From NCBI GenBank assembly GCA_020723185.1, contig DYJI01000002.1, positions 248,001 to 312,000 of the forward strand: 64,000 nt of DNA. The letters are read 5' to 3'. The DNA comes from Sideroxydans lithotrophicus. Lineage in GTDB: Bacteria > Pseudomonadota > Gammaproteobacteria > Burkholderiales > Gallionellaceae. This document shows positions 1 through 64,000 of this stretch, in pieces (position 1 is the first letter of the stretch; every line of letters starts with the position of its first letter). A program made the position numbers and the translations under genes. The notes beneath the pieces are model-generated. The model saw only the letters and a list, made by a program, of their open reading frames with translations, searched no databases and was not told where the DNA came from.

Positions 1-56
1 ACCACGTTGTTGCTCCACAGGCCTTCGCGCGTGATACGGCCGTATTTCTCGTTCAT
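1..56 (-). CDS. rnfE: RnfE, N-terminal fragment (cut by window edge)
   Basis: Only the first 18 codons are visible, reading MNEKYGRITREGLWSNNVV on the minus strand. This matches the cytoplasmic N-terminus of RnfE/RsxE (a short basic stretch before the first membrane helix, with a conserved GLWxNN). RnfE is a polytopic inner-membrane subunit of the Rnf complex that couples NADH:ferredoxin electron transfer to the ion gradient. Its ATG overlaps the rnfG stop (ATGA), so it continues the rnfABCDG operon. The rest of the gene lies left of the window. Confidence 0.85.
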   Translation of the reverse strand, partial: MNEKYGRITREGLWSNNV

Positions 57-673
57 CTCACACCTCCCGCTTCATCCAGCAAAGCAGCCCTGTTCGCTTC
101 GAAGAACACCAAGCCGCCCTTCACCGCTTTCACCACCGCACGCGGCGTGATGGTGGCGCCGGCGAACTGGTCGAACACGCCGCCATCCTTCTTCACCGCC
201 CATTTGTCTACGGGCGGTTCGCCCAGCCACTTGCCGTCGAAGTCGAATATCCATTTCGCCTTGGCCGGTTCGATCTTGTCGCCCAGACCAGGTGTCTCCG
301 CATGTTTGATGACGCGCACGCCGAGAACCTTCCCTTCGCGCGACACGCCCATCATGCATACGATGGCACCCGAGTAGCCGTAACCGGTGACGCGATACAC
401 CACCGCTTCCACCTTGCCGGTGCGTCTTGCTCTATAAACCAGCACTTCTCCTGCTTCGCCGTGCAGAGAGACGGTGTCTTTCAGCAAGTCGTTGTCGTAG
501 CTGCCCGGCAACACCTGGGTCAGAGATTGCTTGAGATCGGCCTCTTCCGCAGCCTTGATTTCCGGCCCGGTGAGCAGCGCGGCGAAAGCCAGCGCCGCAC
601 TGGTGAGCAAGGCCACACCGCCCAGCAGCAGCGCCTGATATCCCAGCCTGGTGCGCAATTCTGCGAGCTTCAT
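53..673 (-). CDS. rnfG: RnfG, FMN-binding subunit of Rnf complex
   Basis: A 206-aa protein with one N-terminal membrane helix (about residues 12-35) and a periplasmic FMN-binding domain. The flavinylation motif AGATIT at 171-176 carries the Thr that in characterised RnfG/NqrC proteins binds FMN by a phosphoester bond. The start is the ATG at 673 (MKLAELRTRLGYQ); an upstream in-frame extension inside rnfD looks like shadow sequence. Its ATG overlaps the rnfD stop by one base (TGATG), so the genes are translationally coupled. An ApbE-type flavin transferase should exist elsewhere in the genome. Confidence 0.93.
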   Translation of the reverse strand: MKLAELRTRLGYQALLLGGVALLTSAALAFAALLTGPEIKAAEEADLKQSLTQVLPGSYDNDLLKDTVSLHGEAGEVLVYRARRTGKVEAVVYRVTGYGYSGAIVCMMGVSREGKVLGVRVIKHAETPGLGDKIEPAKAKWIFDFDGKWLGEPPVDKWAVKKDGGVFDQFAGATITPRAVVKAVKGGLVFFEANRAALLDEAGGVR

Positions 674-1740
674 CACACCCCCTTCTTCGCGGGCAATGCA
701 GCGCCCTTGCTGTCGCGGCCGTAGATGCGCGGTTTGACGTATTGGTCGATCAGCGGCGTGGCGGCATTCATCAGCAGCACGGCGAAGGCCACGCCTTCCG
801 GATAGCCGCCCCAGGTGCGGATGACCCAAGTGAGCAGGCCGCAGCCCAGACCGAAGATGAATTGACCTTTGGCCGTATTCGGTGAAGTGACCGGATCGGT
901 GATGATGAAGAACGCGCCCAGCATCACCCCGCCGGACAGCAGATGCACCAGTGGCCCGGCATAGTGGTTACCGTCGATGAGGCTGAAGATCAGCGCGGGC
1001 ACGGCCACACCGAGCAACATGGCGACCGGCGCATGCCAAGTGATGATGCGGCGCGCGATCAGGACCAGACCGCCCAGTAGCAACAATAACGCTGCCGTCT
1101 CACCCAGACTGCCGGCACGTATCCCCCACAGCGCGTCCATAGGTGTGAAGAAACCGGCGAGTGCCTGATCCAGCCCGATGCCGCGCGTGAATTCGGTCTT
1201 CACATGACCGAGCAGCGAAGCGCTGGCCATGCCGTCTATCGGTTGCGACAGGAAGGTGACACGCAGACCCTCGATCAGATTCAATCCGTTCGGAGAAGTC
1301 AGCGGCAATGGAGCGCCCCAGGTCGTCATCTCCAGCGGGAACGAGATGAGCAACATCACGCGTGCCGCCATCGCCGGATTGAACACGTTCTGTCCCAGCC
1401 CGCCGAAGATCTGCTTGCCGACCACCACTGCGAACAGACTGCCCAGCACCGCGATCCACCACGGCGCATACGGCGGCAGCGACAAGGCCAGCAGCCATGC
1501 GGTGAGGATGCCGGATCCGTCCATGATGACCGGACGCACCGCGCGCTGCTGGATGCGGATGACGAAAGCCTCTCCGAAGATGGAGGCGATGATCGCCACC
1601 GCCCACAGATGGATGGCAGGCCAACCGTACAGCCAGAAACCGAACAGCGTGGCCGGGGTGAGCGCCAGCATCACGGTGAGCATCACCTTGCCGATGGAAC
1701 TCTGCGCATGCGCGTGGGGGGAATGGGCGATGGGGTTCAT
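673..1740 (-). CDS. rnfD: RnfD, membrane subunit of Rnf complex
   Basis: A 355-aa polytopic inner-membrane protein, the usual length for RnfD/RsxD/NqrB-type subunits. Conserved segments include NPAMAARVMLLISFP, TDPVTSPNTAKGQ and GGYPEGVAFAVLLMN. The segment IDGMASASLL (about 168-177) aligns with E. coli RsxD IDGISQATPL, so the Thr that accepts covalent FMN is replaced by Ser175 (see findings). The start ATG at 1740 overlaps the rnfC stop (ATGA). It sits in the rnfABCDGE order typical of the gene set. Confidence 0.94.
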   Translation of the reverse strand: MNPIAHSPHAHAQSSIGKVMLTVMLALTPATLFGFWLYGWPAIHLWAVAIIASIFGEAFVIRIQQRAVRPVIMDGSGILTAWLLALSLPPYAPWWIAVLGSLFAVVVGKQIFGGLGQNVFNPAMAARVMLLISFPLEMTTWGAPLPLTSPNGLNLIEGLRVTFLSQPIDGMASASLLGHVKTEFTRGIGLDQALAGFFTPMDALWGIRAGSLGETAALLLLLGGLVLIARRIITWHAPVAMLLGVAVPALIFSLIDGNHYAGPLVHLLSGGVMLGAFFIITDPVTSPNTAKGQFIFGLGCGLLTWVIRTWGGYPEGVAFAVLLMNAATPLIDQYVKPRIYGRDSKGAALPAKKGV

Positions 1741-3230
1741 GCAGTCTCCTCGGCCGCTTTCGCTGCTGCTTCTTTCGCAGCGCGTTCCTTAGCTTCGCGC
1801 GCCGCTTTGCGTTTCGCCATCATCTCGGCGCGTTCGCGTTCGATGCGCGCGATGCGTTCGCTGCGTGCATCGGCCAGTTTCTTGGTGGCTTCCTGTTTCA
1901 GCTTGGCGCGCTCCTGCGCGGCGAGATCGCCCTTGGCGTAGTTGAAGTAATGCACCAGCGGGATGTGCGCCGGACACACATAGGAACAGGAGCCGCAGGC
2001 GATGCAATCCTTGAGACCGAGATCGACCGCGCCACTCAAATCAGAAGTGCGGATGTGCGCCGCCATCTCCAGCGGCAGGAGGCCGACCGGACAGGCGCGC
2101 ACGCAGGTGGAACAGCGGATACACGGTGAGGCTTCGTCCTGACCGATCTCGTCCGCAGTGAGTGCGAGGATGCCGCTGCTGCCCTTCACCACGGGCACAT
2201 TGGTATTGGTGATGTGCTGGCCCATCATCGGACCGCCCAGCACCATGCGTGCAGCCGGACGCGAATAGCCGCCCGCAAAATCGATCAGTTGTTGCACCGG
2301 CGTGCCGACCAGCGCTTCGACATTGCCGGGCGACTTGATCGCACCGCCGCTGACGGTGACGATGCGCGAGATGAGCGGCTTGCCGTAGCGGATCGCCTGC
2401 TGCACGGAGAAGGCGGTGGCGACGTTGTGCACCAGCACACCGATGTCGGCGGGGCGTCCGCCTGCGGGGATCTCCTGCCCGGTGAGCACCTGGATGATCT
2501 GTTTCTCCGAACCCATGGGATACATGCTGGGCATGGCGACCACTTTCATGCTGGCCGCGCGTGCCGCGCCGCGCATCGCCTCGATGGATTCCGGTTTGTT
2601 GTCCTCGATGCCGACGATGACCTCTTTGGCGGAGACGGCCTGCGCGATCAGGGTGATGCCTTCGACGATGGCGGTGGCGCGCTCGCGCATGATGCGGTCG
2701 TCGCAGGTCAGATACGGTTCGCATTCGCCGCCGTTGATGATCAGCGTCTGCACACCGCGACTGAGGTTGAGTTTCAGTGCGGAAGGAAAGGTCGCACCGC
2801 CGAGACCGACGATGCCGGCCGCCGCGACGCGCGCAGAGATGTCTTCCGCTTCCAGTGAGAACGGCTCGTCGCATGCTTGCAATGCCACCCACTCCTCCAA
2901 CCCGTCGCAGGCCAGCGTGAAGGTCGGCACCGGCAAGCCGGAAGGATGTGGCGCGACATAGTCGCCCAGCGCGACGATGATGCCCGAGGTCGGCGCGTGT
3001 ACCGGTGCGGAGACGTTTCCCTGCGCGGCGGCGATGAGCTGGCCCTTCAATACGCGTTCGCCCACATTGACCACCGGTTTGGCCGGTGCTCCGATGTGCT
3101 GCTGCAGGGGCACGAACAACTGCTGCGGCAACGGCAACGCGCGGATGCCGCGCGCCGCCGACAGGTCTTTGCGGCCCTCGGGGTGAACGCCGCCGCGCAT
3201 GCCGGAGAAGAATCTTTCGAATATCTTCAC
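1737..3230 (-). CDS. rnfC: RnfC, NADH/FMN and Fe-S subunit of Rnf complex
   Basis: A 497-aa protein with an N-terminal RnfC barrel-sandwich region (GGVHPEGRKDLSA), an NADH/FMN-binding domain in the middle (GLGGATFPSALKL, INGGECEPYL) and two [4Fe-4S] motifs near residues 369-380 (CIRCSTCVRACP) and 408-419 (CIACGSCSYVCP). The tail is a charged Ala/Lys/Glu-rich segment, common in proteobacterial RnfC. I chose a GTG start at 3230 because GGAGG lies just upstream and the homologous N-terminus (MKIFERFFSGMRGG) begins there; the longer ORF runs back through rnfB. The GTG overlaps the rnfB TGA. Confidence 0.94.
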   Translation of the reverse strand: MKIFERFFSGMRGGVHPEGRKDLSAARGIRALPLPQQLFVPLQQHIGAPAKPVVNVGERVLKGQLIAAAQGNVSAPVHAPTSGIIVALGDYVAPHPSGLPVPTFTLACDGLEEWVALQACDEPFSLEAEDISARVAAAGIVGLGGATFPSALKLNLSRGVQTLIINGGECEPYLTCDDRIMRERATAIVEGITLIAQAVSAKEVIVGIEDNKPESIEAMRGAARAASMKVVAMPSMYPMGSEKQIIQVLTGQEIPAGGRPADIGVLVHNVATAFSVQQAIRYGKPLISRIVTVSGGAIKSPGNVEALVGTPVQQLIDFAGGYSRPAARMVLGGPMMGQHITNTNVPVVKGSSGILALTADEIGQDEASPCIRCSTCVRACPVGLLPLEMAAHIRTSDLSGAVDLGLKDCIACGSCSYVCPAHIPLVHYFNYAKGDLAAQERAKLKQEATKKLADARSERIARIERERAEMMAKRKAAREAKERAAKEAAAKAAEETA

Positions 3231-3763
3231 ACTGCCTCCAACTTTGGCTTGTGCCAGTACCAGGACTGCAAGGTCACCGGCACCGCTTGCAGCGACAGTG
3301 CTTCGGTCGGGCACACGTCCACACATTTGCTGCATGCGGTGCACGCTTCGCGGAACACCACATGGATCTGCTGCGCCGCGCCCATGATGGCGTCGGTGGG
3401 ACAGACCTTGAAACAGCGCGTGCAGCCGATGCAGATCTCTTCCTTCACTTCCGCCACCTGCGGGCCCTTGTCTTCCACGCCGGACAGGTCGGCCTCCACG
3501 CCCAGCTTGTCCGCCAGCGCCTGCGCCAGTGCCACACCGCCCGGCGGACACAGTGTGACCGGCGCACTACCGTCCGCCAGTGCCTGTGCCGCACCGGCAC
3601 AACCGGGATAGCCGCACTGGCCGCATTGCGAGCCGGGCAACATCTGCTCGATCTCGGCGATGATCGGATTGCCTTCCACACGCAGATAGCGCGCGGCCAG
3701 CCCGAGCAGAAGACCGAACACGGTGCCCAGGACAGTCAAACTAACGATGGCTGCTACAAGCAT
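3227..3763 (-). CDS. rnfB: RnfB, ferredoxin-type subunit of Rnf complex
   Basis: A 178-aa protein with an N-terminal membrane anchor (about residues 2-25). It has a [4Fe-4S] domain with C47, C50, C55 and C72 (SQCGQCGYPGC then LCPPGG) and two ferredoxin motifs at C111-C121 (CIGCTRCFKVCP) and C141-C151 (CTACSKCVDVCP). RnfB passes electrons between the RnfC side and ferredoxin. The start ATG at 3763 gives the standard N-terminus; a longer reading would overlap rnfA. The gene follows rnfA by 10 nt. Confidence 0.95.
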   Translation of the reverse strand: MLVAAIVSLTVLGTVFGLLLGLAARYLRVEGNPIIAEIEQMLPGSQCGQCGYPGCAGAAQALADGSAPVTLCPPGGVALAQALADKLGVEADLSGVEDKGPQVAEVKEEICIGCTRCFKVCPTDAIMGAAQQIHVVFREACTACSKCVDVCPTEALSLQAVPVTLQSWYWHKPKLEAV

Positions 3764-3773
3764 TTCACTTTCC

Positions 3774-4355
3774 TTAATGAGAAGCCAAACCCGCGAACCC
3801 CATGAACGCCAGCGACAACAATCCGGCGACCACGAAACCGATGGGCGCACCCGCGAACGCGGCGGGCACTTGCGCCAGCGAGAGGCGCACGCGCAAGCCG
3901 GTGAACAGCAGCATCACCAGCGTGAAGCCGAGCGCGGAACCGAAGCCATATAGAAGACTGTGCATGAAACCGTTCTTTTCCTGCACGTTGAGCAGCGCCA
4001 CGCCGAGTACCGCGCAGTTGGTGGTGATCAGCGGCAGGTAGATACCCAGCACCTGATACAGGCCCGGACTGAATCTGCGGATCGCCAGCTCGGTGAACTG
4101 CACGGTCGCCGCGATGGTGAGGATGAAGGCGAGGATGCGCAGATACTGGATACCCAGCGGCTGCAGCAGCCAGTGCTCCAGCATCCAGCTGGCGGCGGTG
4201 GCGAAGGTGAGCACGAAGGTGGTCGCCATGCCCATGCCGAGCGCGCCGTCCATCTTCTTGGACACGCCCATGAACGGACACAGTCCCAGGAACTTCACCA
4301 GCACCACGTTGTTGACCAGTGCCGTGCCCAATATCAGTAGAAATATCTCAGCCAT
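3774..4355 (-). CDS. rnfA: RnfA, membrane subunit of Rnf complex
   Basis: A 193-aa protein with six predicted membrane helices; the highly conserved stretches [19 protein letters not shown] and [17 protein letters not shown] carry the Cys residues that in RnfA/NqrD-type subunits bind an intramembrane Fe-S centre. The start ATG at 4355 follows an AGGAG ribosome site about 9 nt upstream. It is the first gene of the rnf operon; a sigma-54 promoter lies just upstream at 4382-4397 and a NifA site at 4504-4519, so this Rnf set is very probably nif-regulated. Confidence 0.96.
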
Positions 4356-4381
4356 CGCGTTCGTTCTCCTGTGCCCTGCTC

Positions 4382-4397
4382 TGCAAGGCCCGTGCCA
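4382..4397 (-). promoter_or_regulatory. Sigma-54 promoter of the rnf operon
   Basis: Read on the minus strand this is TGGCAC-GGGCC-TTGCA, a full match to the -24/-12 consensus TGGCAC-N5-TTGCA. Transcription would start near 4371, leaving a 15-20 nt leader with an AGGAG ribosome site before rnfA. A NifA activator site lies about 140 bp upstream. Confidence 0.9.
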
Positions 4398-4494
4398 ACT
4401 GCCGCGCACCGAAAGGGGGAGCACTGAATCAGGTATTTGGGCGCGCACCGCACCAGCACGGTGCAAAAAACCCTTGTCGTTGTCGGGTCCGTGC

Positions 4495-4510
4495 TGGCAC
4501 CGATGTAGCA
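4495..4510 (+). promoter_or_regulatory. Candidate sigma-54 promoter for nifLA
   Basis: The plus strand reads TGGCAC-CGATG-TAGCA. The invariant GG and GC are at the correct 10-bp spacing and there is one mismatch (TAGCA for TTGCA). It would give a ~90-nt leader for nifL. It overlaps the NifA site at 4504-4519 that serves the divergent rnf promoter, so NifA binding could occlude it. No other promoter for nifL is obvious. Confidence 0.5.
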
Positions 4511-4519
4511 AACACAACA
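4504..4519. promoter_or_regulatory. NifA upstream activator sequence (TGT-N10-ACA)
   Basis: TGT-AGCAAACACA-ACA is an exact match to the NifA binding consensus. Its centre is about 140 bp upstream of the predicted rnfA transcription start, within the usual NifA range. Confidence 0.8.
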
Positions 4520-4611
4520 ATCCACCCAGTGTCTGCGGCGTTGAGTGCAAAACAGAAAGAGTCGGGCATGCTTATTGCTGAATGTGTGGTGTCATCCAAT
4601 CTGGAGTACCC

Positions 4612-6156
4612 ATGTCCGACCCGATACAGCCCCCGGAGAACCTGCCGACCCACCTGTTCCGGCAGGCTGTCGCGCAGGCCGCGCTGGCGATCTCGATCAC
4701 CGACGCGCGCGCCAACATCCTCTATGCCAACGATGCGTTCTCGCGCATCACCGGCTACGGGCAGGACGAGATCGTCGGCCACAACGAATCCATCCTGTCC
4801 TATCGCGTCACGCCCAAGCTGGTGTACGAGACGCTGTGGGCGCAGATCCAGCGCCAGCGTCCGTGGAACGGATTGCTGGTTAACAAAAGGAAGGACGGCA
4901 GCCGCTATCTCGCCGACGTGACCATCACGCCGGTGGTGAACGAACAGGGCGAGACCACGCACTTCCTCGGCATGCAGCGCGATGTGACCGAGGTGCACCG
5001 CCTGGAACGCCAGGTGCAGAACCAGAAGACATTGATCGAATCGGTGGTGGACGCGGCGCAGGTCGCCATCGTGCTGCTGGACGAACAGGAGCATGTGCTG
5101 CTCGACAACCAGGAATACAAGAAACTGATCGGTGACCTCGGCAAGGAGCCGGCCGCGCGTCTGCTGGCCGCGCTTCGCGCGCAGATGGGCGAGACGTTCA
5201 CGACCGCATACCAGAAGCACCGCAACATCGCCGCGCGCGAAGTGCAGATCGAGACGCCGAAGAAAACGACGCGCTGGTTCTCCTGCGCGGTATCCTGGTT
5301 CGAGGAACAGGATGTCGGTGCCGACGCCTTCTATGCGCCCGCACGCCGACACTATCTGCTGCTCACCATCCAGGACATCAGCGAACTGAAACGCCAGCAG
5401 GAAGACCTGCGCATCAACAGCCTGCGCGCGCTGCTGGCGGAGCAAGAACGCATCCAGGGATTGCGCGAGACGCTGGCCGGCGCGGTGTTCCAGCTGGAAG
5501 GCCCGCTCAACATGCTGAGTGCGGCCACCGCCATGCTGGAGCGTCGTCTTGCCAACCAAAGTGTTCCTGCCGGTTCCGGCGACATCTCCGCCAGCGCACT
5601 GGAGGAAGCCATCAGCAAGAGCCGCGAGGCGCTGGAGACCTTGCGCGCCTGCATCCCGGAGCAGGACGACGAGACGCTGCAACTGATCGACATCAACGAC
5701 GTGCTGGTGGATGTGCTGAAACTCGCCACCGCCAAGCTGCTCGGCGCGGGCATCGTGGTGGAATGGTCGCCCGCCGCGCAGCCCGCCTCATTGGCCGCAC
5801 ATCCCGCACAGCTGACAAACCTGTTCAAGCATCTGGTGGCCAACGCCATCGAAGCGATGAACGAACGGCGCGGCGGCGCGCGCGAATTGCGCATCGCCTG
5901 CACCGTGCACCAGGACCATCTGGAAGTGACGGTGGAGGACAGCGGCCCCGGCGTGCCGGACGAACTGCGCTACACCGTGTTCCAGCCATTCTTCACAACA
6001 AAAGGTGCCGGCAAACAGCACCTCGGACTCGGACTCGCCATGGCACAGGAAGTCGTGAGCCGCCATGGCGGCACGCTGGACATAGACCCCGACTATCACA
6101 ACGGCTGCCGCATGCGCGTGCAACTTCCACTCAACGCAGGAGGCCAGCATGGCTGA
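4612..6156 (+). CDS. nifL: NifL, redox- and nitrogen-sensing anti-activator
   Basis: A 514-aa flavoprotein that binds and inhibits NifA under oxidising or nitrogen-replete conditions. It has an N-terminal PAS domain (about 20-140; NILYANDAFSRITGYG, typical of the FAD-binding PAS1), a second PAS-like domain (about 145-265), a central H-like region and a C-terminal GHKL ATP-binding domain (N-box HLVANAIEAMNE, G1 VEDSGPGVPDE, F-box FQPFFTTKG, G2 GLGLAMAQEV). The phosphoacceptor region reads AVFQLEGPLN, with Phe where kinases have His. The start ATG at 4612 follows a GGAG site; an alternative ATG lies 10 codons upstream. The stop overlaps nifA by 8 nt. Confidence 0.93.
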   Translation: MSDPIQPPENLPTHLFRQAVAQAALAISITDARANILYANDAFSRITGYGQDEIVGHNESILSYRVTPKLVYETLWAQIQRQRPWNGLLVNKRKDGSRYLADVTITPVVNEQGETTHFLGMQRDVTEVHRLERQVQNQKTLIESVVDAAQVAIVLLDEQEHVLLDNQEYKKLIGDLGKEPAARLLAALRAQMGETFTTAYQKHRNIAAREVQIETPKKTTRWFSCAVSWFEEQDVGADAFYAPARRHYLLLTIQDISELKRQQEDLRINSLRALLAEQERIQGLRETLAGAVFQLEGPLNMLSAATAMLERRLANQSVPAGSGDISASALEEAISKSREALETLRACIPEQDDETLQLIDINDVLVDVLKLATAKLLGAGIVVEWSPAAQPASLAAHPAQLTNLFKHLVANAIEAMNERRGGARELRIACTVHQDHLEVTVEDSGPGVPDELRYTVFQPFFTTKGAGKQHLGLGLAMAQEVVSRHGGTLDIDPDYHNGCRMRVQLPLNAGGQHG

Positions 6157-7684
6157 TCCGCGCATCGAACTGCAGCAGCTGCGTGCCGAGCTGGAGACGT
6201 TGTACCAGGTGAGCCGCGTGCTGTCGCATTCGCTCGATTTCAAGCAGACGCTGGACGGCGTGCTGCACACGCTGCACGAGGGCATGTCGCTTGAGCGCGG
6301 CATGGTCAGCCTGATCGACGCAGCCAGCGGCGAGTTGCAGGTGTCGCTGGTGTACGGCGTGTCCGACACGGTGACCGAGGAGGTGAGCTACCTGCCGGGC
6401 GAAGGCGTGGTCGGCACCATCCTCAAGACCGGCGACAGCATCGTGGTCGAGCGCATCATGGACGAGCCGCGCTTCCTGTCGCGCATGGGCATCTACAACC
6501 CCATGGGTGCCTTCGTCGGTGTGCCGATCAGGGTCGGCAAGAAGGTGGTCGGCGTGCTGGCCGCTCAACCTTCCACCGAGGTGCTGATCCCGCTCGCCGA
6601 ATACAAGCGCTTCCTGGAGATGGTGGCCAACCTGATCGGGCAGAGCGTGCGCCTGTCGCAGGAAGTGGCACAGGAGAAACAGGAGCTGGCGGAAGAGCGC
6701 GACGGTCTGCGCCGCACCGTGCGCGCGCAATACGGTTTCGACAACATAATCGGACACACTCAGTCGATGCGCCGCATCTTCGAGCAAGTGCGGTTGGTGG
6801 CGAAGTGGAACACCACCGTACTGATCCGCGGCGAGACCGGCACCGGCAAGGAACTGATCGCCAACGCCATCCATTACAACTCGCCGCGTGCACGCAACGC
6901 GTTCGTCAAACTGAACTGCGCGGCGCTGCCAGAGACCTTGCTGGAGAGCGAACTGTTCGGCCACGAGAAAGGCTCGTTCACCGGCGCGGTGGCGCAACGC
7001 AAGGGCCGCTTCGAGCAAGCCGAGGGCGGCACCGTTTTCCTCGACGAGATCGGCGAGATCTCCGCATCGTTCCAGGCCAAGCTGTTGCGCGTGCTGCAGG
7101 AAGGCGAGCTGGAACGCGTGGGCGGCACCAAGACCGTCAAGGTCGATGTGCGCGTCGTCGCTGCCACCCACCGCGACCTCGAAGCCGAGGTGGAGAAGGG
7201 CCGCTTCCGCGAAGACTTGTATTACCGCCTCAACGTGATGCCGCTCACCCTGCCGCCGCTGCGCGAACGCATGGAAGACATCCCTGACATCGCGCGATTC
7301 CTGGTGGACAAGGTCAGCACGCAGCAGGGCCGCAAGCTTTCCCTGACAGAAGCCGCGCTGCGCGTGCTGATGCACCATGACTGGCCGGGCAACGTGCGTG
7401 AACTGGAGAACTGTCTGGAGCGCGCCTCGGTGATGACCGAAGGCGAGACCATAGACCGTGACGCCATCCTGCTCACCGGTATCGACGAGAAGATCTCCGC
7501 TTCGCGCGGGCCGGTGCAGAACGTCGACCTCGACGATCCGCATCTGGACGAACGCGAGCGCGTCATCGCCGCGCTGGAGCAGGCCGGCTGGGTGCAGGCC
7601 AAGGCCGCGCGCCTGCTCGACATGACGCCACGCCAGATCGCCTACCGCATCCAGACACTGAACATCAAGGTGAAGCAGATCTGA
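6149..7684 (+). CDS. nifA: NifA, sigma-54 activator of nif genes
   Basis: A 511-aa enhancer-binding protein. It has an N-terminal GAF domain (about 22-165), a central AAA+ domain with Walker A GETGTGKE near 228-235, the sigma-54 contact loop GSFTGA near 275 and Walker B FLDEIGE near 297, and a C-terminal Fis-type helix-turn-helix (AKAARLLDMTPRQIAYRIQ, about 480-500). The interdomain linker near 440-470 has no Cys pair, so this is the NifL-controlled rather than the oxygen-sensitive Cys-linker type, consistent with nifL directly upstream. It overlaps nifL by 8 nt. Confidence 0.96.
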   Translation: MADPRIELQQLRAELETLYQVSRVLSHSLDFKQTLDGVLHTLHEGMSLERGMVSLIDAASGELQVSLVYGVSDTVTEEVSYLPGEGVVGTILKTGDSIVVERIMDEPRFLSRMGIYNPMGAFVGVPIRVGKKVVGVLAAQPSTEVLIPLAEYKRFLEMVANLIGQSVRLSQEVAQEKQELAEERDGLRRTVRAQYGFDNIIGHTQSMRRIFEQVRLVAKWNTTVLIRGETGTGKELIANAIHYNSPRARNAFVKLNCAALPETLLESELFGHEKGSFTGAVAQRKGRFEQAEGGTVFLDEIGEISASFQAKLLRVLQEGELERVGGTKTVKVDVRVVAATHRDLEAEVEKGRFREDLYYRLNVMPLTLPPLRERMEDIPDIARFLVDKVSTQQGRKLSLTEAALRVLMHHDWPGNVRELENCLERASVMTEGETIDRDAILLTGIDEKISASRGPVQNVDLDDPHLDERERVIAALEQAGWVQAKAARLLDMTPRQIAYRIQTLNIKVKQI

Positions 7685-7703
7685 GCCACCGCATCCCATT
7701 CGC

Positions 7704-9428
7704 ATGACCTCTGCCCTCTTCTCTCCGGACGTGACCGTGCAGCGCCAAGCGCGGCAGTTGGCGCGCGCCTATACCGAGCAGATCTTGTGCAACCTGCCGG
7801 TCGCGTTCCTCATGCTGGATGCGCGCGGCAACATCGGCATGGTGAACCGTACGCTGCAGCAGATGTTCGCTCTGCCCGACGATGATGCATGGCGACACTG
7901 CACACCGGGTGTCTATCTTGGTTTGCCGGAACTGAACGAGCGCATCGCGCAGGTGCTCGCCAGCGGCAAGCATTGTCACGAGCTTGGGTTCGACCAGATC
8001 ATCGAAGGCAAACCGCGCACCTTCATGGCCGACATCTCGCTGGCACAGATGGCCGGGGAGCTTGCGGTGATGGTGATGGTGCAGGACGTCACCGCACGCA
8101 GACACTCGGAAGAGGAAGTCCACCGGCTGGCCTTCTACGACTCGCTGACACATCTGCCCAACCGTCGCCTGCTGCATGAGCGGTTACTGCAAAGCATGTC
8201 CATCAGTGCGCGCAGCGGCAAATATGGTGCGGTGATGTTCATCGACCTCGACAACTTCAAGACGCTGAACGACACACAGGGTCACGATGTGGGCGACGAG
8301 CTGTTGCAGGCGGTCGCCGCCCGCCTTAGCCGCAATGTGCGGGAGGGCGACACCGTGGCGCGTCTCGGCGGCGACGAGTTCGTGGTGGCGCTGGAGTCGC
8401 TGAGCGGCATCGCAACGGATGCGGTGACCCAGGCCGAGACCATCGCCGAGAAGATCCGCGCCGAACTGAGCCAACCCTACCAATTGAAGACCATCGAGCA
8501 CGCCAGCTCACCCAGCATTGGGGTCAGCCTGTATCGAGGCCACCAGAACAGCATCGACGAAGTGCTGAAGCAGGCCGACATGGCGATGTATCAGGCGAAG
8601 TCCACCGGCCGCAACCGGGTGTGCTTCTTCGATCCCGCGATGCAGGTGGCGATGGAGCTGCGCGCCGATCTGGAGGAGGATCTGCGTGCCGCGATCCGTC
8701 GCCAGCAGATGCAGTTGCACTACCAGATGCAGGTGGACGATTCGGGACGCATCATCGGTGCCGAGGCACTGATCCGCTGGCAGCACCGTGAACGCGGCAT
8801 GGTATCGCCGGGTGAGTTCATCCCGCTGGCGGAAGAGACCGGCATGATCCTGCCCATCGGCGACTGGGTGATCGAACAGGCCTGCGCCCAGCTCAAGCTG
8901 TGGGAGATGGATGCCTCGATGCGCCATCTGGTCCTGTCCATCAACGTCAGCCCGCGCCAGTTGAGCCAGACCTGGTTCGTGGAAAAAGTGAAGGACACCA
9001 TGGAGAAGTACGGCGTGCGCCCGGCGCGCCTCAAACTCGAACTCACGGAGAGTTTCATCCTCGATGACGTGGAAGAGGCCATCGTCAAGATGGGGGAGCT
9101 GCGCGACATCGGCGTCTGCTTCGCCATGGACGACTTCGGCACCGGCTATTCCTCACTGTCCTATCTGAAACGATTGCCGCTCGACCAACTGAAGATCGAC
9201 CAATCCTTCGTGCGCGACATCACCCGCGACAAGAACAGCAGCGTGATGGTGCGCACCATCATCAGCATCGCCAACAATTTCGGCCTCGGCATCATCGCCG
9301 AAGGCGTGGAGACCGACGAGCAGCACGCCTTCCTGCGCCAGTACGGCTGCATCCGCTTCCAGGGTTATCTGTTCGGCAAGCCGGTGCCGCTGGCCGAGTT
9401 CGAACGCCTTTGTCATCTCGCCGAATAG
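7704..9428 (+). CDS. PAS-GGDEF-EAL cyclic-di-GMP turnover protein
   Basis: A 574-aa protein with no membrane segment. A PAS domain (about 18-130) is followed by a diguanylate cyclase domain with an intact active site (RLGGDEF, about 219-225) and an EAL phosphodiesterase domain with the key motifs EALIRW (about 353), LELTES, DDFGTGYSS and the late catalytic Glu in EGVETDEQ. Both catalytic sites look intact. It starts 19 nt after nifA with no terminator between, so it probably belongs to the nifLA transcript and may link cyclic-di-GMP to nitrogen fixation. The ribosome site before the ATG is weak. Confidence 0.92.
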   Translation: MTSALFSPDVTVQRQARQLARAYTEQILCNLPVAFLMLDARGNIGMVNRTLQQMFALPDDDAWRHCTPGVYLGLPELNERIAQVLASGKHCHELGFDQIIEGKPRTFMADISLAQMAGELAVMVMVQDVTARRHSEEEVHRLAFYDSLTHLPNRRLLHERLLQSMSISARSGKYGAVMFIDLDNFKTLNDTQGHDVGDELLQAVAARLSRNVREGDTVARLGGDEFVVALESLSGIATDAVTQAETIAEKIRAELSQPYQLKTIEHASSPSIGVSLYRGHQNSIDEVLKQADMAMYQAKSTGRNRVCFFDPAMQVAMELRADLEEDLRAAIRRQQMQLHYQMQVDDSGRIIGAEALIRWQHRERGMVSPGEFIPLAEETGMILPIGDWVIEQACAQLKLWEMDASMRHLVLSINVSPRQLSQTWFVEKVKDTMEKYGVRPARLKLELTESFILDDVEEAIVKMGELRDIGVCFAMDDFGTGYSSLSYLKRLPLDQLKIDQSFVRDITRDKNSSVMVRTIISIANNFGLGIIAEGVETDEQHAFLRQYGCIRFQGYLFGKPVPLAEFERLCHLAE

Positions 9429-9444
9429 CGGCACGCTTTTTGCT
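9429..9444 (+). promoter_or_regulatory. Sigma-54 promoter candidate for the Nif11-like operon
   Basis: CGGCAC-GCTTT-TTGCT keeps the invariant GG/GC at the right spacing and differs from the consensus only at the first T. It begins immediately after the stop codon of the GGDEF-EAL gene and gives a leader of about 85 nt before the ATG at 9542. I found no exact TGT-N10-ACA in the 190 bp upstream. Confidence 0.65.
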
Positions 9445-9541
9445 GCCAGCCCTGCAAGGCTGATCTCTTGCTACAACAGCCGACAAATACGGGATGCAGC
9501 GCAGCCCGTTGTTCCGTTTACTCCAAAATTAAGAGACCGAC

Positions 9542-9760
9542 ATGGCGATCAAGAACATCAAGGATTTTTCCGACAAGGCACGCAGCGATGCGGCGCTGGG
9601 TGAACAACTGAAGGCCTGCATGAAAGTGCGCGAACTGCTCACGCTGGCGAAGGACAGCGGATTCGACTTCATCGAGGATGAACTGTATCCGCCCAACGAA
9701 CCGCAGTTCACCGCAGACCAACTCTCCGAGCGCATGGCCAAGGCGCTGCTGCGGGCCTGA
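9542..9760 (+). CDS. Nif11-like small protein
   Basis: A 72-aa acidic helical protein (IKDFSDKARSDAALGEQLKA, then LLTLAKDSGFDF) matching the Nif11 family pattern: helix, eLLxLAKxxGFdF, helix. Nif11 proteins are found in nif clusters and, as fusions, serve as leader regions of ribosomally made peptides; here there is no peptide core after the domain, so it is the stand-alone nif-associated form. It has a good AGAG site upstream and its stop is 2 nt before the next gene. Its molecular role is unknown. Confidence 0.8.
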   Translation: MAIKNIKDFSDKARSDAALGEQLKACMKVRELLTLAKDSGFDFIEDELYPPNEPQFTADQLSERMAKALLRA

Positions 9761-9762
9761 CC

Positions 9763-10062
9763 ATGAGCGACAGCGACCTGCCCGGCACGCGCCGCTACTT
9801 CGTCACCTACACAGGCATCAAGATGCCGTTCAAGCTGGTCAACGAACTGCAGCCGCACGAAGTGCAGAACCGCAACACTTACTTCTGCGGCTACTACGAC
9901 GATGACCGCCTGCTCGGCTTCGACAAGTACGCCTACGGTGAAGTTGAACTCGCGCACCGCTACACCTACCACGACAACGGCAAACTGAGCGGTGCCGAGA
10001 TCACCGACATCGATGGCGAGACCACCCTGCTGGTGTTCGACGCGGAGGGAAACGCGGCGTGA
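9763..10062 (+). CDS. Small nif-associated protein (DUF6156-like)
   Basis: A 99-aa soluble protein with alternating aromatic and charged residues (RRYFVTYTGIKMPFKLVNEL; NRNTYFCGYYDDD; HRYTYHDNGKLSGAEI). I believe it resembles DUF6156-type proteins found beside nif genes; that assignment is from memory and unverified. It starts 2 nt after the Nif11-like gene and its stop overlaps the next start (GTGA), so it is co-transcribed under the sigma-54 candidate at 9429. Function unknown. Confidence 0.7.
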   Translation: MSDSDLPGTRRYFVTYTGIKMPFKLVNELQPHEVQNRNTYFCGYYDDDRLLGFDKYAYGEVELAHRYTYHDNGKLSGAEITDIDGETTLLVFDAEGNAA

Positions 10063-10286
10063 GCAGTTTAAATCCGTGCAAGGGCAAGACCGCCTGCCGC
10101 GACGACGGCGAACGCTGCATCACCTGTGACCGCAGTTTCGCCGAGATCGAGCAGACGCGCGCACTGATCGATGCGCTGGCTGAGTTCGCTCTCAGCCAGG
10201 AGTACAACAACGAGGAAGCATTCGCGACTTATGTGGCGGAGAAGATGGTCAAGAAGGTGCGCCATCGGCGTGCGCATGAAAGCTGA
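10059..10286 (+). CDS. Small Cys-rich nif-associated protein (DUF1289-like)
   Basis: A 75-aa protein with four N-terminal Cys residues (NPCKGKTACRDDGERCITCDRSFAEI) that could bind zinc or an Fe-S cluster; the pattern resembles the DUF1289 family (SPC-x-C-CxxC). The remainder is helical and charged. It uses a GTG start that overlaps the preceding stop. It is the third gene of the nif11 unit and probably nif-regulated. Confidence 0.7.
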   Translation: MSSLNPCKGKTACRDDGERCITCDRSFAEIEQTRALIDALAEFALSQEYNNEEAFATYVAEKMVKKVRHRRAHES

Positions 10287-10362
10287 TGTTGTATTCAAAG
10301 GCTGAAGCGTATTGACCTGCCTGGCAGCCAATCATGAAGCAGTGGAAGTCAGGTTCCAGCCT

Positions 10363-11028
10363 TTACTCCATCCATTGCCGAATGGTCAAGCCTAAGTCTG
10401 TTCCGCCATCACTCTTGGTACTGCAACTGCCTTTCGCCCGATGCGCGGCGACCTCGCGCAGGATGCGGATACCGCCGTACAACACCAGACCCGCGATGAC
10501 GAAGCCGATGAGCAGGTCCGGGTAGCGGCTGCCCAACAACCACACCAAGCCGCCCGAGACGATCACGCCGAGGTTGGCGATCACATCGTTGGCGGAGAAG
10601 ATCAGCGATGCGCGCATGTGCACCCCGCCGTCTCGATGCCGCGCGATGAGCATGAGACAGATGCTGTTCGCCACCAGCGCGACCGCGCCGACGCCCATCA
10701 TCATCAGGCTCACCGGCTCGCTGCCATACATGAAGCGGCGCAGCACATCGACCAGCACCAGCACGGCCAACCCTATCTGCAGCATGCCGCTCAAGCGCGC
10801 CGCGCGATCCTTCAGCGCATCCGCACGACCCACCGCATACAGGCTGATGGCATACACCAGCGCATCCGCCAGCATATCGAGCGAATCGGCGATGAGCCCG
10901 GTGGACTGCGCCAGCCAACCGAGCACGATCTCGAACAGGAACATGGCGGCATTGATGCCCAGCACGATGCGCAGCGTGCGCCGCTCCTGCTCGTTCCTTG
11001 CTTCCATCTCACATCCGCAACCCGCCAT
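10363..11028 (-). CDS. Cation diffusion facilitator (CDF) family transporter
   Basis: A 221-aa polytopic protein with six predicted membrane helices, a CDF-type metal efflux protein. Metal-site segments are DSLDMLADA (TM2, D-x3-D) and SANDVIAN (TM5). It stops soon after TM6 and lacks the ~90-aa C-terminal cytoplasmic metal-binding domain of full-length CDFs. The Cys-rich start (AGCGCE) and tail (GSCSTK) may bind metal. The start ATG at 11028 follows AGGAG; a GTG just before it is possible. It converges with the nif11 unit. Confidence 0.85.
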   Translation of the reverse strand: MAGCGCEMEARNEQERRTLRIVLGINAAMFLFEIVLGWLAQSTGLIADSLDMLADALVYAISLYAVGRADALKDRAARLSGMLQIGLAVLVLVDVLRRFMYGSEPVSLMMMGVGAVALVANSICLMLIARHRDGGVHMRASLIFSANDVIANLGVIVSGGLVWLLGSRYPDLLIGFVIAGLVLYGGIRILREVAAHRAKGSCSTKSDGGTDLGLTIRQWME

Positions 11029-11205
11029 CACCCGCTCCTGTCATCCGATTAGCGGAATCTGGCGCATTCCTGTCCTCGGCGCAAGTCGGCGTAAAGAACA
11101 GCCCTGACGTGCCTGGGGAAATATCCGGGAACTTTCCTCAAGTATTGCACTCTGAAGCACGTCCGCATCGTGCGGGCACCATTGCGTTAACTAAAGAGGT
11201 ATCAA

Positions 11206-11316
11206 ATGAAAAAAGCTTATGAAGGTGTGGCAAGGTTCGTTCGTTGGGTCATCGCCAGCGTTGTCTCTTTCGTCGTCGCGCTGCCGACATTCACATCCAT
11301 CAGCGCCTCCCTCTGA
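11206..11316 (+). CDS. Hypothetical 36-aa single-pass membrane peptide
   Basis: A short ORF (MKKAYEGVARFVRWVIASVV...) with a basic N-terminus and one hydrophobic segment (about residues 14-27). It is preceded by an AGAGGT ribosome site 7 nt from the ATG and followed 14 nt after the stop by a strong hairpin terminator at 11331-11363. The combination of site, ORF and own terminator suggests a real stand-alone small gene. No family recognised. Confidence 0.5.
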   Translation: MKKAYEGVARFVRWVIASVVSFVVALPTFTSISASL

Positions 11317-11330
11317 CGCCACGAACCCGG

Positions 11331-11363
11331 ACGCCCCGGCGCGCAAGTGCCGGGGCGTTTTTA
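11331..11363 (+). terminator. Rho-independent terminator
   Basis: A perfect 10-bp stem (ACGCCCCGGC / GCCGGGGCGT) with an 8-nt loop is followed directly by a run of T. It ends the small ORF transcript at 11206-11316. Confidence 0.9.
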
Positions 11364-11402
11364 TGCGTGGCGTTTTCACTGCCGCTCCGCTAAAGTCGCC
11401 GC

Positions 11403-11732
11403 ATGAGCACCCGCCGCAAGCATTACCACGTCTATGTGATCGAGCTGTCGAAGGACGTGCTGTACGAAGCCAAATTCAAGAAGTGCAACCCGGACTACCG
11501 CCCCGGCAAGCCCTGCGTCTATGTCGGCATGACCGGGCTCGACCCCGACGTCCGTTTCGACAAACACAAGGCCGGCATCCAGTCCAACCGCTATGTGATG
11601 CAGTACGGTCTGCGCCTGCTGCCCGACCTGTACGAAGGCTTCAACCCGATGGGCTACGACGATGCCTGCGACAAGGAAGTGGAGGTCGGCATCGACCTGC
11701 GTAGTGCGGGGTTCGGGGTGTGGCAGGCGTAA
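11403..11732 (+). CDS. GIY-YIG-like nuclease-superfamily protein
   Basis: A 109-aa protein with YHVYVIELS near the start and CVYVGMTGLDPDVRFDKHKAG in the middle, the spaced (Y)-x-(Y/V)-(x)-YVGxT pattern of the GIY-YIG fold. It lacks a second domain and its substrate cannot be inferred. It lies alone between the terminator at 11331 and pfkA. Confidence 0.65.
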   Translation: MSTRRKHYHVYVIELSKDVLYEAKFKKCNPDYRPGKPCVYVGMTGLDPDVRFDKHKAGIQSNRYVMQYGLRLLPDLYEGFNPMGYDDACDKEVEVGIDLRSAGFGVWQA

Positions 11733-11808
11733 GGGCAACCTAAAGTCTGTCTCATGGCCCGCCATCCACTAGAATCCCAACATTACATAAACGCCTGAAC
11801 GGAACAAG

Positions 11809-12780
11809 ATGAAACGCATCGGATTACTCACCAGCGGCGGCGACTCGCCCGGCATGAACGCGGCGATACGCGCCGTGGTACGCGCGGCCACTTTCAACGG
11901 ACTCGAAGTGTCCGGCATCGAACGCGGCTACAAGGGCCTGATCGAGGGAGACATCCACCCGCTCGGCCCGCGCGACGTGAGCGGCATCATCAATCGTGGC
12001 GGCACCATCCTGCACACCGCGCGCTGCAAGGAGTTCATGGAAGCGGAGGGCCGCGCAAAGGCGGCTGCGAATCTGGCGAAACACGGCATCGAAGGGCTGG
12101 TCGTCATCGGCGGCGACGGCTCCTACCAGGGCGCGCAGAAGCTGCATGAAGAGTTCGGAACCCGCTGCATCGGCCTGCCCGGCACCATAGATAACGACAT
12201 CGGCGGCACCGACTACACCATCGGCTTCGACACGGCCATCAACACCGCGATGGAAGCCATCGACCGCATCCGCGACACCGCCAACTCGCACGACCGCATC
12301 TTCTTCATCGAAGTGATGGGCCGCCGCAGCGGCTACGTCGCCATGATCAGCGGCATCTCGGGCGGCGCGGAAGACATCCTGCTGCCGGAAGTCGAAACCA
12401 GCGTCGAGACCCTCATCGAACGCCTGCGCACCGGCCAGAAACGCGGCAAGAAATCCTCCATCATCATCGTCGCCGAAGGGTGCGAATACGGCGGCGCCAT
12501 GGTGCTCGCCAAGCGCGTGAGCGACCAGTCCGAATACAAGGACAACCGCGTCACCGTCATCGGCCACCTGCAGCGCGGCGGCAGCCCCACCGCCATGGAC
12601 CGCGTGCTTGCCAGCCGCATGGGGGTGCGCGCGGTCGAAGCACTGCTGGCGGGCGAAGCCGGCAAGATGGTCGGTGTGTCCGGCCAGCAACTGCAACTGC
12701 GCCCGCTCAGCGACGCCTGGGAACAGCGTACCCGGTTCGACATGGAGCTGCTGAGGGTGGCGCATGTGCTGAGTGTGTAG
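11809..12780 (+). CDS. pfkA: ATP-dependent 6-phosphofructokinase
   Basis: A 323-aa enzyme that phosphorylates fructose 6-phosphate in glycolysis. It shows the ATP loop TSGGDSPGMNAAIR (9-21), GGDGSYQGA at 101-109 (Gly rather than Asp, the ATP- not PPi-using type), catalytic TIDND at 126-130 (catalytic Asp128), and substrate motifs EVMGRRSGY and GHLQRGGSPTAMDR. Length equals the short prokaryotic group. Stop TAG directly abuts the ATG of the following gene. Confidence 0.96.
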   Translation: MKRIGLLTSGGDSPGMNAAIRAVVRAATFNGLEVSGIERGYKGLIEGDIHPLGPRDVSGIINRGGTILHTARCKEFMEAEGRAKAAANLAKHGIEGLVVIGGDGSYQGAQKLHEEFGTRCIGLPGTIDNDIGGTDYTIGFDTAINTAMEAIDRIRDTANSHDRIFFIEVMGRRSGYVAMISGISGGAEDILLPEVETSVETLIERLRTGQKRGKKSSIIIVAEGCEYGGAMVLAKRVSDQSEYKDNRVTVIGHLQRGGSPTAMDRVLASRMGVRAVEALLAGEAGKMVGVSGQQLQLRPLSDAWEQRTRFDMELLRVAHVLSV

Positions 12781-13368
12781 ATGCACATCCTGCACCCTAT
12801 GCTTATGATCACTATCGCGGCCAGGATAGCCGTGACTCTGACGATGGCTTTTCTGGCCACACCGCTGCACAGCCAGGCTGTCGATATGGAATTGCAGAGC
12901 GTGGGCGTGCGCTTGCAGATCGGCGAGAAGAGCCATGTGATCGGTGCACTGCAGCCGGAATCGTTTCGCGAATCGGATGTCGAGGCGATCTTCGGTCTTC
13001 CTTGGGAACGCCCGCTGCAATCCGGATGGGAAGCGCGCACAAGACTGGTGATGCATGCCGGCGTACTCAAAGGACAAAGCGATTCGGCACTGGTCGCGGT
13101 GGCCATCCCCACGATCGCACTCGGCACACAGAGCGGCAGCTTCCTGATCGACACCGGGCTGGGGCTGGCCTATCTAAGTAGGCATCGCTTCGACCTGCAG
13201 GATTTCGGCGGCCCGCTGCAGTTCGCGTTGACACTGGGTATCGAAGTCCCGCTGTTCGGCAATATCGCTGCCGGCTACCGCTTCATGCATTATTCCGATG
13301 CCGGTTTCTACGCCCCCGGCACCATAGGCGCGGATATGCATATGGTCGAGTTGCTCTATCGCTTCTAG
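12781..13368 (+). CDS. PagL-like lipid A 3-O-deacylase (acyloxyacyl hydrolase family)
   Basis: A 195-aa outer-membrane beta-barrel candidate with an N-terminal signal sequence (likely cut after ATPLHSQA). The C-terminal segment YRFMHYSDAG...LLYRF matches the PagL pattern YRFxHxSNxG ending in an aromatic residue, with putative catalytic His170 and Ser172; Asp185 could take the acidic role. PagL removes a 3-O-acyl chain from lipid A. The ATG is immediately after the pfkA stop, so it is probably read through from pfkA, an odd pairing. Confidence 0.7.
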   Translation: MHILHPMLMITIAARIAVTLTMAFLATPLHSQAVDMELQSVGVRLQIGEKSHVIGALQPESFRESDVEAIFGLPWERPLQSGWEARTRLVMHAGVLKGQSDSALVAVAIPTIALGTQSGSFLIDTGLGLAYLSRHRFDLQDFGGPLQFALTLGIEVPLFGNIAAGYRFMHYSDAGFYAPGTIGADMHMVELLYRF

Positions 13369-13442
13369 GGTCGCATCCGGAACTTTTCCGCATTTGTCTG
13401 GCTGCATTGACGCTCAAATCCCGCGCGTATTAACCACCCGAT

Positions 13443-13471
13443 TTCGACAGCATCCTTAGTGATGCTAGAAT
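13443..13471 (+). promoter_or_regulatory. Candidate sigma-70 promoter for the CNNM/HlyC gene
   Basis: TTCGAC, a 17-bp spacer, then TAGAAT, ending 35 bp before the GTG start at 13507. Confidence 0.4.
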
Positions 13472-13506
13472 CGCCCCCCGTTTGATCCTGGTTCGCACGC
13501 CTAACG

Positions 13507-14850
13507 GTGCTGGGCGACTTTGTAGTGGATATAGCCTTACTTCTTTTCCTCATCCTTCTCAATGGCGTCTTGGCGATGTCCGAGATCGCCGTCGTGTCTT
13601 CCCGCAAGGCGCGTCTGCAAAGGCTGGCAGATGACGACAGCCCCGGCGCGAAATCGGCGCTGGCCCTGAGCAACGAACCATCCATCTTCCTCTCCACCGT
13701 TCAGGTTGGCATCACCACCGTGGGCATCCTGAGCGGCGCGATCGGCGAGACCGCGCTGGCCGATCCGCTGACCACATGGCTGTCCGGATTCGCCCTGCTG
13801 GAACCCTACGCACGCGGCATCGCGATGACAGCCGTCGTTGTCGGGCTGACTTATTTTTCCGTCGTTGTCGGCGAGCTGGTGCCAAAACAACTGGGGCTGC
13901 TGGCACCTGAGAAGACCGCCTCGCTGATCGCCCCGCCGATGAACATGCTGGCGCGCATCACGCGCCCTGCGGTCTGGCTGCTTTCGGTATCGTCGGATTC
14001 CCTTCTGCGCATACTGGGCGCCAAGCGCCACGAGGAACCGCCTGTCACCGATGAAGAGATCAAGGTGCTGATGGAACAGGGATCGGAGGCCGGAGTCTTC
14101 CACGAAAGCGAACAGGCCATCGTCTCGAATGTGCTGCGCCTGGATGAACAGCGCATCGGGGCGATCATGACACACCGCAACGACATCTATGTGCTCGATC
14201 TTGAGGATCCGGAGGACGAGGTCCGTCGCCAGATCGCCGAATGTCCTTTCACGCGCGCCGTCATCTGCCGCGGCGGGCTGGATCATATCGTGGGCATATT
14301 GCGCACAGCGGACCTGCTCAAGGACGCGCTCTCCGGGAAACCGCTTGAGATCGAACGGTCATTGCGTCCTCCGCTCTATGTTCCGGAAGGCGTCTCGACC
14401 ACGCATCTTCTGGAGAATTTCCGCAAGGCCCGCCAGCAGTGTGCGCTGATCGTGGACGAGTATGGCGAACTGCAGGGTCTGGTGACACTGACCGACGTGC
14501 TGACTTCCATCGTCGGCGATCTGCCGACCTCGGACATCCACGAAGAGCTGGACATCGTCACCCGCAACGACGGCTCATGGCTGATCGACGGTAGCGTCAC
14601 CATTGAACGCATAAAATCCGTGCTGGACATCGAGACGGAATTACCAGGGGAAGAAGAGAATGCGTTCAACACACTGGGCGGATTCGTGATGTATGTCCTC
14701 GGCCACATCCCCAGGGCAGCCGACAATTTCGAGACCGGCGGCTACCGCTTCGAAGTCATGGACATGGACAAGAACAGGGTAGACAAGGTGTTGGTATCGC
14801 ATGTGATGTCGCTGACACATGAGACTACTGCGCGCGCACCTTCCCGGTGA
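13507..14850 (+). CDS. Hemolysin-C/CorC (CNNM) family transporter protein
   Basis: A 447-aa inner-membrane protein: an N-terminal DUF21 transmembrane domain (about 1-185, with helices and SEIAVVSSRKARL), a CBS pair (about 205-335), and a C-terminal CorC_HlyC domain (about 345-430; WLIDGSVTIERI, FNTLGGFVMYVLGHIP). Family members are linked to Mg or Co efflux or sodium exchange. The GTG start at 13507 matches the expected N-terminus but has a weak ribosome site. Confidence 0.9.
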   Translation: MLGDFVVDIALLLFLILLNGVLAMSEIAVVSSRKARLQRLADDDSPGAKSALALSNEPSIFLSTVQVGITTVGILSGAIGETALADPLTTWLSGFALLEPYARGIAMTAVVVGLTYFSVVVGELVPKQLGLLAPEKTASLIAPPMNMLARITRPAVWLLSVSSDSLLRILGAKRHEEPPVTDEEIKVLMEQGSEAGVFHESEQAIVSNVLRLDEQRIGAIMTHRNDIYVLDLEDPEDEVRRQIAECPFTRAVICRGGLDHIVGILRTADLLKDALSGKPLEIERSLRPPLYVPEGVSTTHLLENFRKARQQCALIVDEYGELQGLVTLTDVLTSIVGDLPTSDIHEELDIVTRNDGSWLIDGSVTIERIKSVLDIETELPGEEENAFNTLGGFVMYVLGHIPRAADNFETGGYRFEVMDMDKNRVDKVLVSHVMSLTHETTARAPSR

Positions 14851-14903
14851 CCGTTCTCGCCGGTGCGCGATCTTCCTGCACCGCCCCCCCCCACAGGAAT
14901 CCC

Positions 14904-16031
14904 ATGCAACCACTCATCACCTGGAACGAATCGAACAAAGCGCACTCGGCCCAATGGCGTTCCGAGAGCGGCATGCCGCCACCCAAGCGCGTGATGATCG
15001 CAGACGACACGATGAAGGCGGACGATGCCTATCGTCTGGCGTGCGAGGGCACGGCGCTGTTGTGGCGCGGCGATTTCCAGAATGCGAAGCAGTTGTTGCA
15101 GGCGATGTCGCGCCGCAACACGCGCAAGGCGGAGCGTTCGCGCAAGACACCCGCGCAGCCCGGTGAAGCCTTCCATCTGCATCGGCAGGCGCAGTCGCAA
15201 CGCGCGCGCACACTGGCGATGATCCTCATCCCGCTCGACGCCGATTACACCATCCCCTTGCGCCGCGCGCCGGACATGCGGCAGGCCTGCAACGAGGCGT
15301 ATGGTCGCGGCAGCAAACCTTCGGTCGCGTCCTTGCGCGAGTTGCTCGGCCTGGTCGGCGCGCACGAGTGGCGCAAGAAAGGCGTGGAGATCGCGCAACT
15401 CGGCGCACGCATCCATCCGCATTACGGCGTGTTCTCGCCGGTGCGCGGCGAATATCTGGATCTGGTGGATCAGGCGCCGCTGCCTGCTACCGAGCTGGCG
15501 TTCGACATCGGCACCGGCACCGGCGTGATCGCTGCCCTGCTGGCACAGCGTGGCGTCAAGCACATCGTCGCCACCGACCAGGACGCGCGCGCGCTGAGCT
15601 GTGCACGCGACAACCTGACACGTCTCGGTCTTAACGACAAGGTGGAAGTGATAGAGGCCGACCTGTTCCCCGCTGGCAAAGCGCCGCTCATCGTGTGCAA
15701 CCCGCCGTGGATACCGGCGCGCCCCAGCTCGCCGGTGGAACATGCGATCTACGATCCGGACAGCCGCATGTTGCGTGGCTTCCTCGGCGGGCTGGCTGCA
15801 CATCTTGCGCCCGGCGGCGAGGGTTGGCTGGTCATCTCCGACATCGCCGAACATCTTGGTCTGCGCACACGCGATGAATTGCTGGCGCTGATCGAGGCAT
15901 CGGGATTGCAGGTCATCGAACGCATGGACATCCGTCCGCAGCACCCCAAGTCAGCCGACCAGACGGATCCGCTGCATGCGGCGCGCGCGGCGGAGGTCAC
16001 TTCGCTATGGCGCCTGGCGAGCAGTAGCTAA
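14904..16031 (+). CDS. Class I SAM-dependent methyltransferase
   Basis: A 375-aa protein. The C-terminal half (about 190-370) is a methyltransferase with motif I DIGTGTGVIAALLA, motif II ATDQD and NPPW, the last typical of N- or Q-methyltransferases such as PrmC/RlmG types. The N-terminal part is a conserved helical region of unclear substrate specificity. I chose the ATG at 14904 (MQPLITWNES) after ACAGGA; the longer ORF start lies in the preceding gene's end. Substrate unknown. Confidence 0.8.
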   Translation: MQPLITWNESNKAHSAQWRSESGMPPPKRVMIADDTMKADDAYRLACEGTALLWRGDFQNAKQLLQAMSRRNTRKAERSRKTPAQPGEAFHLHRQAQSQRARTLAMILIPLDADYTIPLRRAPDMRQACNEAYGRGSKPSVASLRELLGLVGAHEWRKKGVEIAQLGARIHPHYGVFSPVRGEYLDLVDQAPLPATELAFDIGTGTGVIAALLAQRGVKHIVATDQDARALSCARDNLTRLGLNDKVEVIEADLFPAGKAPLIVCNPPWIPARPSSPVEHAIYDPDSRMLRGFLGGLAAHLAPGGEGWLVISDIAEHLGLRTRDELLALIEASGLQVIERMDIRPQHPKSADQTDPLHAARAAEVTSLWRLASSS

Positions 16032-16146
16032 TCATCAGTCTCGGAAGGTATTGCACACTTCCGGAGAATTACCTACCCTGTCTCGCAGGGTGAGGGACAA
16101 GCCTCTCCTCCCGCATCCATCCCGCAGCATCGCAAAGGAGAACACC

Positions 16147-16512
16147 ATGATCCTCGGCCTGCGCACCGCCATCTATCCCGCTCCCGACCTTGATGCAGCC
16201 AAGCGCTGGTATAGCCAAGTGCTGGGGCAGGAGCCTTACTTCGACCAGCCTTTCTATGTCGGTTACAACGTGGGCGGTTTCGAGCTGGGCCTGTTGCCCG
16301 GCGCGCAGCCCGCAACCGCCGGACCACAGCCGTTGTGGGGCGTGACTGACATCGAAGCGGAACACGCGCGCTTGCTGGAACTGGGCGCGACCGCGCTGGA
16401 GCCGGTGACCGAAGTCGGCGAAGGCATCAAGGTCGCCGCGGTGCAAGACCCGTTCGGCAACCGCTTCGGCCTGATCCAGAATCCCCTCTTCGATCCAAAA
16501 GCCGTGCGCTGA
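16147..16512 (+). CDS. VOC (glyoxalase/bleomycin-resistance fold) family protein
   Basis: A 121-aa single-domain protein with YPAPDLDAAKRWYSQVLG near the N-terminus and DPFGNRFGLIQNP at the C-terminus, the classic VOC signatures. The ATG at 16147 follows an AAAGGAG site. Substrate cannot be inferred. Confidence 0.88.
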   Translation: MILGLRTAIYPAPDLDAAKRWYSQVLGQEPYFDQPFYVGYNVGGFELGLLPGAQPATAGPQPLWGVTDIEAEHARLLELGATALEPVTEVGEGIKVAAVQDPFGNRFGLIQNPLFDPKAVR

Positions 16513-16520
16513 ATCTCCCG

Positions 16521-17774
16521 ATGCAGGCCATGACCGCCCAGCTCGACTACCTGATGATCTCTGCGCGCGACAAGCTGTCCGCCACGCTGCCGTGGCTCAT
16601 CCTGCTACTGGCAAGTGCCCTGCTCTCCACACTGGCGCACGCCGGCACCCAAGCGTTGGCCTACGAACACCAACCCCTGATGGTGGACGGCGAACGCAGG
16701 ACCGCGCGCGTACCCAAGGGTTACCTACTGGAATGGCTGACCACCATGGACGGACCGCGCATGCTGACCTTCGCCGCCAACGGCGACCTGTACGCCGGCT
16801 CGCGCGCGGGCAAGGTGTATCGTCTGCCGCCGCCGTACACGCGTGCGGAAGTGCTGGTCGACACTGGCGGCTATCCGCACAGCGTGGCGTTCCGGCCGGG
16901 CGAGATATTGATCGCGAAGACCGACGGCGTGTATCGCGCGCCCTACCGCGCCGGGCAGGCGCACCTTGATCCGCAGGCATTGCGGTTGCTGGCCGCGCTG
17001 CCCGCCGGCGGTGGGCACAACAGCCGCACCGTGGGCGTGGGGCCGGACGGACGGGTGTATGTCAGCCTCGGCATCCAGCGCAACTGCAGCGACCAGTATC
17101 TGGGCGCGGGTTATGCATTCGACGAGCGGCGCGGCGGTGTGCTGGTGCTGCATGAAAGCGGCGGCGAGGCAACGTGGCAGACCTACGCCTCGGGGCTGCG
17201 CAATCCGGTCGGTTTCGACTGGCATCCAACCAGCGGTGCGCTCTACGCCAACAACAACGGGCCGGACCATCTGGGCTTCGGGCAACCACCTGAATATTTC
17301 AGCCGGCTCGATGCCAACTCCTTCCACGGCATGCCGTGGTTCCAGTTCGACGGGAAAGATCTGCAGCGCGACGATTGCGTATCGAGTCCGCCGCCGCGCC
17401 CCATCGCCGAAGTGACACTGCCGGTCGCCACCTTCCCCTCGCGCAACGCGCCGCTGGGCATGGCTTTCGTCACCAAGGGTGCGCTGGATGCGCGATTCGA
17501 ATCCGATGCGGTGGTAGCGCTGCACGGCTCGTGGGGCACGCAACCCGGCGGCGGATTCTTCGGCCCCAACGCCACGCGCCGCCCGCCCGCGCTAGTAGCG
17601 GTGCGCTTCGACGGGGAGCGCGCGGTGCGTGTGGACGAACTGGTCGGCGGCTTCCAGTTGCCGGACGGCGAACGCTGGGCGCGCCCGGCCGGTGTCGCGT
17701 TCGGCCCGGACGGCGCGCTGTATTTCAGCAGCGACAGCGAAGCCAACGGGCTGTTCCGTCTGCGGAGACGATAG
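16521..17774 (+). CDS. Periplasmic PQQ-type sugar (glucose/sorbosone) dehydrogenase-like protein
   Basis: A 417-aa secreted beta-propeller protein. It has a long N-terminal signal region (hydrophobic 25-38, cut near AHAG), then propeller repeats with GGGHNSRTVGVGPDGRVYVSLG, GLRNPVGFDWHPTSGALYANNNG, and RPAGVAFGPDGALYFSSD, typical of the GSDH/sorbosone dehydrogenase family that uses PQQ. The actual substrate is unknown. It starts 8 nt after the VOC gene; an in-frame ATG at codon 4 is an alternative start. Confidence 0.8.
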   Translation: MQAMTAQLDYLMISARDKLSATLPWLILLLASALLSTLAHAGTQALAYEHQPLMVDGERRTARVPKGYLLEWLTTMDGPRMLTFAANGDLYAGSRAGKVYRLPPPYTRAEVLVDTGGYPHSVAFRPGEILIAKTDGVYRAPYRAGQAHLDPQALRLLAALPAGGGHNSRTVGVGPDGRVYVSLGIQRNCSDQYLGAGYAFDERRGGVLVLHESGGEATWQTYASGLRNPVGFDWHPTSGALYANNNGPDHLGFGQPPEYFSRLDANSFHGMPWFQFDGKDLQRDDCVSSPPPRPIAEVTLPVATFPSRNAPLGMAFVTKGALDARFESDAVVALHGSWGTQPGGGFFGPNATRRPPALVAVRFDGERAVRVDELVGGFQLPDGERWARPAGVAFGPDGALYFSSDSEANGLFRLRRR

Positions 17775-17851
17775 CAGTTCGCGCCTGCGGAAACTGAGCA
17801 TTCCCGTCACGGCGAATCGGTTAGACTGGGCTTCGATGCATCCACGGATGC

Positions 17852-18577
17852 ATGTCAAAGAAAGTCAGCATGGACTCTGCAGCAAATCGTGGTCAGTCTT
17901 CTGATGCGCCACGCATCGATCAGGACAACCACTTGTGGCTGCAATTCTGGCGCGATCAGCGTACGGATTTCCACCAGTCGGTCGTCAATCCCTTGCTGAG
18001 CAAGTTCTGGCCCGAGCTCCGTCTGGCGCAGGGCAGTCGCGTGTTCGTGCCCCTGTGCGGCAAGAGTCTGGACATGCTGTGGCTGGCGCAGCAGGGACAC
18101 GAGGTGATCGGTATCGAACTGAGTCCGGTGGCGGTGGAAGCGTTCTTCAGCGAGAACGGTTTGCAGCCGACGCAACAACAGGTCGACGCATTCACCTTAT
18201 GGCGCGACGGCCCCATCAGCATCCTGTGCGGCGATTACTTCGCCCTGACAACGAACGAGCTGGGCATGATCGATACGGTCTATGACCGTTCCGCGCTCAC
18301 CGCTTTGCCGGAAGAGATCCGCGGACTGTATGTCGCGCAGTTGAGCCGTCTGGTCTCGGACACTGCTGTGGTGTTCCTGCTCACGGCCGAGGATGCCGCC
18401 GAGGATGCGACGATGCAGCAGGCGACCGGCGTGGATGAGGAGATCGCGCGTTTGTACACGGGCGATTTCGATATCGCGCTGACCTATGTCGAGAGCGTGT
18501 TCGAGGCCGACCCGGTATCGGCAGCGCTGCCCTGCATACGCGCCGAATACAAGGTGTACCGGCTCACTGCACGCTAG
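17852..18577 (+). CDS. tpm: Thiopurine S-methyltransferase family protein
   Basis: A 241-aa SAM-dependent methyltransferase. The N-terminal block LWLQFWRDQRTDFHQSVVNPLLSKFWPEL and VFVPLCGKSLDMLWLAQQGHEVIGIELS are diagnostic for the TPMT family, which in bacteria methylates selenium/tellurium or thiol compounds. A second ATG at 17870 gives a protein six residues shorter and is equally plausible. It converges with the four-gene minus-strand operon ending at 18596. Confidence 0.9.
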   Translation: MSKKVSMDSAANRGQSSDAPRIDQDNHLWLQFWRDQRTDFHQSVVNPLLSKFWPELRLAQGSRVFVPLCGKSLDMLWLAQQGHEVIGIELSPVAVEAFFSENGLQPTQQQVDAFTLWRDGPISILCGDYFALTTNELGMIDTVYDRSALTALPEEIRGLYVAQLSRLVSDTAVVFLLTAEDAAEDATMQQATGVDEEIARLYTGDFDIALTYVESVFEADPVSAALPCIRAEYKVYRLTAR

Positions 18578-18595
18578 CCTAGCTCCTCTTGCAGA

Positions 18596-18778
18596 TCAGA
18601 AGAACGAGATCAGCGCCGCATGGCTGGTGAAAGTCACGAAGAAACCCGAACCCCAGCTCACGGCTTCGGTCGTGGTGCCATCCAGACTGCGCGCCTCGTT
18701 GTGGTTGAGGCGGATACCGACCATCAGGATCACCGTTCCCGCCACCACCATCGCCATCATCATCAGAAATTCGTTCAT
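18596..18778 (-). CDS. Small membrane protein A (paralogue of 18827-19009)
   Basis: A 60-aa protein with one clear helix (MAMVVAGTVILMVGIRL) and a second hydrophobic C-terminus (FFVTFTSHAALISFF). It shares the pattern M-x-EF-x-LMA-x-AG-x-ILMVGI ... WG-x2-F-x3-F-x-S-x-A-x-IS with the gene directly upstream, so the pair arose by tandem duplication. The chosen ATG is the second of two adjacent ATGs, 7 nt after GGGGA. It is the last gene of the 20767-18596 operon. No known family recognised. Confidence 0.65.
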   Translation of the reverse strand: MNEFLMMMAMVVAGTVILMVGIRLNHNEARSLDGTTTEAVSWGSGFFVTFTSHAALISFF

Positions 18779-18826
18779 CATGTATTCCCCTGCGTTTGAA
18801 TGTGGAACTGCGTCAGTCCTGTTCTT

Positions 18827-19009
18827 TCACAGACTGCTGATCACCAGCGCCTGACTGCCGAACACCGTCATGAACCATGCGCCCCAGCGCGTGCCCTCAA
18901 GCAGGGCATCGCCCATGCTTTGATCGGGGTCGCGATCGATGATGATGCCGACCATCAATATCGCTATGCCTGCCGCGATGCCTGCCATCAGTGTCCAGAA
19001 TTCAGTCAT
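18827..19009 (-). CDS. Small membrane protein B (paralogue of 18596-18778)
   Basis: A 60-aa protein with an N-terminal helix (MAGIAAGIAILMVGIII), an acidic linker (DRDPDQSMGDALLEG) and a second hydrophobic stretch (WFMTVFGSQALVISSL). A strong GGAG site precedes the ATG. Roughly 20-25 of 60 positions match its downstream neighbour. It lies between that paralogue and the HepT-like gene in a putative nif-regulated operon. Function unknown. Confidence 0.68.
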   Translation of the reverse strand: MTEFWTLMAGIAAGIAILMVGIIIDRDPDQSMGDALLEGTRWGAWFMTVFGSQALVISSL

Positions 19010-19067
19010 GTCCGTCTCCTTTCGTCTACCGCCACTCGGCGGTCTTGCTGCAAAGTCGTCGCATCGC

Positions 19068-19418
19068 TTACATCACCATCGAGAACAATTGCGGCTGCGT
19101 GCGCTTGTAGTCGTACAGGTGCTGCAACGTCATCGGTGTCAATTCCTTGATCGCCACCCATATCTTCAGGGGATGATCGTCGGGCTTGGCCAATGCGATG
19201 CACAATCCATGCCAAGCATCCCAGTCGATCTGGTGCAACTTCGCGCGCGCATCGGGCGGCAGGTTGTTCGCGGCCTTCGCCAGGTTGCCCAGCATCATCA
19301 ATGTCTGCGCGCGCGTGATGCGGCTGTCGAAGAATTCGCGCTCCCCGCTCTCCTCGGTAAGAGTGATGATGTTCAGGGCGAGCTGTTCCATGAGCCCGAG
19401 TAGTGCGCCAGTCAGCAT
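19068..19418 (-). CDS. HepT/DUF86-like helical protein
   Basis: A 116-aa all-helical protein. The layout EFFDSRITRAQTLMMLGNLAKAANNLPPDA...IDWDAWHGL resembles HepT/DUF86 (EFxxDxxxxxAxxxxLxxIGEAaxxLpxexR...IPWxxixGMRN), followed by IWVAIKELTPMTLQHL matching the C-terminal helix. The catalytic RX4-6H motif of HepT ribonucleases is not kept (GLCIALAKPDDH, no Arg), so an RNase activity is doubtful. A GGAG site precedes the ATG at 19418, which overlaps the upstream stop by 7 nt. The family assignment is an inference from pattern. Confidence 0.6.
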   Translation of the reverse strand: MLTGALLGLMEQLALNIITLTEESGEREFFDSRITRAQTLMMLGNLAKAANNLPPDARAKLHQIDWDAWHGLCIALAKPDDHPLKIWVAIKELTPMTLQHLYDYKRTQPQLFSMVM

Positions 19419-20767
19419 GTTGTGCTCTCCTTTAGTGCGTCGCGCAGCAGCAGTGCGACGTGTTTGGCCTTGCGTTGTGTACCTTCGTGTATCTGGTGTC
19501 TGCATGAGAATCCGTTGGCGAGGATGGCGGCGTCGGGTGCGGCGCGCAGTGCGGGCAGCAGGTCGAGCTCGGCCATCTGCATGGAGATATCGGCGTGCTC
19601 TGCCTCCAGCCCGAAACTGCCCGCCATGCCGCAGCAGCTGGCTTCGATGAATTCGAAATCGAATTCGGGGATCATGCGCAACACCTTGCGCAGCGACTTC
19701 ATCGCACCGACGGCTTTCTGGTGGCAGTGGCCGTGCACCAGCGTCTTGCCCGGCAACGGTTTGAATTCGAGTGTGAAGCGCTTGCGGTCGTGTTCGCGCG
19801 CGATGAATTCCTCGAACAGATAGACCTGTTTCGACAGTGCGACCGCCGCATCACCCAGACCGAGTTTCAGATGGTCGTCGCGCAAAGATAGGATGCATGA
19901 AGGTTCGAGGCCGACGATGGGCGTGCCCGCCGCCAGCGCGGGACGCAGCGCGAGTTGCATGCGGCGCGCTTCGTACCGGGCTTGTTCGACTTGCCCCAAC
20001 GAAAGATAAGTGCGGCCGCAACACAGCGCGCGTTCCGGTTCTTCATCGAACAGATCGGCCTGCAGCGTGGTGACGCGGTATCCGGCAGCACTCAACACCT
20101 GATGCGCGGCCTGCGCGATCTCGGGATCGAAGTGGTGGGCGAAGGTATCGACGAACAGGATGACGGCACGATCATCTTTGATCTTCGTTGTGCAGAACGC
20201 AGGGGCTACATAGGGTGCGGCGGAAGGCTCTGGCAGTTTGCGTTTGGCCGAGATGCCGAACAGCCGCTCGCCCAGCTTCGCCAGCCACGGTGCGCGATTG
20301 CGCCAGCGAATGATGCGCCGCAACACGGGATAGCGATGCAGTTGCTGCGGCAGACCGGCGATCAATCGTTCGCGTCGCGACACGCCCAACTGCGCATTGC
20401 GCTGCGCCTGATATTCGATCTTGATGGCGGCCATGTCGACCTGGTTGGCGCATTCGCGTTTGCAACCTTTGCAGCCGACACACAGTTCCAACGCCTCCGC
20501 GAGTTCCTTGCCCGCGAAAGCATCTTCACCCAGTTCACCGTTCAGAGCCGCCTTGAGCACCTGCACCCGACCGCCCGGTGAATGCGCAACATCGTCCGTT
20601 GCGCGGAAGCTGGGACACATCACGCCCTTGGGTTTGCGCTGGCATTGTTTGTCGCTGATGCACACCGCGACCGCCTTGGCGAAGTCGCCGCCGCGCGCGG
20701 GGATGCCCGCATAGGCATCGCCCTGTCCGGCGGTTTCATAAGCTGACCAGTCGAGGTGGAGTTTCAT
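19412..20767 (-). CDS. Fe-S oxidoreductase with CCG domains (YdiJ/GlcF-type Fe-S half)
   Basis: A 451-aa protein equivalent to the C-terminal half of YdiJ-type FAD/Fe-S oxidoreductases. It has CISDKQC...GVMCPSFRAT (about 36-56), a ferredoxin motif CVGCKGCKRECA, and two C-terminal cysteine-rich segments (CCGRTYLSLG with EPSC; HGHCHQK with EASCCGMAGSFG). The FAD domain usually fused upstream is absent here, so a separate partner is expected. The start ATG at 20767 (MKLHLDWSAYET) has no ribosome site, and the sigma-54 candidate at 20779 would start transcription almost at this codon. It is divergent from nifB and first in an unusual four-gene operon. Confidence 0.82.
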   Translation of the reverse strand: MKLHLDWSAYETAGQGDAYAGIPARGGDFAKAVAVCISDKQCQRKPKGVMCPSFRATDDVAHSPGGRVQVLKAALNGELGEDAFAGKELAEALELCVGCKGCKRECANQVDMAAIKIEYQAQRNAQLGVSRRERLIAGLPQQLHRYPVLRRIIRWRNRAPWLAKLGERLFGISAKRKLPEPSAAPYVAPAFCTTKIKDDRAVILFVDTFAHHFDPEIAQAAHQVLSAAGYRVTTLQADLFDEEPERALCCGRTYLSLGQVEQARYEARRMQLALRPALAAGTPIVGLEPSCILSLRDDHLKLGLGDAAVALSKQVYLFEEFIAREHDRKRFTLEFKPLPGKTLVHGHCHQKAVGAMKSLRKVLRMIPEFDFEFIEASCCGMAGSFGLEAEHADISMQMAELDLLPALRAAPDAAILANGFSCRHQIHEGTQRKAKHVALLLRDALKESTTC

Positions 20768-20778
20768 GCCTATATACA

Positions 20779-20794
20779 GGCAAGTTGGATGCCA
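20779..20794 (-). promoter_or_regulatory. Sigma-54 promoter candidate for the Fe-S/HepT-like operon
   Basis: On the minus strand this reads TGGCAT-CCAAC-TTGCC, keeping the GG/GC core at correct spacing. The predicted transcription start (about 20768) coincides with the annotated ATG, implying a leaderless message, a downstream start codon, or a false site. Two NifA sites lie 110-180 bp upstream. Confidence 0.5.
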
Positions 20795-20901
20795 GCCCGA
20801 AGCGGATACCGCACTATTCTTGTAAGCCATTGTGCGCACGGCATATTCATCTTTACGCCAGCTCCTACTCCCCGCCCCCATGCATGCATGGCGAAGATTT
20901 T

Positions 20902-20917
20902 TGTCGCCTTCGCCACA
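20902..20917. promoter_or_regulatory. NifA upstream activator sequence 1 (nifB)
   Basis: TGT-CGCCTTCGCC-ACA, an exact TGT-N10-ACA match centred about 130 bp upstream of the predicted nifB start of transcription and about 140 bp from the divergent promoter. Confidence 0.75.
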
Positions 20918-20934
20918 AGCTTTCGCGCAAGTCA

Positions 20935-20950
20935 TGTGCAATTTGCAACA
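20935..20950. promoter_or_regulatory. NifA upstream activator sequence 2 (nifB)
   Basis: TGT-GCAATTTGCA-ACA, an exact match with further dyad symmetry in the spacer (GCAA/TTGC). It is spaced 33 bp, about three helical turns, from the site at 20902. Confidence 0.78.
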
Positions 20951-21013
20951 TGCAAACCCACAACACAGAGTCAGGCACCCAATGAAACAAAGGCTTAGAT
21001 GTGCCGGCCGGTC

Positions 21014-21029
21014 AGGCACGCGGCTTGCT
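21014..21029 (+). promoter_or_regulatory. Sigma-54 promoter of nifB
   Basis: AGGCAC-GCGGC-TTGCT matches the -24/-12 consensus apart from the first base. The leader would be about 23 nt with a GGAGG ribosome site before the GTG of nifB. Confidence 0.85.
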
Positions 21030-21062
21030 GATAGTCAGGCGGACCTAACCGGAGGACATATT

Positions 21063-22559
21063 GTGGAACTGCCCGTACTGAACAACACAGCAAGCGAAGC
21101 CCCAAAAGGCGGATGTTCCGCCGGATCGTGCGGCTCGACCGACGACCAGATGAGCCACCTGCCGGACAGCATCCGCGACAAGGTGAAGAACCATCCCTGC
21201 TATTCCGAAGAAGCACACCATTATTTCGCGCGCATGCACGTCGCCGTCGCACCGGCGTGCAACATCCAGTGCCACTACTGCAACCGCAAGTACGATTGCT
21301 CCAACGAGTCGCGCCCCGGCGTGGTCTCCGAGGTGCTCAATCCGGTACAGGCGGTGAAGAAGGTGATGGCCGTCGCCGCCACCATCCCGCAGATGACGGT
21401 GCTGGGCATCGCCGGCCCCGGCGACGCGCTGGCCAATCCGCAGCGCACCTTCGACACCTTCCGCATGCTGAACGAGCAGGCACCCGACATCAAACTGTGC
21501 GTCTCCACCAACGGCCTGGCCTTGCCGGAGAACGTCGAAGAGATGTGCAAGTACAACATCGACCACGTCACCATCACCATCAACTGCGTGGACCCGGACG
21601 TGGGCGCGAAGATCTATCCGTGGATCTTCTGGAACAACAAGCGCATCAAGGGCCGCGAGGCCGCAGCCATCCTCATCGAGCAGCAACAGAAGGGGCTGGA
21701 GATGCTGGTCGCCAAGGGCGTGCTGGTGAAAGTGAACTCGGTGATGATCCCCGGCGTGAACGACAAGCATCTGGAAGAAGTCTCGAAGATCGTGAAGGCC
21801 AAGGGTGCGTTCCTGCACAACGTGATGCCGCTGATCTCTGAGGAGGAACACGGCACCTACTACGGTCTCACCGGCCAGCGCGGCCCGACCAACGAGGAAT
21901 TGCAGGCCTTGCAGGACGCCTGCGCGGGCGACATGAACATGATGCGTCACTGCCGCCAGTGCCGCGCCGACGCGGTTGGCCTGCTGGGCGAGGACAGGGG
22001 TGCCGAGTTCACGCTGGACAAGATCGAGGCGATGGACATCGACTACGAAGCCGCGATGAAGATGCGCGCCGAGGTGCACGCGGCCATCAACGAGGAACTG
22101 GAAAGTAAACACAAGGCCAAGGAAACCAAGCTGGTCAGCATCGAAGGCCTGAAGAAGGAAGCGACCCGCCCGGTATTGATGGCGGTCGCCACCAAAGGCG
22201 GCGGCGTCATCAACGAACACTTCGGCCATGCCAGCGAGTTCCTGATCTACGAAGCATCGGGCAACGGCGTGCGCTTCATCGGCCACCGCAAGACCATCCC
22301 CTACTGCGAAGGCGGCGACACCTGTGGCGACGGCGAGAGCGCGCTGGACGTGACCATCCGCGAACTCTCCGGTTGCGAAGTGGTGCTGTGCAGCAAGGTC
22401 GGCTACGAGCCATGGGGCCCGCTGGAAGCCGCAGGCATCCAGCCCAACGGCGAGCATGCGATGGAAGCCATCGAGGATGCGGTGCTGGCGGTATATGAAG
22501 AGATGCGTGTCGCGGGCAAGCTGGCAGCGGAACCCGACGCTGCGCAGAAAGCGGCTTGA
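21063..22559 (+). CDS. nifB: NifB, FeMo-cofactor core (NifB-co) synthase
   Basis: A 498-aa radical-SAM enzyme that fuses two [4Fe-4S] clusters and inserts carbide to make NifB-co. The radical-SAM cysteines are C66, C70 and C73 in CNIQCHYC. The C-terminal domain from about residue 375 (PVLMAVATKGGGVINEHFGHA) is the NifX-like carrier domain. I chose the GTG at 21063 because GGAGG lies 7 nt upstream and the sigma-54 promoter at 21014 would exclude the longer ORF. Two NifA sites precede it. Confidence 0.96.
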   Translation: MELPVLNNTASEAPKGGCSAGSCGSTDDQMSHLPDSIRDKVKNHPCYSEEAHHYFARMHVAVAPACNIQCHYCNRKYDCSNESRPGVVSEVLNPVQAVKKVMAVAATIPQMTVLGIAGPGDALANPQRTFDTFRMLNEQAPDIKLCVSTNGLALPENVEEMCKYNIDHVTITINCVDPDVGAKIYPWIFWNNKRIKGREAAAILIEQQQKGLEMLVAKGVLVKVNSVMIPGVNDKHLEEVSKIVKAKGAFLHNVMPLISEEEHGTYYGLTGQRGPTNEELQALQDACAGDMNMMRHCRQCRADAVGLLGEDRGAEFTLDKIEAMDIDYEAAMKMRAEVHAAINEELESKHKAKETKLVSIEGLKKEATRPVLMAVATKGGGVINEHFGHASEFLIYEASGNGVRFIGHRKTIPYCEGGDTCGDGESALDVTIRELSGCEVVLCSKVGYEPWGPLEAAGIQPNGEHAMEAIEDAVLAVYEEMRVAGKLAAEPDAAQKAA

Positions 22560-22566
22560 GCTTGAC

Positions 22567-22687
22567 CGTCATTCCGGCGAAGGCCGGAATCCAGTCAAAG
22601 GAAAAACCTGCGCAGCAGACAACACCTGATGACTCGCTGCGCGAGGATATTGAGATCAGCTGGATTCCGGCCTTCGCCGGAATGACG
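22567..22687. repeat. Dispersed palindromic repeat, copy 1
   Basis: A 121-bp element bounded by CGTCATTCCGGCGAAGGCC and its inverted copy. The interior contains a second short hairpin near CGCTGCGCG. It fills the gap between nifB and the ferredoxin gene without a recognisable terminator. Four related copies lie at 26193, 29455, 33078 and 61983. Confidence 0.9.
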
Positions 22688-22723
22688 GATTAGTGAATAT
22701 GGTTTTTGCAAAGGAAATACATC

Positions 22724-22978
22724 ATGGCATTTGAAATCATCGAGTACTGCACCAACTGCTATGCCTGCGAACCCTTGTGTCCGAGCAAGGCGATCTATGA
22801 GGCTAAGCCGCACTTCCTGATCGATCCGGCCAAATGCACCGAGTGCGCGGGCGATTTTGAAGAGCCGCAGTGCGCGAGCATCTGCCCGATCGAAGGCGCG
22901 ATCCTCAACGAGGACGGCGAGGAGCTCAACCCGCCCGGTTCGCTCACCGGCATCCCGCTGCAGAAGCTGGCCGCATAA
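22724..22978 (+). CDS. fdxN: 2[4Fe-4S] ferredoxin, FdxN type
   Basis: An 84-aa ferredoxin with cluster motifs CTNCYACEPLCP (about 9-20) and CTECAGDFEEPQCASICP (about 40-57); the eight-residue insertion in the second motif is typical of nif-linked ferredoxins downstream of nifB. It is likely an electron donor to NifB or nitrogenase. The ATG at 22724 follows AAGGAA. An inverted-repeat element separates it from nifB. Confidence 0.88.
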   Translation: MAFEIIEYCTNCYACEPLCPSKAIYEAKPHFLIDPAKCTECAGDFEEPQCASICPIEGAILNEDGEELNPPGSLTGIPLQKLAA

Positions 22979-22983
22979 CCATC

Positions 22984-23412
22984 ATGACCACCATCGTCTT
23001 CTACGAGAAACCCGGCTGCGGCAACAACACCAAGCAAAAGGTGTGGCTGGCCGCGTCGGGTCATACCGTGCTGGCGAAGAACCTGCTCACCGAGAAATGG
23101 ACAGCGGAAAGATTGCGTGCCTTCTTCGGCGTGATGCCGGTCGCGCAATGGTTCAACCCTGCCGCACCCGCCGTGAAATCCGGCGAGATCGATCCCGCCG
23201 CCTACTCCGCCGATGAAGCACTGGCGATGATGGTGGAACAACCACTGCTCATCCGCCGCCCGCTGATGGAAGTGGACGGCGAGCTGCGCGCCGGTTTCGA
23301 TGCCCAGGCAGTGGATGCCTGGATCGGCCTCAACGACAGTCAGCCCAAGGACGAACCCAGCCCTGTCTGCCACCGCACCGACCCCTGTCCGGCACCGGAA
23401 GCGGTCACATGA
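22984..23412 (+). CDS. nifO: Nitrogenase-associated ArsC/Spx-like protein (NifO family)
   Basis: A 142-aa thioredoxin-fold protein of the ArsC-like nitrogenase-associated family. It begins TTIVFYEKPGCGNNTKQKVWL with a single Cys in the active loop, and RPLMEVDGELRAGFD follows. A Cys-containing tail (VCHRTDPCP) is also seen. In Azotobacter NifO affects molybdenum distribution to nitrogenase; the role here is inferred. The start is 5 nt after the ferredoxin and the stop overlaps the next ATG (ATGA). Confidence 0.82.
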   Translation: MTTIVFYEKPGCGNNTKQKVWLAASGHTVLAKNLLTEKWTAERLRAFFGVMPVAQWFNPAAPAVKSGEIDPAAYSADEALAMMVEQPLLIRRPLMEVDGELRAGFDAQAVDAWIGLNDSQPKDEPSPVCHRTDPCPAPEAVT

Positions 23413-24686
23413 ACGCCTCGCCGAACGCCGTCGAACTTGCACCCGGCACGCACTGGATCGGCGCGCTCGATCCCAGCCTGCGCGAGTTCGACATCATCCT
23501 GAAGACGGCGAACGGCACCACCTACAATTCCTACTGCGTGCGCGGCGACAACGGCGTGGCCATCATCGACACGGTGAAAGCTTCGCACGCGGAAGAGTTC
23601 TTCGCGCGCCTGGAACAGGCCGCGCGCTACGACGAGATCAGCACCATCGTGCTGAACCATCTGGAACCTGACCACAGCGGCGCACTGCCGGAGCTGATGC
23701 GGCGCGCGCCGCAGGCCAAGCTTTACATCTCGGCCAAAGCGCAACTGATGCTGAAGGCGTTGGTGAAGACCGACGATCTGCAGTTCAACATCGTTACCAC
23801 CGGCGACCGTGTCGAACTGGGTGGACGCACCCTGCATTTCTTCAGCACGCCATTCCTGCACTGGCCCGACACGCAATGCACGCTGGTTGAAGAACAGGGC
23901 ATCCTGTTCAGCGGCGATGTGTTCGGCTGCCATTTCTGCGATCCGCGTCTGTTCAATGACAAGGTCGGCGATTTCCGTTTCTCGTTCGAGTATTACTACC
24001 AGCACATCATGCGACCGTTCCGCGAGCATGTGCTGGAGGCGCTCGAACTGCTGGAGCCGCTGGAACTGAAAACCATCGCCCCCGCGCACGGCCCCATCCT
24101 GCGCGATGCGCCGCGCAGTTATCTGCAACGCTACAAACAACTGGCCGCACCGCTGTTGCACAACGAGGTCGGCGCGAACGACAAGTCATTGCTGGTGTTC
24201 TACATCTCCTCCTACGGCAACACCGCGCTGATGGCGCAGGCCGTGGCCGAAGGCGCGGAGACGGAAGCCGGTGTGCGCGTCTCGCTGTACGACCTGCAAG
24301 CCAGCGGCGGCCTGCCCTTCGTCGATCTGATCGAAGAAGCGGACGGCATCGCCATCGGTTCGCCCACCATCAACGGCGACGCGGTGAAGCCGGTGTGGGA
24401 TCTGCTGTCATCGCTGGCGGTGATCAAGGTGCGCGACAAGCTGGGCGCCTCGTTCGGCTCCTACGGCTGGAGCGGCGAGGCGATCAACATGATCGAAGAC
24501 CGCCTGCGCGGACTCAAGCTGCGCGTGCCGGTCAAGGGCGTGCGCGCCAAGCTGATCCCGAACGAGGAAGAGTTGCAGCGCTGCCGCGATCTGGGCAAAC
24601 AACTTGCACAACATCTGACCGGCAATCTGCAACGCCGCGTCATCTCCATGTCAGAACTACTTTCCCAGGAGCAATCGCATGCCTAA
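23409..24686 (+). CDS. Flavodiiron protein (A-type flavoprotein)
   Basis: A 425-aa protein with an N-terminal metallo-beta-lactamase-like diiron domain and a C-terminal flavodoxin domain (from about 255; FYISSYGNTALMA). Diiron ligands are in place: H84, E86, D88 in NHLEPDHSG, H151, D170 and H227 (APAHGP). Such enzymes reduce O2 to water or NO to N2O. In the nifB-nifQ segment the likely task is oxygen or NO removal for nitrogenase. The stop overlaps the ferredoxin start by 8 nt. Confidence 0.92.
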   Translation: MNASPNAVELAPGTHWIGALDPSLREFDIILKTANGTTYNSYCVRGDNGVAIIDTVKASHAEEFFARLEQAARYDEISTIVLNHLEPDHSGALPELMRRAPQAKLYISAKAQLMLKALVKTDDLQFNIVTTGDRVELGGRTLHFFSTPFLHWPDTQCTLVEEQGILFSGDVFGCHFCDPRLFNDKVGDFRFSFEYYYQHIMRPFREHVLEALELLEPLELKTIAPAHGPILRDAPRSYLQRYKQLAAPLLHNEVGANDKSLLVFYISSYGNTALMAQAVAEGAETEAGVRVSLYDLQASGGLPFVDLIEEADGIAIGSPTINGDAVKPVWDLLSSLAVIKVRDKLGASFGSYGWSGEAINMIEDRLRGLKLRVPVKGVRAKLIPNEEELQRCRDLGKQLAQHLTGNLQRRVISMSELLSQEQSHA

Positions 24687-24963
24687 GGCCAACGTCACAT
24701 TCGAAAAACTCGGCGTCACCATCAGCGTCCCGGCAGGCACGCGCCTGATCGAGATCAGCGAGAAGGTGGGTGCGAGCATCACCTACGGCTGCCGCGAAGG
24801 CGAATGCGGCACCTGCATCATGAAGATCGTCTCCGGCATGGAACACATGAGCGAACGCTCGGTGCTGGAAGACAAGGTGCTGCAAGAGAACATGGCCGGC
24901 AGCAGCCAGCGCCTCGCCTGTCAGGCGCAGGTGTTGGGCGGCGACATCACAGTTAAAGCATGA
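24679..24963 (+). CDS. [2Fe-2S] ferredoxin
   Basis: A 94-aa plant-type ferredoxin with ligands in CREGECGTC (about 38-46) and a distal Cys in RLACQAQV (about 80). It overlaps the end of the flavodiiron gene, so it may feed electrons to that enzyme. The stop TGA forms the first bases of the inverted-repeat element at 24961. Confidence 0.9.
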   Translation: MPKANVTFEKLGVTISVPAGTRLIEISEKVGASITYGCREGECGTCIMKIVSGMEHMSERSVLEDKVLQENMAGSSQRLACQAQVLGGDITVKA

Positions 24964-25105
24964 GTACGCCCATAAATCGATTTATCGGGCGAATCGCTTT
25001 GTCGCGTGCTCGCTCACTCCGCGCCTACCAAGACGGTATGTCTTGTCGTTCGCTGCGCGGCGACGCGCGCTTCATCCCGCTAAATACGATTTCTGGGCGT
25101 ACTCA
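24961..25105. repeat. 145-bp element with ~24-bp terminal inverted repeats (MITE-like)
   Basis: The left end TGAGTACGCCCATAAATCG pairs with the right end CGATTTCTGGGCGTACTCA. The middle contains a CAAGAC/GTCTTG hairpin. The whole sits between two ferredoxin genes and its left end supplies the stop codon of the first. No ORF inside. No second copy was seen in the window. Confidence 0.7.
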
Positions 25106-25142
25106 TTAGAATTTTCCAACCACCACAGTAGGAGTAACAGCA

Positions 25143-25502
25143 ATGCCTAACATCACTTTTTCCAGCCCCCTGCACAAGGACAAGACCGTCTACGCGACAG
25201 CGGGCAGCCACACCATGACCGTGCTGAAGCTGGCCAAGGACAATCACATCCCCATCGACTTCGGTTGCGAGAACGGCGAATGCGCGACCTGTCTGGTGAA
25301 GGTGACCAACCTCTCCAACAAGGGCCCGATGGCTGGTCCGCTGACCGACCGCGAGATCACCGTGCTGAAGCAGGAAGGCAAGATCACCGCCGCGCAGATC
25401 GAAGCGATGAAGGTCAACGACGTGGTCACCAGCGAATGGCGTCTGGCTTGCCAGATGGTGTTGCGCGACGAAGACGTGCTGATCGAATACCCGAGCAAAT
25501 AG
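25143..25502 (+). CDS. FeSII (Shethna)-type [2Fe-2S] protective ferredoxin
   Basis: A 119-aa protein starting NITFSSPLHKDKTVYA with cluster ligands in CENGECATC and a late Cys in WRLACQMV. The opening FSSPL, CLVKVTNL, LTDREITVLKQEGK and DEDVLIEY closely parallel Azotobacter FeSII, which binds oxidised nitrogenase and protects it from O2. The long loop between CLVK and RLACQ holds the residues that contact nitrogenase in FeSII. It follows an AGGAG site. Confidence 0.85.
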   Translation: MPNITFSSPLHKDKTVYATAGSHTMTVLKLAKDNHIPIDFGCENGECATCLVKVTNLSNKGPMAGPLTDREITVLKQEGKITAAQIEAMKVNDVVTSEWRLACQMVLRDEDVLIEYPSK

Positions 25503-25511
25503 GAGCCGACC

Positions 25512-26093
25512 ATGCAGCCCGCCGTCATGCTCGCAACCAGAACGCCCCCGCAGCCGGAAGGCCTGCATGCGGAGTTGATGACGCACGCGGCCGGGCTGCC
25601 CAATGATGAGATATTCGCGCAGATGATCGCCAGCCAGACTGCCGGCATCGGCGCCCTGCCGCCCGGCCTGGGCCTGTGCGAGGAAGACTTCGCCGCACTG
25701 CTGTCGCGCCACTTCCCCGGCATGCAGCTGGTGCTGCGCGCCGCCGCTCCCGAGGCAGATGAACGCGCGCTGGAGCGCGACGACGTGCTCGCACTGATCC
25801 TCGAACATCGTGCGCTGGCCGACGAATCCGAGCGCTGGATGGCGGAGATCGTCACCGCCGCCTGCATGGCGAACGACCACCTGTGGCAGGATCTCGGCCT
25901 GTGGTCGCGCAAGTATCTCAGCCAGTTGATGACGCAGAACTTCCCCACCCTTGCCGCGAAAAACAACAAGGACATGAAGTGGAAGAAGTTCCTCTACAAG
26001 CAACTGTGCGAAAGGGAAGATATCCGCGTCTGCCGCGCGCCGAGTTGCGAAGTATGCGCGGACTACGCGAAGTGTTTTGGGCCGGAGGAGTGA
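25512..26093 (+). CDS. nifQ: NifQ, molybdenum donor for FeMo-co synthesis
   Basis: A 193-aa protein with the diagnostic C-terminal motif Cx5Cx2Cx5C in VCRAPSCEVCADYAKCFG, which holds the Mo-Fe-S cluster. The conserved LWQDLGLWSRKYLSQLMTQNFP and NNKDMKWKKFLYKQLCERE also match NifQ. It starts 9 nt after the FeSII-like gene (AGGAG site), so it is in the same transcript. Confidence 0.94.
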   Translation: MQPAVMLATRTPPQPEGLHAELMTHAAGLPNDEIFAQMIASQTAGIGALPPGLGLCEEDFAALLSRHFPGMQLVLRAAAPEADERALERDDVLALILEHRALADESERWMAEIVTAACMANDHLWQDLGLWSRKYLSQLMTQNFPTLAAKNNKDMKWKKFLYKQLCEREDIRVCRAPSCEVCADYAKCFGPEE

Positions 26094-26101
26094 TGCAAAA
26101 C

Positions 26102-26181
26102 GTAGGATGGGTGGAGCGCAGCGATACCCATCGTTTGGCTGATGATGATCGATGGGTATCGCGCTGCTCCACCCATCCTAC
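26102..26181. repeat. 80-bp near-perfect palindrome (GGATGGGT family)
   Basis: GTAGGATGGGTGGAGCGCAGCG at the left is matched by its inverse at the right around a short loop (GATGATGATC). Repeats of this kind are widespread in betaproteobacterial intergenic DNA. It begins 8 bp after nifQ and could act as an RNA hairpin. Confidence 0.9.
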
Positions 26182-26192
26182 AACTCATTGGC

Positions 26193-26313
26193 CGTCATAC
26201 CGGCACAGGCCGGTATCCAGTCAAAACATGCATCCTGCAAAGCAGGCAAAACCGGTGTTGTCCCGCTGCGCGGGGAGTTTTTTATCATCTGGATTCCGGC
26301 CTGCGCCGGATAA
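26193..26313. repeat. Dispersed palindromic repeat, copy 2
   Basis: Begins CGTCATACCGGCACAGGCC and ends with CTGGATTCCGGCCTGCGCCGG; the final GAATGACG is degraded. It has the internal CCCGCTGCGCGGGG hairpin. It lies directly after the GGATGGGT palindrome, so two element types fill the nifQ-draG gap. Confidence 0.85.
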
Positions 26314-26381
26314 CCAGCCACTTGCCAGCTTTGCTGGCTTAGTGGATTGGCTAGTAGTTCCATCAATGACGGCGGTTTGAA

Positions 26382-27263
26382 ATGTCTGCTTCTGACCGTG
26401 CCATCGCCGCTTACCTCGGCCTCGCCATCGGCGATGCGCTGGGCGCGACGGTGGAGTTCATGACGCCACGCGAGATCAAAGCGAAATACGGCGTACATGA
26501 CAAACTCATCGGCGGGGGCTGGCTCCATCTCAAACCCGGTCAGGTCACCGACGACACCACCATGTCGCTCGCACTCGGCACCTCCATCCTCAAGGCAGGC
26601 AAGGTCGATGCACATGCTGCCGCGCAAGCCTTCGACGACTGGATGCGCGGCAAGCCGGTGGACATCGGCAACACCGTGCGCCGCAACCTGCTGCAATTCC
26701 GCAAGACGGGAAACCCCGAAGCCCCCTACTCAGACCACGATGCCGGCAACGGCGCGGCGATGCGCGTGCTGCCGGTCGCACTCGCCACCTTCGGACAGAG
26801 CGAAGACGCGGTGCGCGCCGCCTGCCGCGCACAGGCGCACGTCACCCACCATTGCGCACTATCGGATGCTGCCTGTGAATGTCTGGTGCTGATGGTGCAA
26901 GACGCACTGCGCGGCGCAAGCAAGAACGACCTGCTACACAAACACGCCCACCCCCTCGCGCAACAACATCCCTCGTTCAAATTCCGCGCCGTCAAACCCG
27001 CCGCCAATCCCAGCGGCTACATCGCCGACACTATGCCAGCCGTGTTCCAGAGCTTCTTCGATACCGACGATCTGCACGATTGCCTGGTCGATGTAGTCAA
27101 TCGCGGCGGCGATGCCGACACCACCGGTGCCATCGCCGGCATGCTGGCGGGGGCGATGTATGGGATGGCAGGCATGCGCAAGGACTGGCTGGACACGCTG
27201 GACAAGGTGATAAGCACCAACTGTCGGGAACAGGCTGGCGCACTCCTGCAAATGCCGGTCTAG
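26382..27263 (+). CDS. draG: DraG, ADP-ribosyl-dinitrogenase reductase hydrolase
   Basis: A 293-aa protein of the ADP-ribosylglycohydrolase family that removes ADP-ribose from the Fe protein (NifH) and so reactivates nitrogenase. Dimanganese-site motifs are present: GDALGATVEF, VTDDTTMSLALG, DAGNGAAMRVLP and NRGGDADTTGAIAG. Length equals characterised DraG. No draT (the modifying transferase) is found in the window. The gap to nifQ holds two repeats and a GCCAGC/GCTGGC hairpin, so it may have its own promoter. Confidence 0.92.
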   Translation: MSASDRAIAAYLGLAIGDALGATVEFMTPREIKAKYGVHDKLIGGGWLHLKPGQVTDDTTMSLALGTSILKAGKVDAHAAAQAFDDWMRGKPVDIGNTVRRNLLQFRKTGNPEAPYSDHDAGNGAAMRVLPVALATFGQSEDAVRAACRAQAHVTHHCALSDAACECLVLMVQDALRGASKNDLLHKHAHPLAQQHPSFKFRAVKPAANPSGYIADTMPAVFQSFFDTDDLHDCLVDVVNRGGDADTTGAIAGMLAGAMYGMAGMRKDWLDTLDKVISTNCREQAGALLQMPV

Positions 27264-27349
27264 ACGTAGCCTCCTGATACAACATCCCTCCTTCCCGTCC
27301 AGGCATCCGATACGGTGACGAACATACGCCGTGCTGCTATCTTGTACGC

Positions 27350-28882
27350 ATGCAAGCTCATATCCCTACTATCTTCCTTGTTATCATTACGATCAGTTTC
27401 GCGCTCGCCGCCGCGATCGCCATGGTCAGCCTCGGCCGCAGGCACGGACTGATGCCGTGGGCATTCGGGCTCGCGCTGCACGGCATCGCCTATGTTTTCT
27501 TCAGCCTGCGCGGGGAGATCAGCGACTTCCTCAGCATCGTCGTCGCCAGCACCGCCATCTCCACCATGCTCGCTTTGTTTGCGGGCGGGATACGCAATAT
27601 CAGCGGCCGCAGACCCTACCTGTGGCTGATCTGGGTACCGGTGCCGATCATCGCACTCGGCCTGAGCCTGTTGCTGGACGACTTCATCGCCCGCGTCGTG
27701 TTCAGTGCCGTGGTCTACATCTTCCAAGGCGGTCTCATCGGATGGTTCGCTTACCGCAGCGATTTCCAGAGCCGGGGGCGCTATGTGGTGATGGCCAGCA
27801 CGCTGCTCCTTATCGTGGTCATGCTCATGCGCCTGCTGGGCGCACTGAACGGATCGCTGCCGATCTCCACCATCACCGCTTCCAGCCCGCTGCAGACGCT
27901 GACCTTCCTGATGACTATCGTCTCCACGCTGCTGACCGTGATCGGCATGCTGCTGATGACCTGGGAGCGCAACGAGCAACTGATCCGGGAATCCGAGATC
28001 CGCATGCGTACCCTGTTCGAAAGTACCAGCGATGCGGTGATGCTGCTCGACGAGCGCGGGTTCTTTGAATGCAACCCGGCCACGCTGAAAATGTTCGGCT
28101 GCCCGTCGAAGGAGGTCTTCGTCACCAAGAAACCGGCCGACCTGTCACCGCCGCAACAACCCGACGGCACCGACTCAGACGCCCTGGCCCAGCAGCAGAT
28201 CGCGAAGGCCATGCGCGAATCGAGCAACCGCTTCGAATGGGTGCACCAGCGCCTGGATGACGGCCGCAGTTTCCCCGCCGAGGTGCTGCTCAACGCCATG
28301 GACTTCAACGGGCGGCATGTGCTGCAGGCGGTGGTGCGCGACATAACGGAGCGCAAGCGGCTGCAGGCGGAGCTCGAACGACAGGCCCACCACGACAATC
28401 TGACCGGACTGCACAGCCGCGGCCACTTCATGCAACGGGCCGAACTCGAAGTGTCCCGTGCCTTGCGGTATGCCCAGCCGCTGTCCCTGCTGATGATGGA
28501 TATCGACGACTTCAAGAAGGTCAACGACACGCACGGCCACAAGGCGGGCGACGAAGTATTGAAGAAACTCGCGGAAGTCTGCCGCGCCACCCTGCGCGAG
28601 GTCGATGTGCCCGGTCGCATCGGTGGCGAGGAGTTCGCGGTGATATTGCCCGAGACCGGTATCGATGATGCACAAGAGGTCGCCGAAAGATTAAGGGAGA
28701 ACATCGCCAATGCACAAGTCATGGCACCCCCAAGCCTGATCCAGAACTTCACGATCTCGATCGGCGTCGCCACTCTCGGGCCCGCCAACGGCAACCTCGA
28801 TGCGCTGCTGGGTTCGGCGGACAAAGCCCTTTATGCGGCAAAAGATGCCGGTAAGAACAGAGTCATACGCAGTACAGCATGA
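27350..28882 (+). CDS. Membrane PAS-GGDEF diguanylate cyclase
   Basis: A 510-aa protein with about six or seven N-terminal membrane helices (residues 5-205), a PAS domain (about 215-340) and a GGDEF domain ending near 505 with an active GGEEF (PGRIGGEEFAVILPETG). There is no EAL domain, so it only makes cyclic-di-GMP. It lies alone between draG and umuD. Confidence 0.9.
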   Translation: MQAHIPTIFLVIITISFALAAAIAMVSLGRRHGLMPWAFGLALHGIAYVFFSLRGEISDFLSIVVASTAISTMLALFAGGIRNISGRRPYLWLIWVPVPIIALGLSLLLDDFIARVVFSAVVYIFQGGLIGWFAYRSDFQSRGRYVVMASTLLLIVVMLMRLLGALNGSLPISTITASSPLQTLTFLMTIVSTLLTVIGMLLMTWERNEQLIRESEIRMRTLFESTSDAVMLLDERGFFECNPATLKMFGCPSKEVFVTKKPADLSPPQQPDGTDSDALAQQQIAKAMRESSNRFEWVHQRLDDGRSFPAEVLLNAMDFNGRHVLQAVVRDITERKRLQAELERQAHHDNLTGLHSRGHFMQRAELEVSRALRYAQPLSLLMMDIDDFKKVNDTHGHKAGDEVLKKLAEVCRATLREVDVPGRIGGEEFAVILPETGIDDAQEVAERLRENIANAQVMAPPSLIQNFTISIGVATLGPANGNLDALLGSADKALYAAKDAGKNRVIRSTA

Positions 28883-28889
28883 TTGGCGC

Positions 28890-28937
28890 TTGACGTCAGA
28901 ACGAACGTTCTTTACAGTGCGAAGAACGTTCGTTCTG
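28890..28937 (+). promoter_or_regulatory. umuD promoter with long perfect palindrome, LexA-type operator candidate
   Basis: Two 16-bp arms CAGAACGAACGTTCTT (28897-28912) and AAGAACGTTCGTTCTG (28922-28937) form a perfect inverted repeat around a 9-bp centre. Each arm holds GAAC-N4-GTTC, the LexA box form of Gram-positive bacteria rather than the CTGT-N8-ACAG of gamma/betaproteobacteria. A TTGACG -35 at 28890 and a TTACAG-type -10 near 28912 lie within it. Confidence 0.7.
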
Positions 28938-28949
28938 TGTGAGATTGCC

Positions 28950-29429
28950 ATGATTCGTTTGACCCCCAACACCGCCTTGCGCGGCGCGCACATGCCCCAC
29001 TCGGCGCTGCTGTCGCTAACCCGCCCCAACCGCACCATGTTCGAGAAGCAACGCGCGCTGTTGCGCAAAGCCGTCCCGGCAGGTTTCCCGTCGCCCGCCG
29101 ACGACTATGTGGAACGCCGTTTGAGTCTGGACGAGCACCTGATCCAGCACAAGGAATCCACCTTCTTCATGCGCGTGGCTGGCCATTCCATGCGCGAGCT
29201 AGGCATCTACGACGGCGACCTGCTGATCATCGACCGCGCGCTGCCCGCCACGCAAGACTGCGTGGTGGTCGCGGTGATCGACGGCGAATTCACCGTGAAG
29301 CAACTGCACTACACCCCGCAAGGCAAAGTGCTGCGCGCCGCCCACCCGGACTATCCCGACATCGTCATCAGCGACGAACAGGATTTTTCCATCTGGGGGG
29401 TGGTGCAGTGGAATGTGCACAAGGTTTGA
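28950..29429 (+). CDS. umuD: UmuD, LexA-like self-cleaving subunit of DNA polymerase V
   Basis: A 159-aa S24 peptidase-family protein. Catalytic Ser80 (AGHSM) and Lys117 (FTVKQL) are present, and the cleavage site is A44-G45 in VPAGFPSPADDYVE. The N-terminus is about 20 residues longer than E. coli UmuD, so a later ATG (codon 15) is possible. It lies 12 nt after a perfect palindrome that is likely its operator. It belongs with umuC although an inverted-repeat element sits between them. Confidence 0.93.
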   Translation: MIRLTPNTALRGAHMPHSALLSLTRPNRTMFEKQRALLRKAVPAGFPSPADDYVERRLSLDEHLIQHKESTFFMRVAGHSMRELGIYDGDLLIIDRALPATQDCVVVAVIDGEFTVKQLHYTPQGKVLRAAHPDYPDIVISDEQDFSIWGVVQWNVHKV

Positions 29430-29454
29430 ACCCTGGTTTCCATTAGAAGGAACC

Positions 29455-29582
29455 CGTCATTCCGGCGAAGGCCGGAATCCAGATGATTAAACAAGTTCCC
29501 ACGAAAGTGGGCCAACATCATGGCGTTGTCCGCTTCGCGGGATAGTCTTTTGTGCTGGATACCGGCCTCCGCCGGTATGACG
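29455..29582. repeat. Dispersed palindromic repeat, copy 3 (between umuD and umuC)
   Basis: A 128-bp element, CGTCATTCCGGCGAAGGCC at the left and GGATACCGGCCTCCGCCGGTATGACG at the right, with compensating A/T changes (ATTCC versus ATACC) in the tips. The interior holds CCGCTTCGCGGG. It splits the umuDC pair. Confidence 0.9.
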
Positions 29583-29623
29583 AATCAATCAGCGCTTACT
29601 TTGAATCTTCAGAGGTCCCCGGA

Positions 29624-30901
29624 ATGAAGCGCGCCATCGCACTGGTCGACTGCAACAACTTCTACGTCTCCTGCGAACGCCTGTTCCAGCCCAAGCTGGA
29701 AGGCAAGCCGGTCGTGGTGCTTTCCAACAACGACGGTTGCGTGGTGTCGCGTTCGCAGGAGGTGAAGGACCTCGGCATGAAGATGGCGGTGCCCTGGTAT
29801 CAGATGAAGGCGCTCGCCAAGCGGCACGGCATCGTGGCCTTCTCTTCCAACTATGCCTTGTATGCCGACATCTCCAACCGCGTGATGTCGTTGCTGTCGC
29901 AGTTCAGCCCGCAGCAGGAGGTGTATTCCATCGACGAGTCTTTCCTGGAGCTGACCGGCATGCCCGGCAGCCACGCCGAGTACGGACAACTCATGCGCCA
30001 CACCATCCGCCAGTGCGTGGGCATCCCGGTGTGCGTGGGTATCGCGCAGAGCAAGACGCTGGCCAAACTCGCCAACCATGTCGCCAAGAAGCAGCCGCAG
30101 CGCAACGGCGTGTGCGACTTCAACAGCATGGATGAATATGAGCTGGATGCGCTGCTCGCCAGCATCGAGGTGGGCGAAGTGTGGGGCGTGGGTCGGCGCA
30201 CCGCGCCGAAGTTGCAGGAGATCGGTATCCGCAGCGTGCTCGACCTGAAGCGCGCGCCGGCCAAACAGTTGCGCGACCGCTTCAGCGTGGTGTTCGAACG
30301 CATCGTGTCGGAGCTGAACGGCGTCGCCTGTCTGGAGCTGGACGAGCTGCCGCACGACAAGCAGCAGATCATCTGTTCGCGCTCGTTCGGCATGCTCACT
30401 TCCAGCCTTGACGATCTGGAACAGGCGGCCATCGCCTACACCACGCGCGCCGTGGAGAAACTGCGCCAGCAAAAGTCCCTCGCCGGCGCGCTGCACATCT
30501 ACGTGCGCACCAACCCGCACCGCGAACAGGACAGGCAATACCAGCAAGGCATCCTCGTGCCGCTGGATGAAGCGGGCGACGACACGCGCGTGTTCTGCAA
30601 AGCGGCGCTGCACGGCCTGCGCCAGATCTACCGCAGCGGCTACGCCTACCAGAAGGTGGGCGTGATGCTGGCCGAGATCATCCCCGCCAGCGAACGCCCG
30701 CGCACTTTGTTCGACGACGATGCCGCGCGCGAAAGATCACGATCGCTGATGAACACCCTCGACCACATCAACCGCCGGATGGGCAGCGGCACGCTCAGAT
30801 TGCTGGGAGAAGGAGCGAACCAGACTTGGGCGATGCGCAGGGAGAGCGGTTCGCGGCGCTATACGACGGAGTGGGATGGCTTGCAGGTCTGCAATTGTTA
30901 G
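29624..30901 (+). CDS. umuC: UmuC, Y-family DNA polymerase V catalytic subunit
   Basis: A 425-aa translesion polymerase. The catalytic acidic residues are in ALVDCNNFYVSCE (near residue 8) and YSIDESFLEL (near 104), with the little-finger and C-terminal UmuC extension (SRSFGMLTSSLDDL, RTLFDDD). I took the ATG at 29624 (MKRAIALVDCNN); the longer ORF runs back into the repeat element and is not homologous. Convergent with nifM, 15 nt apart. Confidence 0.95.
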   Translation: MKRAIALVDCNNFYVSCERLFQPKLEGKPVVVLSNNDGCVVSRSQEVKDLGMKMAVPWYQMKALAKRHGIVAFSSNYALYADISNRVMSLLSQFSPQQEVYSIDESFLELTGMPGSHAEYGQLMRHTIRQCVGIPVCVGIAQSKTLAKLANHVAKKQPQRNGVCDFNSMDEYELDALLASIEVGEVWGVGRRTAPKLQEIGIRSVLDLKRAPAKQLRDRFSVVFERIVSELNGVACLELDELPHDKQQIICSRSFGMLTSSLDDLEQAAIAYTTRAVEKLRQQKSLAGALHIYVRTNPHREQDRQYQQGILVPLDEAGDDTRVFCKAALHGLRQIYRSGYAYQKVGVMLAEIIPASERPRTLFDDDAARERSRSLMNTLDHINRRMGSGTLRLLGEGANQTWAMRRESGSRRYTTEWDGLQVCNC

Positions 30902-30916
30902 CCGCAAAAGGCAGCC

Positions 30917-31762
30917 TCACTTCCCCAGCAAAACCTTCATCCACCCCTGCTGCACCGCACGCTTGCGCTTCTTCTCCAGCACTTTGCGGATGGATGATTT
31001 CGCCTGCGCGAAGTCCAGCACGCTGGCTGGGGTGATGGTGTCGCAGCGCAACACGTGGAAGCCGAGTTCGGATTCGATCACGTCGCTGACCTCTCCCGCC
31101 TGCAGTGCGAACAGGGCCTGTTCCAGTTCCGGGAAGAGTTTTCCGCGCGGCAGGTCGCCTAGCTTGCCGCCTTCCAGCGCGGTGGGACATTCGGAATGCT
31201 TGAGTGCCTGCTCCTCGAAGCGCCCCGGTTCCTTGCGCACACGCTTTGCGATCTCTGTGATGCGCTGGAGCGCCGCCTCGCGCGTGTTCTCCGGGATGGT
31301 CTCGTTGATGGTGACCAAGATGTGGCGCGCCAGCCGTGTCTCCTGTCGCCGGAACTGGTCGGGATGGTACTGGTAGTACAACTCGACATCGGTGTCGGTG
31401 ACATGCTCGGCATGCGTGCCGACCTTTTCCAGGATGGCTTCCACCCTGAGTTCGCGTTCCAGTGCTTCGGCGAACGCCGTTTCGCTCAGACCATTGCTGG
31501 CCAGATCGTCCGCGAAGTCGTCCTCGTTCTCGTAGCGGCCGCGAATCTCCTGCAGCGCGGACTTCAGCGTGGCGGGAGGCACCATCGCGTCGCGCGCCTC
31601 GGGGGCGGCAAGGATGCGCGCTTCGAGTTCGAACTGTTTCTGCGCCATGCTCTGCACGCGCTCGGTCTCGTCCGCTTCCAGCGCGGCGGGCGCTTTGCCG
31701 TACAGTTTCTGCGCGGCTTTCAGCGCGAGGTAGGCGACGCCGCTCTCGATCACTTCAGGCAT
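30917..31762 (-). CDS. nifM: NifM, parvulin-type prolyl isomerase for NifH maturation
   Basis: A 281-aa protein: an N-terminal helical region of the NifM type (about 1-125) and a parvulin domain (about 135-255; RLARHILVTINETIPENT, LKHSECPTALEGGKLGDLPRGKLFPELEQALFAL). NifM is needed for active Fe protein (NifH). The ATG at 31762 follows AAGGAGG and lies within the end of nifZ (8-nt overlap). It is the last gene of the nif operon. Confidence 0.93.
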   Translation of the reverse strand: MPEVIESGVAYLALKAAQKLYGKAPAALEADETERVQSMAQKQFELEARILAAPEARDAMVPPATLKSALQEIRGRYENEDDFADDLASNGLSETAFAEALERELRVEAILEKVGTHAEHVTDTDVELYYQYHPDQFRRQETRLARHILVTINETIPENTREAALQRITEIAKRVRKEPGRFEEQALKHSECPTALEGGKLGDLPRGKLFPELEQALFALQAGEVSDVIESELGFHVLRCDTITPASVLDFAQAKSSIRKVLEKKRKRAVQQGWMKVLLGK

Positions 31763-32225
31763 GATTCGCCTCCTTGCTGTCGTCGTATACATGTACCGCC
31801 TCCAGTGCCGACTCGGGCACTTGCAACACATGGTCGTGGAAGATGACCTGGTACTGCACGCCGCCATCCTCGTCGCGCAGCACCTTCAGCACTTCGCCCT
31901 CCATGCCCGGCGACGCGCGCACCTCGCCGCGCACGGTGAGCGTGATCTTGCTGCGCACCTTCTCGCGGCTCTCGAATCTGCTGGGCACCCATTCGTCGTC
32001 GATGCCGATCAGTTCCTCTTCGCGGAAGCCGACGATCTTGTCCGGGTCGAGGAACTTCACGGTATAGATCAGCTGGTCCTGCAGGAAGGTGCCGACATTC
32101 ATCACGAAACCTGTCGTGCCGCGACGGATCAGCAGCGTGCCGGTGGGTACGCCCGGATAGGTGCCGTCGTTGCGCACATTGCGCACGATGCGGACTTCGT
32201 CGCCGAATTCGAACTTAGGCAGCAT
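31755..32225 (-). CDS. nifZ: NifZ, maturation factor for MoFe protein
   Basis: A 156-aa protein with the NifZ domain FEFGDEVRIVRNVRNDGTYPG...TLLIRRGTTGFVMNVGTFLQDQLIYTVKF (about 4-70). A second half (about 95-145) looks like a degenerate repeat of the same fold (RASPGMEGEVLKV...YQVIFHDHVLQVPE). NifZ helps form the P-cluster pairs of NifDK. It overlaps nifW by 11 nt and nifM by 8 nt. Confidence 0.93.
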   Translation of the reverse strand: MLPKFEFGDEVRIVRNVRNDGTYPGVPTGTLLIRRGTTGFVMNVGTFLQDQLIYTVKFLDPDKIVGFREEELIGIDDEWVPSRFESREKVRSKITLTVRGEVRASPGMEGEVLKVLRDEDGGVQYQVIFHDHVLQVPESALEAVHVYDDSKEANHA

Positions 32226-32553
32226 CTTTCTTGTTCACAGTGATGGAGGTGAGCGGGACGAACTTCACCTGCGGTTCGTGCATGTGGAAAACCTTGAACA
32301 CCTTCTCCGTGAGCGCGTCGGATTCGACGAAATCCTGATAGGCTCGGGTCAGCAGACGGGTGTAGACCTCACGCTGCGCGGCCTCGTCTTCCGGCAATGC
32401 TTCCTTGCTCAGGTAGTTGTGATAACGCTGCAGGATATGCAGACGGTTCACATGCACCACGGACGGATCGAAGTCGATGCCGAAGTAGTTCAGGAAATCC
32501 TCGGCGGATACCAGATCCTCCATGGCTTCTTCCAGTGTCAGATCGTCAGTCAT
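32215..32553 (-). CDS. nifW: NifW, nitrogenase-stabilising protein
   Basis: A 112-aa acidic helical protein with LTLEEAMEDLVSAEDFLNYFGIDFDPSVVHVNRLHILQ, which is the NifW signature, and FKVFHMHEPQVKFVPL. NifW protects or helps mature the MoFe protein. The ATG overlaps the stop of the upstream 170-aa gene (ATGA). Confidence 0.94.
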   Translation of the reverse strand: MTDDLTLEEAMEDLVSAEDFLNYFGIDFDPSVVHVNRLHILQRYHNYLSKEALPEDEAAQREVYTRLLTRAYQDFVESDALTEKVFKVFHMHEPQVKFVPLTSITVNKKDAA

Positions 32554-33062
32554 CCCATCTTCCTTTCTTCATGTTCCACGTCAGTCATCACTTCCAGCAA
32601 AGCCTTGCCGCCGATGCGGTCGTGGCTGTCCAGTTGCACCAGTTTCTCCAGCATCGCGCGGCCCGTCTCAAGATTGCCCAAGCGCAGATTGATGTAGCCC
32701 GCCGCCTTGAGCACCATCAGGTAGAAGCGCACCAGCCCCATCGAGCGCATCACGCCCGCGCCGACGTTCTCCTCGCGCAGAGTGACCCAGGTGTCCGGGA
32801 ACTCCAGCCGCCGACCGACCACCGCCAGCGCGCTCTCGGCCACCAGCAGCGCATCTTCCAGACGATGCTGGTAGAAGTAGTAGCGGTACAGCGCGACCAG
32901 CACCATCAGATGTTGCGGCGCCATCAGGTTGGCGCGCAGCAGATAACCCTCACTCTCCTCGCTGCCGTAAGTGTCCGCCGCCTGCACCAGCAGACGCGCG
33001 ACGTCCTGCGCCAGCGGCTCGTCGAAATACAGTTCGGTCTGGTCGAAATCCAGCAGGTCCAT
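32550..33062 (-). CDS. Nif-operon helical-repeat (TPR-like) protein of unknown function
   Basis: A 170-aa protein, almost entirely helical, with repeat-like pairs (PQHLMVLVALYRYYFYQHRLEDALLVAESAL; LKAAGYINLRLGNLETGRAMLEKLVQLD) that look like TPR units. It sits between cysE and nifW and its stop overlaps nifW (ATGA), so it is certainly a nif-operon member. No named Nif protein recognised. A scaffold or assembly role is plausible from the TPR-like build only. Confidence 0.8.
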   Translation of the reverse strand: MDLLDFDQTELYFDEPLAQDVARLLVQAADTYGSEESEGYLLRANLMAPQHLMVLVALYRYYFYQHRLEDALLVAESALAVVGRRLEFPDTWVTLREENVGAGVMRSMGLVRFYLMVLKAAGYINLRLGNLETGRAMLEKLVQLDSHDRIGGKALLEVMTDVEHEERKMG

Positions 33063-33077
33063 GATTCACTCCGCATT

Positions 33078-33203
33078 CGTCATTCCGGCGCAGGCCGGAA
33101 TCCAGTTGAATAAATAAGCACTGCAACGCAGTACGAAACCTTGGTTTTGTCCGCTACGCGGATTGTTTGCCTTTGCTGGGTTCCGGCCTGCGCCGGAATG
33201 ACG
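33078..33203. repeat. Dispersed palindromic repeat, copy 4 (inside nif operon)
   Basis: A 126-bp element, CGTCATTCCGGCGCAGGCC to GGCCTGCGCCGGAATGACG, with internal CCGCTACGCGG hairpin. It fills the gap between cysE and the 170-aa gene, inside the iscA-nifM operon. Confidence 0.92.
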
Positions 33204-33214
33204 GCTCAATGTTT

Positions 33215-34003
33215 TCATGCTCTTTCTTTCATGATTTTGCGCGCCACTTCCGTGCCGCACAGATCATCCGCTTCACAGGTATGGCATTGCCCGTCCACCG
33301 GCTCGCCCTGTTTGCGCAACTGTCCTTCCAGCACTTCGATGCGTTCCATCAGGCAGGCGATGGCGCGGCCGACCGGGTCGGGGATGAGGTGATGGTCGAG
33401 GTTGATGCCGTAGATGTTGTTCGCATCCGCTTCTTCGGTGCGCAGCACGATGCGGCCGGGGATGCCGACCACGGTGCGGTGTTCGGGCACGTCTTTCACC
33501 ACCACCGAGTTGGCCCCCACGCGCACGTTCTCGCCCAGCGTGATCGCGCCCAGTATCTTCGCGCCCGCGCCCACCACCACGCCGTCGGCCAGGGTCGGGT
33601 GGCGCTTGCCCTTGTTCCATGTGGTGCCGCCCAGGGTCACACCGTGATACAGCGTCACGTCGTTGCCGATCTCGGCGGTCTCGCCGATCACCACACCCGC
33701 GCCGTGATCGATGAAGAAACGGCGGCCGATGGTGGCACCGGGATGGATGTCGATATTGGTGAGCAGGCGCGCGAACCAGCCGAGCAAGCGCGCCGGATAG
33801 CGCAGCTTCATGGTCCACAGCTTGTGCGCGATGCGCTGCAGCAGGATGGCGTGCACGCCGGGATAAGTGGTCAGCACTTCGAAGCGCGAACGCGCGGCGG
33901 GGTCACGCTGGAACACACAGCGCACATCCTCGCGCAGCAACTGTAGCAGCGAAGGCTTCTCGGGCTTTGCCAACTCGTCTGGAGCGGTCATCACGTCTTC
34001 CAT
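33215..34003 (-). CDS. cysE: Serine O-acetyltransferase, nif-linked CysE (NifP)
   Basis: A 262-aa enzyme that makes O-acetylserine for cysteine synthesis. N-terminal helices ([18 protein letters not shown]) are followed by left-handed beta-helix hexapeptide repeats (GIVIHPG-type: [38 protein letters not shown]) and a Cys-containing C-terminus ([13 protein letters not shown]). In nif operons this copy raises cysteine supply for NifS. A strong GGAGG precedes the ATG at 34003, 9 nt after nifV. Confidence 0.93.
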
Positions 34004-34012
34004 GTTGCCCTC

Positions 34013-35176
34013 CTAGTGCGCCAGTACGCCGGGCTCGCTGCGCCCGCCGTGATGCTGGCCGATGAACTTCTGGTAGATGAACAGCAGCTCCTGATCGGCT
34101 GGCGAACGCTTGGCGCGCTCCGCGAAACTGCGGATGTCCGGCAGCAGCGCGCGCGCTTCGGCCTGGCTCAGATTCAGTCCCATGCTGGCGTAGGCGGCGA
34201 TGATGCCGTGCGCACCAGAGTGCTTGCCCACCACCAGCTTGTGCTGGCGGCCGACTTCGACCGGGTCGTAGCCCTGATAGGTGTCCGGATCCTTCAGCAG
34301 GCCATCGACATGGATGCCCGCTTCGTGCGTGAACACGCCCTCGCCCACCACGCTCTTCTGCCAGGGCACGGGACGGCCGGAGGCGGCTGCGACCAGTTGC
34401 GACAGTTCGGTGAAATGCGCCAGGTCTATGCCGGTTTCCATCGCGTACAGTTTCTTCAACCCTAGCGCGACTTCTTCCAGCGGCGCATTGCCCGCCCGTT
34501 CGCCCAGACCGTTCACCGTGGTGTTGATATGCGTCGCGCCGGCCAGCGCGGCGGCCAGGCTGTTGGCGGTGGCCAGTCCCAGATCATCATGGGCATGCAT
34601 CTCGATCTCGATGTCGCATGCGGCACGCAAGGAAGCGATCACCTTGTGCACGCCGAACGGCTCCATCACGCCCAGCGTGTCGGCGAAGCGAATACGCTGT
34701 GCACCGGATACCTGCGCGATCTCGGCTACTTTCAGCAGGAACTCTGGATCGGCGCGCGAGGCATCCTCGCAACCGACGATCACTCCGCAGCTCTGCTCGC
34801 GCGCGAACGACACCATATCCATGATGGTCTCCAGCACCCAGCTGCGATCGCGATTCAGTTTCTTCCTGATGTGGATGTCTGACACCGGGATGGACAGGTC
34901 CAGCATGTGCACATCCACCAGTTCGGCGGCAAGGATGTCTTCCTTGCGCATGCGGCACCAGGCGACCAGCTTGGCGTTCAATCCCAGCGATGCCACGGCG
35001 TTGATCGCGTCGCGCTCTTCCTCACCCATGGCCGGGATGCCGACTTCCAGCTCCGGCACGCCGAGCGCATCGAGCTTGCGCGCGATGCCCAGCTTCTCTT
35101 CCAGCGTGAACGCCACCCCGGCGGTCTGTTCGCCGTCGCGCAAGGTGGTGTCGTCGATGGTGATGAAGCGGGACAT
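34013..35176 (-). CDS. nifV: NifV, homocitrate synthase
   Basis: A 387-aa acetyl-CoA-dependent condensing enzyme that makes homocitrate, the organic ligand of FeMo-co. It shows [13 protein letters not shown] (about 10-22), the metal-site MHAHDDLG and [13 protein letters not shown] in the HMGL-type barrel, and the C-terminal communication region. The ATG at 35176 follows AAAGG; a TTG six bases upstream is less likely. It follows a 35-aa ORF after nifS. Confidence 0.95.
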
Positions 35177-35186
35177 GGTCAACCTT

Positions 35187-35294
35187 TCAATCCACGATCA
35201 ACAGGATGGCGCAACTCATCCACATGGCGAACAGCGCGACACCGACCTGTGTCGTCTCGTGTGTCTGCTTGATGGCGCGACTCAGGGTCTTCAT
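35187..35294 (-). CDS. Hypothetical 35-aa membrane peptide between nifS and nifV
   Basis: The ORF starts [20 protein letters not shown] and continues into a hydrophobic helix (about 17-34) that ends in Asp just before the stop. Its ATG overlaps the nifS stop (ATGA), so translation would be coupled, and it ends 10 nt before nifV. One basic/helical half and one membrane half are visible. No family recognised. Confidence 0.55.
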
Positions 35295-36490
35295 GCGTAG
35301 ACAGGCGCGAACGCCTCCTCCTTCGGGCCGTCGCCTTCCCAGTACGGCGACAGCTTGCGCAGTTGCGCGATGATCTCGGGTACGACCGCGATCACGCGGT
35401 CCACTTCCGCTTCGGTGCTGTAGCGCGACAGCGAGAAACGCACGGTACCGTGCGCGGCGGTGTAGGGGATGCCCATCGCGCGCATCACGTGCGAGGGTTC
35501 CAGCGAGCCGGAGGTGCAGGCGGAGCCGGAGCTGGCTGCGATGCCGAACTTGTTCAGCAGCAGCAGGATGGCCTCGCCTTCGATGAACTCGAACGCGATA
35601 TTGCAGGTGTTGGGCAGGCGGTTATCGGGATCGCCGGTCACAAAAGAGCGCGGCACCTTGGCGAGGATGCCGGCTTCAAGTTTGTCGCGCAGGCGCTTCA
35701 CTTCGGTGTTCTCGAATGCCATCGCTTCCATGGCCATCTCGGCAGCCTTGCCCAGACCGACGATGGAGGTGGTGTTCTCGGTACCGGCACGACGACCGCG
35801 CTCCTGATGACCGCCACGCAGCAGCGGACGGAAACGCACGCCGCGCTTCAGGTACAGCACGCCGACGCCTTTCGGTGCATGCAGTTTGTGACCGGACACG
35901 GACAGCATGTCGATCTTGGTGTCTTTCAGGTTCAGCGGCACCTTGCCGACCGCCTGCACGGCATCGGTGTGGAACATAGCACCCGCCGCGTTCGCCAGCT
36001 CGGCCATCTCCACCACCGGGAAGAACGTGCCAGTCTCGTTGTTCGCCCACATCACCGACACCACGGCGGTCTGGTCGCTGAGCAGTTTCTTGTACTCCTC
36101 CAGATCGAGGCGTCCCTTATTGTCCACCGGAAGGTAATGCACCTTGTAACCATCCTTCTCCAGCCAGGCGCACAGCGTGAGCACCGCCGGATGTTCGACG
36201 GTGGTGGTGATGATCTCCTTGCGCTCCGGTTGCGCCTTCAGCGCGGACAGGATGGCGGTGGAATCCGACTCGGTACCGCAGGAAGTGAAGATGATCTCGG
36301 AGTCGTGTTCCGCACCGAGCAACTCCTGCACCTGCATGCGCGCCTTCTTGATCGCCAGCCCCACCTTGTTGCCGAAGCTGTGCATGGACGATGGATTGCC
36401 GAACTGCTCGGTGAAGTACGGCAGCATGGCCTCCACCACCTTCTCGTCCACGCGGGTGGTGGCGTTGTTGTCGAAATAGATGCCTTCCAT
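35291..36490 (-). CDS. nifS: NifS, cysteine desulfurase
   Basis: A 399-aa PLP enzyme that supplies sulfur for Fe-S assembly on NifU. PLP-binding Lys202 (SGHKLHAPKG) and the persulfide Cys325 (SSGSACTSGS, NifS/IscS-I type) are visible, plus HTDAVQA. I chose the ATG at 36490, 6 nt after GGAG; the ATG two codons earlier overlaps that site. It follows nifU closely. Confidence 0.95.
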   Translation of the reverse strand: MEGIYFDNNATTRVDEKVVEAMLPYFTEQFGNPSSMHSFGNKVGLAIKKARMQVQELLGAEHDSEIIFTSCGTESDSTAILSALKAQPERKEIITTTVEHPAVLTLCAWLEKDGYKVHYLPVDNKGRLDLEEYKKLLSDQTAVVSVMWANNETGTFFPVVEMAELANAAGAMFHTDAVQAVGKVPLNLKDTKIDMLSVSGHKLHAPKGVGVLYLKRGVRFRPLLRGGHQERGRRAGTENTTSIVGLGKAAEMAMEAMAFENTEVKRLRDKLEAGILAKVPRSFVTGDPDNRLPNTCNIAFEFIEGEAILLLLNKFGIAASSGSACTSGSLEPSHVMRAMGIPYTAAHGTVRFSLSRYSTEAEVDRVIAVVPEIIAQLRKLSPYWEGDGPKEEAFAPVYA

Positions 36491-36500
36491 GTTCATCTCC

Positions 36501-37391
36501 TTAGGGGTTGCATGAGGCGCGGCTCAATGCCCCTGCCTTGGTCGGCACGATCTTGATGAACTCTTTCAGCTCTTCCATCAGCTTCTGCTGGATGCCCTGC
36601 AGCGTGAGCGCTTCCATCTGGCAGCCGGCGCAGGCGCCGGTCATGCTGACGTAGATGGTCTTGCCGTCCACATCCAGCAACTCGATGTCGCCGCCGTCGC
36701 GCCGCAGTTGCGGGCGCACGGATTCCAGCACCGCTTCGATCTTCTTGATGCGTTGCAGATTGGTCATGCCGGCAGGCTTGGCCTCTTCCTTGGCCGGTGT
36801 GCCGGGCTTGAAGCTGTCGCCACGCTCGGCCATCACCTTCACCAGGATCTCTTCGATCCCTTCGTGACAGGAGGAGCAGCCGCCGCCCGCCTTTGTGTAG
36901 TTGGTCACGTCCTGCACGGAAGAGAGGTTGTTGGCACGGATGGTGTCTTCGATCATCACCGCGTCGATGGCGAAGCATTTGCAGATCAGCGCGCCTTCCT
37001 CGTGGTCGTCGCTCCACACCTCGCCGCGATAGTTGGCGACCGCAGCTTGCAGTGCTTCGCGCCCCATCACCGAACAGTGCATCTTCTCCGGCGGCAAACC
37101 GTCGAGGTAATCGGCGATGTCCTGGTTGCTCACCTTCAATGCTTCGTCCAGCGTCTTGCCCTTGATCATCTCGGTCAGCGCCGAAGAAGACGCGATGGCC
37201 GAGCCGCAGCCGAAGGTCTGGAAATGCGCGTCGAGGATGATGTCGGTCTCCGGCTCAACCTTGAGCATCAGGCGCAGCGCGTCGCCGCAGGAGATCGAGC
37301 CGACGTCGCCCACGCCGTTGGCGCCTTCCAGCACACCGGCGTTGCGCGGTTGGAAGAAGTGTTCTTTGACTTTTTCAGAGTAGTCCCACAT
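36501..37391 (-). CDS. nifU: NifU, Fe-S cluster scaffold
   Basis: A 296-aa three-domain scaffold. The N-terminal IscU domain has C35, C62 and C106; the central [2Fe-2S] domain has C137, C139, C172 and C175; the C-terminal Nfu domain has C254 and C257 (GACAGCQ). This is the full-length NifU type dedicated to nitrogenase. It lies between iscA and nifS in the operon. Confidence 0.96.
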
Positions 37392-37402
37392 GGCGATGCT
37401 CC

Positions 37403-37726
37403 TTAAGCGTTGAAGGAAGAGCCGCACGCACAGGTCGAGCTGGCGTTCGGGTTCTCGAATTTGAAACCGCTGCCGGTCAGGCTTTCCACGTAGTCCACCG
37501 TCACGCCTTCCAGCAAGGGGGCGGACAAGGGATCGACCAGCAGGGTGACCGCGCCGACTTCGACGACCACGTCGTCTTCGTTCCTGGCTTCTTCCAGCGA
37601 CATGCCGTACTGGAAGCCGGAACAGCCGCCGCCGGAGATGGCGATGCGCAGGCCGGCGACCGGCTCGGCGGCGCCCTTGATGAAACGCTCCACGGCAGTG
37701 GCGGCGGTCGGGGTGAGAGTGATCAT
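37403..37726 (-). CDS. IscA/HesB-like Fe-S carrier (NifIscA)
   Basis: A 107-aa A-type carrier with the three conserved Cys residues C35 (GGGCSGF), C99 and C101 (CACGSSF). It is the first gene after the sigma-54 promoter at 37764 and precedes nifU by 11 nt, the position of nif-specific IscA in Azotobacter. It probably delivers clusters formed on NifU. Confidence 0.94.
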
Positions 37727-37763
37727 GTTCGGCTCCTTGATTGGTTGGGTACGACCTATCAAG

Positions 37764-37779
37764 TGCAAGCTGTGTGCCA
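37764..37779 (-). promoter_or_regulatory. Sigma-54 promoter of the iscA-nifUSV-cysE-nifWZM operon
   Basis: On the minus strand TGGCAC-ACAGC-TTGCA is a perfect -24/-12 match. The leader would be about 27 nt. A NifA site is centred about 128 bp upstream at 37874. Confidence 0.92.
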
Positions 37780-37873
37780 GCCCGTGCCGGAAATGCAATC
37801 TACTGTTTTATATGGAAGTTATTTTGCGGGTACGCTCTACCCCGCTGTGTGCAACAAGACGGAGTGGCGAGCT

Positions 37874-37889
37874 TGTAGGTTTTGCGACA
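37874..37889. promoter_or_regulatory. NifA upstream activator sequence of the nifUSV operon
   Basis: TGT-AGGTTTTGCG-ACA, exact TGT-N10-ACA, about 128 bp upstream of the predicted start of transcription. Confidence 0.8.
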
Positions 37890-37892
37890 AGG

Positions 37893-37920
37893 CCCGCACG
37901 GACATAGGCTGTCGTGCGGG
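37893..37920 (-). terminator. Hairpin between tRNA-Pro and the nif promoter, possible terminator
   Basis: An 11-bp stem with one bulged base (CCCGCACGGACA / TGTCGTGCGGG). It has no following T-run on the minus strand, so its termination strength is doubtful; it may insulate the NifA site from tRNA transcription. Confidence 0.35.
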
Positions 37921-37979
37921 GATCGTTGTCTTGTTTGGGGATGATGATAGGTTTTGGAGAAAGACCGACCAACTTGAAT

Positions 37980-38056
37980 TGGTCGGAGCGAGAGGATTCG
38001 AACCTCCGACCCCTGCGTCCCGAACGCAGTGCTCTACCAGGCTGAGCCACGCTCCG
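37980..38056 (-). tRNA. tRNA-Pro (anticodon CGG)
   Basis: A 77-nt cloverleaf with acceptor arm CGGAGCG/CGCTCCG, discriminator A and encoded CCA. The D-arm region is GTGGCTCAGCCTGGTAGAGC, the anticodon stem CTGCG/CGCAG encloses loop TTCGGGA (anticodon CGG, decodes CCG), and the T-arm contains GGTTCGAATCC. Confidence 0.97.
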
Positions 38057-38074
38057 AAGTGCTGCTGAAACTGC

Positions 38075-39037
38075 TTAGAACTGTCGCGTTGCCGCGAAGT
38101 GTGCCAATTCTAACAGAGCGCGTTTGAATTGAGTATCCGCCAATGCAGAAATCGCCGCACATCCCGCCTCGGCTTCCCGCAACGCCTGCTGGCGCGTGAA
38201 ATCCAGCGCGCCGGTCGCCTCGATGATGGCCTGCACTTCCGGCAGACGCGCCACGTCGCCTTCCTCGATGGCGGCCCGCACCAAGGCGGCCTGTTCCGGT
38301 GTGCCGTGCTGCATGGCGTGGATCAGCGGCAGCGTCGGTTTGCCCTCGGCCAGGTCGTCGCCCAGATGTTTGCCGGTCTGCGCCTCGTCGGCGGAATAGT
38401 CCAGCACGTCGTCGATCAATTGGAAGGCCGTGCCCAGATGCATGCCGTATTTCGCGGCGGCGGCTTCCTCTTCCGCCGAGACTTTGCCGAGGATGGCCCC
38501 CAGACGCATCGCCGCCTCGAACAGCTTGGCCGTCTTGCAATGGATGACGCGCATGTAGTTGGCCACATCCACATCGGCATCGTGGCAATTGAGCAGTTGC
38601 AGCACCTCGCCCTCGGCGATGACGTTGGTCGCATCGGCCAGCACTTCCATCACGCGCATCTCGCCGGTCTCTACCATCATCTGGAACGCGCGCGAATAGA
38701 GGAAGTCGCCCACCAGCACGCTGGCCGCGTTGCCGAACAGTGCATTGGCGGTCTCCCGGCCACGGCGCAACTCGGACTCGTCCACCACGTCGTCATGCAA
38801 CAAGGTCGCGGTATGGATGAACTCCACCACGGCGGCGAGGTTGTGATGCTGCGACCCCTGATAGCCGAATGCCTGTGCCGACATCAGCACCAGCGCAGGG
38901 CGCAAGCGCTTGCCGCCGCTGTTGACGATGTATTCGCCGACCTGGTTGACCAGCACCACTTCGGAATGCAGGCGCGCGCGGATCACCGCATCCACTGCGG
39001 CCATATCCGGCGCAAGCAACTCTTTCAGACTATCCAA
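38075..39037 (-). CDS. ispB: Octaprenyl diphosphate synthase
   Basis: A 320-aa trans-prenyltransferase that makes the ubiquinone side chain. Both Asp-rich motifs are present: LLHDDVVDE (first) and LIDDVLDY (second), plus GGKRLRPALVL. It closely parallels E. coli IspB from its first residues, which supports the TTG start at 39037 after GGGGAG. Its product is the co-substrate of UbiA encoded at 50209. Confidence 0.94.
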   Translation of the reverse strand: MDSLKELLAPDMAAVDAVIRARLHSEVVLVNQVGEYIVNSGGKRLRPALVLMSAQAFGYQGSQHHNLAAVVEFIHTATLLHDDVVDESELRRGRETANALFGNAASVLVGDFLYSRAFQMMVETGEMRVMEVLADATNVIAEGEVLQLLNCHDADVDVANYMRVIHCKTAKLFEAAMRLGAILGKVSAEEEAAAAKYGMHLGTAFQLIDDVLDYSADEAQTGKHLGDDLAEGKPTLPLIHAMQHGTPEQAALVRAAIEEGDVARLPEVQAIIEATGALDFTRQQALREAEAGCAAISALADTQFKRALLELAHFAATRQF

Positions 39038-39096
39038 GGATCTCCCCTATCGGAACCGGCGCGTAACGCGCTCTCTAAGTTTGGGCGCGCATTCTC

Positions 39097-40365
39097 TCAT
39101 AAATGGGCCTTTTGGCACCGCATCAGGTACAGGCCGATGCCTACCCCCAGCGCACTCAGCGCCACCACATACCAGGCCGGCACCTGCGCGCCCAGCACCG
39201 GCAGCAACAGGCTGACCAGCACCGGCGTCATGCCGCCGAACACGGCGTAGGCCACGTTGTAGGAGAAGGACAGGCCGGAGAAGCGCACGGCGGGCGGGAA
39301 CTGCATGACGGCGGCGCTGGGCACTACGCCGATCACGCCGACGAAGAAACCGTTCAGGGCGTACAACATATATAAGTGTTCCGTGCCGCTCGCCAGTTGC
39401 TGGTAGAGCAACCATGAGGTCGCGCCCAATGCCACGCAGCCGTAGGCGAGTACGCGCCCCGCGCCGTAGCGGTCGGCCAGTGCACCGAACACGATGCAAC
39501 CTATGGTCAGCGCCAAGGTGGCGAAGCTGTTGGCGGTGAGCGCGGTGGCGCCGGGGATGGCGAACAGCTTCTGCATCAAGGTCGGCGTCATCAATATCAT
39601 CACCACCACGGCGGCGGAGAGCAGCCAGGTCATGAGCATGGTGAGCACCACAGCCGGGCGGTGCGCGCGCACCACTTTCTTGAGCGGCAACTCGTCGGCC
39701 AGTTGCTGGCGCGCCTGCATCTCCTTGAACACCGGCGTCTCGTGCAGATACTGGCGCAGCCACACGGCGAACAGGCCGAACACGCCGCCCAGGATGAACG
39801 GCACGCGCCAGCCTTCGGCCAGCAGCGCAGCGGGATCGTAGGCATGGTTGACGGCCGTCGCCACCAGCGAACCGAGCAGGATGCCGCCGGTCAGGCCGGC
39901 GGTGAGCGTGCCGCAGGCGAATCCGACATGCCGTGGCGGCACGTGTTCGGCCACGAACACCCAGGCACCCGGCACCTCGCCGCCGATGGCCGCGCCCTGC
40001 AGCACGCGCAAGGCCAGCAGCAGCAAGGGGGCGGCGATGCCCCAAGCGGCATAGGTGGGCAGCAGACCGATGAGCAGCGTGGGCACGGCCATCAGCAGGA
40101 TGCTGAGCATGAACATGCGCTTGCGGCCGAACAGGTCGCCGAAGTGCGCCATGATGATGCCGCCCAGCGGGCGCGCCAGATAACCGGCGGCGAAGATGCC
40201 GAAGGTCTGCACCTGGCGCAGCCAGTCGGGCATGTCGGGCGGGAAGAACAGTTGCGAGATGGCCGCCGCGAAGAACACGAAGATGACGAAGTCGTAGAAC
40301 TCCAGCGCGCCGCCCAGTGCGGCCAGCGTCAGCGTGCGGTAATCATTGCGCGTCAGGCTGGACAC
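39097..40365 (-). CDS. MFS transporter, metabolite:H+ symporter (ProP/KgtP-like)
   Basis: A 422-aa permease with 12 predicted helices. MHS-family signatures are ALEFYDFVIFVFFA in TM1, GGIIMAHFGDLFGRKRMF in loop 2-3 and LRVLQGAAIGGEVPGAWVFVAEH. Substrate is unknown. I chose a GTG at 40365 because GGAGGAAAC sits just before it; an ATG six codons earlier is possible. It overlaps the upstream gene by 23 nt, so it is the last gene of the six-gene glycan-type operon. Confidence 0.82.
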   Translation of the reverse strand: MSSLTRNDYRTLTLAALGGALEFYDFVIFVFFAAAISQLFFPPDMPDWLRQVQTFGIFAAGYLARPLGGIIMAHFGDLFGRKRMFMLSILLMAVPTLLIGLLPTYAAWGIAAPLLLLALRVLQGAAIGGEVPGAWVFVAEHVPPRHVGFACGTLTAGLTGGILLGSLVATAVNHAYDPAALLAEGWRVPFILGGVFGLFAVWLRQYLHETPVFKEMQARQQLADELPLKKVVRAHRPAVVLTMLMTWLLSAAVVVMILMTPTLMQKLFAIPGATALTANSFATLALTIGCIVFGALADRYGAGRVLAYGCVALGATSWLLYQQLASGTEHLYMLYALNGFFVGVIGVVPSAAVMQFPPAVRFSGLSFSYNVAYAVFGGMTPVLVSLLLPVLGAQVPAWYVVALSALGVGIGLYLMRCQKAHL

Positions 40366-40963
40366 GTTTCCTCCGCAAGACATATTGCAGGTTCACCTTG
40401 ATGGTCACCCACACGGCATAGATCGCCAGCGGCGCGTCGATCAGGTAATCCCACAGGTTGGTCGATTCGAGCAGGTTGAAACTCCAGCCGCTCGCGGCCA
40501 GCGCGAACACCAGCGGCAACAGGTAGAAGCCGCGCCGCATCAGCCACAGCGCAAGCAGAGCCAGCATCAACAGCAGGCCGACGCCGCCATAGCCGGAGCG
40601 GTACGGATCGAGCGATCCCAGTCCCAGCGCGAACGGATACAGCAGCAACGCCAGCACGGCGAGGAAGCCAAGCAGCGCGCTGCGCTCGCGCGCATCCCAC
40701 GGCGGCGTCACCTTGAACAGTCGCGCGTACACCGCAAAAGACAACAGCAGCATGCTGGTGATGCTCAGATCACCCACCATGCCGCGCAGCCAGATCGCCA
40801 GCGACCAGCCCGCGATCGGGAACATCACTGCCACATAGCCCAGCCCCGCCAGCAATGCACGGCGCTTGCCGTCGAGACGCTGCGCATACGGCAGACGCAA
40901 CACCAACAGCAGCCACACCAGCGCCAGTCCGCTCAATCCCATCCAGTCGGTGAACAGCATCAC
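40343..40963 (-). CDS. Hypothetical inner-membrane protein
   Basis: A 206-aa protein with about six hydrophobic segments and basic ends (KVNLQYVLRRKRVQPDAQ). No family recognised. It overlaps the sialidase-like gene (ATGA) upstream and the transporter downstream, so it is cotranscribed with both. Confidence 0.75.
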   Translation of the reverse strand: MMLFTDWMGLSGLALVWLLLVLRLPYAQRLDGKRRALLAGLGYVAVMFPIAGWSLAIWLRGMVGDLSITSMLLLSFAVYARLFKVTPPWDARERSALLGFLAVLALLLYPFALGLGSLDPYRSGYGGVGLLLMLALLALWLMRRGFYLLPLVFALAASGWSFNLLESTNLWDYLIDAPLAIYAVWVTIKVNLQYVLRRKRVQPDAQ

Positions 40964-42348
40964 TGGCCTCCTTTCGCAGCCAGCCGGTTCTTCAACCAGA
41001 GGGCATCGATACGCACATGTTTGATGAAGGTGCGGTTCCAGGTGTAGGCGAGATGGATGTCGCCGTTATGCGTCTGGATCATGTAGGGATAGGAGAACTC
41101 GAAATGGCAGTTCCCGCCACCCACCACCTTTGGACGCGCCGACTCGACATAGGGTGCCAGCGTTTGCGCATCCGCCTTGAGCAACAGAGGATCGCTGCTG
41201 CGCAGCAGTTTCTCCGTGACATCCAGGCAGACACCCTCGGACATCTCCATATCGCGCAGCACGTTCATCTCCTCCAGGCGGTGCAGCTCATGCCAGCTTG
41301 CGCCGCCGTCCTCCGACAGTTGCAGGCTCAACGATTCGCGGCCGTGCTGCTGGTCGTTCAAAACCGCCAGCAAGCGGCCGTCCTCCAGCGCCAGCGCGGT
41401 CAGCGCGGCATCGGGGTTGCGCATGGAATTCTTGTGCGGTGCCGCCCAATGGCGTCCGCCGTCGTCGGTCGTCATCACCACCACGCGCTTGTCCGCGTCC
41501 TTGCCGGAATAACGGTTGAGCACCAGCGCATCTTTCTCGCTGCGCACCAGCACCACCGGCTGCAAAGTACCTTGCCCGCCCGCTGCCAGACGCTGCTTGT
41601 CGATCACCTTGCCAGAATGGTCGAGGCGCAGGATCTCTGAGAACTTGCTGATGAACTCGTGGTACACCGGCAGGCCCATGGTGCCGTCGGCATAGAAGAA
41701 CGGCGCACCCTTGACCAGCGTGCTGATGTTGATGAACGGCGAAGTGACCAGACGGCGCGGCGCACTCCAGCTCTCGCCTTCATCGTTCGAGGTCATCAGC
41801 GTGATGGAGCTGCCGGCCCAGCCGCCCAGCGACACCGTCACATAGAACAGCCACAGCTCGCCGTTGGCCGCGCGTACCGCCACCGGATTGCCGACCTTGG
41901 CGATGTAGCGGTGCAGACCGAGCTGCGTGCTCTTGCGCCCCGCCACTTCATGCTCGCGCCACCAGGTGTTCGCGGTCGGGTCGTAGATGGCGCTGTTGAT
42001 GGTGACATCCGCCGCACCTTCGCGGCTGCCGGTGAACCAGAACGCGCGCAGACGGCCGTCCTTCAGTTCCACCAGCGAAGCGGCGTGGGTCGAGGTTAGC
42101 TGGCGGCTGGACACCAGATGCGCTTCCAGCTTGCCCATCACCACGCGCGGCTCGGGCGGTTCGGCACGGCGCCCGCGACGCTTCTTCGCCACCGGCGCGG
42201 GTGCAGGTTCGGCATCCAGCACCACCGGCTCCGGCAGGCGGAAATCGAAACCCAGTTGCCAGCTCGCGGCCTTGGACAAGGCCAGTGTGAACGCCGCCAG
42301 CACGAACGCCAACAGAGCGAGGCGCTTATATTTCCCCATCAACGACAC
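40960..42348 (-). CDS. BNR/Asp-box (sialidase-like) exported propeller protein
   Basis: A 462-aa protein with an N-terminal membrane segment (about 9-28), a Pro/Ala/Arg-rich linker (about 40-68), and a six-blade propeller with at least three Asp boxes (SNDEGESW, TTDDGGRHW, LSEDGGASW). Its beginning SSRQLTSTHAASLVELKDGRLRAFWFTGSREGA matches bacterial sialidase-like exo-enzymes. True sialidase activity is not shown by the sequence. It sits among glycan-synthesis genes. Confidence 0.8.
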   Translation of the reverse strand: MSLMGKYKRLALLAFVLAAFTLALSKAASWQLGFDFRLPEPVVLDAEPAPAPVAKKRRGRRAEPPEPRVVMGKLEAHLVSSRQLTSTHAASLVELKDGRLRAFWFTGSREGAADVTINSAIYDPTANTWWREHEVAGRKSTQLGLHRYIAKVGNPVAVRAANGELWLFYVTVSLGGWAGSSITLMTSNDEGESWSAPRRLVTSPFINISTLVKGAPFFYADGTMGLPVYHEFISKFSEILRLDHSGKVIDKQRLAAGGQGTLQPVVLVRSEKDALVLNRYSGKDADKRVVVMTTDDGGRHWAAPHKNSMRNPDAALTALALEDGRLLAVLNDQQHGRESLSLQLSEDGGASWHELHRLEEMNVLRDMEMSEGVCLDVTEKLLRSSDPLLLKADAQTLAPYVESARPKVVGGGNCHFEFSYPYMIQTHNGDIHLAYTWNRTFIKHVRIDALWLKNRLAAKGGQ

Positions 42349-44057
42349 CCTTCCTCATTCTGCGCTCCCTCTCCGTTGCCCGCCGGGGCACGCAGCAGCC
42401 ATTCGCGCACGAACAGTTGCTGCATCACGTCGCCGCCCAGCATGGCTTTGATCTCCGCATCGTTATGCCGGCCGCGTATCTCCAGACGGGAACCGATCAC
42501 TTCACATTCATCACAGGGCTTGTCCTGCAAAGGAAACTGCACCGCGAATAGCGCGTAGTGCGCTTTCAGTTCATCCACCGGCACCGGCGGCTGCGCATGG
42601 TAACCGTGAATGCGCGCTGCGGGCAGCAGGAATCGATAGTCTTCCCAACTGGCGCGGAAATCGCATGGCACCCACACATCATGGTCCTGCGTCGCCTGCT
42701 GTGCGGCCGCATCGTAACGGCCCGCCGCGCCGTCGAAGGGACGCAGGAACATGGCGAGCACGAGCAAGGTCAGCAAGGCCACGACTGAGGTCAGGCCGCG
42801 CGTCCAGCGTTTCGCATAGATCGCCAGGGCGACAAGCACAGCAGTGAAGATCAGTACTGCCCAGAACAGCCTGTCGTACAAACCGCCCATCTGCGCTTCC
42901 AGGTTGTACGCGAGCCAGCCGAACAAGGCGAGCACCGCGACCGAGGCCAGCAGGCTGGCAAAGAACGCGGCGCGCGGGATGCGTTGCCAGTTCAACGCAA
43001 GCAGCAAAGCCACGCCCGGCATGGCATCGAGCAGGTAGCGCGCCGAACGCTGGCTGGGGATGGCGAAGATCACGAACAGGGCTATCATCCACATCCACAA
43101 CAGGCGCTCTTCGTCGCTCATGCGATAGCGTCGTTGCCAGGCGATGACGAACAATGCCATCACCGGAAAGGCGAGCAGGCCGGCGTTGAGCGGATAGCCG
43201 AGCAGCAGCACCCAAACGCTGCTGCCGCCCCACAGCAGTTTCGCCCAGTAGCTGCCGCCGTGCGGGTCGAACTTTCCGGCGTTCTCGCCCAGCACGAACT
43301 CCTGCCACACCGCCTGCGGATCGGGATCGAGCGCGAACCACAGCGCGAACAGCCCCAGCGCTACCACGCCGACGATCACCAGCTTCATCACATCGTGCAA
43401 CAGGAAGGGGCGCAGGCGATAGCTGCGCTGGCTCAGATACCACCAGCTCAGCGCGATGCCGACCGGCGCGAGCAGCGCGAACGATTTATACAGCAGGCCG
43501 ATGCCGGTAAAGACACCGAGCAACAGCGGAACGGCGATGCGCGAATCGAAAGCGCGCTCGCGCCAGTACAGCAGAGTGAAGAACGGCAGGAACAGCCAGA
43601 ACGTCTCGGCCGGATTGACCAGATAGGGACGCCCGAAACGGTAGGTGCTGAAGAAGGCGAGGAAGGCCAGCGCCGCCGTCGCGCCCACCACGCACTCGCC
43701 GCCCAGCTTGCGCCCGAGCAGGAACACCAGCCAGGCGGTGAGCAATGTGTAGAGCACGCTGGGATAGCGGAGATGCCAGCGGTCCCATTCCGTCGCCCAT
43801 TCAGTAGAGAGGATGCCCTGCCAGAACAGCAGCGGCGGTTTGGTGTTGCGCATGTTGTCCAGATTCGACTGCAATGGCAGCCAGTCGCCGCTTTGCGCGG
43901 TCAAATGCGTGATATGTGCATACACGTTCTCGTCGCCGTTGCGCGGAATGTGCAGACCATCAAGCGCGTAGAAGTAGACGAACACGGCCAGTGCCACAGC
44001 CGCCAGGTATTGCAGCGGACGCGATTCGGCAAGATGTCTCATCGGGTCGCGCAACAT
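42339..44057 (-). CDS. Glycosyltransferase family 39 / ArnT-like membrane protein
   Basis: A 572-aa polytopic glycosyltransferase. The N-terminus carries the catalytic loop motif DGLHIPRNGDENVYAHI (Asp-Glu) typical of PMT/ArnT-like enzymes that use polyprenyl-linked sugars, followed by PPLLFWQGI and about 11-12 helices, and a periplasmic C-terminal domain. It follows gtrA by 1 nt and overlaps the propeller gene by 10 nt. Likely modifies lipid A or another surface glycan. Confidence 0.85.
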   Translation of the reverse strand: MLRDPMRHLAESRPLQYLAAVALAVFVYFYALDGLHIPRNGDENVYAHITHLTAQSGDWLPLQSNLDNMRNTKPPLLFWQGILSTEWATEWDRWHLRYPSVLYTLLTAWLVFLLGRKLGGECVVGATAALAFLAFFSTYRFGRPYLVNPAETFWLFLPFFTLLYWRERAFDSRIAVPLLLGVFTGIGLLYKSFALLAPVGIALSWWYLSQRSYRLRPFLLHDVMKLVIVGVVALGLFALWFALDPDPQAVWQEFVLGENAGKFDPHGGSYWAKLLWGGSSVWVLLLGYPLNAGLLAFPVMALFVIAWQRRYRMSDEERLLWMWMIALFVIFAIPSQRSARYLLDAMPGVALLLALNWQRIPRAAFFASLLASVAVLALFGWLAYNLEAQMGGLYDRLFWAVLIFTAVLVALAIYAKRWTRGLTSVVALLTLLVLAMFLRPFDGAAGRYDAAAQQATQDHDVWVPCDFRASWEDYRFLLPAARIHGYHAQPPVPVDELKAHYALFAVQFPLQDKPCDECEVIGSRLEIRGRHNDAEIKAMLGGDVMQQLFVREWLLRAPAGNGEGAQNEEGCR

Positions 44058-44058
44058 G

Positions 44059-44562
44059 TCAGTCGTGGCGTTGTCGTGCAGCCGCCGCCTTGAGCTTTAA
44101 GCGGCCGAATGTCCAGATGTCGTTGAGCAGGAAGTTGATCACGCTGGTGACACCGATGGCGATGAAGTTGGCGATCAGGTAATAGACGTGCGGTGCCAGC
44201 AGGTTGGTGAACATGAACTGCAGGGCGATGCTCACGCCGCAGGCCAGCGTGTATTGGCCGAACTGCACGATCCACGGGCGGTGCTGATATTGCACGCGAT
44301 CACGCCAGGTCCACAGCCTGTTCCAGAAGAAATTGTTCAGTGTCGCCAGGAAGATCGCCACGGATAGCGAGACATTGAGCAGCACCCAGTCGACCTGCCC
44401 CGCCACGCTCTGCACATGGAAGACATGCTCTTGCATGACATACAGCGCCCCCTGGTTGACCACGATACCGGACACGCCGACGGTGCCGAACTTGAGGAAG
44501 CGCAGGGAGAAGATGCGCCGCAGCAGCGAAGCGGTGCGCATGCGGAGCTTGAACGGCGTCAT
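44059..44562 (-). CDS. GtrA-family membrane protein
   Basis: A 167-aa protein with four predicted helices and the GtrA pattern (LRFLKFGTVGVSGIVVNQGALY; LATLNNFFWNRLWTWRD; NFLLNDIWTFGR). GtrA proteins help move undecaprenyl-linked sugars across the inner membrane. The ATG at 44562 overlaps the heptosyltransferase stop. It would supply lipid-linked sugar to the neighbouring GT39 enzyme. Confidence 0.87.
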   Translation of the reverse strand: MTPFKLRMRTASLLRRIFSLRFLKFGTVGVSGIVVNQGALYVMQEHVFHVQSVAGQVDWVLLNVSLSVAIFLATLNNFFWNRLWTWRDRVQYQHRPWIVQFGQYTLACGVSIALQFMFTNLLAPHVYYLIANFIAIGVTSVINFLLNDIWTFGRLKLKAAAARQRHD

Positions 44563-45776
44563 GCGACCGGTTGCTCCTGCAGCAGTTCGCGAGCGCGCGC
44601 CAATACTTGAGCAGGGGTGATGCGTTTCAGACACTGGTTGTCCCCGTCGCAGGGCGAGTTGCGGTGGTTATACGCCGTCAGGCAGGGCGAGCAAGACAGG
44701 CCGGTAAACAAGCAATGGATGTTGGGCGCCAGCGGGCTGTACAGCGCGGGCGTCTCGGGGCCGAAGAACACCAGCGTCGGCAGCGAAGTGAGCGCGGCGA
44801 ACTGGCCGGGACCGCCGTCGTTGGTCACCAGCAGCACTGCGCGCTGGAACACTGCCAGCAGATGGCGCACGTTGCGCGTGTAGCCGGTGAGGTCTATGCA
44901 ATGCTCGTGTTTGCAATGCGCGACGATGCGCTTGGCCAGCGGCTTGGCATCGGGCAGACCGATCAGGCCGACCACATAACCATCGCCCAGCAAAGCATCG
45001 CAAAGTTGCTCGTAATACTCAGGCGGCCAGGCACGGATGGGCAGGATGCCGCCGTCGGGATAGACCAGCACCAGCTTCCGGCCGCCCAGCACGGGGAAAT
45101 CCCGCTCCAGTTGCGCGATCTCGCGCGCCACTTCGCCGTCCTCGAACTTCAGCAGCGGCGGTGCGCCGACCGCTTCCGGCACGCGCTTGGCGATAGGACG
45201 GCCCTTCGACTCTATGGCCTCGACCATGGTCAGGAACTGCTGCGACAGATGCTGATAGGGGTTGTACATCACCTTGCGGTTCATGAAGGAACCGCGGTAC
45301 AGGCCTTCCTGGGTGTGCGGTTCGAACCCCACGCGCACCCTGGCGCCGGACAGGTAGGAGAAGATGCTGCTGATGCGCGTGAACAGCTCGCAGTCGATCA
45401 CCACGTCGAGATCCAGCGCACGCATCCTGCGGATGGCTTGCAGGCTGTCGCCGGCGAATTCGCCCAGCGCCTTGTCGTTGAGGGTGATGACGTTCTCCTT
45501 CGGCATCACGCCCTGCAGGTCGAGCACCTCACGGTTCTTGCGGAACATCAGCATATACAACTCGGCATCCGGATAGCGGCGCTTGAGTTCGGCGAACATG
45601 GGCTGCGCCAGCACCAGGCTGCCCATCTCGGACAGCAGCACGATGAGGATGCGCTTGGGCTGGGATACCGTGGCAGGTGCGACGAACGCCGACTTCAGCC
45701 GCTCATAGAGCGACAGGGCTGCGCAAATGGGTACTCCGGCCAGCCGGTCGACGGCTCTCTGGAAATCGATGTTCAA
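44559..45776 (-). CDS. Glycosyltransferase family 9 (heptosyltransferase-like)
   Basis: A 405-aa GT9 protein: ILIVLLSEMGSLVLAQPMFAELKRRYP in the N-terminal Rossmann domain and LVTNDGGPGQFAALTSLPTLVFFGPETPALY in the C-terminal nucleotide-sugar domain. A Cys-rich tail (CLFTGLSCSPCLTAYNHRNSPC) could bind a metal. The start is a TTG at 45776 (MNIDFQRAVDRLAG), judged by the usual N-terminus; the remainder of the long ORF (to 47312) is antisense shadow of the kinase gene. Confidence 0.82.
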   Translation of the reverse strand: MNIDFQRAVDRLAGVPICAALSLYERLKSAFVAPATVSQPKRILIVLLSEMGSLVLAQPMFAELKRRYPDAELYMLMFRKNREVLDLQGVMPKENVITLNDKALGEFAGDSLQAIRRMRALDLDVVIDCELFTRISSIFSYLSGARVRVGFEPHTQEGLYRGSFMNRKVMYNPYQHLSQQFLTMVEAIESKGRPIAKRVPEAVGAPPLLKFEDGEVAREIAQLERDFPVLGGRKLVLVYPDGGILPIRAWPPEYYEQLCDALLGDGYVVGLIGLPDAKPLAKRIVAHCKHEHCIDLTGYTRNVRHLLAVFQRAVLLVTNDGGPGQFAALTSLPTLVFFGPETPALYSPLAPNIHCLFTGLSCSPCLTAYNHRNSPCDGDNQCLKRITPAQVLARARELLQEQPVA

Positions 45777-45911
45777 TGGATGGTCCCATGCTTGGAAAAA
45801 ACCGAATGCGGCATGACCGGCATTCGGTGCCGTGGAATTATCGGCTAAAGCGCCAACCTGGACAAGCTGGCAGGCTGTTCGCGCTTCCCCTCTTGGTGTA
45901 AATTGCCGCGC

Positions 45912-47219
45912 ATGGACGCAGCCACCACATCCCCGCAGACCACCCAGCCGCCCGCCTTCCTTGGCAACTACCGCATCCTGCGCATGATCGGCCACGGCGC
46001 GACCAGCGATGTGTTCCTCGGGTTCGACCCGTTCAACAAGCGCGAAGTCGCGATCAAGGTCATCAAACAATCCTTCCTCGAAGACACGCGCAACGGACGC
46101 CAGAACCGCAAGCATCTGCAGAACGAGGCCGCACTGGCCGGCACGCTGAACCACCCGCACATCGTCGATATCTATGAGGCGGTGATCGCCGACGACATCA
46201 GTTATATCGCGATGGAGTTCGTACCCGGCGGCACGCTGGAACAGCATATCCGCTCCGACAACCTTCTGCCGCTGGATGCGGTCGTGGAGCGCATGTACGA
46301 ATGCTGCCGCGCGCTCAACTATGCGCAATACAACGGCGTCATCCACCGCGACATCAAGCCGGCCAACCTGCTGCTGACCGCGGACGGGCACGTCAAGATC
46401 TCCGACCTCGGCGCGGCAGTGCGCATGGACATCGAACAGACACAGAGCAACGTCGGCTCGCCCAACTACATGTCGCCGGAACAGGTGCGCGGCGAATCGC
46501 TGTCGCACCTGACCGATATCTATTCGCTGGGCGTGGTGATGTACCGACTGCTCACCGGTCATTCTCCCTACAGCCCGAAGAATCTGGCGCACCTGTACCA
46601 GCAGATCATGAACGAGATGCCGCCAATGCCGACCTCCCTGCGCAAGGACCTGCCGCCGCAGCTGGAACGCATCGTGATGCGCGCGCTGCAGAAGAAGCCT
46701 GAGGACCGCTATGCCAGCTGGCGCGAGTTCGGCGACGAGTTGGCTGCACTCGGCCATTTCGAGAAAAGCGACCTCGAGGTGGCCGAGAACGAAAAGTTCA
46801 AGATCCTGCGCAAGATGAAGTTCTTCAGTGACTTCAGCGATCTGGAACTGTGGGAGGTGCTGCGCATCGCCGAGTGGCACAAGCAGCCGGAGAAGACAGT
46901 GCTGATGCGCGAGAACGAGATGAGCGACGCCATCTATTTCATCATCGACGGCAGTGTCAGCGTCACGCGCGGCTCGCGCCTGCTGATCGCCCTGCGCGGT
47001 GGCGACTGCTGCGGCGAGATGGCCTACATCCGCGGCAAACAGCTGCCGCGCTCGGCTACGGTCACCGCCAACACCGAGATCTCGGTGATGAAGCTCGACC
47101 CGCAACAGATCGCGCAACTTTCCGACAGTTGCCAGGGGCATTTCAATCAGGCCTTCCTTTACGTGCTGGCCGAACGCCTGCGCTTGGCGGATGAACGCAT
47201 CTCGCGTCTGGTCAGTTAG
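45912..47219 (+). CDS. Ser/Thr protein kinase fused to a cyclic-nucleotide-binding domain
   Basis: A 435-aa soluble protein. The N-terminal kinase domain (about 18-285) has GHGATSDVFLG, VAIKVIK, HRDIKPANLL, DLGAAV (in place of DFG) and SPEQV; the HRD and Asp of DLG are kept, so activity is plausible. The C-terminal domain (about 305-425) is a cNMP-binding jelly roll (FSDLELWEVLRIAEW, GGDCCGEMAYIRGKQLPRSATV). The combination suggests second-messenger control of the kinase. Start ATG 45912 is preferred over TTG 45903; the ribosome site is weak. Confidence 0.88.
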   Translation: MDAATTSPQTTQPPAFLGNYRILRMIGHGATSDVFLGFDPFNKREVAIKVIKQSFLEDTRNGRQNRKHLQNEAALAGTLNHPHIVDIYEAVIADDISYIAMEFVPGGTLEQHIRSDNLLPLDAVVERMYECCRALNYAQYNGVIHRDIKPANLLLTADGHVKISDLGAAVRMDIEQTQSNVGSPNYMSPEQVRGESLSHLTDIYSLGVVMYRLLTGHSPYSPKNLAHLYQQIMNEMPPMPTSLRKDLPPQLERIVMRALQKKPEDRYASWREFGDELAALGHFEKSDLEVAENEKFKILRKMKFFSDFSDLELWEVLRIAEWHKQPEKTVLMRENEMSDAIYFIIDGSVSVTRGSRLLIALRGGDCCGEMAYIRGKQLPRSATVTANTEISVMKLDPQQIAQLSDSCQGHFNQAFLYVLAERLRLADERISRLVS

Positions 47220-47249
47220 AATCGCGTCCTTTTTAAGGAGGAACATGTC

Positions 47250-47636
47250 ATGGCACAAAAGACCATCATACAAACGCCCGACGCACCTGCCGCCATCGGC
47301 ACCTACTCGCAAGCGGTGCGCGTCAACGACACCGTGTATCTGTCGGGCCAGATCGGGTTAGACCCGATCAGCATGCAGATGGTGGACGGCATCGAAGAGC
47401 AGATCCACCGTGTGTTCCAGAACCTGCGTGCGGTCGCCAATGCCGCCGGCGGCAGCCTGGACGACGTGGTCAAGCTCAATATCTTCCTCACTGACCTGAT
47501 CCACTTCGCCAAGGTCAACGAGATCATGGCGAGCTACTTCCGCCAGCCCTACCCGGCACGCGCTGCCGTCGGCGTCGCCACCCTGCCGCGAGGCGCGCTG
47601 GTGGAAGCGGACGGGGTGCTCGTACTGCAGGATTGA
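47250..47636 (+). CDS. ridA: RidA family enamine/imine deaminase
   Basis: A 128-aa Rid/YER057c/UK114 protein. It has the catalytic Arg in [25 protein letters not shown] and the opening [27 protein letters not shown]. RidA hydrolyses reactive 2-aminoacrylate. It has a strong AAGGAGGA site and overlaps recG (TTGA). Confidence 0.94.
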
Positions 47637-49660
47637 GCCAGCCGCTGAAAATCGCGCCGGCCACGCTGGCCAAACTGGCCAAGCTCGGCATCCATCACCG
47701 TACCGACCTGCTGCTGCATCTGCCGCTGCGCTACGAGGACGAGACGCATATCACGCCCATCGGCGAAGCGCTACCGGGGGAGACGGTGCAGGTGCAGGGC
47801 GAGGTCACGCATTGCGAAGTGATGTTCCGCCCGCGCCGCACGCTGGTGTGCCGCATCCAGCAGGGCAGCGACGAACTCACGCTGCGCTTCCTGAATTTCT
47901 ACCCCAGCCAGCAGAAACAACTCGCGGTCGGCAAGACCATCCGCGCCATCGGCGAGGTGCGCGGCGGATTCTTCGGGCTGGAGATGGTGCACCCGAAATG
48001 CAAGGCCGTGGACGAAGACACGCCGCTGCCACAAAGCCTGTCGCCGGTATACCCGACCACCGCAGGGCTGTCGCAGACCGTATTGCGCAAGCTGATCGCC
48101 AACGCACTGGAAAGCATCCCGCTCAGCGACACGCTGCCCGCTGCATTGATCGAGCGCCTGGCACTCGCCGACTTCGCCGACAGCCTGCGCCTGCTGCATA
48201 GCCCCACGCCAGACATCTCCGCCGCCACGCTGGAGAAGCGCAGCCACCGCGCATGGCGACGCATCAAGTTCGACGAGTTGCTGGCGCAGCAACTGTCGAT
48301 GCGCGTACATCACCGCGAACGCAGCAAACGCGCCGCCCCCGCCCTGCCCGCACACGACAAGCTCACGCATGTCCTGCTCGACAAGCTGCCGTTCCGGCTC
48401 ACCGGCGCGCAACAGAAAGTGTGGCGCGAGATCGTGCACGACCTGTCGCAATCGCACCCCATGCAGCGCCTGTTGCTGGGTGACGTGGGCAGTGGCAAGA
48501 CCATCGTCGCCGCACTGGCCGCCCTGCAGGCGATAGAGAACGGCTATCAGATCGCGTTCATGGCGCCGACCGAGATATTGGCCGAGCAGCATTATCTGAA
48601 GCTGCACGAATGGCTGACGCCGCTAGGCATTGCACCGGTGTGGCTGTCCGGCAGCCTGAAGAAGAAGGCCAAGACCGAGGCCGCCGCGCGCATCGCATCG
48701 GGTGATACCCTGCTCGCCATCGGCACGCACGCGCTGTTCCAGAAGGATGTCGAGTTCCACAAACTCGGACTCGCCATCATCGACGAGCAGCACAAGTTCG
48801 GCGTGCAGCAACGGCTGGCGTTGCGCAACAAGGGCAAGGAACCGCACCAGTTGATGATGAGCGCCACGCCCATCCCGCGCACACTGGCCATGAGCTATTA
48901 CGCCGACCTCGACGTGTCGGTGATCGACGAACTGCCGCCGGGGCGCACACCCATCGTCACCAAACTGGTGAGCGATGCACGACGCGAAGAAGTGTTCGAG
49001 CGCGTGCGTACCGCCTGCCTTTCGGGGCGACAAGCGTACTGGGTATGCCCCTTGATCGACGAGAGTGAGGCGCTGCAATTGCAGACCGCACTGGAAACGC
49101 ACGCCACACTGACCGAGACATTCCCCGAGCTGCGCATCGGACTCGCCCACGGCAAGTTGAACAGCGAGGAGAAAGCCGCCACCATGGCCGCCTTCAAATC
49201 AGGCGAACTGCAACTGCTGGTCGCCACCACGGTGATCGAGGTCGGCGTGGACGTGCCCAATGCCAGCCTGATGGTGATCGACCACGCCGAGCGCATGGGG
49301 CTGGCGCAACTGCACCAGTTGCGCGGCCGTGTGGGACGCGGCGCGGCGGAGAGCATGTGCGTGCTGCTGTTCCAGCAGCCGCTGTCGGAGCTCGCGCGCG
49401 AACGCCTGCGCGTCATCTACGAGAACACGGACGGCTTCATCATCGCGCAGCAGGACTTACAATTGCGCGGCCCCGGCGAACTGCTGGGCGCGCGCCAGAG
49501 CGGCGTGGCGATGCTGCGCTTCGCCGACATCAGTGAAGACGAAGAGCTGCTGGATATGGCGCGCGAGATCGCTGAAGAACTGCTGCGCGACCACCCGGAC
49601 GCGGCATGCGCGCATTTACAAAGATGGATGGCGAACAAGCATGACTTCCTGCAAGTCTGA
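47633..49660 (+). CDS. recG: RecG, ATP-dependent DNA helicase
   Basis: A 675-aa branch-migration helicase. It has an N-terminal wedge (OB) domain, Walker A GDVGSGKT (about 283), [13 protein letters not shown] (motif II), [11 protein letters not shown] and the motif VI region [12 protein letters not shown]. Length fits RecG. The start is a TTG at 47633 overlapping the ridA stop. Confidence 0.95.
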
Positions 49661-50186
49661 TCCCTACTGGAACGGCAGCGCGCTGGGTTGCGGCACAGCC
49701 ATGCGCCCGTGGCTGAACGACCACGGCTCGCTCACTGCGCGCATCCAGCAGCGTTGCGCTCAGTTCGCGGTGCGCCCGGTGCGCAGCGGCCTCGCGCGCA
49801 TCGCCTGCGATGAAGCAGCCGTGCTGGGTATCGCACCGCATCGACTCGCGTATTCGCGCGAGGTGTTCCTGCATGCCGACGGTCAGCCAGTGGTGTTCGC
49901 GCACAGCGCCTGCCATGCCGACGACCTGCGCGGTGCCTGGCAGGCCATGAAGGGATTGGGCAACCGCTCGCTCGGCAGCCTGTTATTCACCCATCCGCTG
50001 GTCGTGCGCCACCCGCTGCACTTCGCCGCCCTGCGCCCACACCACCCGCTGTATCAAAGTGCCGTCTGTGCCATCGCCGCCCGCCCGGAAAGACTCTGGG
50101 CGCGCCGCTCGCTGTTCACCCTGCACGGCGCCCCGCTGCTGGTGACCGAAGTCTTTCTGCCCGAGATATTGAAGCTCAAGCGCTGA
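49641..50186 (+). CDS. ubiC: UbiC, chorismate pyruvate-lyase
   Basis: A 181-aa enzyme that makes 4-hydroxybenzoate, the first step of ubiquinone synthesis. Motifs RPWLNDHGSLTARI, REVFLHADGQPVVFAHSA, LGSLLFTHP and VTEVFLPEI are typical; the C-terminal Glu is active-site. The start overlaps the last 20 nt of recG. It precedes ubiA by 22 nt, forming the classical ubiCA pair. Confidence 0.93.
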   Translation: MTSCKSDPYWNGSALGCGTAMRPWLNDHGSLTARIQQRCAQFAVRPVRSGLARIACDEAAVLGIAPHRLAYSREVFLHADGQPVVFAHSACHADDLRGAWQAMKGLGNRSLGSLLFTHPLVVRHPLHFAALRPHHPLYQSAVCAIAARPERLWARRSLFTLHGAPLLVTEVFLPEILKLKR

Positions 50187-50208
50187 GTCGCTCGGGTAAA
50201 ATCCCGGC

Positions 50209-51072
50209 ATGGACCTTAAACAACGCCTCTCGCTCTACATCCAGCTCACCCGCCTGAACCGCCCCATCGGCATCCTGCTGTTGTTGTGGCCGACCTTGTG
50301 GGCGGTGTGGATCGCCGGTGCGGGCAGTCCGTCATTGCTCATCATCTTCATCTTTACGCTGGGCACGGTGCTGATGCGTTCCGCCGGATGTGCCATCAAC
50401 GACTATGCCGACCGTCACATCGACCTGCATGTGGAACGCACCCAGCATCGCCCGCTCACCAGCGGCAAGGTGAGCGAACGCGAGACGGTGTGGCTGGCGG
50501 TGATACTGGCGCTGCTCGCCTTCGCGCTCATCCTTCCACTCAACCCGCTCACATGGCTGCTGGCCTTCCCCGCTGTCTTCCTCGCCGCCAGCTACCCGTT
50601 CACAAAACGATTCTTCGCCATCCCGCAAGCCTACCTCGGCATCGCCTTCGGCTTCGGCATCCCCATGGCCTTCGCCGCACAGATCGGCCATGTGCCGCCG
50701 GCGGCTTGGGTGCTGCTGCTCGCCAACGTGTTCTGGGCCATCGCCTACGACACCGAATACGCCATGGTGGACCGCGATGACGACATCCATCTCGGCATCC
50801 ATTCCTCGGCATTACTGTTCGGAAGTTTCGATGTGGCGGCGGTGATGACGTGCTACGTCATCACACTGATCCTGCTGGCGCTGGCGGGTGTGATGGCCGG
50901 TCTGGGCTGGCTCTATTTCATCGGGCTGCTGGTCGCTGCAGGCATCGCGGTGCACCACTACACGCTGATCAGGGATCGCCAGCGCGAGGATTGCTTCAAG
51001 GCCTTCCTGCACAACAACTGGTTCGGGGCCGCGGTGTTCGTGGGCGTGGCGGGGGATTATCTGCTGCGGTGA
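50209..51072 (+). CDS. ubiA: UbiA, 4-hydroxybenzoate polyprenyltransferase
   Basis: A 287-aa polytopic membrane enzyme with both prenyl diphosphate/Mg motifs: [20 protein letters not shown] and [13 protein letters not shown]. It attaches the octaprenyl tail (from IspB) to 4-hydroxybenzoate (from UbiC). Confidence 0.95.
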
Positions 51073-51237
51073 CAGGCAGGACCATTCATCCGGTGCAATG
51101 GCTGTTGCCAATTGCGCCCACCTTTCTTACAAGCTACGCAACATCCACGCAATATTTGGGCTACGGCGTAACATGGCGCAAGCGCCATATTAGCCTTCAC
51201 CGGAAGAACGCCAGAATTTCCGTGGGCGATCGTTCAC

Positions 51238-51726
51238 TTACTCCTCGAGCAAGCTACGGAGCATCCAGGCGTTCTTCTCATGCACTTCCATGCGCGCTGA
51301 CAGAAGATCTACCGTGGGCTGGTCGCCCGCCTTCTCGGCGACGGGCAACACTTCTCGTGCGGTGCGCGCGACGGTCTCCTGACCTTCCACCAACTGGCGG
51401 ATCATCTCTTTCGCGCTGGGCACGCCGTCGCTCTCCTTGATGCTGGTGAGTGCGGCGAACTGCTTGTAGCTGCCCGGTGCGGGATAGCCCAGCGTGCGGA
51501 TACGTTCGGCCACCAGGTCGACGGCATTCCAGGTCTCGGTGTATTGCGTCATGAACATCAGATGCAGCGTCTGGAACATGGGACCGGTCACGTTCCAGTG
51601 GAAGTTGTGGGTCTTGAGATACAGCGTATAGGTGTCGGCCAGCATACGGCTGAGGCCGTCGGCGATCCTCTTGCGGTCCTTGTCGTTGATGCCGATGTTG
51701 ATGGCGACGGGTTTGCTCTTGCTCAT
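51238..51726 (-). CDS. dps: Dps-family DNA-binding ferritin-like protein
   Basis: A 162-aa protein with the Dps ferroxidase signature [25 protein letters not shown] and further [13 protein letters not shown]. Dps stores iron and protects DNA from hydrogen peroxide. A GGAG site precedes the ATG. The 165-bp gap to ubiA contains only a small ATGGCGC/GCGCCAT hairpin (51173-51188). It lies next to the rubredoxin/rubrerythrin genes near oxyR. Confidence 0.93.
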
Positions 51727-51786
51727 GATGGTTCTCCTTCACACGTTGGTTGATGGATGGTGCGTCATGTCCCTGCACCGATGATG

Positions 51787-52959
51787 TTACACCTTTGCCT
51801 CATGCGATGTACCCGCCGGCAACGGCTGCCCGAGCAGCTTGCTCATCTCGTTGCGTTCGGCGGCGTAGCGGCCGGTGAGCACGAAGCCGCTCATGCGCGC
51901 GTCCGCATCGAGGAAAGCCATCTTCACGCCGTCGCTGTTGGCGCGCAGTTGCCAGTTGCCGACCGCGTCGCGCGCCACCGGCAACACCGCCACCGGATGC
52001 GCGGGTGTCTTGACCACCACCGGCATGGCGGGGAACACCACCGGAGTCTCTTCGCCTGCCAGCGTCTTCGCCAGTGCGCGTGCCGCATTCATGATGGGCA
52101 GCACGAAAGGTTGCACCTTGCCTTCGATCTCGGCGCAGTCACCCAGTGCAAAGATGGCCGCATCGCTGCTGCGCAGGCTGGCATCCACCTTGATGCCGCG
52201 ATTCACTGCCAGACCTGCCGCCTGCGCCAGGGCGATGCGCGGACGCAACCCCACAGCGGACAACACCAGATCGGTTTGCAGTTGCGTGCCATCCGCCAGC
52301 GTCAGGGTATAGCCATTCTCGTGACGATCCACGCGACTGACCGAAGTGCCGAAATGCCAGTCCACACCGATCTCCGCCAGCGGCGCGAGCAACTGCCTGC
52401 CAGCCTGTTCCGGCATCAGGCTGGCGAGCGGATACGGACCGGGGTCGACGACACTGACCTTGTAACCGGCAGTGGCCCAGTCATTGGCGAATTCACAGCC
52501 GATGAGTCCGCCGCCCATGATGGTGATGTGTGCCACCCCCTGCACAGACTTGCGCAACTGCGCGTAGTCCGCGATGTCGTTGACCGACATCACCGCATCG
52601 GCCGCATCGCCCTGTACCGGGATGCGGATCGGATCGGCACCCAGCGCGATCACCAGCCTGTCGTACGCCAGTTCGCCAGCAGTGGTAGCCAGCTTTTTGT
52701 TCGCGCGGTCGATGGCCTGCACTTCGGTCTTCGCCAGCAGCGTGATGCCGAGTTGCGCGGCCATATCCGCCGCCCGTGTCAGCACCAGCCCGGCAGCGTC
52801 CTTGCCTTGTGCAAAGGCATTGGAGAGCATGGGCTTGGAGTAGTAATCGCCGCTGTCGCGCGTGACCAGCGTGACCGGGATGTCTCGATCCAGTTTGCGC
52901 AGTTCGCGGATGACGGAGTAACCCGCCAGACCGCTGCCAAGTACGACGATCTGTTTCAT
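51787..52959 (-). CDS. Rubredoxin:NAD(+) reductase-type FAD enzyme
   Basis: A 390-aa flavoprotein with two nucleotide-binding folds: IVVLGSGLAGYSVIRELRK (FAD, about 4-22) and ITIMGGGLIGCEFANDWATAG (NAD, about 143-163), and FALGDCAEIEG for FAD. The C-terminal domain matches rubredoxin reductases. The rubredoxin gene lies directly upstream, so it likely reduces that protein. Confidence 0.9.
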   Translation of the reverse strand: MKQIVVLGSGLAGYSVIRELRKLDRDIPVTLVTRDSGDYYSKPMLSNAFAQGKDAAGLVLTRAADMAAQLGITLLAKTEVQAIDRANKKLATTAGELAYDRLVIALGADPIRIPVQGDAADAVMSVNDIADYAQLRKSVQGVAHITIMGGGLIGCEFANDWATAGYKVSVVDPGPYPLASLMPEQAGRQLLAPLAEIGVDWHFGTSVSRVDRHENGYTLTLADGTQLQTDLVLSAVGLRPRIALAQAAGLAVNRGIKVDASLRSSDAAIFALGDCAEIEGKVQPFVLPIMNAARALAKTLAGEETPVVFPAMPVVVKTPAHPVAVLPVARDAVGNWQLRANSDGVKMAFLDADARMSGFVLTGRYAAERNEMSKLLGQPLPAGTSHEAKV

Positions 52960-52974
52960 GCTCTTCTCCCTAAC

Positions 52975-53000
52975 CCTGGCCCTCTCCCTGAAGGAGAGGG
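52975..53000. repeat. Short inverted repeat between rubredoxin and its reductase
   Basis: CCCTCTCC-ctga-aGGAGAGGG, 8-bp stem, a motif type common in intergenic DNA of high-GC proteobacteria. Not followed by a T-run. Confidence 0.5.
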
Positions 53001-53019
53001 GATTGAAACTGCATCTTTG

Positions 53020-53184
53020 CTAAACCTCGATCATCTCGAAGTCTGCTTTGGCTACTCCACAATCCGGACACGCCCAGTTCTCGGGGATGTCCGCCCATTT
53101 GGTACCGGGCTTGATGCCTTCTTCCGGCAGCCCCTTGGTCTCGTCGTAAATGAAACCGCACACTACGCATTGCCATACTTTCAT
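53020..53184 (-). CDS. Rubredoxin
   Basis: A 54-aa protein, too short for most gene lists. It begins [15 protein letters not shown] and carries the second motif [14 protein letters not shown], giving the two CxxC iron ligands of a single-domain rubredoxin. The ATG at 53184 follows a GGAGAA site. It passes electrons from the downstream reductase to the upstream rubrerythrin. Confidence 0.95.
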
Positions 53185-53210
53185 GATGTTCTCCTTGTCT
53201 TCGTTTCTGA

Positions 53211-53684
53211 TTAAGCCGTGACCTTCGCCAATGCGGCGCGGTACTGGTTGGCGTGACGTTCTTCCACCCTGGCCAGAGCGGCGAAGCGCTTGGCCGCCTT
53301 TTCCAGCGTGGCCTTGAACATCTCGGCGTGCTCCTTCGATTCAGCGATCTGTTCCTTGATCTCGCTCGCGGCCGCATCGTGTCCTTCCTGCTGCGCGGTC
53401 TTGAGGAAGCCCGGATACATCTCGGTGTATTCGTAGGTCTCGCCTTCGATAGCCATCTGCAGGCACTTTTCCGTAGTCATCGTCGACTTCGGGTACAGCA
53501 GGTCGAGGTGCCCCAGTGCATGCTGCACCTCCTGGGCGGCGGTCTCTTCGAACACGCGCGCCACTTCCTCGTTGCCTTCGGCGCGCGCGATGGCGGCGAA
53601 GTAGCGGTACTTGGTGTGCGCCATCGATTCGCCCGCCAGTGCGGCTTCCAGGTTGGCATGGGTCTTGATATCGGGTCGTTGCAT
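53211..53684 (-). CDS. Rubrerythrin-type diiron peroxidase
   Basis: A 157-aa ferritin-like protein with diiron ligands in [41 protein letters not shown] and SKEHAEMF. It lacks the C-terminal rubredoxin domain of classical rubrerythrin, and a separate rubredoxin gene follows 26 nt downstream. It reduces hydrogen peroxide. It is divergent from oxyR. Confidence 0.93.
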
Positions 53685-53879
53685 GGTGATCTCCTTCGTT
53701 CTGGTTTAGAGGGTGACGTCTCGGCCACGGCTGCACTTTATGCAACCCGCCACCATCAATCCAATTGATTGTTCAAAGCACATTGATTTACTATTTAAAT
53801 CGACAGCCAGTCACCATTCATCCTTCGACACACCGCGCCTTGCGCGGGACGAACGGAGAGCGGAAACAAGGAGAACGCC

Positions 53880-54782
53880 ATGACCCTCAACGAACTGCGC
53901 TTCATCGTCGCAGTCGCCCAGGAACGCAACTTTCGCCGTGCCGCGGAGAAGGCCTTCATCAGCCAGCCCGCGCTGTCGCTGGCGATACAGAAACTGGAAG
54001 ACGAACTGGGGCTGAAGATCTTCGAGCGCGGCAAGAACGAGGTCACCGTCACCCCCGTGGGCGCATCCATCGTGGAGCAGGCCCAGCGCGTGCTGGAAGA
54101 AGCGGAACGCATCCGCGAGATCGCCGCGCAAGGCAAGAACCAGCTCAGCACACCGCTGCGGCTGGGCATCATCCACAGCGTCAGCCCCTACCTGCTGCCA
54201 GACCTGATCCCTGAGTTGAGGAAACTCGCACCGCAGATGGCGCTGGAGGTGGAAGAGAACATCACCGCCAATCTCGACGCCTTGCTGCGCAACGGCAAGC
54301 TGGACGTCATCCTCATCGCGCTGCCGTTCGGCGATGCCGGCATCCTCACTCGCCCGCTCTATGACGAATCGTTCGAGGTCGTGGTGAACAGCGACCACCG
54401 CTGGGCAGGACGGCGCAGCATCAAGCCGACCGAGCTGGCACAGGAGAAAGTGCTGCTGCTTGATTCCGGCCACTGCTACAGCAATCAGGTGGATGAGGCT
54501 TGCCCCGGCAGCCGAAAGAATGCCGACACGCAGCACGGCACCTCGCTGGAAACCATACGCAACATGGTCGCTTCCGGCTTGGGCATCACCGTGCTGCCCG
54601 CCTCGGCCAACAGCGCACGCTACCGCAGCAAGCTGCTCAGCGTGGTGCCCTTCACACAACCCGCGCCGTCGCGCCGCATCGCGCTGGCCTGGCGCAAGAG
54701 TTTCGCCCGCACGCAGGCGGTGGAAGTGCTGGCCGAAGCGGTCGGGCGTGCCAAGGTGACCGGCATCCGCCATCTGGCTTAA
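53880..54782 (+). CDS. oxyR: OxyR, LysR-type peroxide sensor
   Basis: A 300-aa LysR protein with an N-terminal winged helix (NELRFIVAVAQERNFRRAAEKAFISQPALS) and a regulatory domain that keeps both redox cysteines at E. coli numbering, C199 and C208 (GHCYSNQVDEAC). It is divergent from the rubrerythrin-rubredoxin-reductase-dps genes, which it probably activates. The 195-bp intergenic region contains an ATCAATCCAATTGATTG dyad near 53755 that could be part of a binding site. Confidence 0.93.
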   Translation: MTLNELRFIVAVAQERNFRRAAEKAFISQPALSLAIQKLEDELGLKIFERGKNEVTVTPVGASIVEQAQRVLEEAERIREIAAQGKNQLSTPLRLGIIHSVSPYLLPDLIPELRKLAPQMALEVEENITANLDALLRNGKLDVILIALPFGDAGILTRPLYDESFEVVVNSDHRWAGRRSIKPTELAQEKVLLLDSGHCYSNQVDEACPGSRKNADTQHGTSLETIRNMVASGLGITVLPASANSARYRSKLLSVVPFTQPAPSRRIALAWRKSFARTQAVEVLAEAVGRAKVTGIRHLA

Positions 54783-54880
54783 GCCCCACCCCTACCATGG
54801 GAAAACAGGCGGTTGGCGCTGGCCGCCGCCCGGCGTAGAATGCAGCCAAGTGTCAACGCACCGCTTACCAGGAGCCCATC

Positions 54881-55384
54881 ATGCCAACCATACCCGGCCT
54901 CTCCGTTTCCAGCCTGAACAACTACGCGCAGCAACAACCGACGGGCACGTCGTCCACCCCGTCGCAGCCGCCGCAGAACACGCAGGACCAGTCTGCCAAC
55001 GCGCAGAACAACGTGGTCGCCACGCTGACCAGCAACGACCAGACTTCCTCCACTTCTGCGCTCACCTACAACGCGTCCGGCCTGCTCAGCCGCTTCCAGC
55101 AATCCGTGCCGCAGAGCACCAGCACCGACACCGAGCAGGCTGCGCGCGATGCCATCCTGAACGCGCAGGACGCGATCACGCAGGCGCAGGGTTCCTTCGA
55201 TTCCAGCCAAGCCTCGACCGGTAATTCCGCGATCGACACTGTCGCGCAGTTCGGGCAGGGCGATTCCGTTCCGAAGGCCAGCGAAGGCAGCCAGAGTGCC
55301 CAGGCCGCGCTGGCCCAGGCGCAATACCTTAGGAACCAGGAGCTGAACAACCTGCGCAGCAACACCACCTCAGCCACCGCCTGA
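54881..55384 (+). CDS. Hypothetical low-complexity Ser/Gln/Ala-rich protein
   Basis: A 167-aa protein, rich in Ser, Thr, Gln, Asn and Ala, without Cys or a signal peptide. It begins MPTIPGLSVSSLNNYAQQQP and the C-terminal half is helical (AILNAQDAITQAQGSFDSSQ; AQAALAQAQYLRNQELNNL). The AGGAG site is good. The composition recalls small secreted or flagellar-associated proteins but no family can be named. Confidence 0.6.
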   Translation: MPTIPGLSVSSLNNYAQQQPTGTSSTPSQPPQNTQDQSANAQNNVVATLTSNDQTSSTSALTYNASGLLSRFQQSVPQSTSTDTEQAARDAILNAQDAITQAQGSFDSSQASTGNSAIDTVAQFGQGDSVPKASEGSQSAQAALAQAQYLRNQELNNLRSNTTSATA

Positions 55385-55437
55385 CACCCTCGCGCGCACC
55401 CTGAAGCGGTGCGCGCGAACCTTACGGGGGAACCAGA

Positions 55438-56070
55438 ATGACCACCCCGCTGCAGCCCTACCGCCAGAACCCGATCCTGCGAACCAGCTACACGCTGATC
55501 GCCCCGCTGTACGATCTCGTCATCGAAGCGCCGATGCGCGCCGCGCGCAAGCGTTCGCTGGCCGCACTCCCCGCCGGATCGGCGCAGCAAGTACTGATCA
55601 GCGGCGCGGGAACGGGACTCGACCTGCCGCATCTGCCGGCCATGCACCGCTACACGGCGCTGGATTTCAACCCCGGCATGCTGGCGCGCGCCCGGCCGCG
55701 CGGCGACCATCTGGATGTGGATTTCGTGCTCGGCGACAGCATGGCATTGCCGTTCGACGATGCACGCTTCGATGTCGTGGTGCTGCACCTGATCGTGGCC
55801 GTGGTGCCGGAACCGCAACGTGCCTTGCGCGAAGCGGCGCGGGTATTGAAGCCGGGCGGCAAGATATTGCTGTTCGACAAGTTCCTGCAGCCGGGCCAGC
55901 GCGCGCCCCTGCGCAGGTTGCTGAACGGCATTTCACGCCGCCTGGCGACGCGCATGGATGTGGTGTTCGAGGACGTCTTGCGCGCTGCGCCGCAGCTCAC
56001 CATTGACAGCGACGAGCCGGCGCTGGGCGGGGGCTGGTTCCGCCGGATCGTATTGAACAAAATCGAATAG
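55438..56070 (+). CDS. UbiE/PmtA-like SAM methyltransferase
   Basis: A 210-aa class I methyltransferase: motif I QVLISGAGTGLDLPHLP, LDFNPGMLARARPR, FDVVVLHLIVAVVPEP and VLKPGGKILLFDKF. The build resembles phospholipid N-methyltransferases or UbiE-like enzymes. Substrate unknown. It begins 53 nt after the low-complexity gene. Confidence 0.8.
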   Translation: MTTPLQPYRQNPILRTSYTLIAPLYDLVIEAPMRAARKRSLAALPAGSAQQVLISGAGTGLDLPHLPAMHRYTALDFNPGMLARARPRGDHLDVDFVLGDSMALPFDDARFDVVVLHLIVAVVPEPQRALREAARVLKPGGKILLFDKFLQPGQRAPLRRLLNGISRRLATRMDVVFEDVLRAAPQLTIDSDEPALGGGWFRRIVLNKIE

Positions 56071-56146
56071 ACTGGGTCACAAAGCCCGGCACGCCAGCCC
56101 GGTCGGCGATTGATACGAACACACTGCATATGAAGCGGGAGTAAAA

Positions 56147-59100
56147 ATGTCCAAGCACCAAGCACCACAAACCGCACAGACCCAAGCACTGAAGGCGATC
56201 CATCATCCTTTTACCAAGCTTTCCAGACAGGCCGCATTCCGCCTGCTGTTCGGTGCGATGCTGCTGGCCATTGCCGCGCACAGTCAGGCGGTGACCGACA
56301 CCTACACTGCAACCGGCACATGGACCGCACCGGCCGGCGTCACCAGCGTGGACGTGGAAGCCTGGGGCGGCGGGGGCGGGGGCGGGGGCGGCGAGGGCGA
56401 TAGCTCGGACGGTGGTGGTGGTGGTGGCGGCGGTGCCTATTCCAGAACCACGTCGATCACGGTCGTACCCGGCACGACTTACACCGTGACGGTCGGCGCT
56501 GCCGGCACTGCCGGCGCAACGAATGGAACGGGTGGCACCGGCGGCGACTCCTGGTTCATCAATACTTCGACCATCCTCGCCAAAGGCGGCACGGGCGGTT
56601 CGGCCCCCGTCAGTGATGCGGGCGGCGTCGCCGGTACGGGCGGCTCGGCGGCCGCAGGTGTGGGCAACGTGAAGTTCTCGGGTGGCAACGGCGGCACCGG
56701 GCGCAACAATAGTACAGGCCTCGGCGGACCCGGCGGCTCTTCGGCGGGCACGGCGGCGAACGGCACCAGCGGGCCGAATCCCTGGAGTACCTGTACCGCA
56801 GCGGCTGCTCCGACTGGCGGCAGTATAGGTGGCAACGGTGGTTGCGCAAACAGCGAGAACGGCTTTGCCCCCGCATCGGGTAACGGTGGCGGGGGTGGCG
56901 GCGCGGCGGAAAGGAATACATCCGGCGGTGCCGGTGCCCCCGGCCTTGTAACCATCACCTACACCCCGGGCGGCGGCGGCAGCGGCACCACCACTGCAAA
57001 CCCCTCTCTGTGTGTGAACGACACCGGTATCGGCACACGCGCCTGGACCGGCCTGACCAACGTCACCGCACAGGACACTGCCTACGCGACCGCGACGGCC
57101 AGCAACAACCAGATCACCAATTACCTGAAGTGCACCGGCTACAATTTCGCCATCCCGTCCGGGGCCATCATCACCGGCATCTCCGTCGGTCCGTGGCTGA
57201 ATGCCTCGCGCACTTTCACCGTCAACGCCATGCAACTGGTGAAGGCCGACATCATCCAGCCGACCAATCTCGCAACGGGGAACAACATCCCGAATGGCGG
57301 TGGCTCGCTGCTGCCCACACCGACACAGCTGACCTTCGGCGACGCGACGAATCTGTGGGGCAACACCTGGACGCCCGCCGACATCAACGCCACCACCTTC
57401 GGCGCAGCCTTCGCCGCCCAGCGCGGACCCTACAGTACGACGCAAACCGTGGCGGTCGATGCCATGCCGATCACCGTCAGCTACACCCTGCCCGCGACGC
57501 AGATCGCCGAATACCGCATGGATGAATCGAGCTGGAACGGCACGAGCGGCGAAGTGGTGGACACCGTCGCGGGCAACAACGGCACCGCCATGGGTGCGGT
57601 GACGACCGCCGTCAGCGCTGGCACCGGACAGGGCATCTGCAACGTCGGCGTATTCGACGGCGCGAACGATTACATCGCCGTGCCCACGCTTTACGACCAG
57701 CTCAAGGGGACGTTCACCCTGAGCGTCTGGCTCAACACCACGCAACTCGGCAACGACACCGACTGGCAGGCACCCGGCATCACCGGTGTCGAGCAAAGCG
57801 GCGGGCAGGACGACATCTTCATCGGCTGGCTGGATACTGTCGGCCGCATCGGCTTCAACGTGAAGAACGACACTGCTTTCAAATCATCCTCCGCCGTCAG
57901 TGACGGTAACTGGCATCACGTGGCGTTCACGCGCGACATGGGCACAGGCGTGACCCAGATCTACGTCGACGGTATGCTGGAAGGCACGCGCACCCAGCCG
58001 ACCGGACTGGTCGGCAACAGCTTCGACGGCATCGGCAGGATCTCGAACACCAGCGCGACACTCCCCATCTACTTCGCGGGCAAACTGGACGAATACAAAA
58101 TCTTCGCTTCCGTGCTTTCCGCATCGTCCATCGCCACCGGCTACAACAACGAACTGGCAGGCAAGAACTGGGACGGTTCGGCGCGCACATGTGCGTCCTT
58201 GCTCGATCACGTCAGCATCGATGCCCCCGCGACCGCGATGGCCTTTTCCACCGTGCCGGTGACGATCGCACCGCACACGGCCACGCATGACGCGTTGACC
58301 GGCCACACCATCACACTCTCCACCAGCACCGGTGCGGGCGACTGGAGCATCGGTGCGGGCACCGGCACCCTGACGCCCGGTGCCGCCAACAGCGGCCAAG
58401 CGAGCTATACCTTCGGCGCGGGCGAAAGCTCGGTCTCGCTCTACTTCACCTATCAGGCCGCCGACACTGTCTCCCTCTACGTGAGCGATACGGGCGGTGT
58501 GGACCTGCTGGCGAACACCCCTATTGCCGAGCTTTCCAACACCATCACCTACACCGTTCCGAACTATACGTTCACTGACAGCGCCTGCGTGCATAACATC
58601 GCCTTCGGCGCTCCGGGGCAGACTTGCGCAGTGCTCGGCTGGTCGCCGCAAGTGGCTGGCATTGATGTTGCGAACGTCTACATCACGACATTGAACGCGG
58701 CAGGCGTCCCCACTCGTCTGCACCCGACCCAGGTACGAACACGCGATATGGCGTTCGCCTTGTCCTGCCACAACCCGGTGGCGAATGCCGGCGTACAGGC
58801 GGCGTTCAGCGGCGTGACCCTGCCTCTATGCACAGCGAACGGCGCGACACCCGCCACTTGGTCAGCCACCACGCTGAGCGCCAGCTTCGCAGGCGGAAGC
58901 CCTTCCGCCGGGCCGTACGCCTTCAACTATGCGGACGTGGGCAAGGTGGAGCTGTGGATGCGCAACAGCGCCGCCACCGCGCAGGTCGGCGCGAGCGGAC
59001 AGTTCGTGGTCGCACCGCATCACTTCGGCATCTCGGGTGTGACGGGCGGGCCGATCAAGGCCGGCAATGATTTCGCCGCCACGGTGACTGCCTACAACGG

Positions 59101-60307
59101 CCTGGCCACTCCGACCGCGACGCCGAACTTTGGCAAGGAGAATCTGCATCTGGCCGTCCCGGCGAATGTGCCGGAGAGCGTGTCGATCACCTTCAGCAAA
59201 TGTCAGCCCAGCGGCGTGTCATCCTCCAACGGCACATTCAATACAGGCACACTGCCCGCTTTCGCCAACGGTGCCGTGACCGCCAGCACGCTCAACTGGA
59301 GTGAAGTGGGCAACGGCGATCTGACCGCCACGCTGAGCAGCGGCAGCTACCTGCTTTCCGGTCTCAGCGCCAACGGCAACACCGGCACAGGTGGCACGGT
59401 CTGCAATGGCGCCGGCAATGTCGGCCCGTTCGTGCCGCACCACTTCAACACCTATGTGACCGCACCGATGGCCGTCTGCCCCACCGGACAGACCTGCCCC
59501 GTGGCAGGCTGGGTTTACTCCGGGCAGCCGTTCACGGTGAACGTCAGTGCGGCGAACGCCAGCGATGCCATCACACTGAACTACGACGGCACGGCGAGCA
59601 CCTCGCCCAACTTCGCCAAGGCCGTGACATTGACGGCCTGGGATGCGGTCGGCAGCACCACCACCCAGAACCCGCCTTCCGCCGATCCCGGTGTACTGTC
59701 GAATACAAGCATCGCCGCCTCCGCTTTCAATCAGGGCAGTACCGTCCTCGGCACACCGGCGACACCGACCTATACCTTCGCCACCTCGCCCACCGCACCC
59801 ACCGACATCTTCCTGCGTGCAGCGGATGCCGATGCCACCTCTCGGCGCAGTCTGGCGGCCACCTCCATCGAAGGCGGCGTGCGGGTATTCAGCGGGCGTC
59901 TCAAGATCGGCAACAGCTATGGTTCGGATCTGCTGCCGCTCGCGATGAGGGTGACGGCACAGTTCTACGGTGGCAGCAATTGGCTGACCAGCAATACGGA
60001 CGATGTATCCGCGTTCGATAGCGCGCTCAGCACGGCGGGCGGTAACGTGGTCGTCTCCAATCTGGTGGGGATGGGCGGCACAGTGAGCATCGTGTCACCG
60101 GGCACAGCCGCCGTCACCGCCGGTGTGCGCACCTTCACGGTGGCGGCACCAGGCGTACCGGGCAGTGTCGACCTCAGTCTGAGTGCGCCGGCCTATCTGC
60201 TGGGCGGCAGCAACGGCGCAGCGACCGACCCGAGCATCCCGGGACACGCCACGTTCGGCATCTACAAAGGGAACGACGCGTTCATCTACCAGCGCGAGGC
60301 TTATTGA
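56147..60307 (+). CDS. Large secreted MshQ-like protein (Gly-rich, LamG-like, DUF6701)
   Basis: A 1386-aa exported protein with a signal peptide (LLFGAMLLAIAAHSQA). The N-terminal third is Gly-rich with poly-Gly runs (about 70-275). A LamG/concanavalin-like domain follows (about 460-640; YRMDESSWNGTSGEVVD, SVWLNTTQLG, HHVAFTRD). The C-terminal part has repeats of VxPHHF...CxxxxQxCPVxGW (DUF6701). In Vibrio and relatives such a protein, MshQ, is encoded with MSHA type IV pili; no other pilus gene is found here. Likely a surface adhesin-type protein. Confidence 0.82.
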   Translation: MSKHQAPQTAQTQALKAIHHPFTKLSRQAAFRLLFGAMLLAIAAHSQAVTDTYTATGTWTAPAGVTSVDVEAWGGGGGGGGGEGDSSDGGGGGGGGAYSRTTSITVVPGTTYTVTVGAAGTAGATNGTGGTGGDSWFINTSTILAKGGTGGSAPVSDAGGVAGTGGSAAAGVGNVKFSGGNGGTGRNNSTGLGGPGGSSAGTAANGTSGPNPWSTCTAAAAPTGGSIGGNGGCANSENGFAPASGNGGGGGGAAERNTSGGAGAPGLVTITYTPGGGGSGTTTANPSLCVNDTGIGTRAWTGLTNVTAQDTAYATATASNNQITNYLKCTGYNFAIPSGAIITGISVGPWLNASRTFTVNAMQLVKADIIQPTNLATGNNIPNGGGSLLPTPTQLTFGDATNLWGNTWTPADINATTFGAAFAAQRGPYSTTQTVAVDAMPITVSYTLPATQIAEYRMDESSWNGTSGEVVDTVAGNNGTAMGAVTTAVSAGTGQGICNVGVFDGANDYIAVPTLYDQLKGTFTLSVWLNTTQLGNDTDWQAPGITGVEQSGGQDDIFIGWLDTVGRIGFNVKNDTAFKSSSAVSDGNWHHVAFTRDMGTGVTQIYVDGMLEGTRTQPTGLVGNSFDGIGRISNTSATLPIYFAGKLDEYKIFASVLSASSIATGYNNELAGKNWDGSARTCASLLDHVSIDAPATAMAFSTVPVTIAPHTATHDALTGHTITLSTSTGAGDWSIGAGTGTLTPGAANSGQASYTFGAGESSVSLYFTYQAADTVSLYVSDTGGVDLLANTPIAELSNTITYTVPNYTFTDSACVHNIAFGAPGQTCAVLGWSPQVAGIDVANVYITTLNAAGVPTRLHPTQVRTRDMAFALSCHNPVANAGVQAAFSGVTLPLCTANGATPATWSATTLSASFAGGSPSAGPYAFNYADVGKVELWMRNSAATAQVGASGQFVVAPHHFGISGVTGGPIKAGNDFAATVTAYNGLATPTATPNFGKENLHLAVPANVPESVSITFSKCQPSGVSSSNGTFNTGTLPAFANGAVTASTLNWSEVGNGDLTATLSSGSYLLSGLSANGNTGTGGTVCNGAGNVGPFVPHHFNTYVTAPMAVCPTGQTCPVAGWVYSGQPFTVNVSAANASDAITLNYDGTASTSPNFAKAVTLTAWDAVGSTTTQNPPSADPGVLSNTSIAASAFNQGSTVLGTPATPTYTFATSPTAPTDIFLRAADADATSRRSLAATSIEGGVRVFSGRLKIGNSYGSDLLPLAMRVTAQFYGGSNWLTSNTDDVSAFDSALSTAGGNVVVSNLVGMGGTVSIVSPGTAAVTAGVRTFTVAAPGVPGSVDLSLSAPAYLLGGSNGAATDPSIPGHATFGIYKGNDAFIYQREAY

Positions 60308-60339
60308 GCGTGAAACCTTTCAAGGTGACCTTTGCTGAA

Positions 60340-60370
60340 ACGAAGAACCCGCCAGCGGCGGGTTCTTCGT
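60340..60370. terminator. Bidirectional hairpin terminator
   Basis: A perfect 14-bp stem ACGAAGAACCCGCC / GGCGGGTTCTTCGT with a 3-nt loop, between the convergent MshQ-like and methyltransferase genes. Confidence 0.8.
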
Positions 60371-60404
60371 TGTCACGGTCCGGCGCAGCGATTGCGACAT
60401 CCCT

Positions 60405-61025
60405 TCAAGACACCGCCCTGCGGCAGTAACAGTAGACGAACTGCTGCACCTTTCCGGCCGGCGTGTGGTGGGCTTCCTTCTGGTGTTTCAACAGAGTGAA
60501 CGCCTGGCCGAACTGGTCGTGCAACTCTTCCGGCCGGTAGCGCATCACCGGCAGGCCGCTGCATTCCTGCGGACCATCCTCGGCGAAGGTCGCCACGATC
60601 ACATGCCCGCCCGGCTTCACCGAACGGAACACGGTCTGCACATAGGCCTCGCGCTGCTCGGGCGTGGTGAGGAAGTGGAACACGGCGCGGTCGTGCCAGA
60701 TGTCGTAACGCTTTGGCGGCAGATCGACCTCGGTGATGTCGGCCTCGATCCAGCGCACCCGGCACTCATCCTTGCCCAGACGCTTGCGTGCCGCCTCCAT
60801 CGCATGTGCCGAAAGATCGAGCACGGTGAGATCGCTGTAACCGTTCGCCAGCAGGTCATCCACCAGCGTGGAGGCACCGCCGCCGACATCGATGATGCCC
60901 GCATCCTTGCCCAGACCCGTGGCGCGGATCAGATCGAGCGAGAGACTGGCATGCGGCTGGAACCAGCTCACCGAGTCAGTGGATTTCGTCGTATAGACTG
61001 TTTCCCAATGTTGTTTCGGCTGCAT
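60405..61025 (-). CDS. Class I SAM-dependent methyltransferase
   Basis: A 206-aa protein: HWETVYTTKSTDSVSWFQPHASLSLDLI at the start, motif I IIDVGGGASTLVDDLL, LTVLDLSAHAMEAARKRL, and WHDRAVFHFLT. The N-terminal HWExVYxTK...VSWxQ belongs to a small methyltransferase family of unknown substrate. The ATG at 61025 follows GGAGG. It is 22 nt downstream of hemF. Confidence 0.85.
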   Translation of the reverse strand: MQPKQHWETVYTTKSTDSVSWFQPHASLSLDLIRATGLGKDAGIIDVGGGASTLVDDLLANGYSDLTVLDLSAHAMEAARKRLGKDECRVRWIEADITEVDLPPKRYDIWHDRAVFHFLTTPEQREAYVQTVFRSVKPGGHVIVATFAEDGPQECSGLPVMRYRPEELHDQFGQAFTLLKHQKEAHHTPAGKVQQFVYCYCRRAVS

Positions 61026-61047
61026 GCTGACCTCCTTTTCAGAAAGT

Positions 61048-61962
61048 TTATACCCAGTCTTTGGGCACCAGATACTTGTCGTACAACTCCGCTTCCGGCG
61101 TGCCCGCTTCCGGGTGCCAGTCATAGCGCCACTTCACCAACGGCGGCATGGAGAGCAGGATGGATTCGGTGCGGCCGTTGGACTGCAGGCCGAAGATGGT
61201 ACCGCGGTCGATCACCAGATTGAATTCGACATAGCGGCCACGACGGTACAACTGGAAGTCGCGCTCGCGCTCGCCGTAGGGCATGTCCTTGCGCTTCTCC
61301 AGCAGCGGCACATAGGCAGACAGGTAATGGTCGCCCACACTCTGCTGGATGGCGAAGCAGGTATCGAAGTCCGGCGTGCTCAGATCGTCGAAGAAGATGC
61401 CGCCCACGCCGCGCGGCTCGTTGCGGTGCTTGAGGAAGAAATACTCGTCGCACCATTTCTTGAATCTCGGATGCAGCGACGGATCGAACGGTGCCAGCGA
61501 GTTCTTGCAGATCTGGTGGAAGTGCACCGCGTCTTCCTCGAAGCCGTAGTAAGGCGTAAGGTCCATGCCGCCGCCGAACCAGAACACCTTGTCACCGTCC
61601 GGCTTGTGCGCCATGAACATGCGCACGTTGGCATGCGAGGTCGGCGCATAAGGATTGCGCGGATGCATCACCAGCGACACGCCCATCGCCTCCCACGAAC
61701 AACCGGCCAGCTCGGGACGGTGCGCCGTCGCCGAGGCGGGCATCTTGTCGCCCTGCACATGCGAGAAGGCCACACCGCCGCGCTCCAGCACATTGCCTTC
61801 CTCGATGATGCAGCTGATGCCCTCGCCCTTGCCGATGCCGCCGGAACCCGTGGCGCGCGTCCATTTGTCGCGGATGAACTTCTTGCCATCCACCTGTTCC
61901 AGACGGTCGACGATGAGTTCCTGCAGTTCCAGCAGGTAGGTCTTTACGGCGTTGCTATCCAT
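61048..61962 (-). CDS. hemF: HemF, oxygen-dependent coproporphyrinogen III oxidase
   Basis: A 304-aa enzyme of haem synthesis with the signature [19 protein letters not shown] and [20 protein letters not shown], and the [31 protein letters not shown] segment. It needs O2, so the host can grow aerobically. GGAGGAG precedes the ATG. Confidence 0.97.
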
Positions 61963-61982
61963 TGTTTCTCCTCCGGTACTTT

Positions 61983-62095
61983 CGTCATTCCGGCGCAGGC
62001 CGGAATCCAGTCAATCAAAAAACTCCGCATCGCGGAGACAACACCAACGGCATGTTTGATAAAGGCGCTGGATCCCGGCCTGCGCCGGGATGACG
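61983..62095. repeat. Dispersed palindromic repeat, copy 5
   Basis: A 113-bp element from CGTCATTCCGGCGCAGGCC to GGCCTGCGCCGGGATGACG with internal CCGCATCGCGG. It lies between hemF and the tsaC-like gene. Confidence 0.92.
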
Positions 62096-62104
62096 GGTTG
62101 ATGA

Positions 62105-62665
62105 TTATTGGCGCACGATTCTATCACCGGCCCACGCCTTGATCGTCGAAGGACGCTTGCGTTTACCCACCCGACCGCGCAATACCCACACGCTTTTGCC
62201 GAACATACGGCTGCACTCGCCATAAGTCTTCGCCGCGCGCATGCCGCTGCGGTTCGCACTGGTCGACACCAGCGCGCTGCCCGCACTGCGGCACAACTGC
62301 CGCGCGAACGGATGCGCCGTCAGCCGCACCGCCAGCGAATCATGCACCCCGCGCAACCAGCGCGGACAGGAAGGTTTCGCCGGCATCAGATACGTCACCG
62401 CCTGCGCGCCATCCTGCTGCAAACGCTGTTGCTCGGCGGCGGTGAGCGGCTGAATGAATGGCGCGACCTGGTGATAGTCCGACGCGATGAGGATCAAGCC
62501 CTTCTTCTGCGGCCGCCGCTTCAGCTTCAGGATGCGCCGCACCGCGCGCCGATTGCGCGGATCGCAGCCGAGGCCGTAGCAGGACTCGGTGGGATAAGCG
62601 ATCACGCCGCCGCGCTTGAGGTGGGCGGCGAGCGAACGAGCGGAGATGTGCCGTGCTGATGACAT
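62105..62665 (-). CDS. tsaC: Sua5/YciO/YrdC family protein (TsaC-like)
   Basis: A 186-aa protein with GGVIAYPTESCYGLGCDPRNRRAVRRILKLKRRPQKKGLILIAS and SALVSTSANRSG, the nucleotide and threonine site motifs of threonylcarbamoyl-AMP synthase. It makes the precursor for t6A in ANN-decoding tRNAs. The start ATG at 62665 gives the usual N-terminus; an earlier ATG at 62704 would add 13 residues. Confidence 0.9.
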   Translation of the reverse strand: MSSARHISARSLAAHLKRGGVIAYPTESCYGLGCDPRNRRAVRRILKLKRRPQKKGLILIASDYHQVAPFIQPLTAAEQQRLQQDGAQAVTYLMPAKPSCPRWLRGVHDSLAVRLTAHPFARQLCRSAGSALVSTSANRSGMRAAKTYGECSRMFGKSVWVLRGRVGKRKRPSTIKAWAGDRIVRQ

Positions 62666-62807
62666 GGTTTTAGCGTGTAGAGGATCCGCGCGACCGCCCT
62701 TCAATCAAGGCGACCGCATGACGCGCGCAATCATACCGAAATTGCAGACAGGCGTACCGCGCTACAATGCGCGCCCCGGCCTGCCGCCGAACTTTCCGAG
62801 CACACGC

Positions 62808-63014
62808 ATGACTGACGAACGCCTCATCCACATCGAAGAAAAGCTCACCCTGCAGGAAGACCTGATCGACGAGCTGAACAAGACCGTCTACCAGCAGCAA
62901 CAAAAGATTGAGCGGCTTGAGGACTTCTGCCGGGAACTCGCCGGGCGGATCCGCGGACTTTCTGAAGCTGCGAATCCGGGCATGCCGGCAAACGAAAGGC
63001 CGCCGCACTATTAA
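62808..63014 (+). CDS. slyX: SlyX family protein
   Basis: A 68-aa coiled-coil protein (EERLIHIEEKLTLQEDLIDELNKTVYQQQQKIERLE-type heptads) ending with the conserved PPHY. Function is unknown. The start ATG at 62808; longer reading would cross the promoter region. Confidence 0.9.
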   Translation: MTDERLIHIEEKLTLQEDLIDELNKTVYQQQQKIERLEDFCRELAGRIRGLSEAANPGMPANERPPHY

Positions 63015-63053
63015 CAGACGCCCCACCCGTTTCAACGCAACGACTCGAACACC

Positions 63054-63512
63054 ATGCTCAACAAACTGAATGAATTCTTCTCGACCCTGATCACCCCGGC
63101 CAACGACGCACCGCGCGCCGAACACACCCTGCAACTCGCCACTGCCGTGCTGATGATTGAAGTCATGCGCGCGGACGCCGAATGCGGCGAGGCAGAACAA
63201 GCCACCGTCATGCGCATCCTCAAGCAACTCTTCCAGCTCAGCGACCACGAAGTGCAACACCTCTCCGCGCTCGGCCAGCAGACCGCTCAGCATGCCACCG
63301 ACCTCCACCAGTTCACCTCGCTGCTCAACCGCGAACTGTCACGCGAAGAAAAGATCCGCATCGTCGAATACATGTGGCAAGTCGCCTACGCCGACCGCCA
63401 CCTCAGCGCCCACGAGAACCACCTGATGCGCAGAATGACCGACCTGCTGCACATCTCACAGGCCGATTACATCGCAGCGAAAATGCGGGCCAAACCTGCA
63501 GATATGGAATAG
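63054..63512 (+). CDS. TerB-family tellurite-resistance-like protein
   Basis: A 152-aa helical protein with LATAVLMIEVMRADAECGEAEQATVMRIL and IVEYMWQVAYADRHLSAHENHLMRRMTDLLHIS, the two acidic EF-hand-like halves of TerB/co-chaperone DjlA-type domains. It follows slyX by 39 nt. Precise role unknown. Confidence 0.87.
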   Translation: MLNKLNEFFSTLITPANDAPRAEHTLQLATAVLMIEVMRADAECGEAEQATVMRILKQLFQLSDHEVQHLSALGQQTAQHATDLHQFTSLLNRELSREEKIRIVEYMWQVAYADRHLSAHENHLMRRMTDLLHISQADYIAAKMRAKPADME

Positions 63513-63716
63513 ACACAGCCCGAGTTAAACACAAGAAAATTACTCGGTTGAATACGTCCAGACAGAGGTGTATAAAATAATCGAAGTCGCAGCAAATGAG
63601 CATGAACGCAAACCCGCAAGAAGGGAGCAGCTTATCGACCCCGCGATGGTTCATCACAATTAGACAGCACCCAAAGTCAGTTGGACTGACTCCATCGGCA
63701 TCCCATAAGCCGACCA
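63513..63716. other. Intergenic region without recognised gene
   Basis: About 200 bp with lower GC than the genes around it. A TATAAAAT stretch lies near 63573. No convincing ORF, tRNA, riboswitch or repeat was recognised; weak antisense ORFs look like chance. Confidence 0.4.
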
Positions 63717-63744
63717 AATAAAACGCCGCATAGATGCGGCGTTT
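63717..63744 (-). terminator. Rho-independent terminator of the right-edge gene
   Basis: On the minus strand CGCCGCA-tcta-TGCGGCG is followed by TTTTATTT. It lies 42 nt after the stop of the partial minus-strand gene. Confidence 0.85.
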
Positions 63745-63785
63745 GCTTTCATAGGCGCACCCACGCGCAAATTGATCTGCAGGTG

Positions 63786-64000
63786 CTACTGCCCCAGCAA
63801 CTTCAATAGCGTATCAATTGTGAGTTCTTTACCTCTACCCGCCTGCAAACAACCGGGGCCGAAATTTGCCGCATAGTGATCGCGCTGTGTTGCATCATTA
63901 TTCACATACGGTGCGAATTGCGTTTTAAGTGCATGGGCATTGCCTGCTGGTGTTTTGCCGATCAATCGCAACATCATCGCCTCAAAGCATGGCTCTGACT
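63786..64000 (-). CDS. Unknown protein, C-terminal part (cut by window edge)
   Basis: An open reading frame that runs without stop from the window edge to 63786 (71 codons visible). The C-terminus reads RGKELTIDTLLKLLGQ, and FAPYVNNDATQRDHYAANFGPGC is in the middle. It could begin at ATG 63977 or beyond the edge. A terminator follows, which supports a real gene. No family recognised. Confidence 0.5.
   Translation of the reverse strand, partial: SEPCFEAMMLRLIGKTPAGNAHALKTQFAPYVNNDATQRDHYAANFGPGCLQAGRGKELTIDTLLKLLGQ

Follow-up and report, generated by a model that had tools for sequence, protein, structure and literature searches.

An Fe-S oxidoreductase gene and a predicted HepT-fold gene share an operon opposite nifB in Gallionellaceae

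In a 64-kb window of a Gallionellaceae genome (the window being the whole stretch of DNA analysed here), four open reading frames, FeS, Hlk, TM1 and TM2, lie on the minus strand opposite nifB. The window covers positions 248001-312000 of contig 2 of the assembly, and the nearest relatives bearing a name are Sideroxydans MAGs. The conserved core of this locus is not all four genes but two of them: FeS, coding for a stand-alone Fe-S oxidoreductase, and Hlk, coding for a small relative of HepT. Their togetherness across Gallionellaceae is more than chance. We tentatively read the pair as a NifA-controlled accessory module of nitrogen fixation, in which FeS would act as an electron carrier and Hlk as a dead-enzyme adaptor, both serving the nitrogenase cofactor; this is a role that we infer, and hold with somewhat less than even confidence.

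The locus and its conserved core

The original prediction had described four minus-strand genes with short or overlapping junctions, and all four frames are found (Table 1). FeS and Hlk overlap by 7 nt (ATGCTGA, the opening codons of Hlk containing the stop of FeS), followed by 58 nt between Hlk and TM1 and 45 nt between TM1 and TM2. Of the 27 Gallionellaceae genomes that carry Hlk, 24 retain this overlap, under four genus labels; the exceptions are G075, with a 2-nt gap, and G001 and G072, where the FeS frame ends 116 nt and 176 nt earlier, respectively.

Table 1. Features of the FeS-Hlk locus and its surroundings, in window positions
Feature	Position	Strand	Remarks
Thiopurine S-methyltransferase	17852..18577	+	PF05724; convergent; forms the downstream boundary of the unit
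TM2	18596..18781	-	61-aa paralogue of TM1, near relatives only
TM1	18827..19009	-	60-aa small membrane protein
Hlk	19068..19418	-	116 aa; predicted HepT-fold protein without RX4HXY
FeS	19412..20767 (stop included)	-	451 aa; stand-alone Fe-S oxidoreductase, equivalent to the Fe-S half of YdiJ/GlpC-type proteins
Sigma-54-type -24/-12 site before FeS	20779..20794	-	TGGCATCCAACTTGCC; pattern search
NifA-type upstream site, TGT-N10-ACA	20902..20917		between FeS and nifB
Second NifA-type site, TGT-N10-ACA	20935..20950		33 nt from the first
Sigma-54-type -24/-12 site before nifB	21014..21029	+	AGGCACGCGGCTTGCT
nifB	21063..22559	+	divergent neighbour; GTG start at 21063; TIGR01290, 653.7 bits (cut-off 343.65)

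Over 58 aa, TM1 and TM2 share about 40% identity, and TM1 has no family match above cut-off in Pfam or NCBIfam. Beside Hlk, TM2 was found in 6 and TM1 in 2 of the 27 genomes, in the near group only, in a count limited by two of these genomes, G089 and G072, whose sequence breaks off right behind Hlk, and by tblastn, which could miss a distant TM. The near relative G024 (L003) has neither, and further copies of TM1/TM2-type genes lie elsewhere. TM1 and TM2 are lineage-specific and not conserved with FeS-Hlk, and the conserved four-gene membrane module that had been proposed is not borne out: the part of the proposed co-location in related genomes that stands is FeS with Hlk, while the four genes as a set are partly scattered and FeS also occurs without Hlk. 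In the window, TM1 is perhaps co-transcribed. At another locus (L017), a weak TM match (34%) lies near Hlk, on the other strand.

Among the 25 genomes in which nifB shares the contig, five (G046, G066, G042, G135 and G053) have a variant of the operon, in the order NafY-type gene, 87-aa ORF, FeS, Hlk. All five have a perfect sigma-54-type site before the NafY-type gene; three copies of this gene were scanned, and each encodes DIMCO_N and Nitro_FeMo-Co domains. NafY, NifX and other nif accessory proteins resemble FeS and Hlk in occurring with nif; the proteins themselves are different. PnfA of P. stutzeri, which the available part of its description reports as NifA-sigma-54-dependent and known only from diazotrophs, is likewise found with nif but is a different protein (PMC2820453).

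Control sites and the tie to nifB

The 295 nt between FeS and nifB hold two TGT-N10-ACA sites and one -24/-12 site for each gene. The same set is present in the near relatives L002-L007, the FeS-side site standing at -27 or -28 in these and in the window; it is shifted by one base in L006, and L005 has a 943-nt insert in between. Among the 27 Hlk-bearing Gallionellaceae genomes, all have TGT-N10-ACA within 300 nt before the first gene of the operon, and 25 (not G023 or G115) have, within 150 nt, a sigma-54-type site that departs from TGGCAC-N5-TTGC at no more than one position. The claim of a NifA/sigma-54 region common to the operon and nifB holds. By its sequence, the FeS-Hlk operon bears the site pattern of the NifA/sigma-54 regulon (-24/-12 plus TGT-N10-ACA). 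Oddly, in 20 of the 22 genomes whose operon begins with FeS, 27-32 nt separate the site from the ATG, which would put the transcript start at the start codon or in its immediate vicinity.

Similar sites are found further afield. Distant FeS genes have them at L048, L099, L102 and L103. Among 18 Hlk loci outside Gallionellaceae, some of which come from the same genome, four combine a perfect site, located at -51 to -63, with a TGT-N10-ACA upstream of it, two more show both with one or two mismatches in the site (6 of 18 in all), and another two have a site with at most two mismatches, the upstream TGT-N10-ACA being absent. In random 200-nt stretches a perfect sigma-54-type site turns up in 0.24% and one with at most two mismatches in 6.8%, so that four perfect sites in 18 loci have a P of about 1e-7. 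Five of the remaining outside loci (L067-L071) have a same-strand gene directly upstream.

Hlk is present in 27 of 150 Gallionellaceae genomes, all 27 with nifB sequence: 25 over the cut-off and two, G024 and G101, as fragments at contig ends, of which that of G101 is ambiguous (profile positions 360-439, 65.6 bits, in a genome 69% complete) and could be a NifX-like domain. Another 24 family genomes have nifB and lack Hlk; in this survey 65 of 150 genomes gave nifB matches at E <= 0.001, and those counted are the 49 over the cut-off plus the two fragments. Wherever Hlk and nifB share a contig in the family (25 of 25 genomes) they are divergent and at most 3.5 kb apart. At the level of the order, Hlk occurs in 12 of 200 genomes, all within the 29 that have nifB. 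Fisher tests of Hlk against nifB, on conservative counts that leave out both G024 and G101, give 8e-13 and 6e-10, genome kinship being ignored. In the family and order surveys, then, Hlk is restricted to nifB-bearing genomes, nifB being only a proxy for diazotrophy, and the nif linkage of the operon that had been predicted is confirmed.

Outside the order, G452 and G730 carry both Hlk and nifB. The class survey gave matches in 13 of 369 genomes, of which only G000 and G452 (L035) have Hlk; nine are genuine HepT (G472, G225, G285, G396, G426, G476, G480, G492 and G496) and two (G352, G394) are weak matches to an unrelated ORF or a short broken frame. The second match of G452 is HepT too, as is the match of G472 in the phylum survey (matches in 3 of 398 genomes), and genuine HepT with RX4HXY was also set aside from the order survey (G472, G560, G707). 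The class and phylum surveys contain few diazotrophs, and only some first-look candidates were scored, so absence there is weak evidence. Distant Hlk genes are often found in nif islands: 9 of the 18 loci have, no further than 12 kb off, nif core genes or recurrent companions (fdxB, modE, FmdB, AAA ATPase, GST, FAH, amine oxidase), a count that omits a probe match to its own source only (L074) and a NifA-like regulator alone (L081). On the nif plasmid of Methylococcus sp. EFPC2, FeS (54%) is 23 kb from Hlk (about 30%); in this plasmid record, the sole annotated one examined, Hlk is a hypothetical protein.

Outside the family, FeS adjoins Hlk in none of 12 Hlk-bearing genomes: five have a stand-alone FeS on another contig and seven have none at E <= 1e-80. 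Conversely, FeS lies one gene from nifB in G623, outside the family, and beside nifB in G131, inside it, in both cases with no Hlk. The pairing is therefore a feature of Gallionellaceae, and the link of either gene by itself to nif reaches beyond the family. FeS and Hlk might have separate nif roles and have been joined in Gallionellaceae by shuffling of the nif island, with no contact between the proteins needed. We consider this rather unlikely, if worth keeping in mind: outside the family each gene does adjoin other genes of the nif island, and each can have its own sigma-54-type site, but the 7-nt overlap conserved across four genus labels speaks against it.

An Fe-S half and a probably disarmed fold

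FeS matches the Pfam families Fer4_8, Fer4_17 and CCG, and scores under every NCBIfam cut-off. Against the YdiJ model it covers only profile positions 657-1014 of 1018 (119.7 bits, cut-off 1350), which bears out the predicted absence of a FAD half; against the GlpC models it reaches 156.4 bits (cut-off 278) and 94.9 bits (cut-off 279.9), and a PDB search with the FeS profile gave no match. Fourteen cysteines, seven N-terminal and seven in the CCG region, are kept in all 20 FeS sequences chosen for comparison, and also in L105, a fused relative. FeS thus has in common with YdiJ, the FAD-linked 2-hydroxyacid dehydrogenases and GlpC (COG0247, CCG) its Fer4 and CCG matches and its cysteine set, and differs from them in lacking the FAD half, in falling below all NCBIfam cut-offs and in being linked to nif.

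The FeS profile, run on the 150 family genomes, gives 28 orthologues with at least 900 bits and, in 18 genomes, a second stand-alone copy at 508-552 bits; the window's own genome is one of these (C2:236874-238223). One in-match stop is present in 5 of the 18 second copies, and also in the first copies of G001 and G072. Long open FeS frames (G134, G022, G125, G643) were taken as fused and left out of the stand-alone counts.

Where might the flavin come from? FeS could belong, as Fe-S subunit, to a split 2-hydroxyacid or lactate dehydrogenase that supplies nitrogenase with reductant, the flavin subunit being encoded elsewhere and Hlk serving as assembly chaperone. This would suit a protein equal to the Fe-S half of fused enzymes, with plasmid-borne relatives at about 45% identity that include proteins annotated as FAD-binding and (Fe-S)-binding, and the window's own genome does have a separate FAD-oxidase gene (C9:387816) and another inside a 1272-aa ORF near C2:15 kb. 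A search for a FAD partner gene in the nif region of that genome found none, however, both FAD genes being outside it. In G046 a glcD-like gene with an adjoining second FAD-type match (glcE-like) lies about 9 kb from FeS, but the pair resembles an ordinary glycolate-oxidase operon (names by eye), and at the FeS loci examined the glcD-like probe found no other copy nearby except in a fused relative. All in all, we find a split dehydrogenase improbable.

As for Hlk, the original prediction had assigned the 116-aa protein to HepT/DUF86, and this kinship is upheld by profile and predicted fold, though the single sequence has no Pfam match. Profile-profile comparison makes Hlk a relative of HepT (98%) over nearly its full length; VIA-align of the predicted structure agrees, and together with the profile evidence it gives Hlk a predicted HepT (HEPN) fold. 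Profiles were required: single-sequence searches (Pfam, NCBIfam, PDB phmmer) returned nothing, the window's Hlk alone having no PF01934 match at E up to 10. Across the family, 14 of 29 members match PF01934 at E up to 1, the best at 8e-5 (the output giving no bit cut-off). Against NCBIfam the same 29 members gave just single chance-level matches, at E 0.02 or worse, and PADLOC gave none; Foldseek with the Hlk model found nothing at E <= 0.001, and a PDB profile search (profile A5) returned only chance-level rows, none of them HepT.

What Hlk shares with the HepT/MntA (HEPN/MNT) toxin-antitoxin system (PF01934) is thus the helical fold and a nearly full-length profile similarity. The RX4HXY motif, which holds the catalytic and AMPylation residues, is present in 12 of 12 HepT and in none of 34 Hlk-family rows, and Hlk has a C-terminal motif of its own, of the type W-LR-YR-x2-QP-x-LF. 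MntA-like ORFs adjoin 10 of the 12 genuine HepT (by eye, the ten inspected being all but L059 and L061), whereas in the window no MntA nucleotidyltransferase adjoins Hlk, its flanking ORFs being FeS and TM1, as had been noted. Control sites of the NifA/sigma-54 type and an occurrence, in the surveys, only in nifB genomes complete the difference. A HepT/MntA toxin identity was rejected as the leading reading, since motif and adjacent MntA are both absent. One might still see in Hlk an active HEPN RNase toxin, or what is left of one, retained next to nifB as a selfish or defence element. This would explain the fold and the profile kinship, and 4 of 34 members, not including the window's, do have an RX4-6H-like string elsewhere in the chain; motif loss, the missing MntA, the PADLOC result and the nif-type control sites make it so improbable that we give it hardly any weight.

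A possible part in cofactor assembly

To return to the accessory module, its observed basis consists of gene structure, homology, motif loss, restriction to nifB genomes in the surveys and promoter-like sites. From these the following course may be proposed. NifA and sigma-54 would switch on FeS-Hlk together with nifB. FeS, as the Fe-S/CCG half of a YdiJ-type dehydrogenase whose own flavin half was lost, would be an electron carrier, and because of that loss it must rely on other proteins both as electron donors and as acceptors. In Hlk, the RNase site and the AMPylation tyrosine are gone, and the fold may survive as that of a small helical adaptor or assembly partner. Overlapping translation would make Hlk in step with FeS, and the conserved overlap suggests that, in Gallionellaceae, the two are made together and bind. 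Because nifB adjoins the pair and a NafY-type carrier heads the operon in some relatives, the pair would most likely serve synthesis or handling of the nitrogenase cofactor, by redox supply or stabilisation around NifB/NafY.

Besides separate roles, the other main rival to this reading is protection against oxygen or peroxide, for which there is a precedent. RFO, a GlpC-like Fe-S oxidoreductase (COG0247), is linked, in the part of the paper available, to a rubrerythrin of the aerobic type and to a protein whose function is unknown (PMC5114695). By analogy, FeS might feed a peroxidase-like or repair partner held by Hlk, shielding nitrogenase or NifB. The two systems are alike in joining a COG0247-type protein to a partner of unknown role; they differ in that RFO goes with rubrerythrin and FeS with nifB and sometimes NafY, its partner being a HepT relative (PMC5114695, in part). 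Sideroxydans ES-1 and Gallionella ES-2, two relatives that oxidise iron, are microaerophilic according to the portion consulted of the ES-1 genome paper (PMC3770913), which would fit a need for such protection, as would the GST, glutaredoxin or amine-oxidase genes that occur in the vicinity of some distant Hlk genes. But no rubrerythrin or peroxidase was noticed beside FeS when the listed ORFs were inspected by eye, and the rubrerythrin-like ORF of the window (also named by eye) is about 32 kb away; we regard protection as unlikely.

No description of the FeS-Hlk module was found in the open-licence literature. The portion consulted of the Sideroxydans ES-1 genome paper describes a nifB-nifQ cluster and makes no mention there of FeS or Hlk genes (PMC3770913), and Hlk is not described in the corresponding portions of the papers on Azoarcus BH72, P. 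stutzeri A1501, Sideroxydans ES-1, RFO or HepT/MntA. The Hlk family recurs, carries NifA/sigma-54-type sites and goes unrecognised by NCBIfam.

FeMo-cofactor assembly is incompletely mapped, and the transfer of nif to crops needs a full list of accessory parts. A bolder reading, which we consider doubtful, would make Hlk a new class of nif protein, a disarmed toxin fold acting as a client-binding adaptor that couples a dedicated Fe-S carrier to NifB or to a NafY-type carrier in cofactor assembly. There are hints that the same adaptor may serve assembly of other metal cofactors, Hlk lying between hypD and hypE in G452 (hyp names by eye). In any event, Hlk provides a clear case of a HEPN/HepT toxin fold, as predicted, that now lacks the catalytic motif and has entered an apparent metabolic regulon, and it seems to represent an accessory family of nitrogen-fixing bacteria that has no name yet.

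Promoter and head of the FeS operon

The start codon of FeS, the stand-alone 451-aa Fe-S oxidoreductase encoded divergently from nifB, lies 11 nt past the end of a sigma-54-type site, and a site-to-FeS spacing of 27-32 nt is kept in 20 of the 22 genomes where FeS comes first. This short, conserved distance suggests that the operon's transcript may have little or no leader. The operon joining FeS to Hlk, the 116-aa HepT-fold protein, is headed by a NafY-type gene and an 87-aa ORF in 5 of 25 genomes (loci L112, L113, L114, L116 and L117); all three NafY-type copies scanned carry DIMCO_N and Nitro_FeMo-Co domains. An AAA_14/DUF4143 ATPase gene separates nifB from FeS in one genome, and a third paralogue of the small membrane proteins TM1 and TM2 is found outside the FeS-Hlk operon at two loci.

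Coordinates of features associated with FeS and Hlk
Feature	Location	Setting
Sigma-54-type site and spacer to the FeS start codon	window 20767-20794	before FeS
NafY-type-headed FeS-Hlk operon	L112:9134-11825	G046
AAA_14/DUF4143 ATPase gene	L115:4709-6172	G003
Third TM1/TM2 paralogue	L002:12021-12200; L007:14729-14908	
Second stand-alone FeS copy	G000:C2:236874-238223	same genome, ~10 kb before the window
glcD-like gene and adjoining second FAD-type match	L132:8853-10852	G046, ~9 kb from FeS
Rubrerythrin-like ORF	window 53211-53684	~32 kb from FeS
AAA ATPase, ~565 aa	L068:9705-11420; L071:6387-8087; L073:9565-11262; L109:8398-10101; L048:25958-27661	
196-aa protein	L070:9752-10339	G562

FeS copies and possible partners

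A second stand-alone FeS copy is present in 18 of the 150 Gallionellaceae genomes, in five of them with a stop inside the match. For the reading of FeS as the Fe-S subunit of a 2-hydroxyacid or lactate dehydrogenase, its flavin subunit being encoded elsewhere, the glcD-like gene and FAD-type match of G046 are relevant. The rubrerythrin-like ORF, named by eye, bears on a role in oxygen or peroxide protection, modelled on the rubrerythrin-associated COG0247 protein RFO.

Hlk and its neighbours

A conserved AAA ATPase recurs in nif islands close to Hlk or FeS. In G562 the gene directly upstream of each of the two Hlk copies encodes a protein of 196 aa that matches no Pfam family at E 0.01. One nifB-bearing genome, G572, has four Hlk-family genes (L074, L075, L076 and L077), of which L074 alone combines a NifA-type site with a sigma-54-type site downstream of it, the latter with 2 mismatches. 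The gene order hypC-hypD-Hlk-hypE-hypX in G452 (L035 / L081; hyp names assigned by eye) hints at a tie between the Hlk family and hydrogenase maturation.
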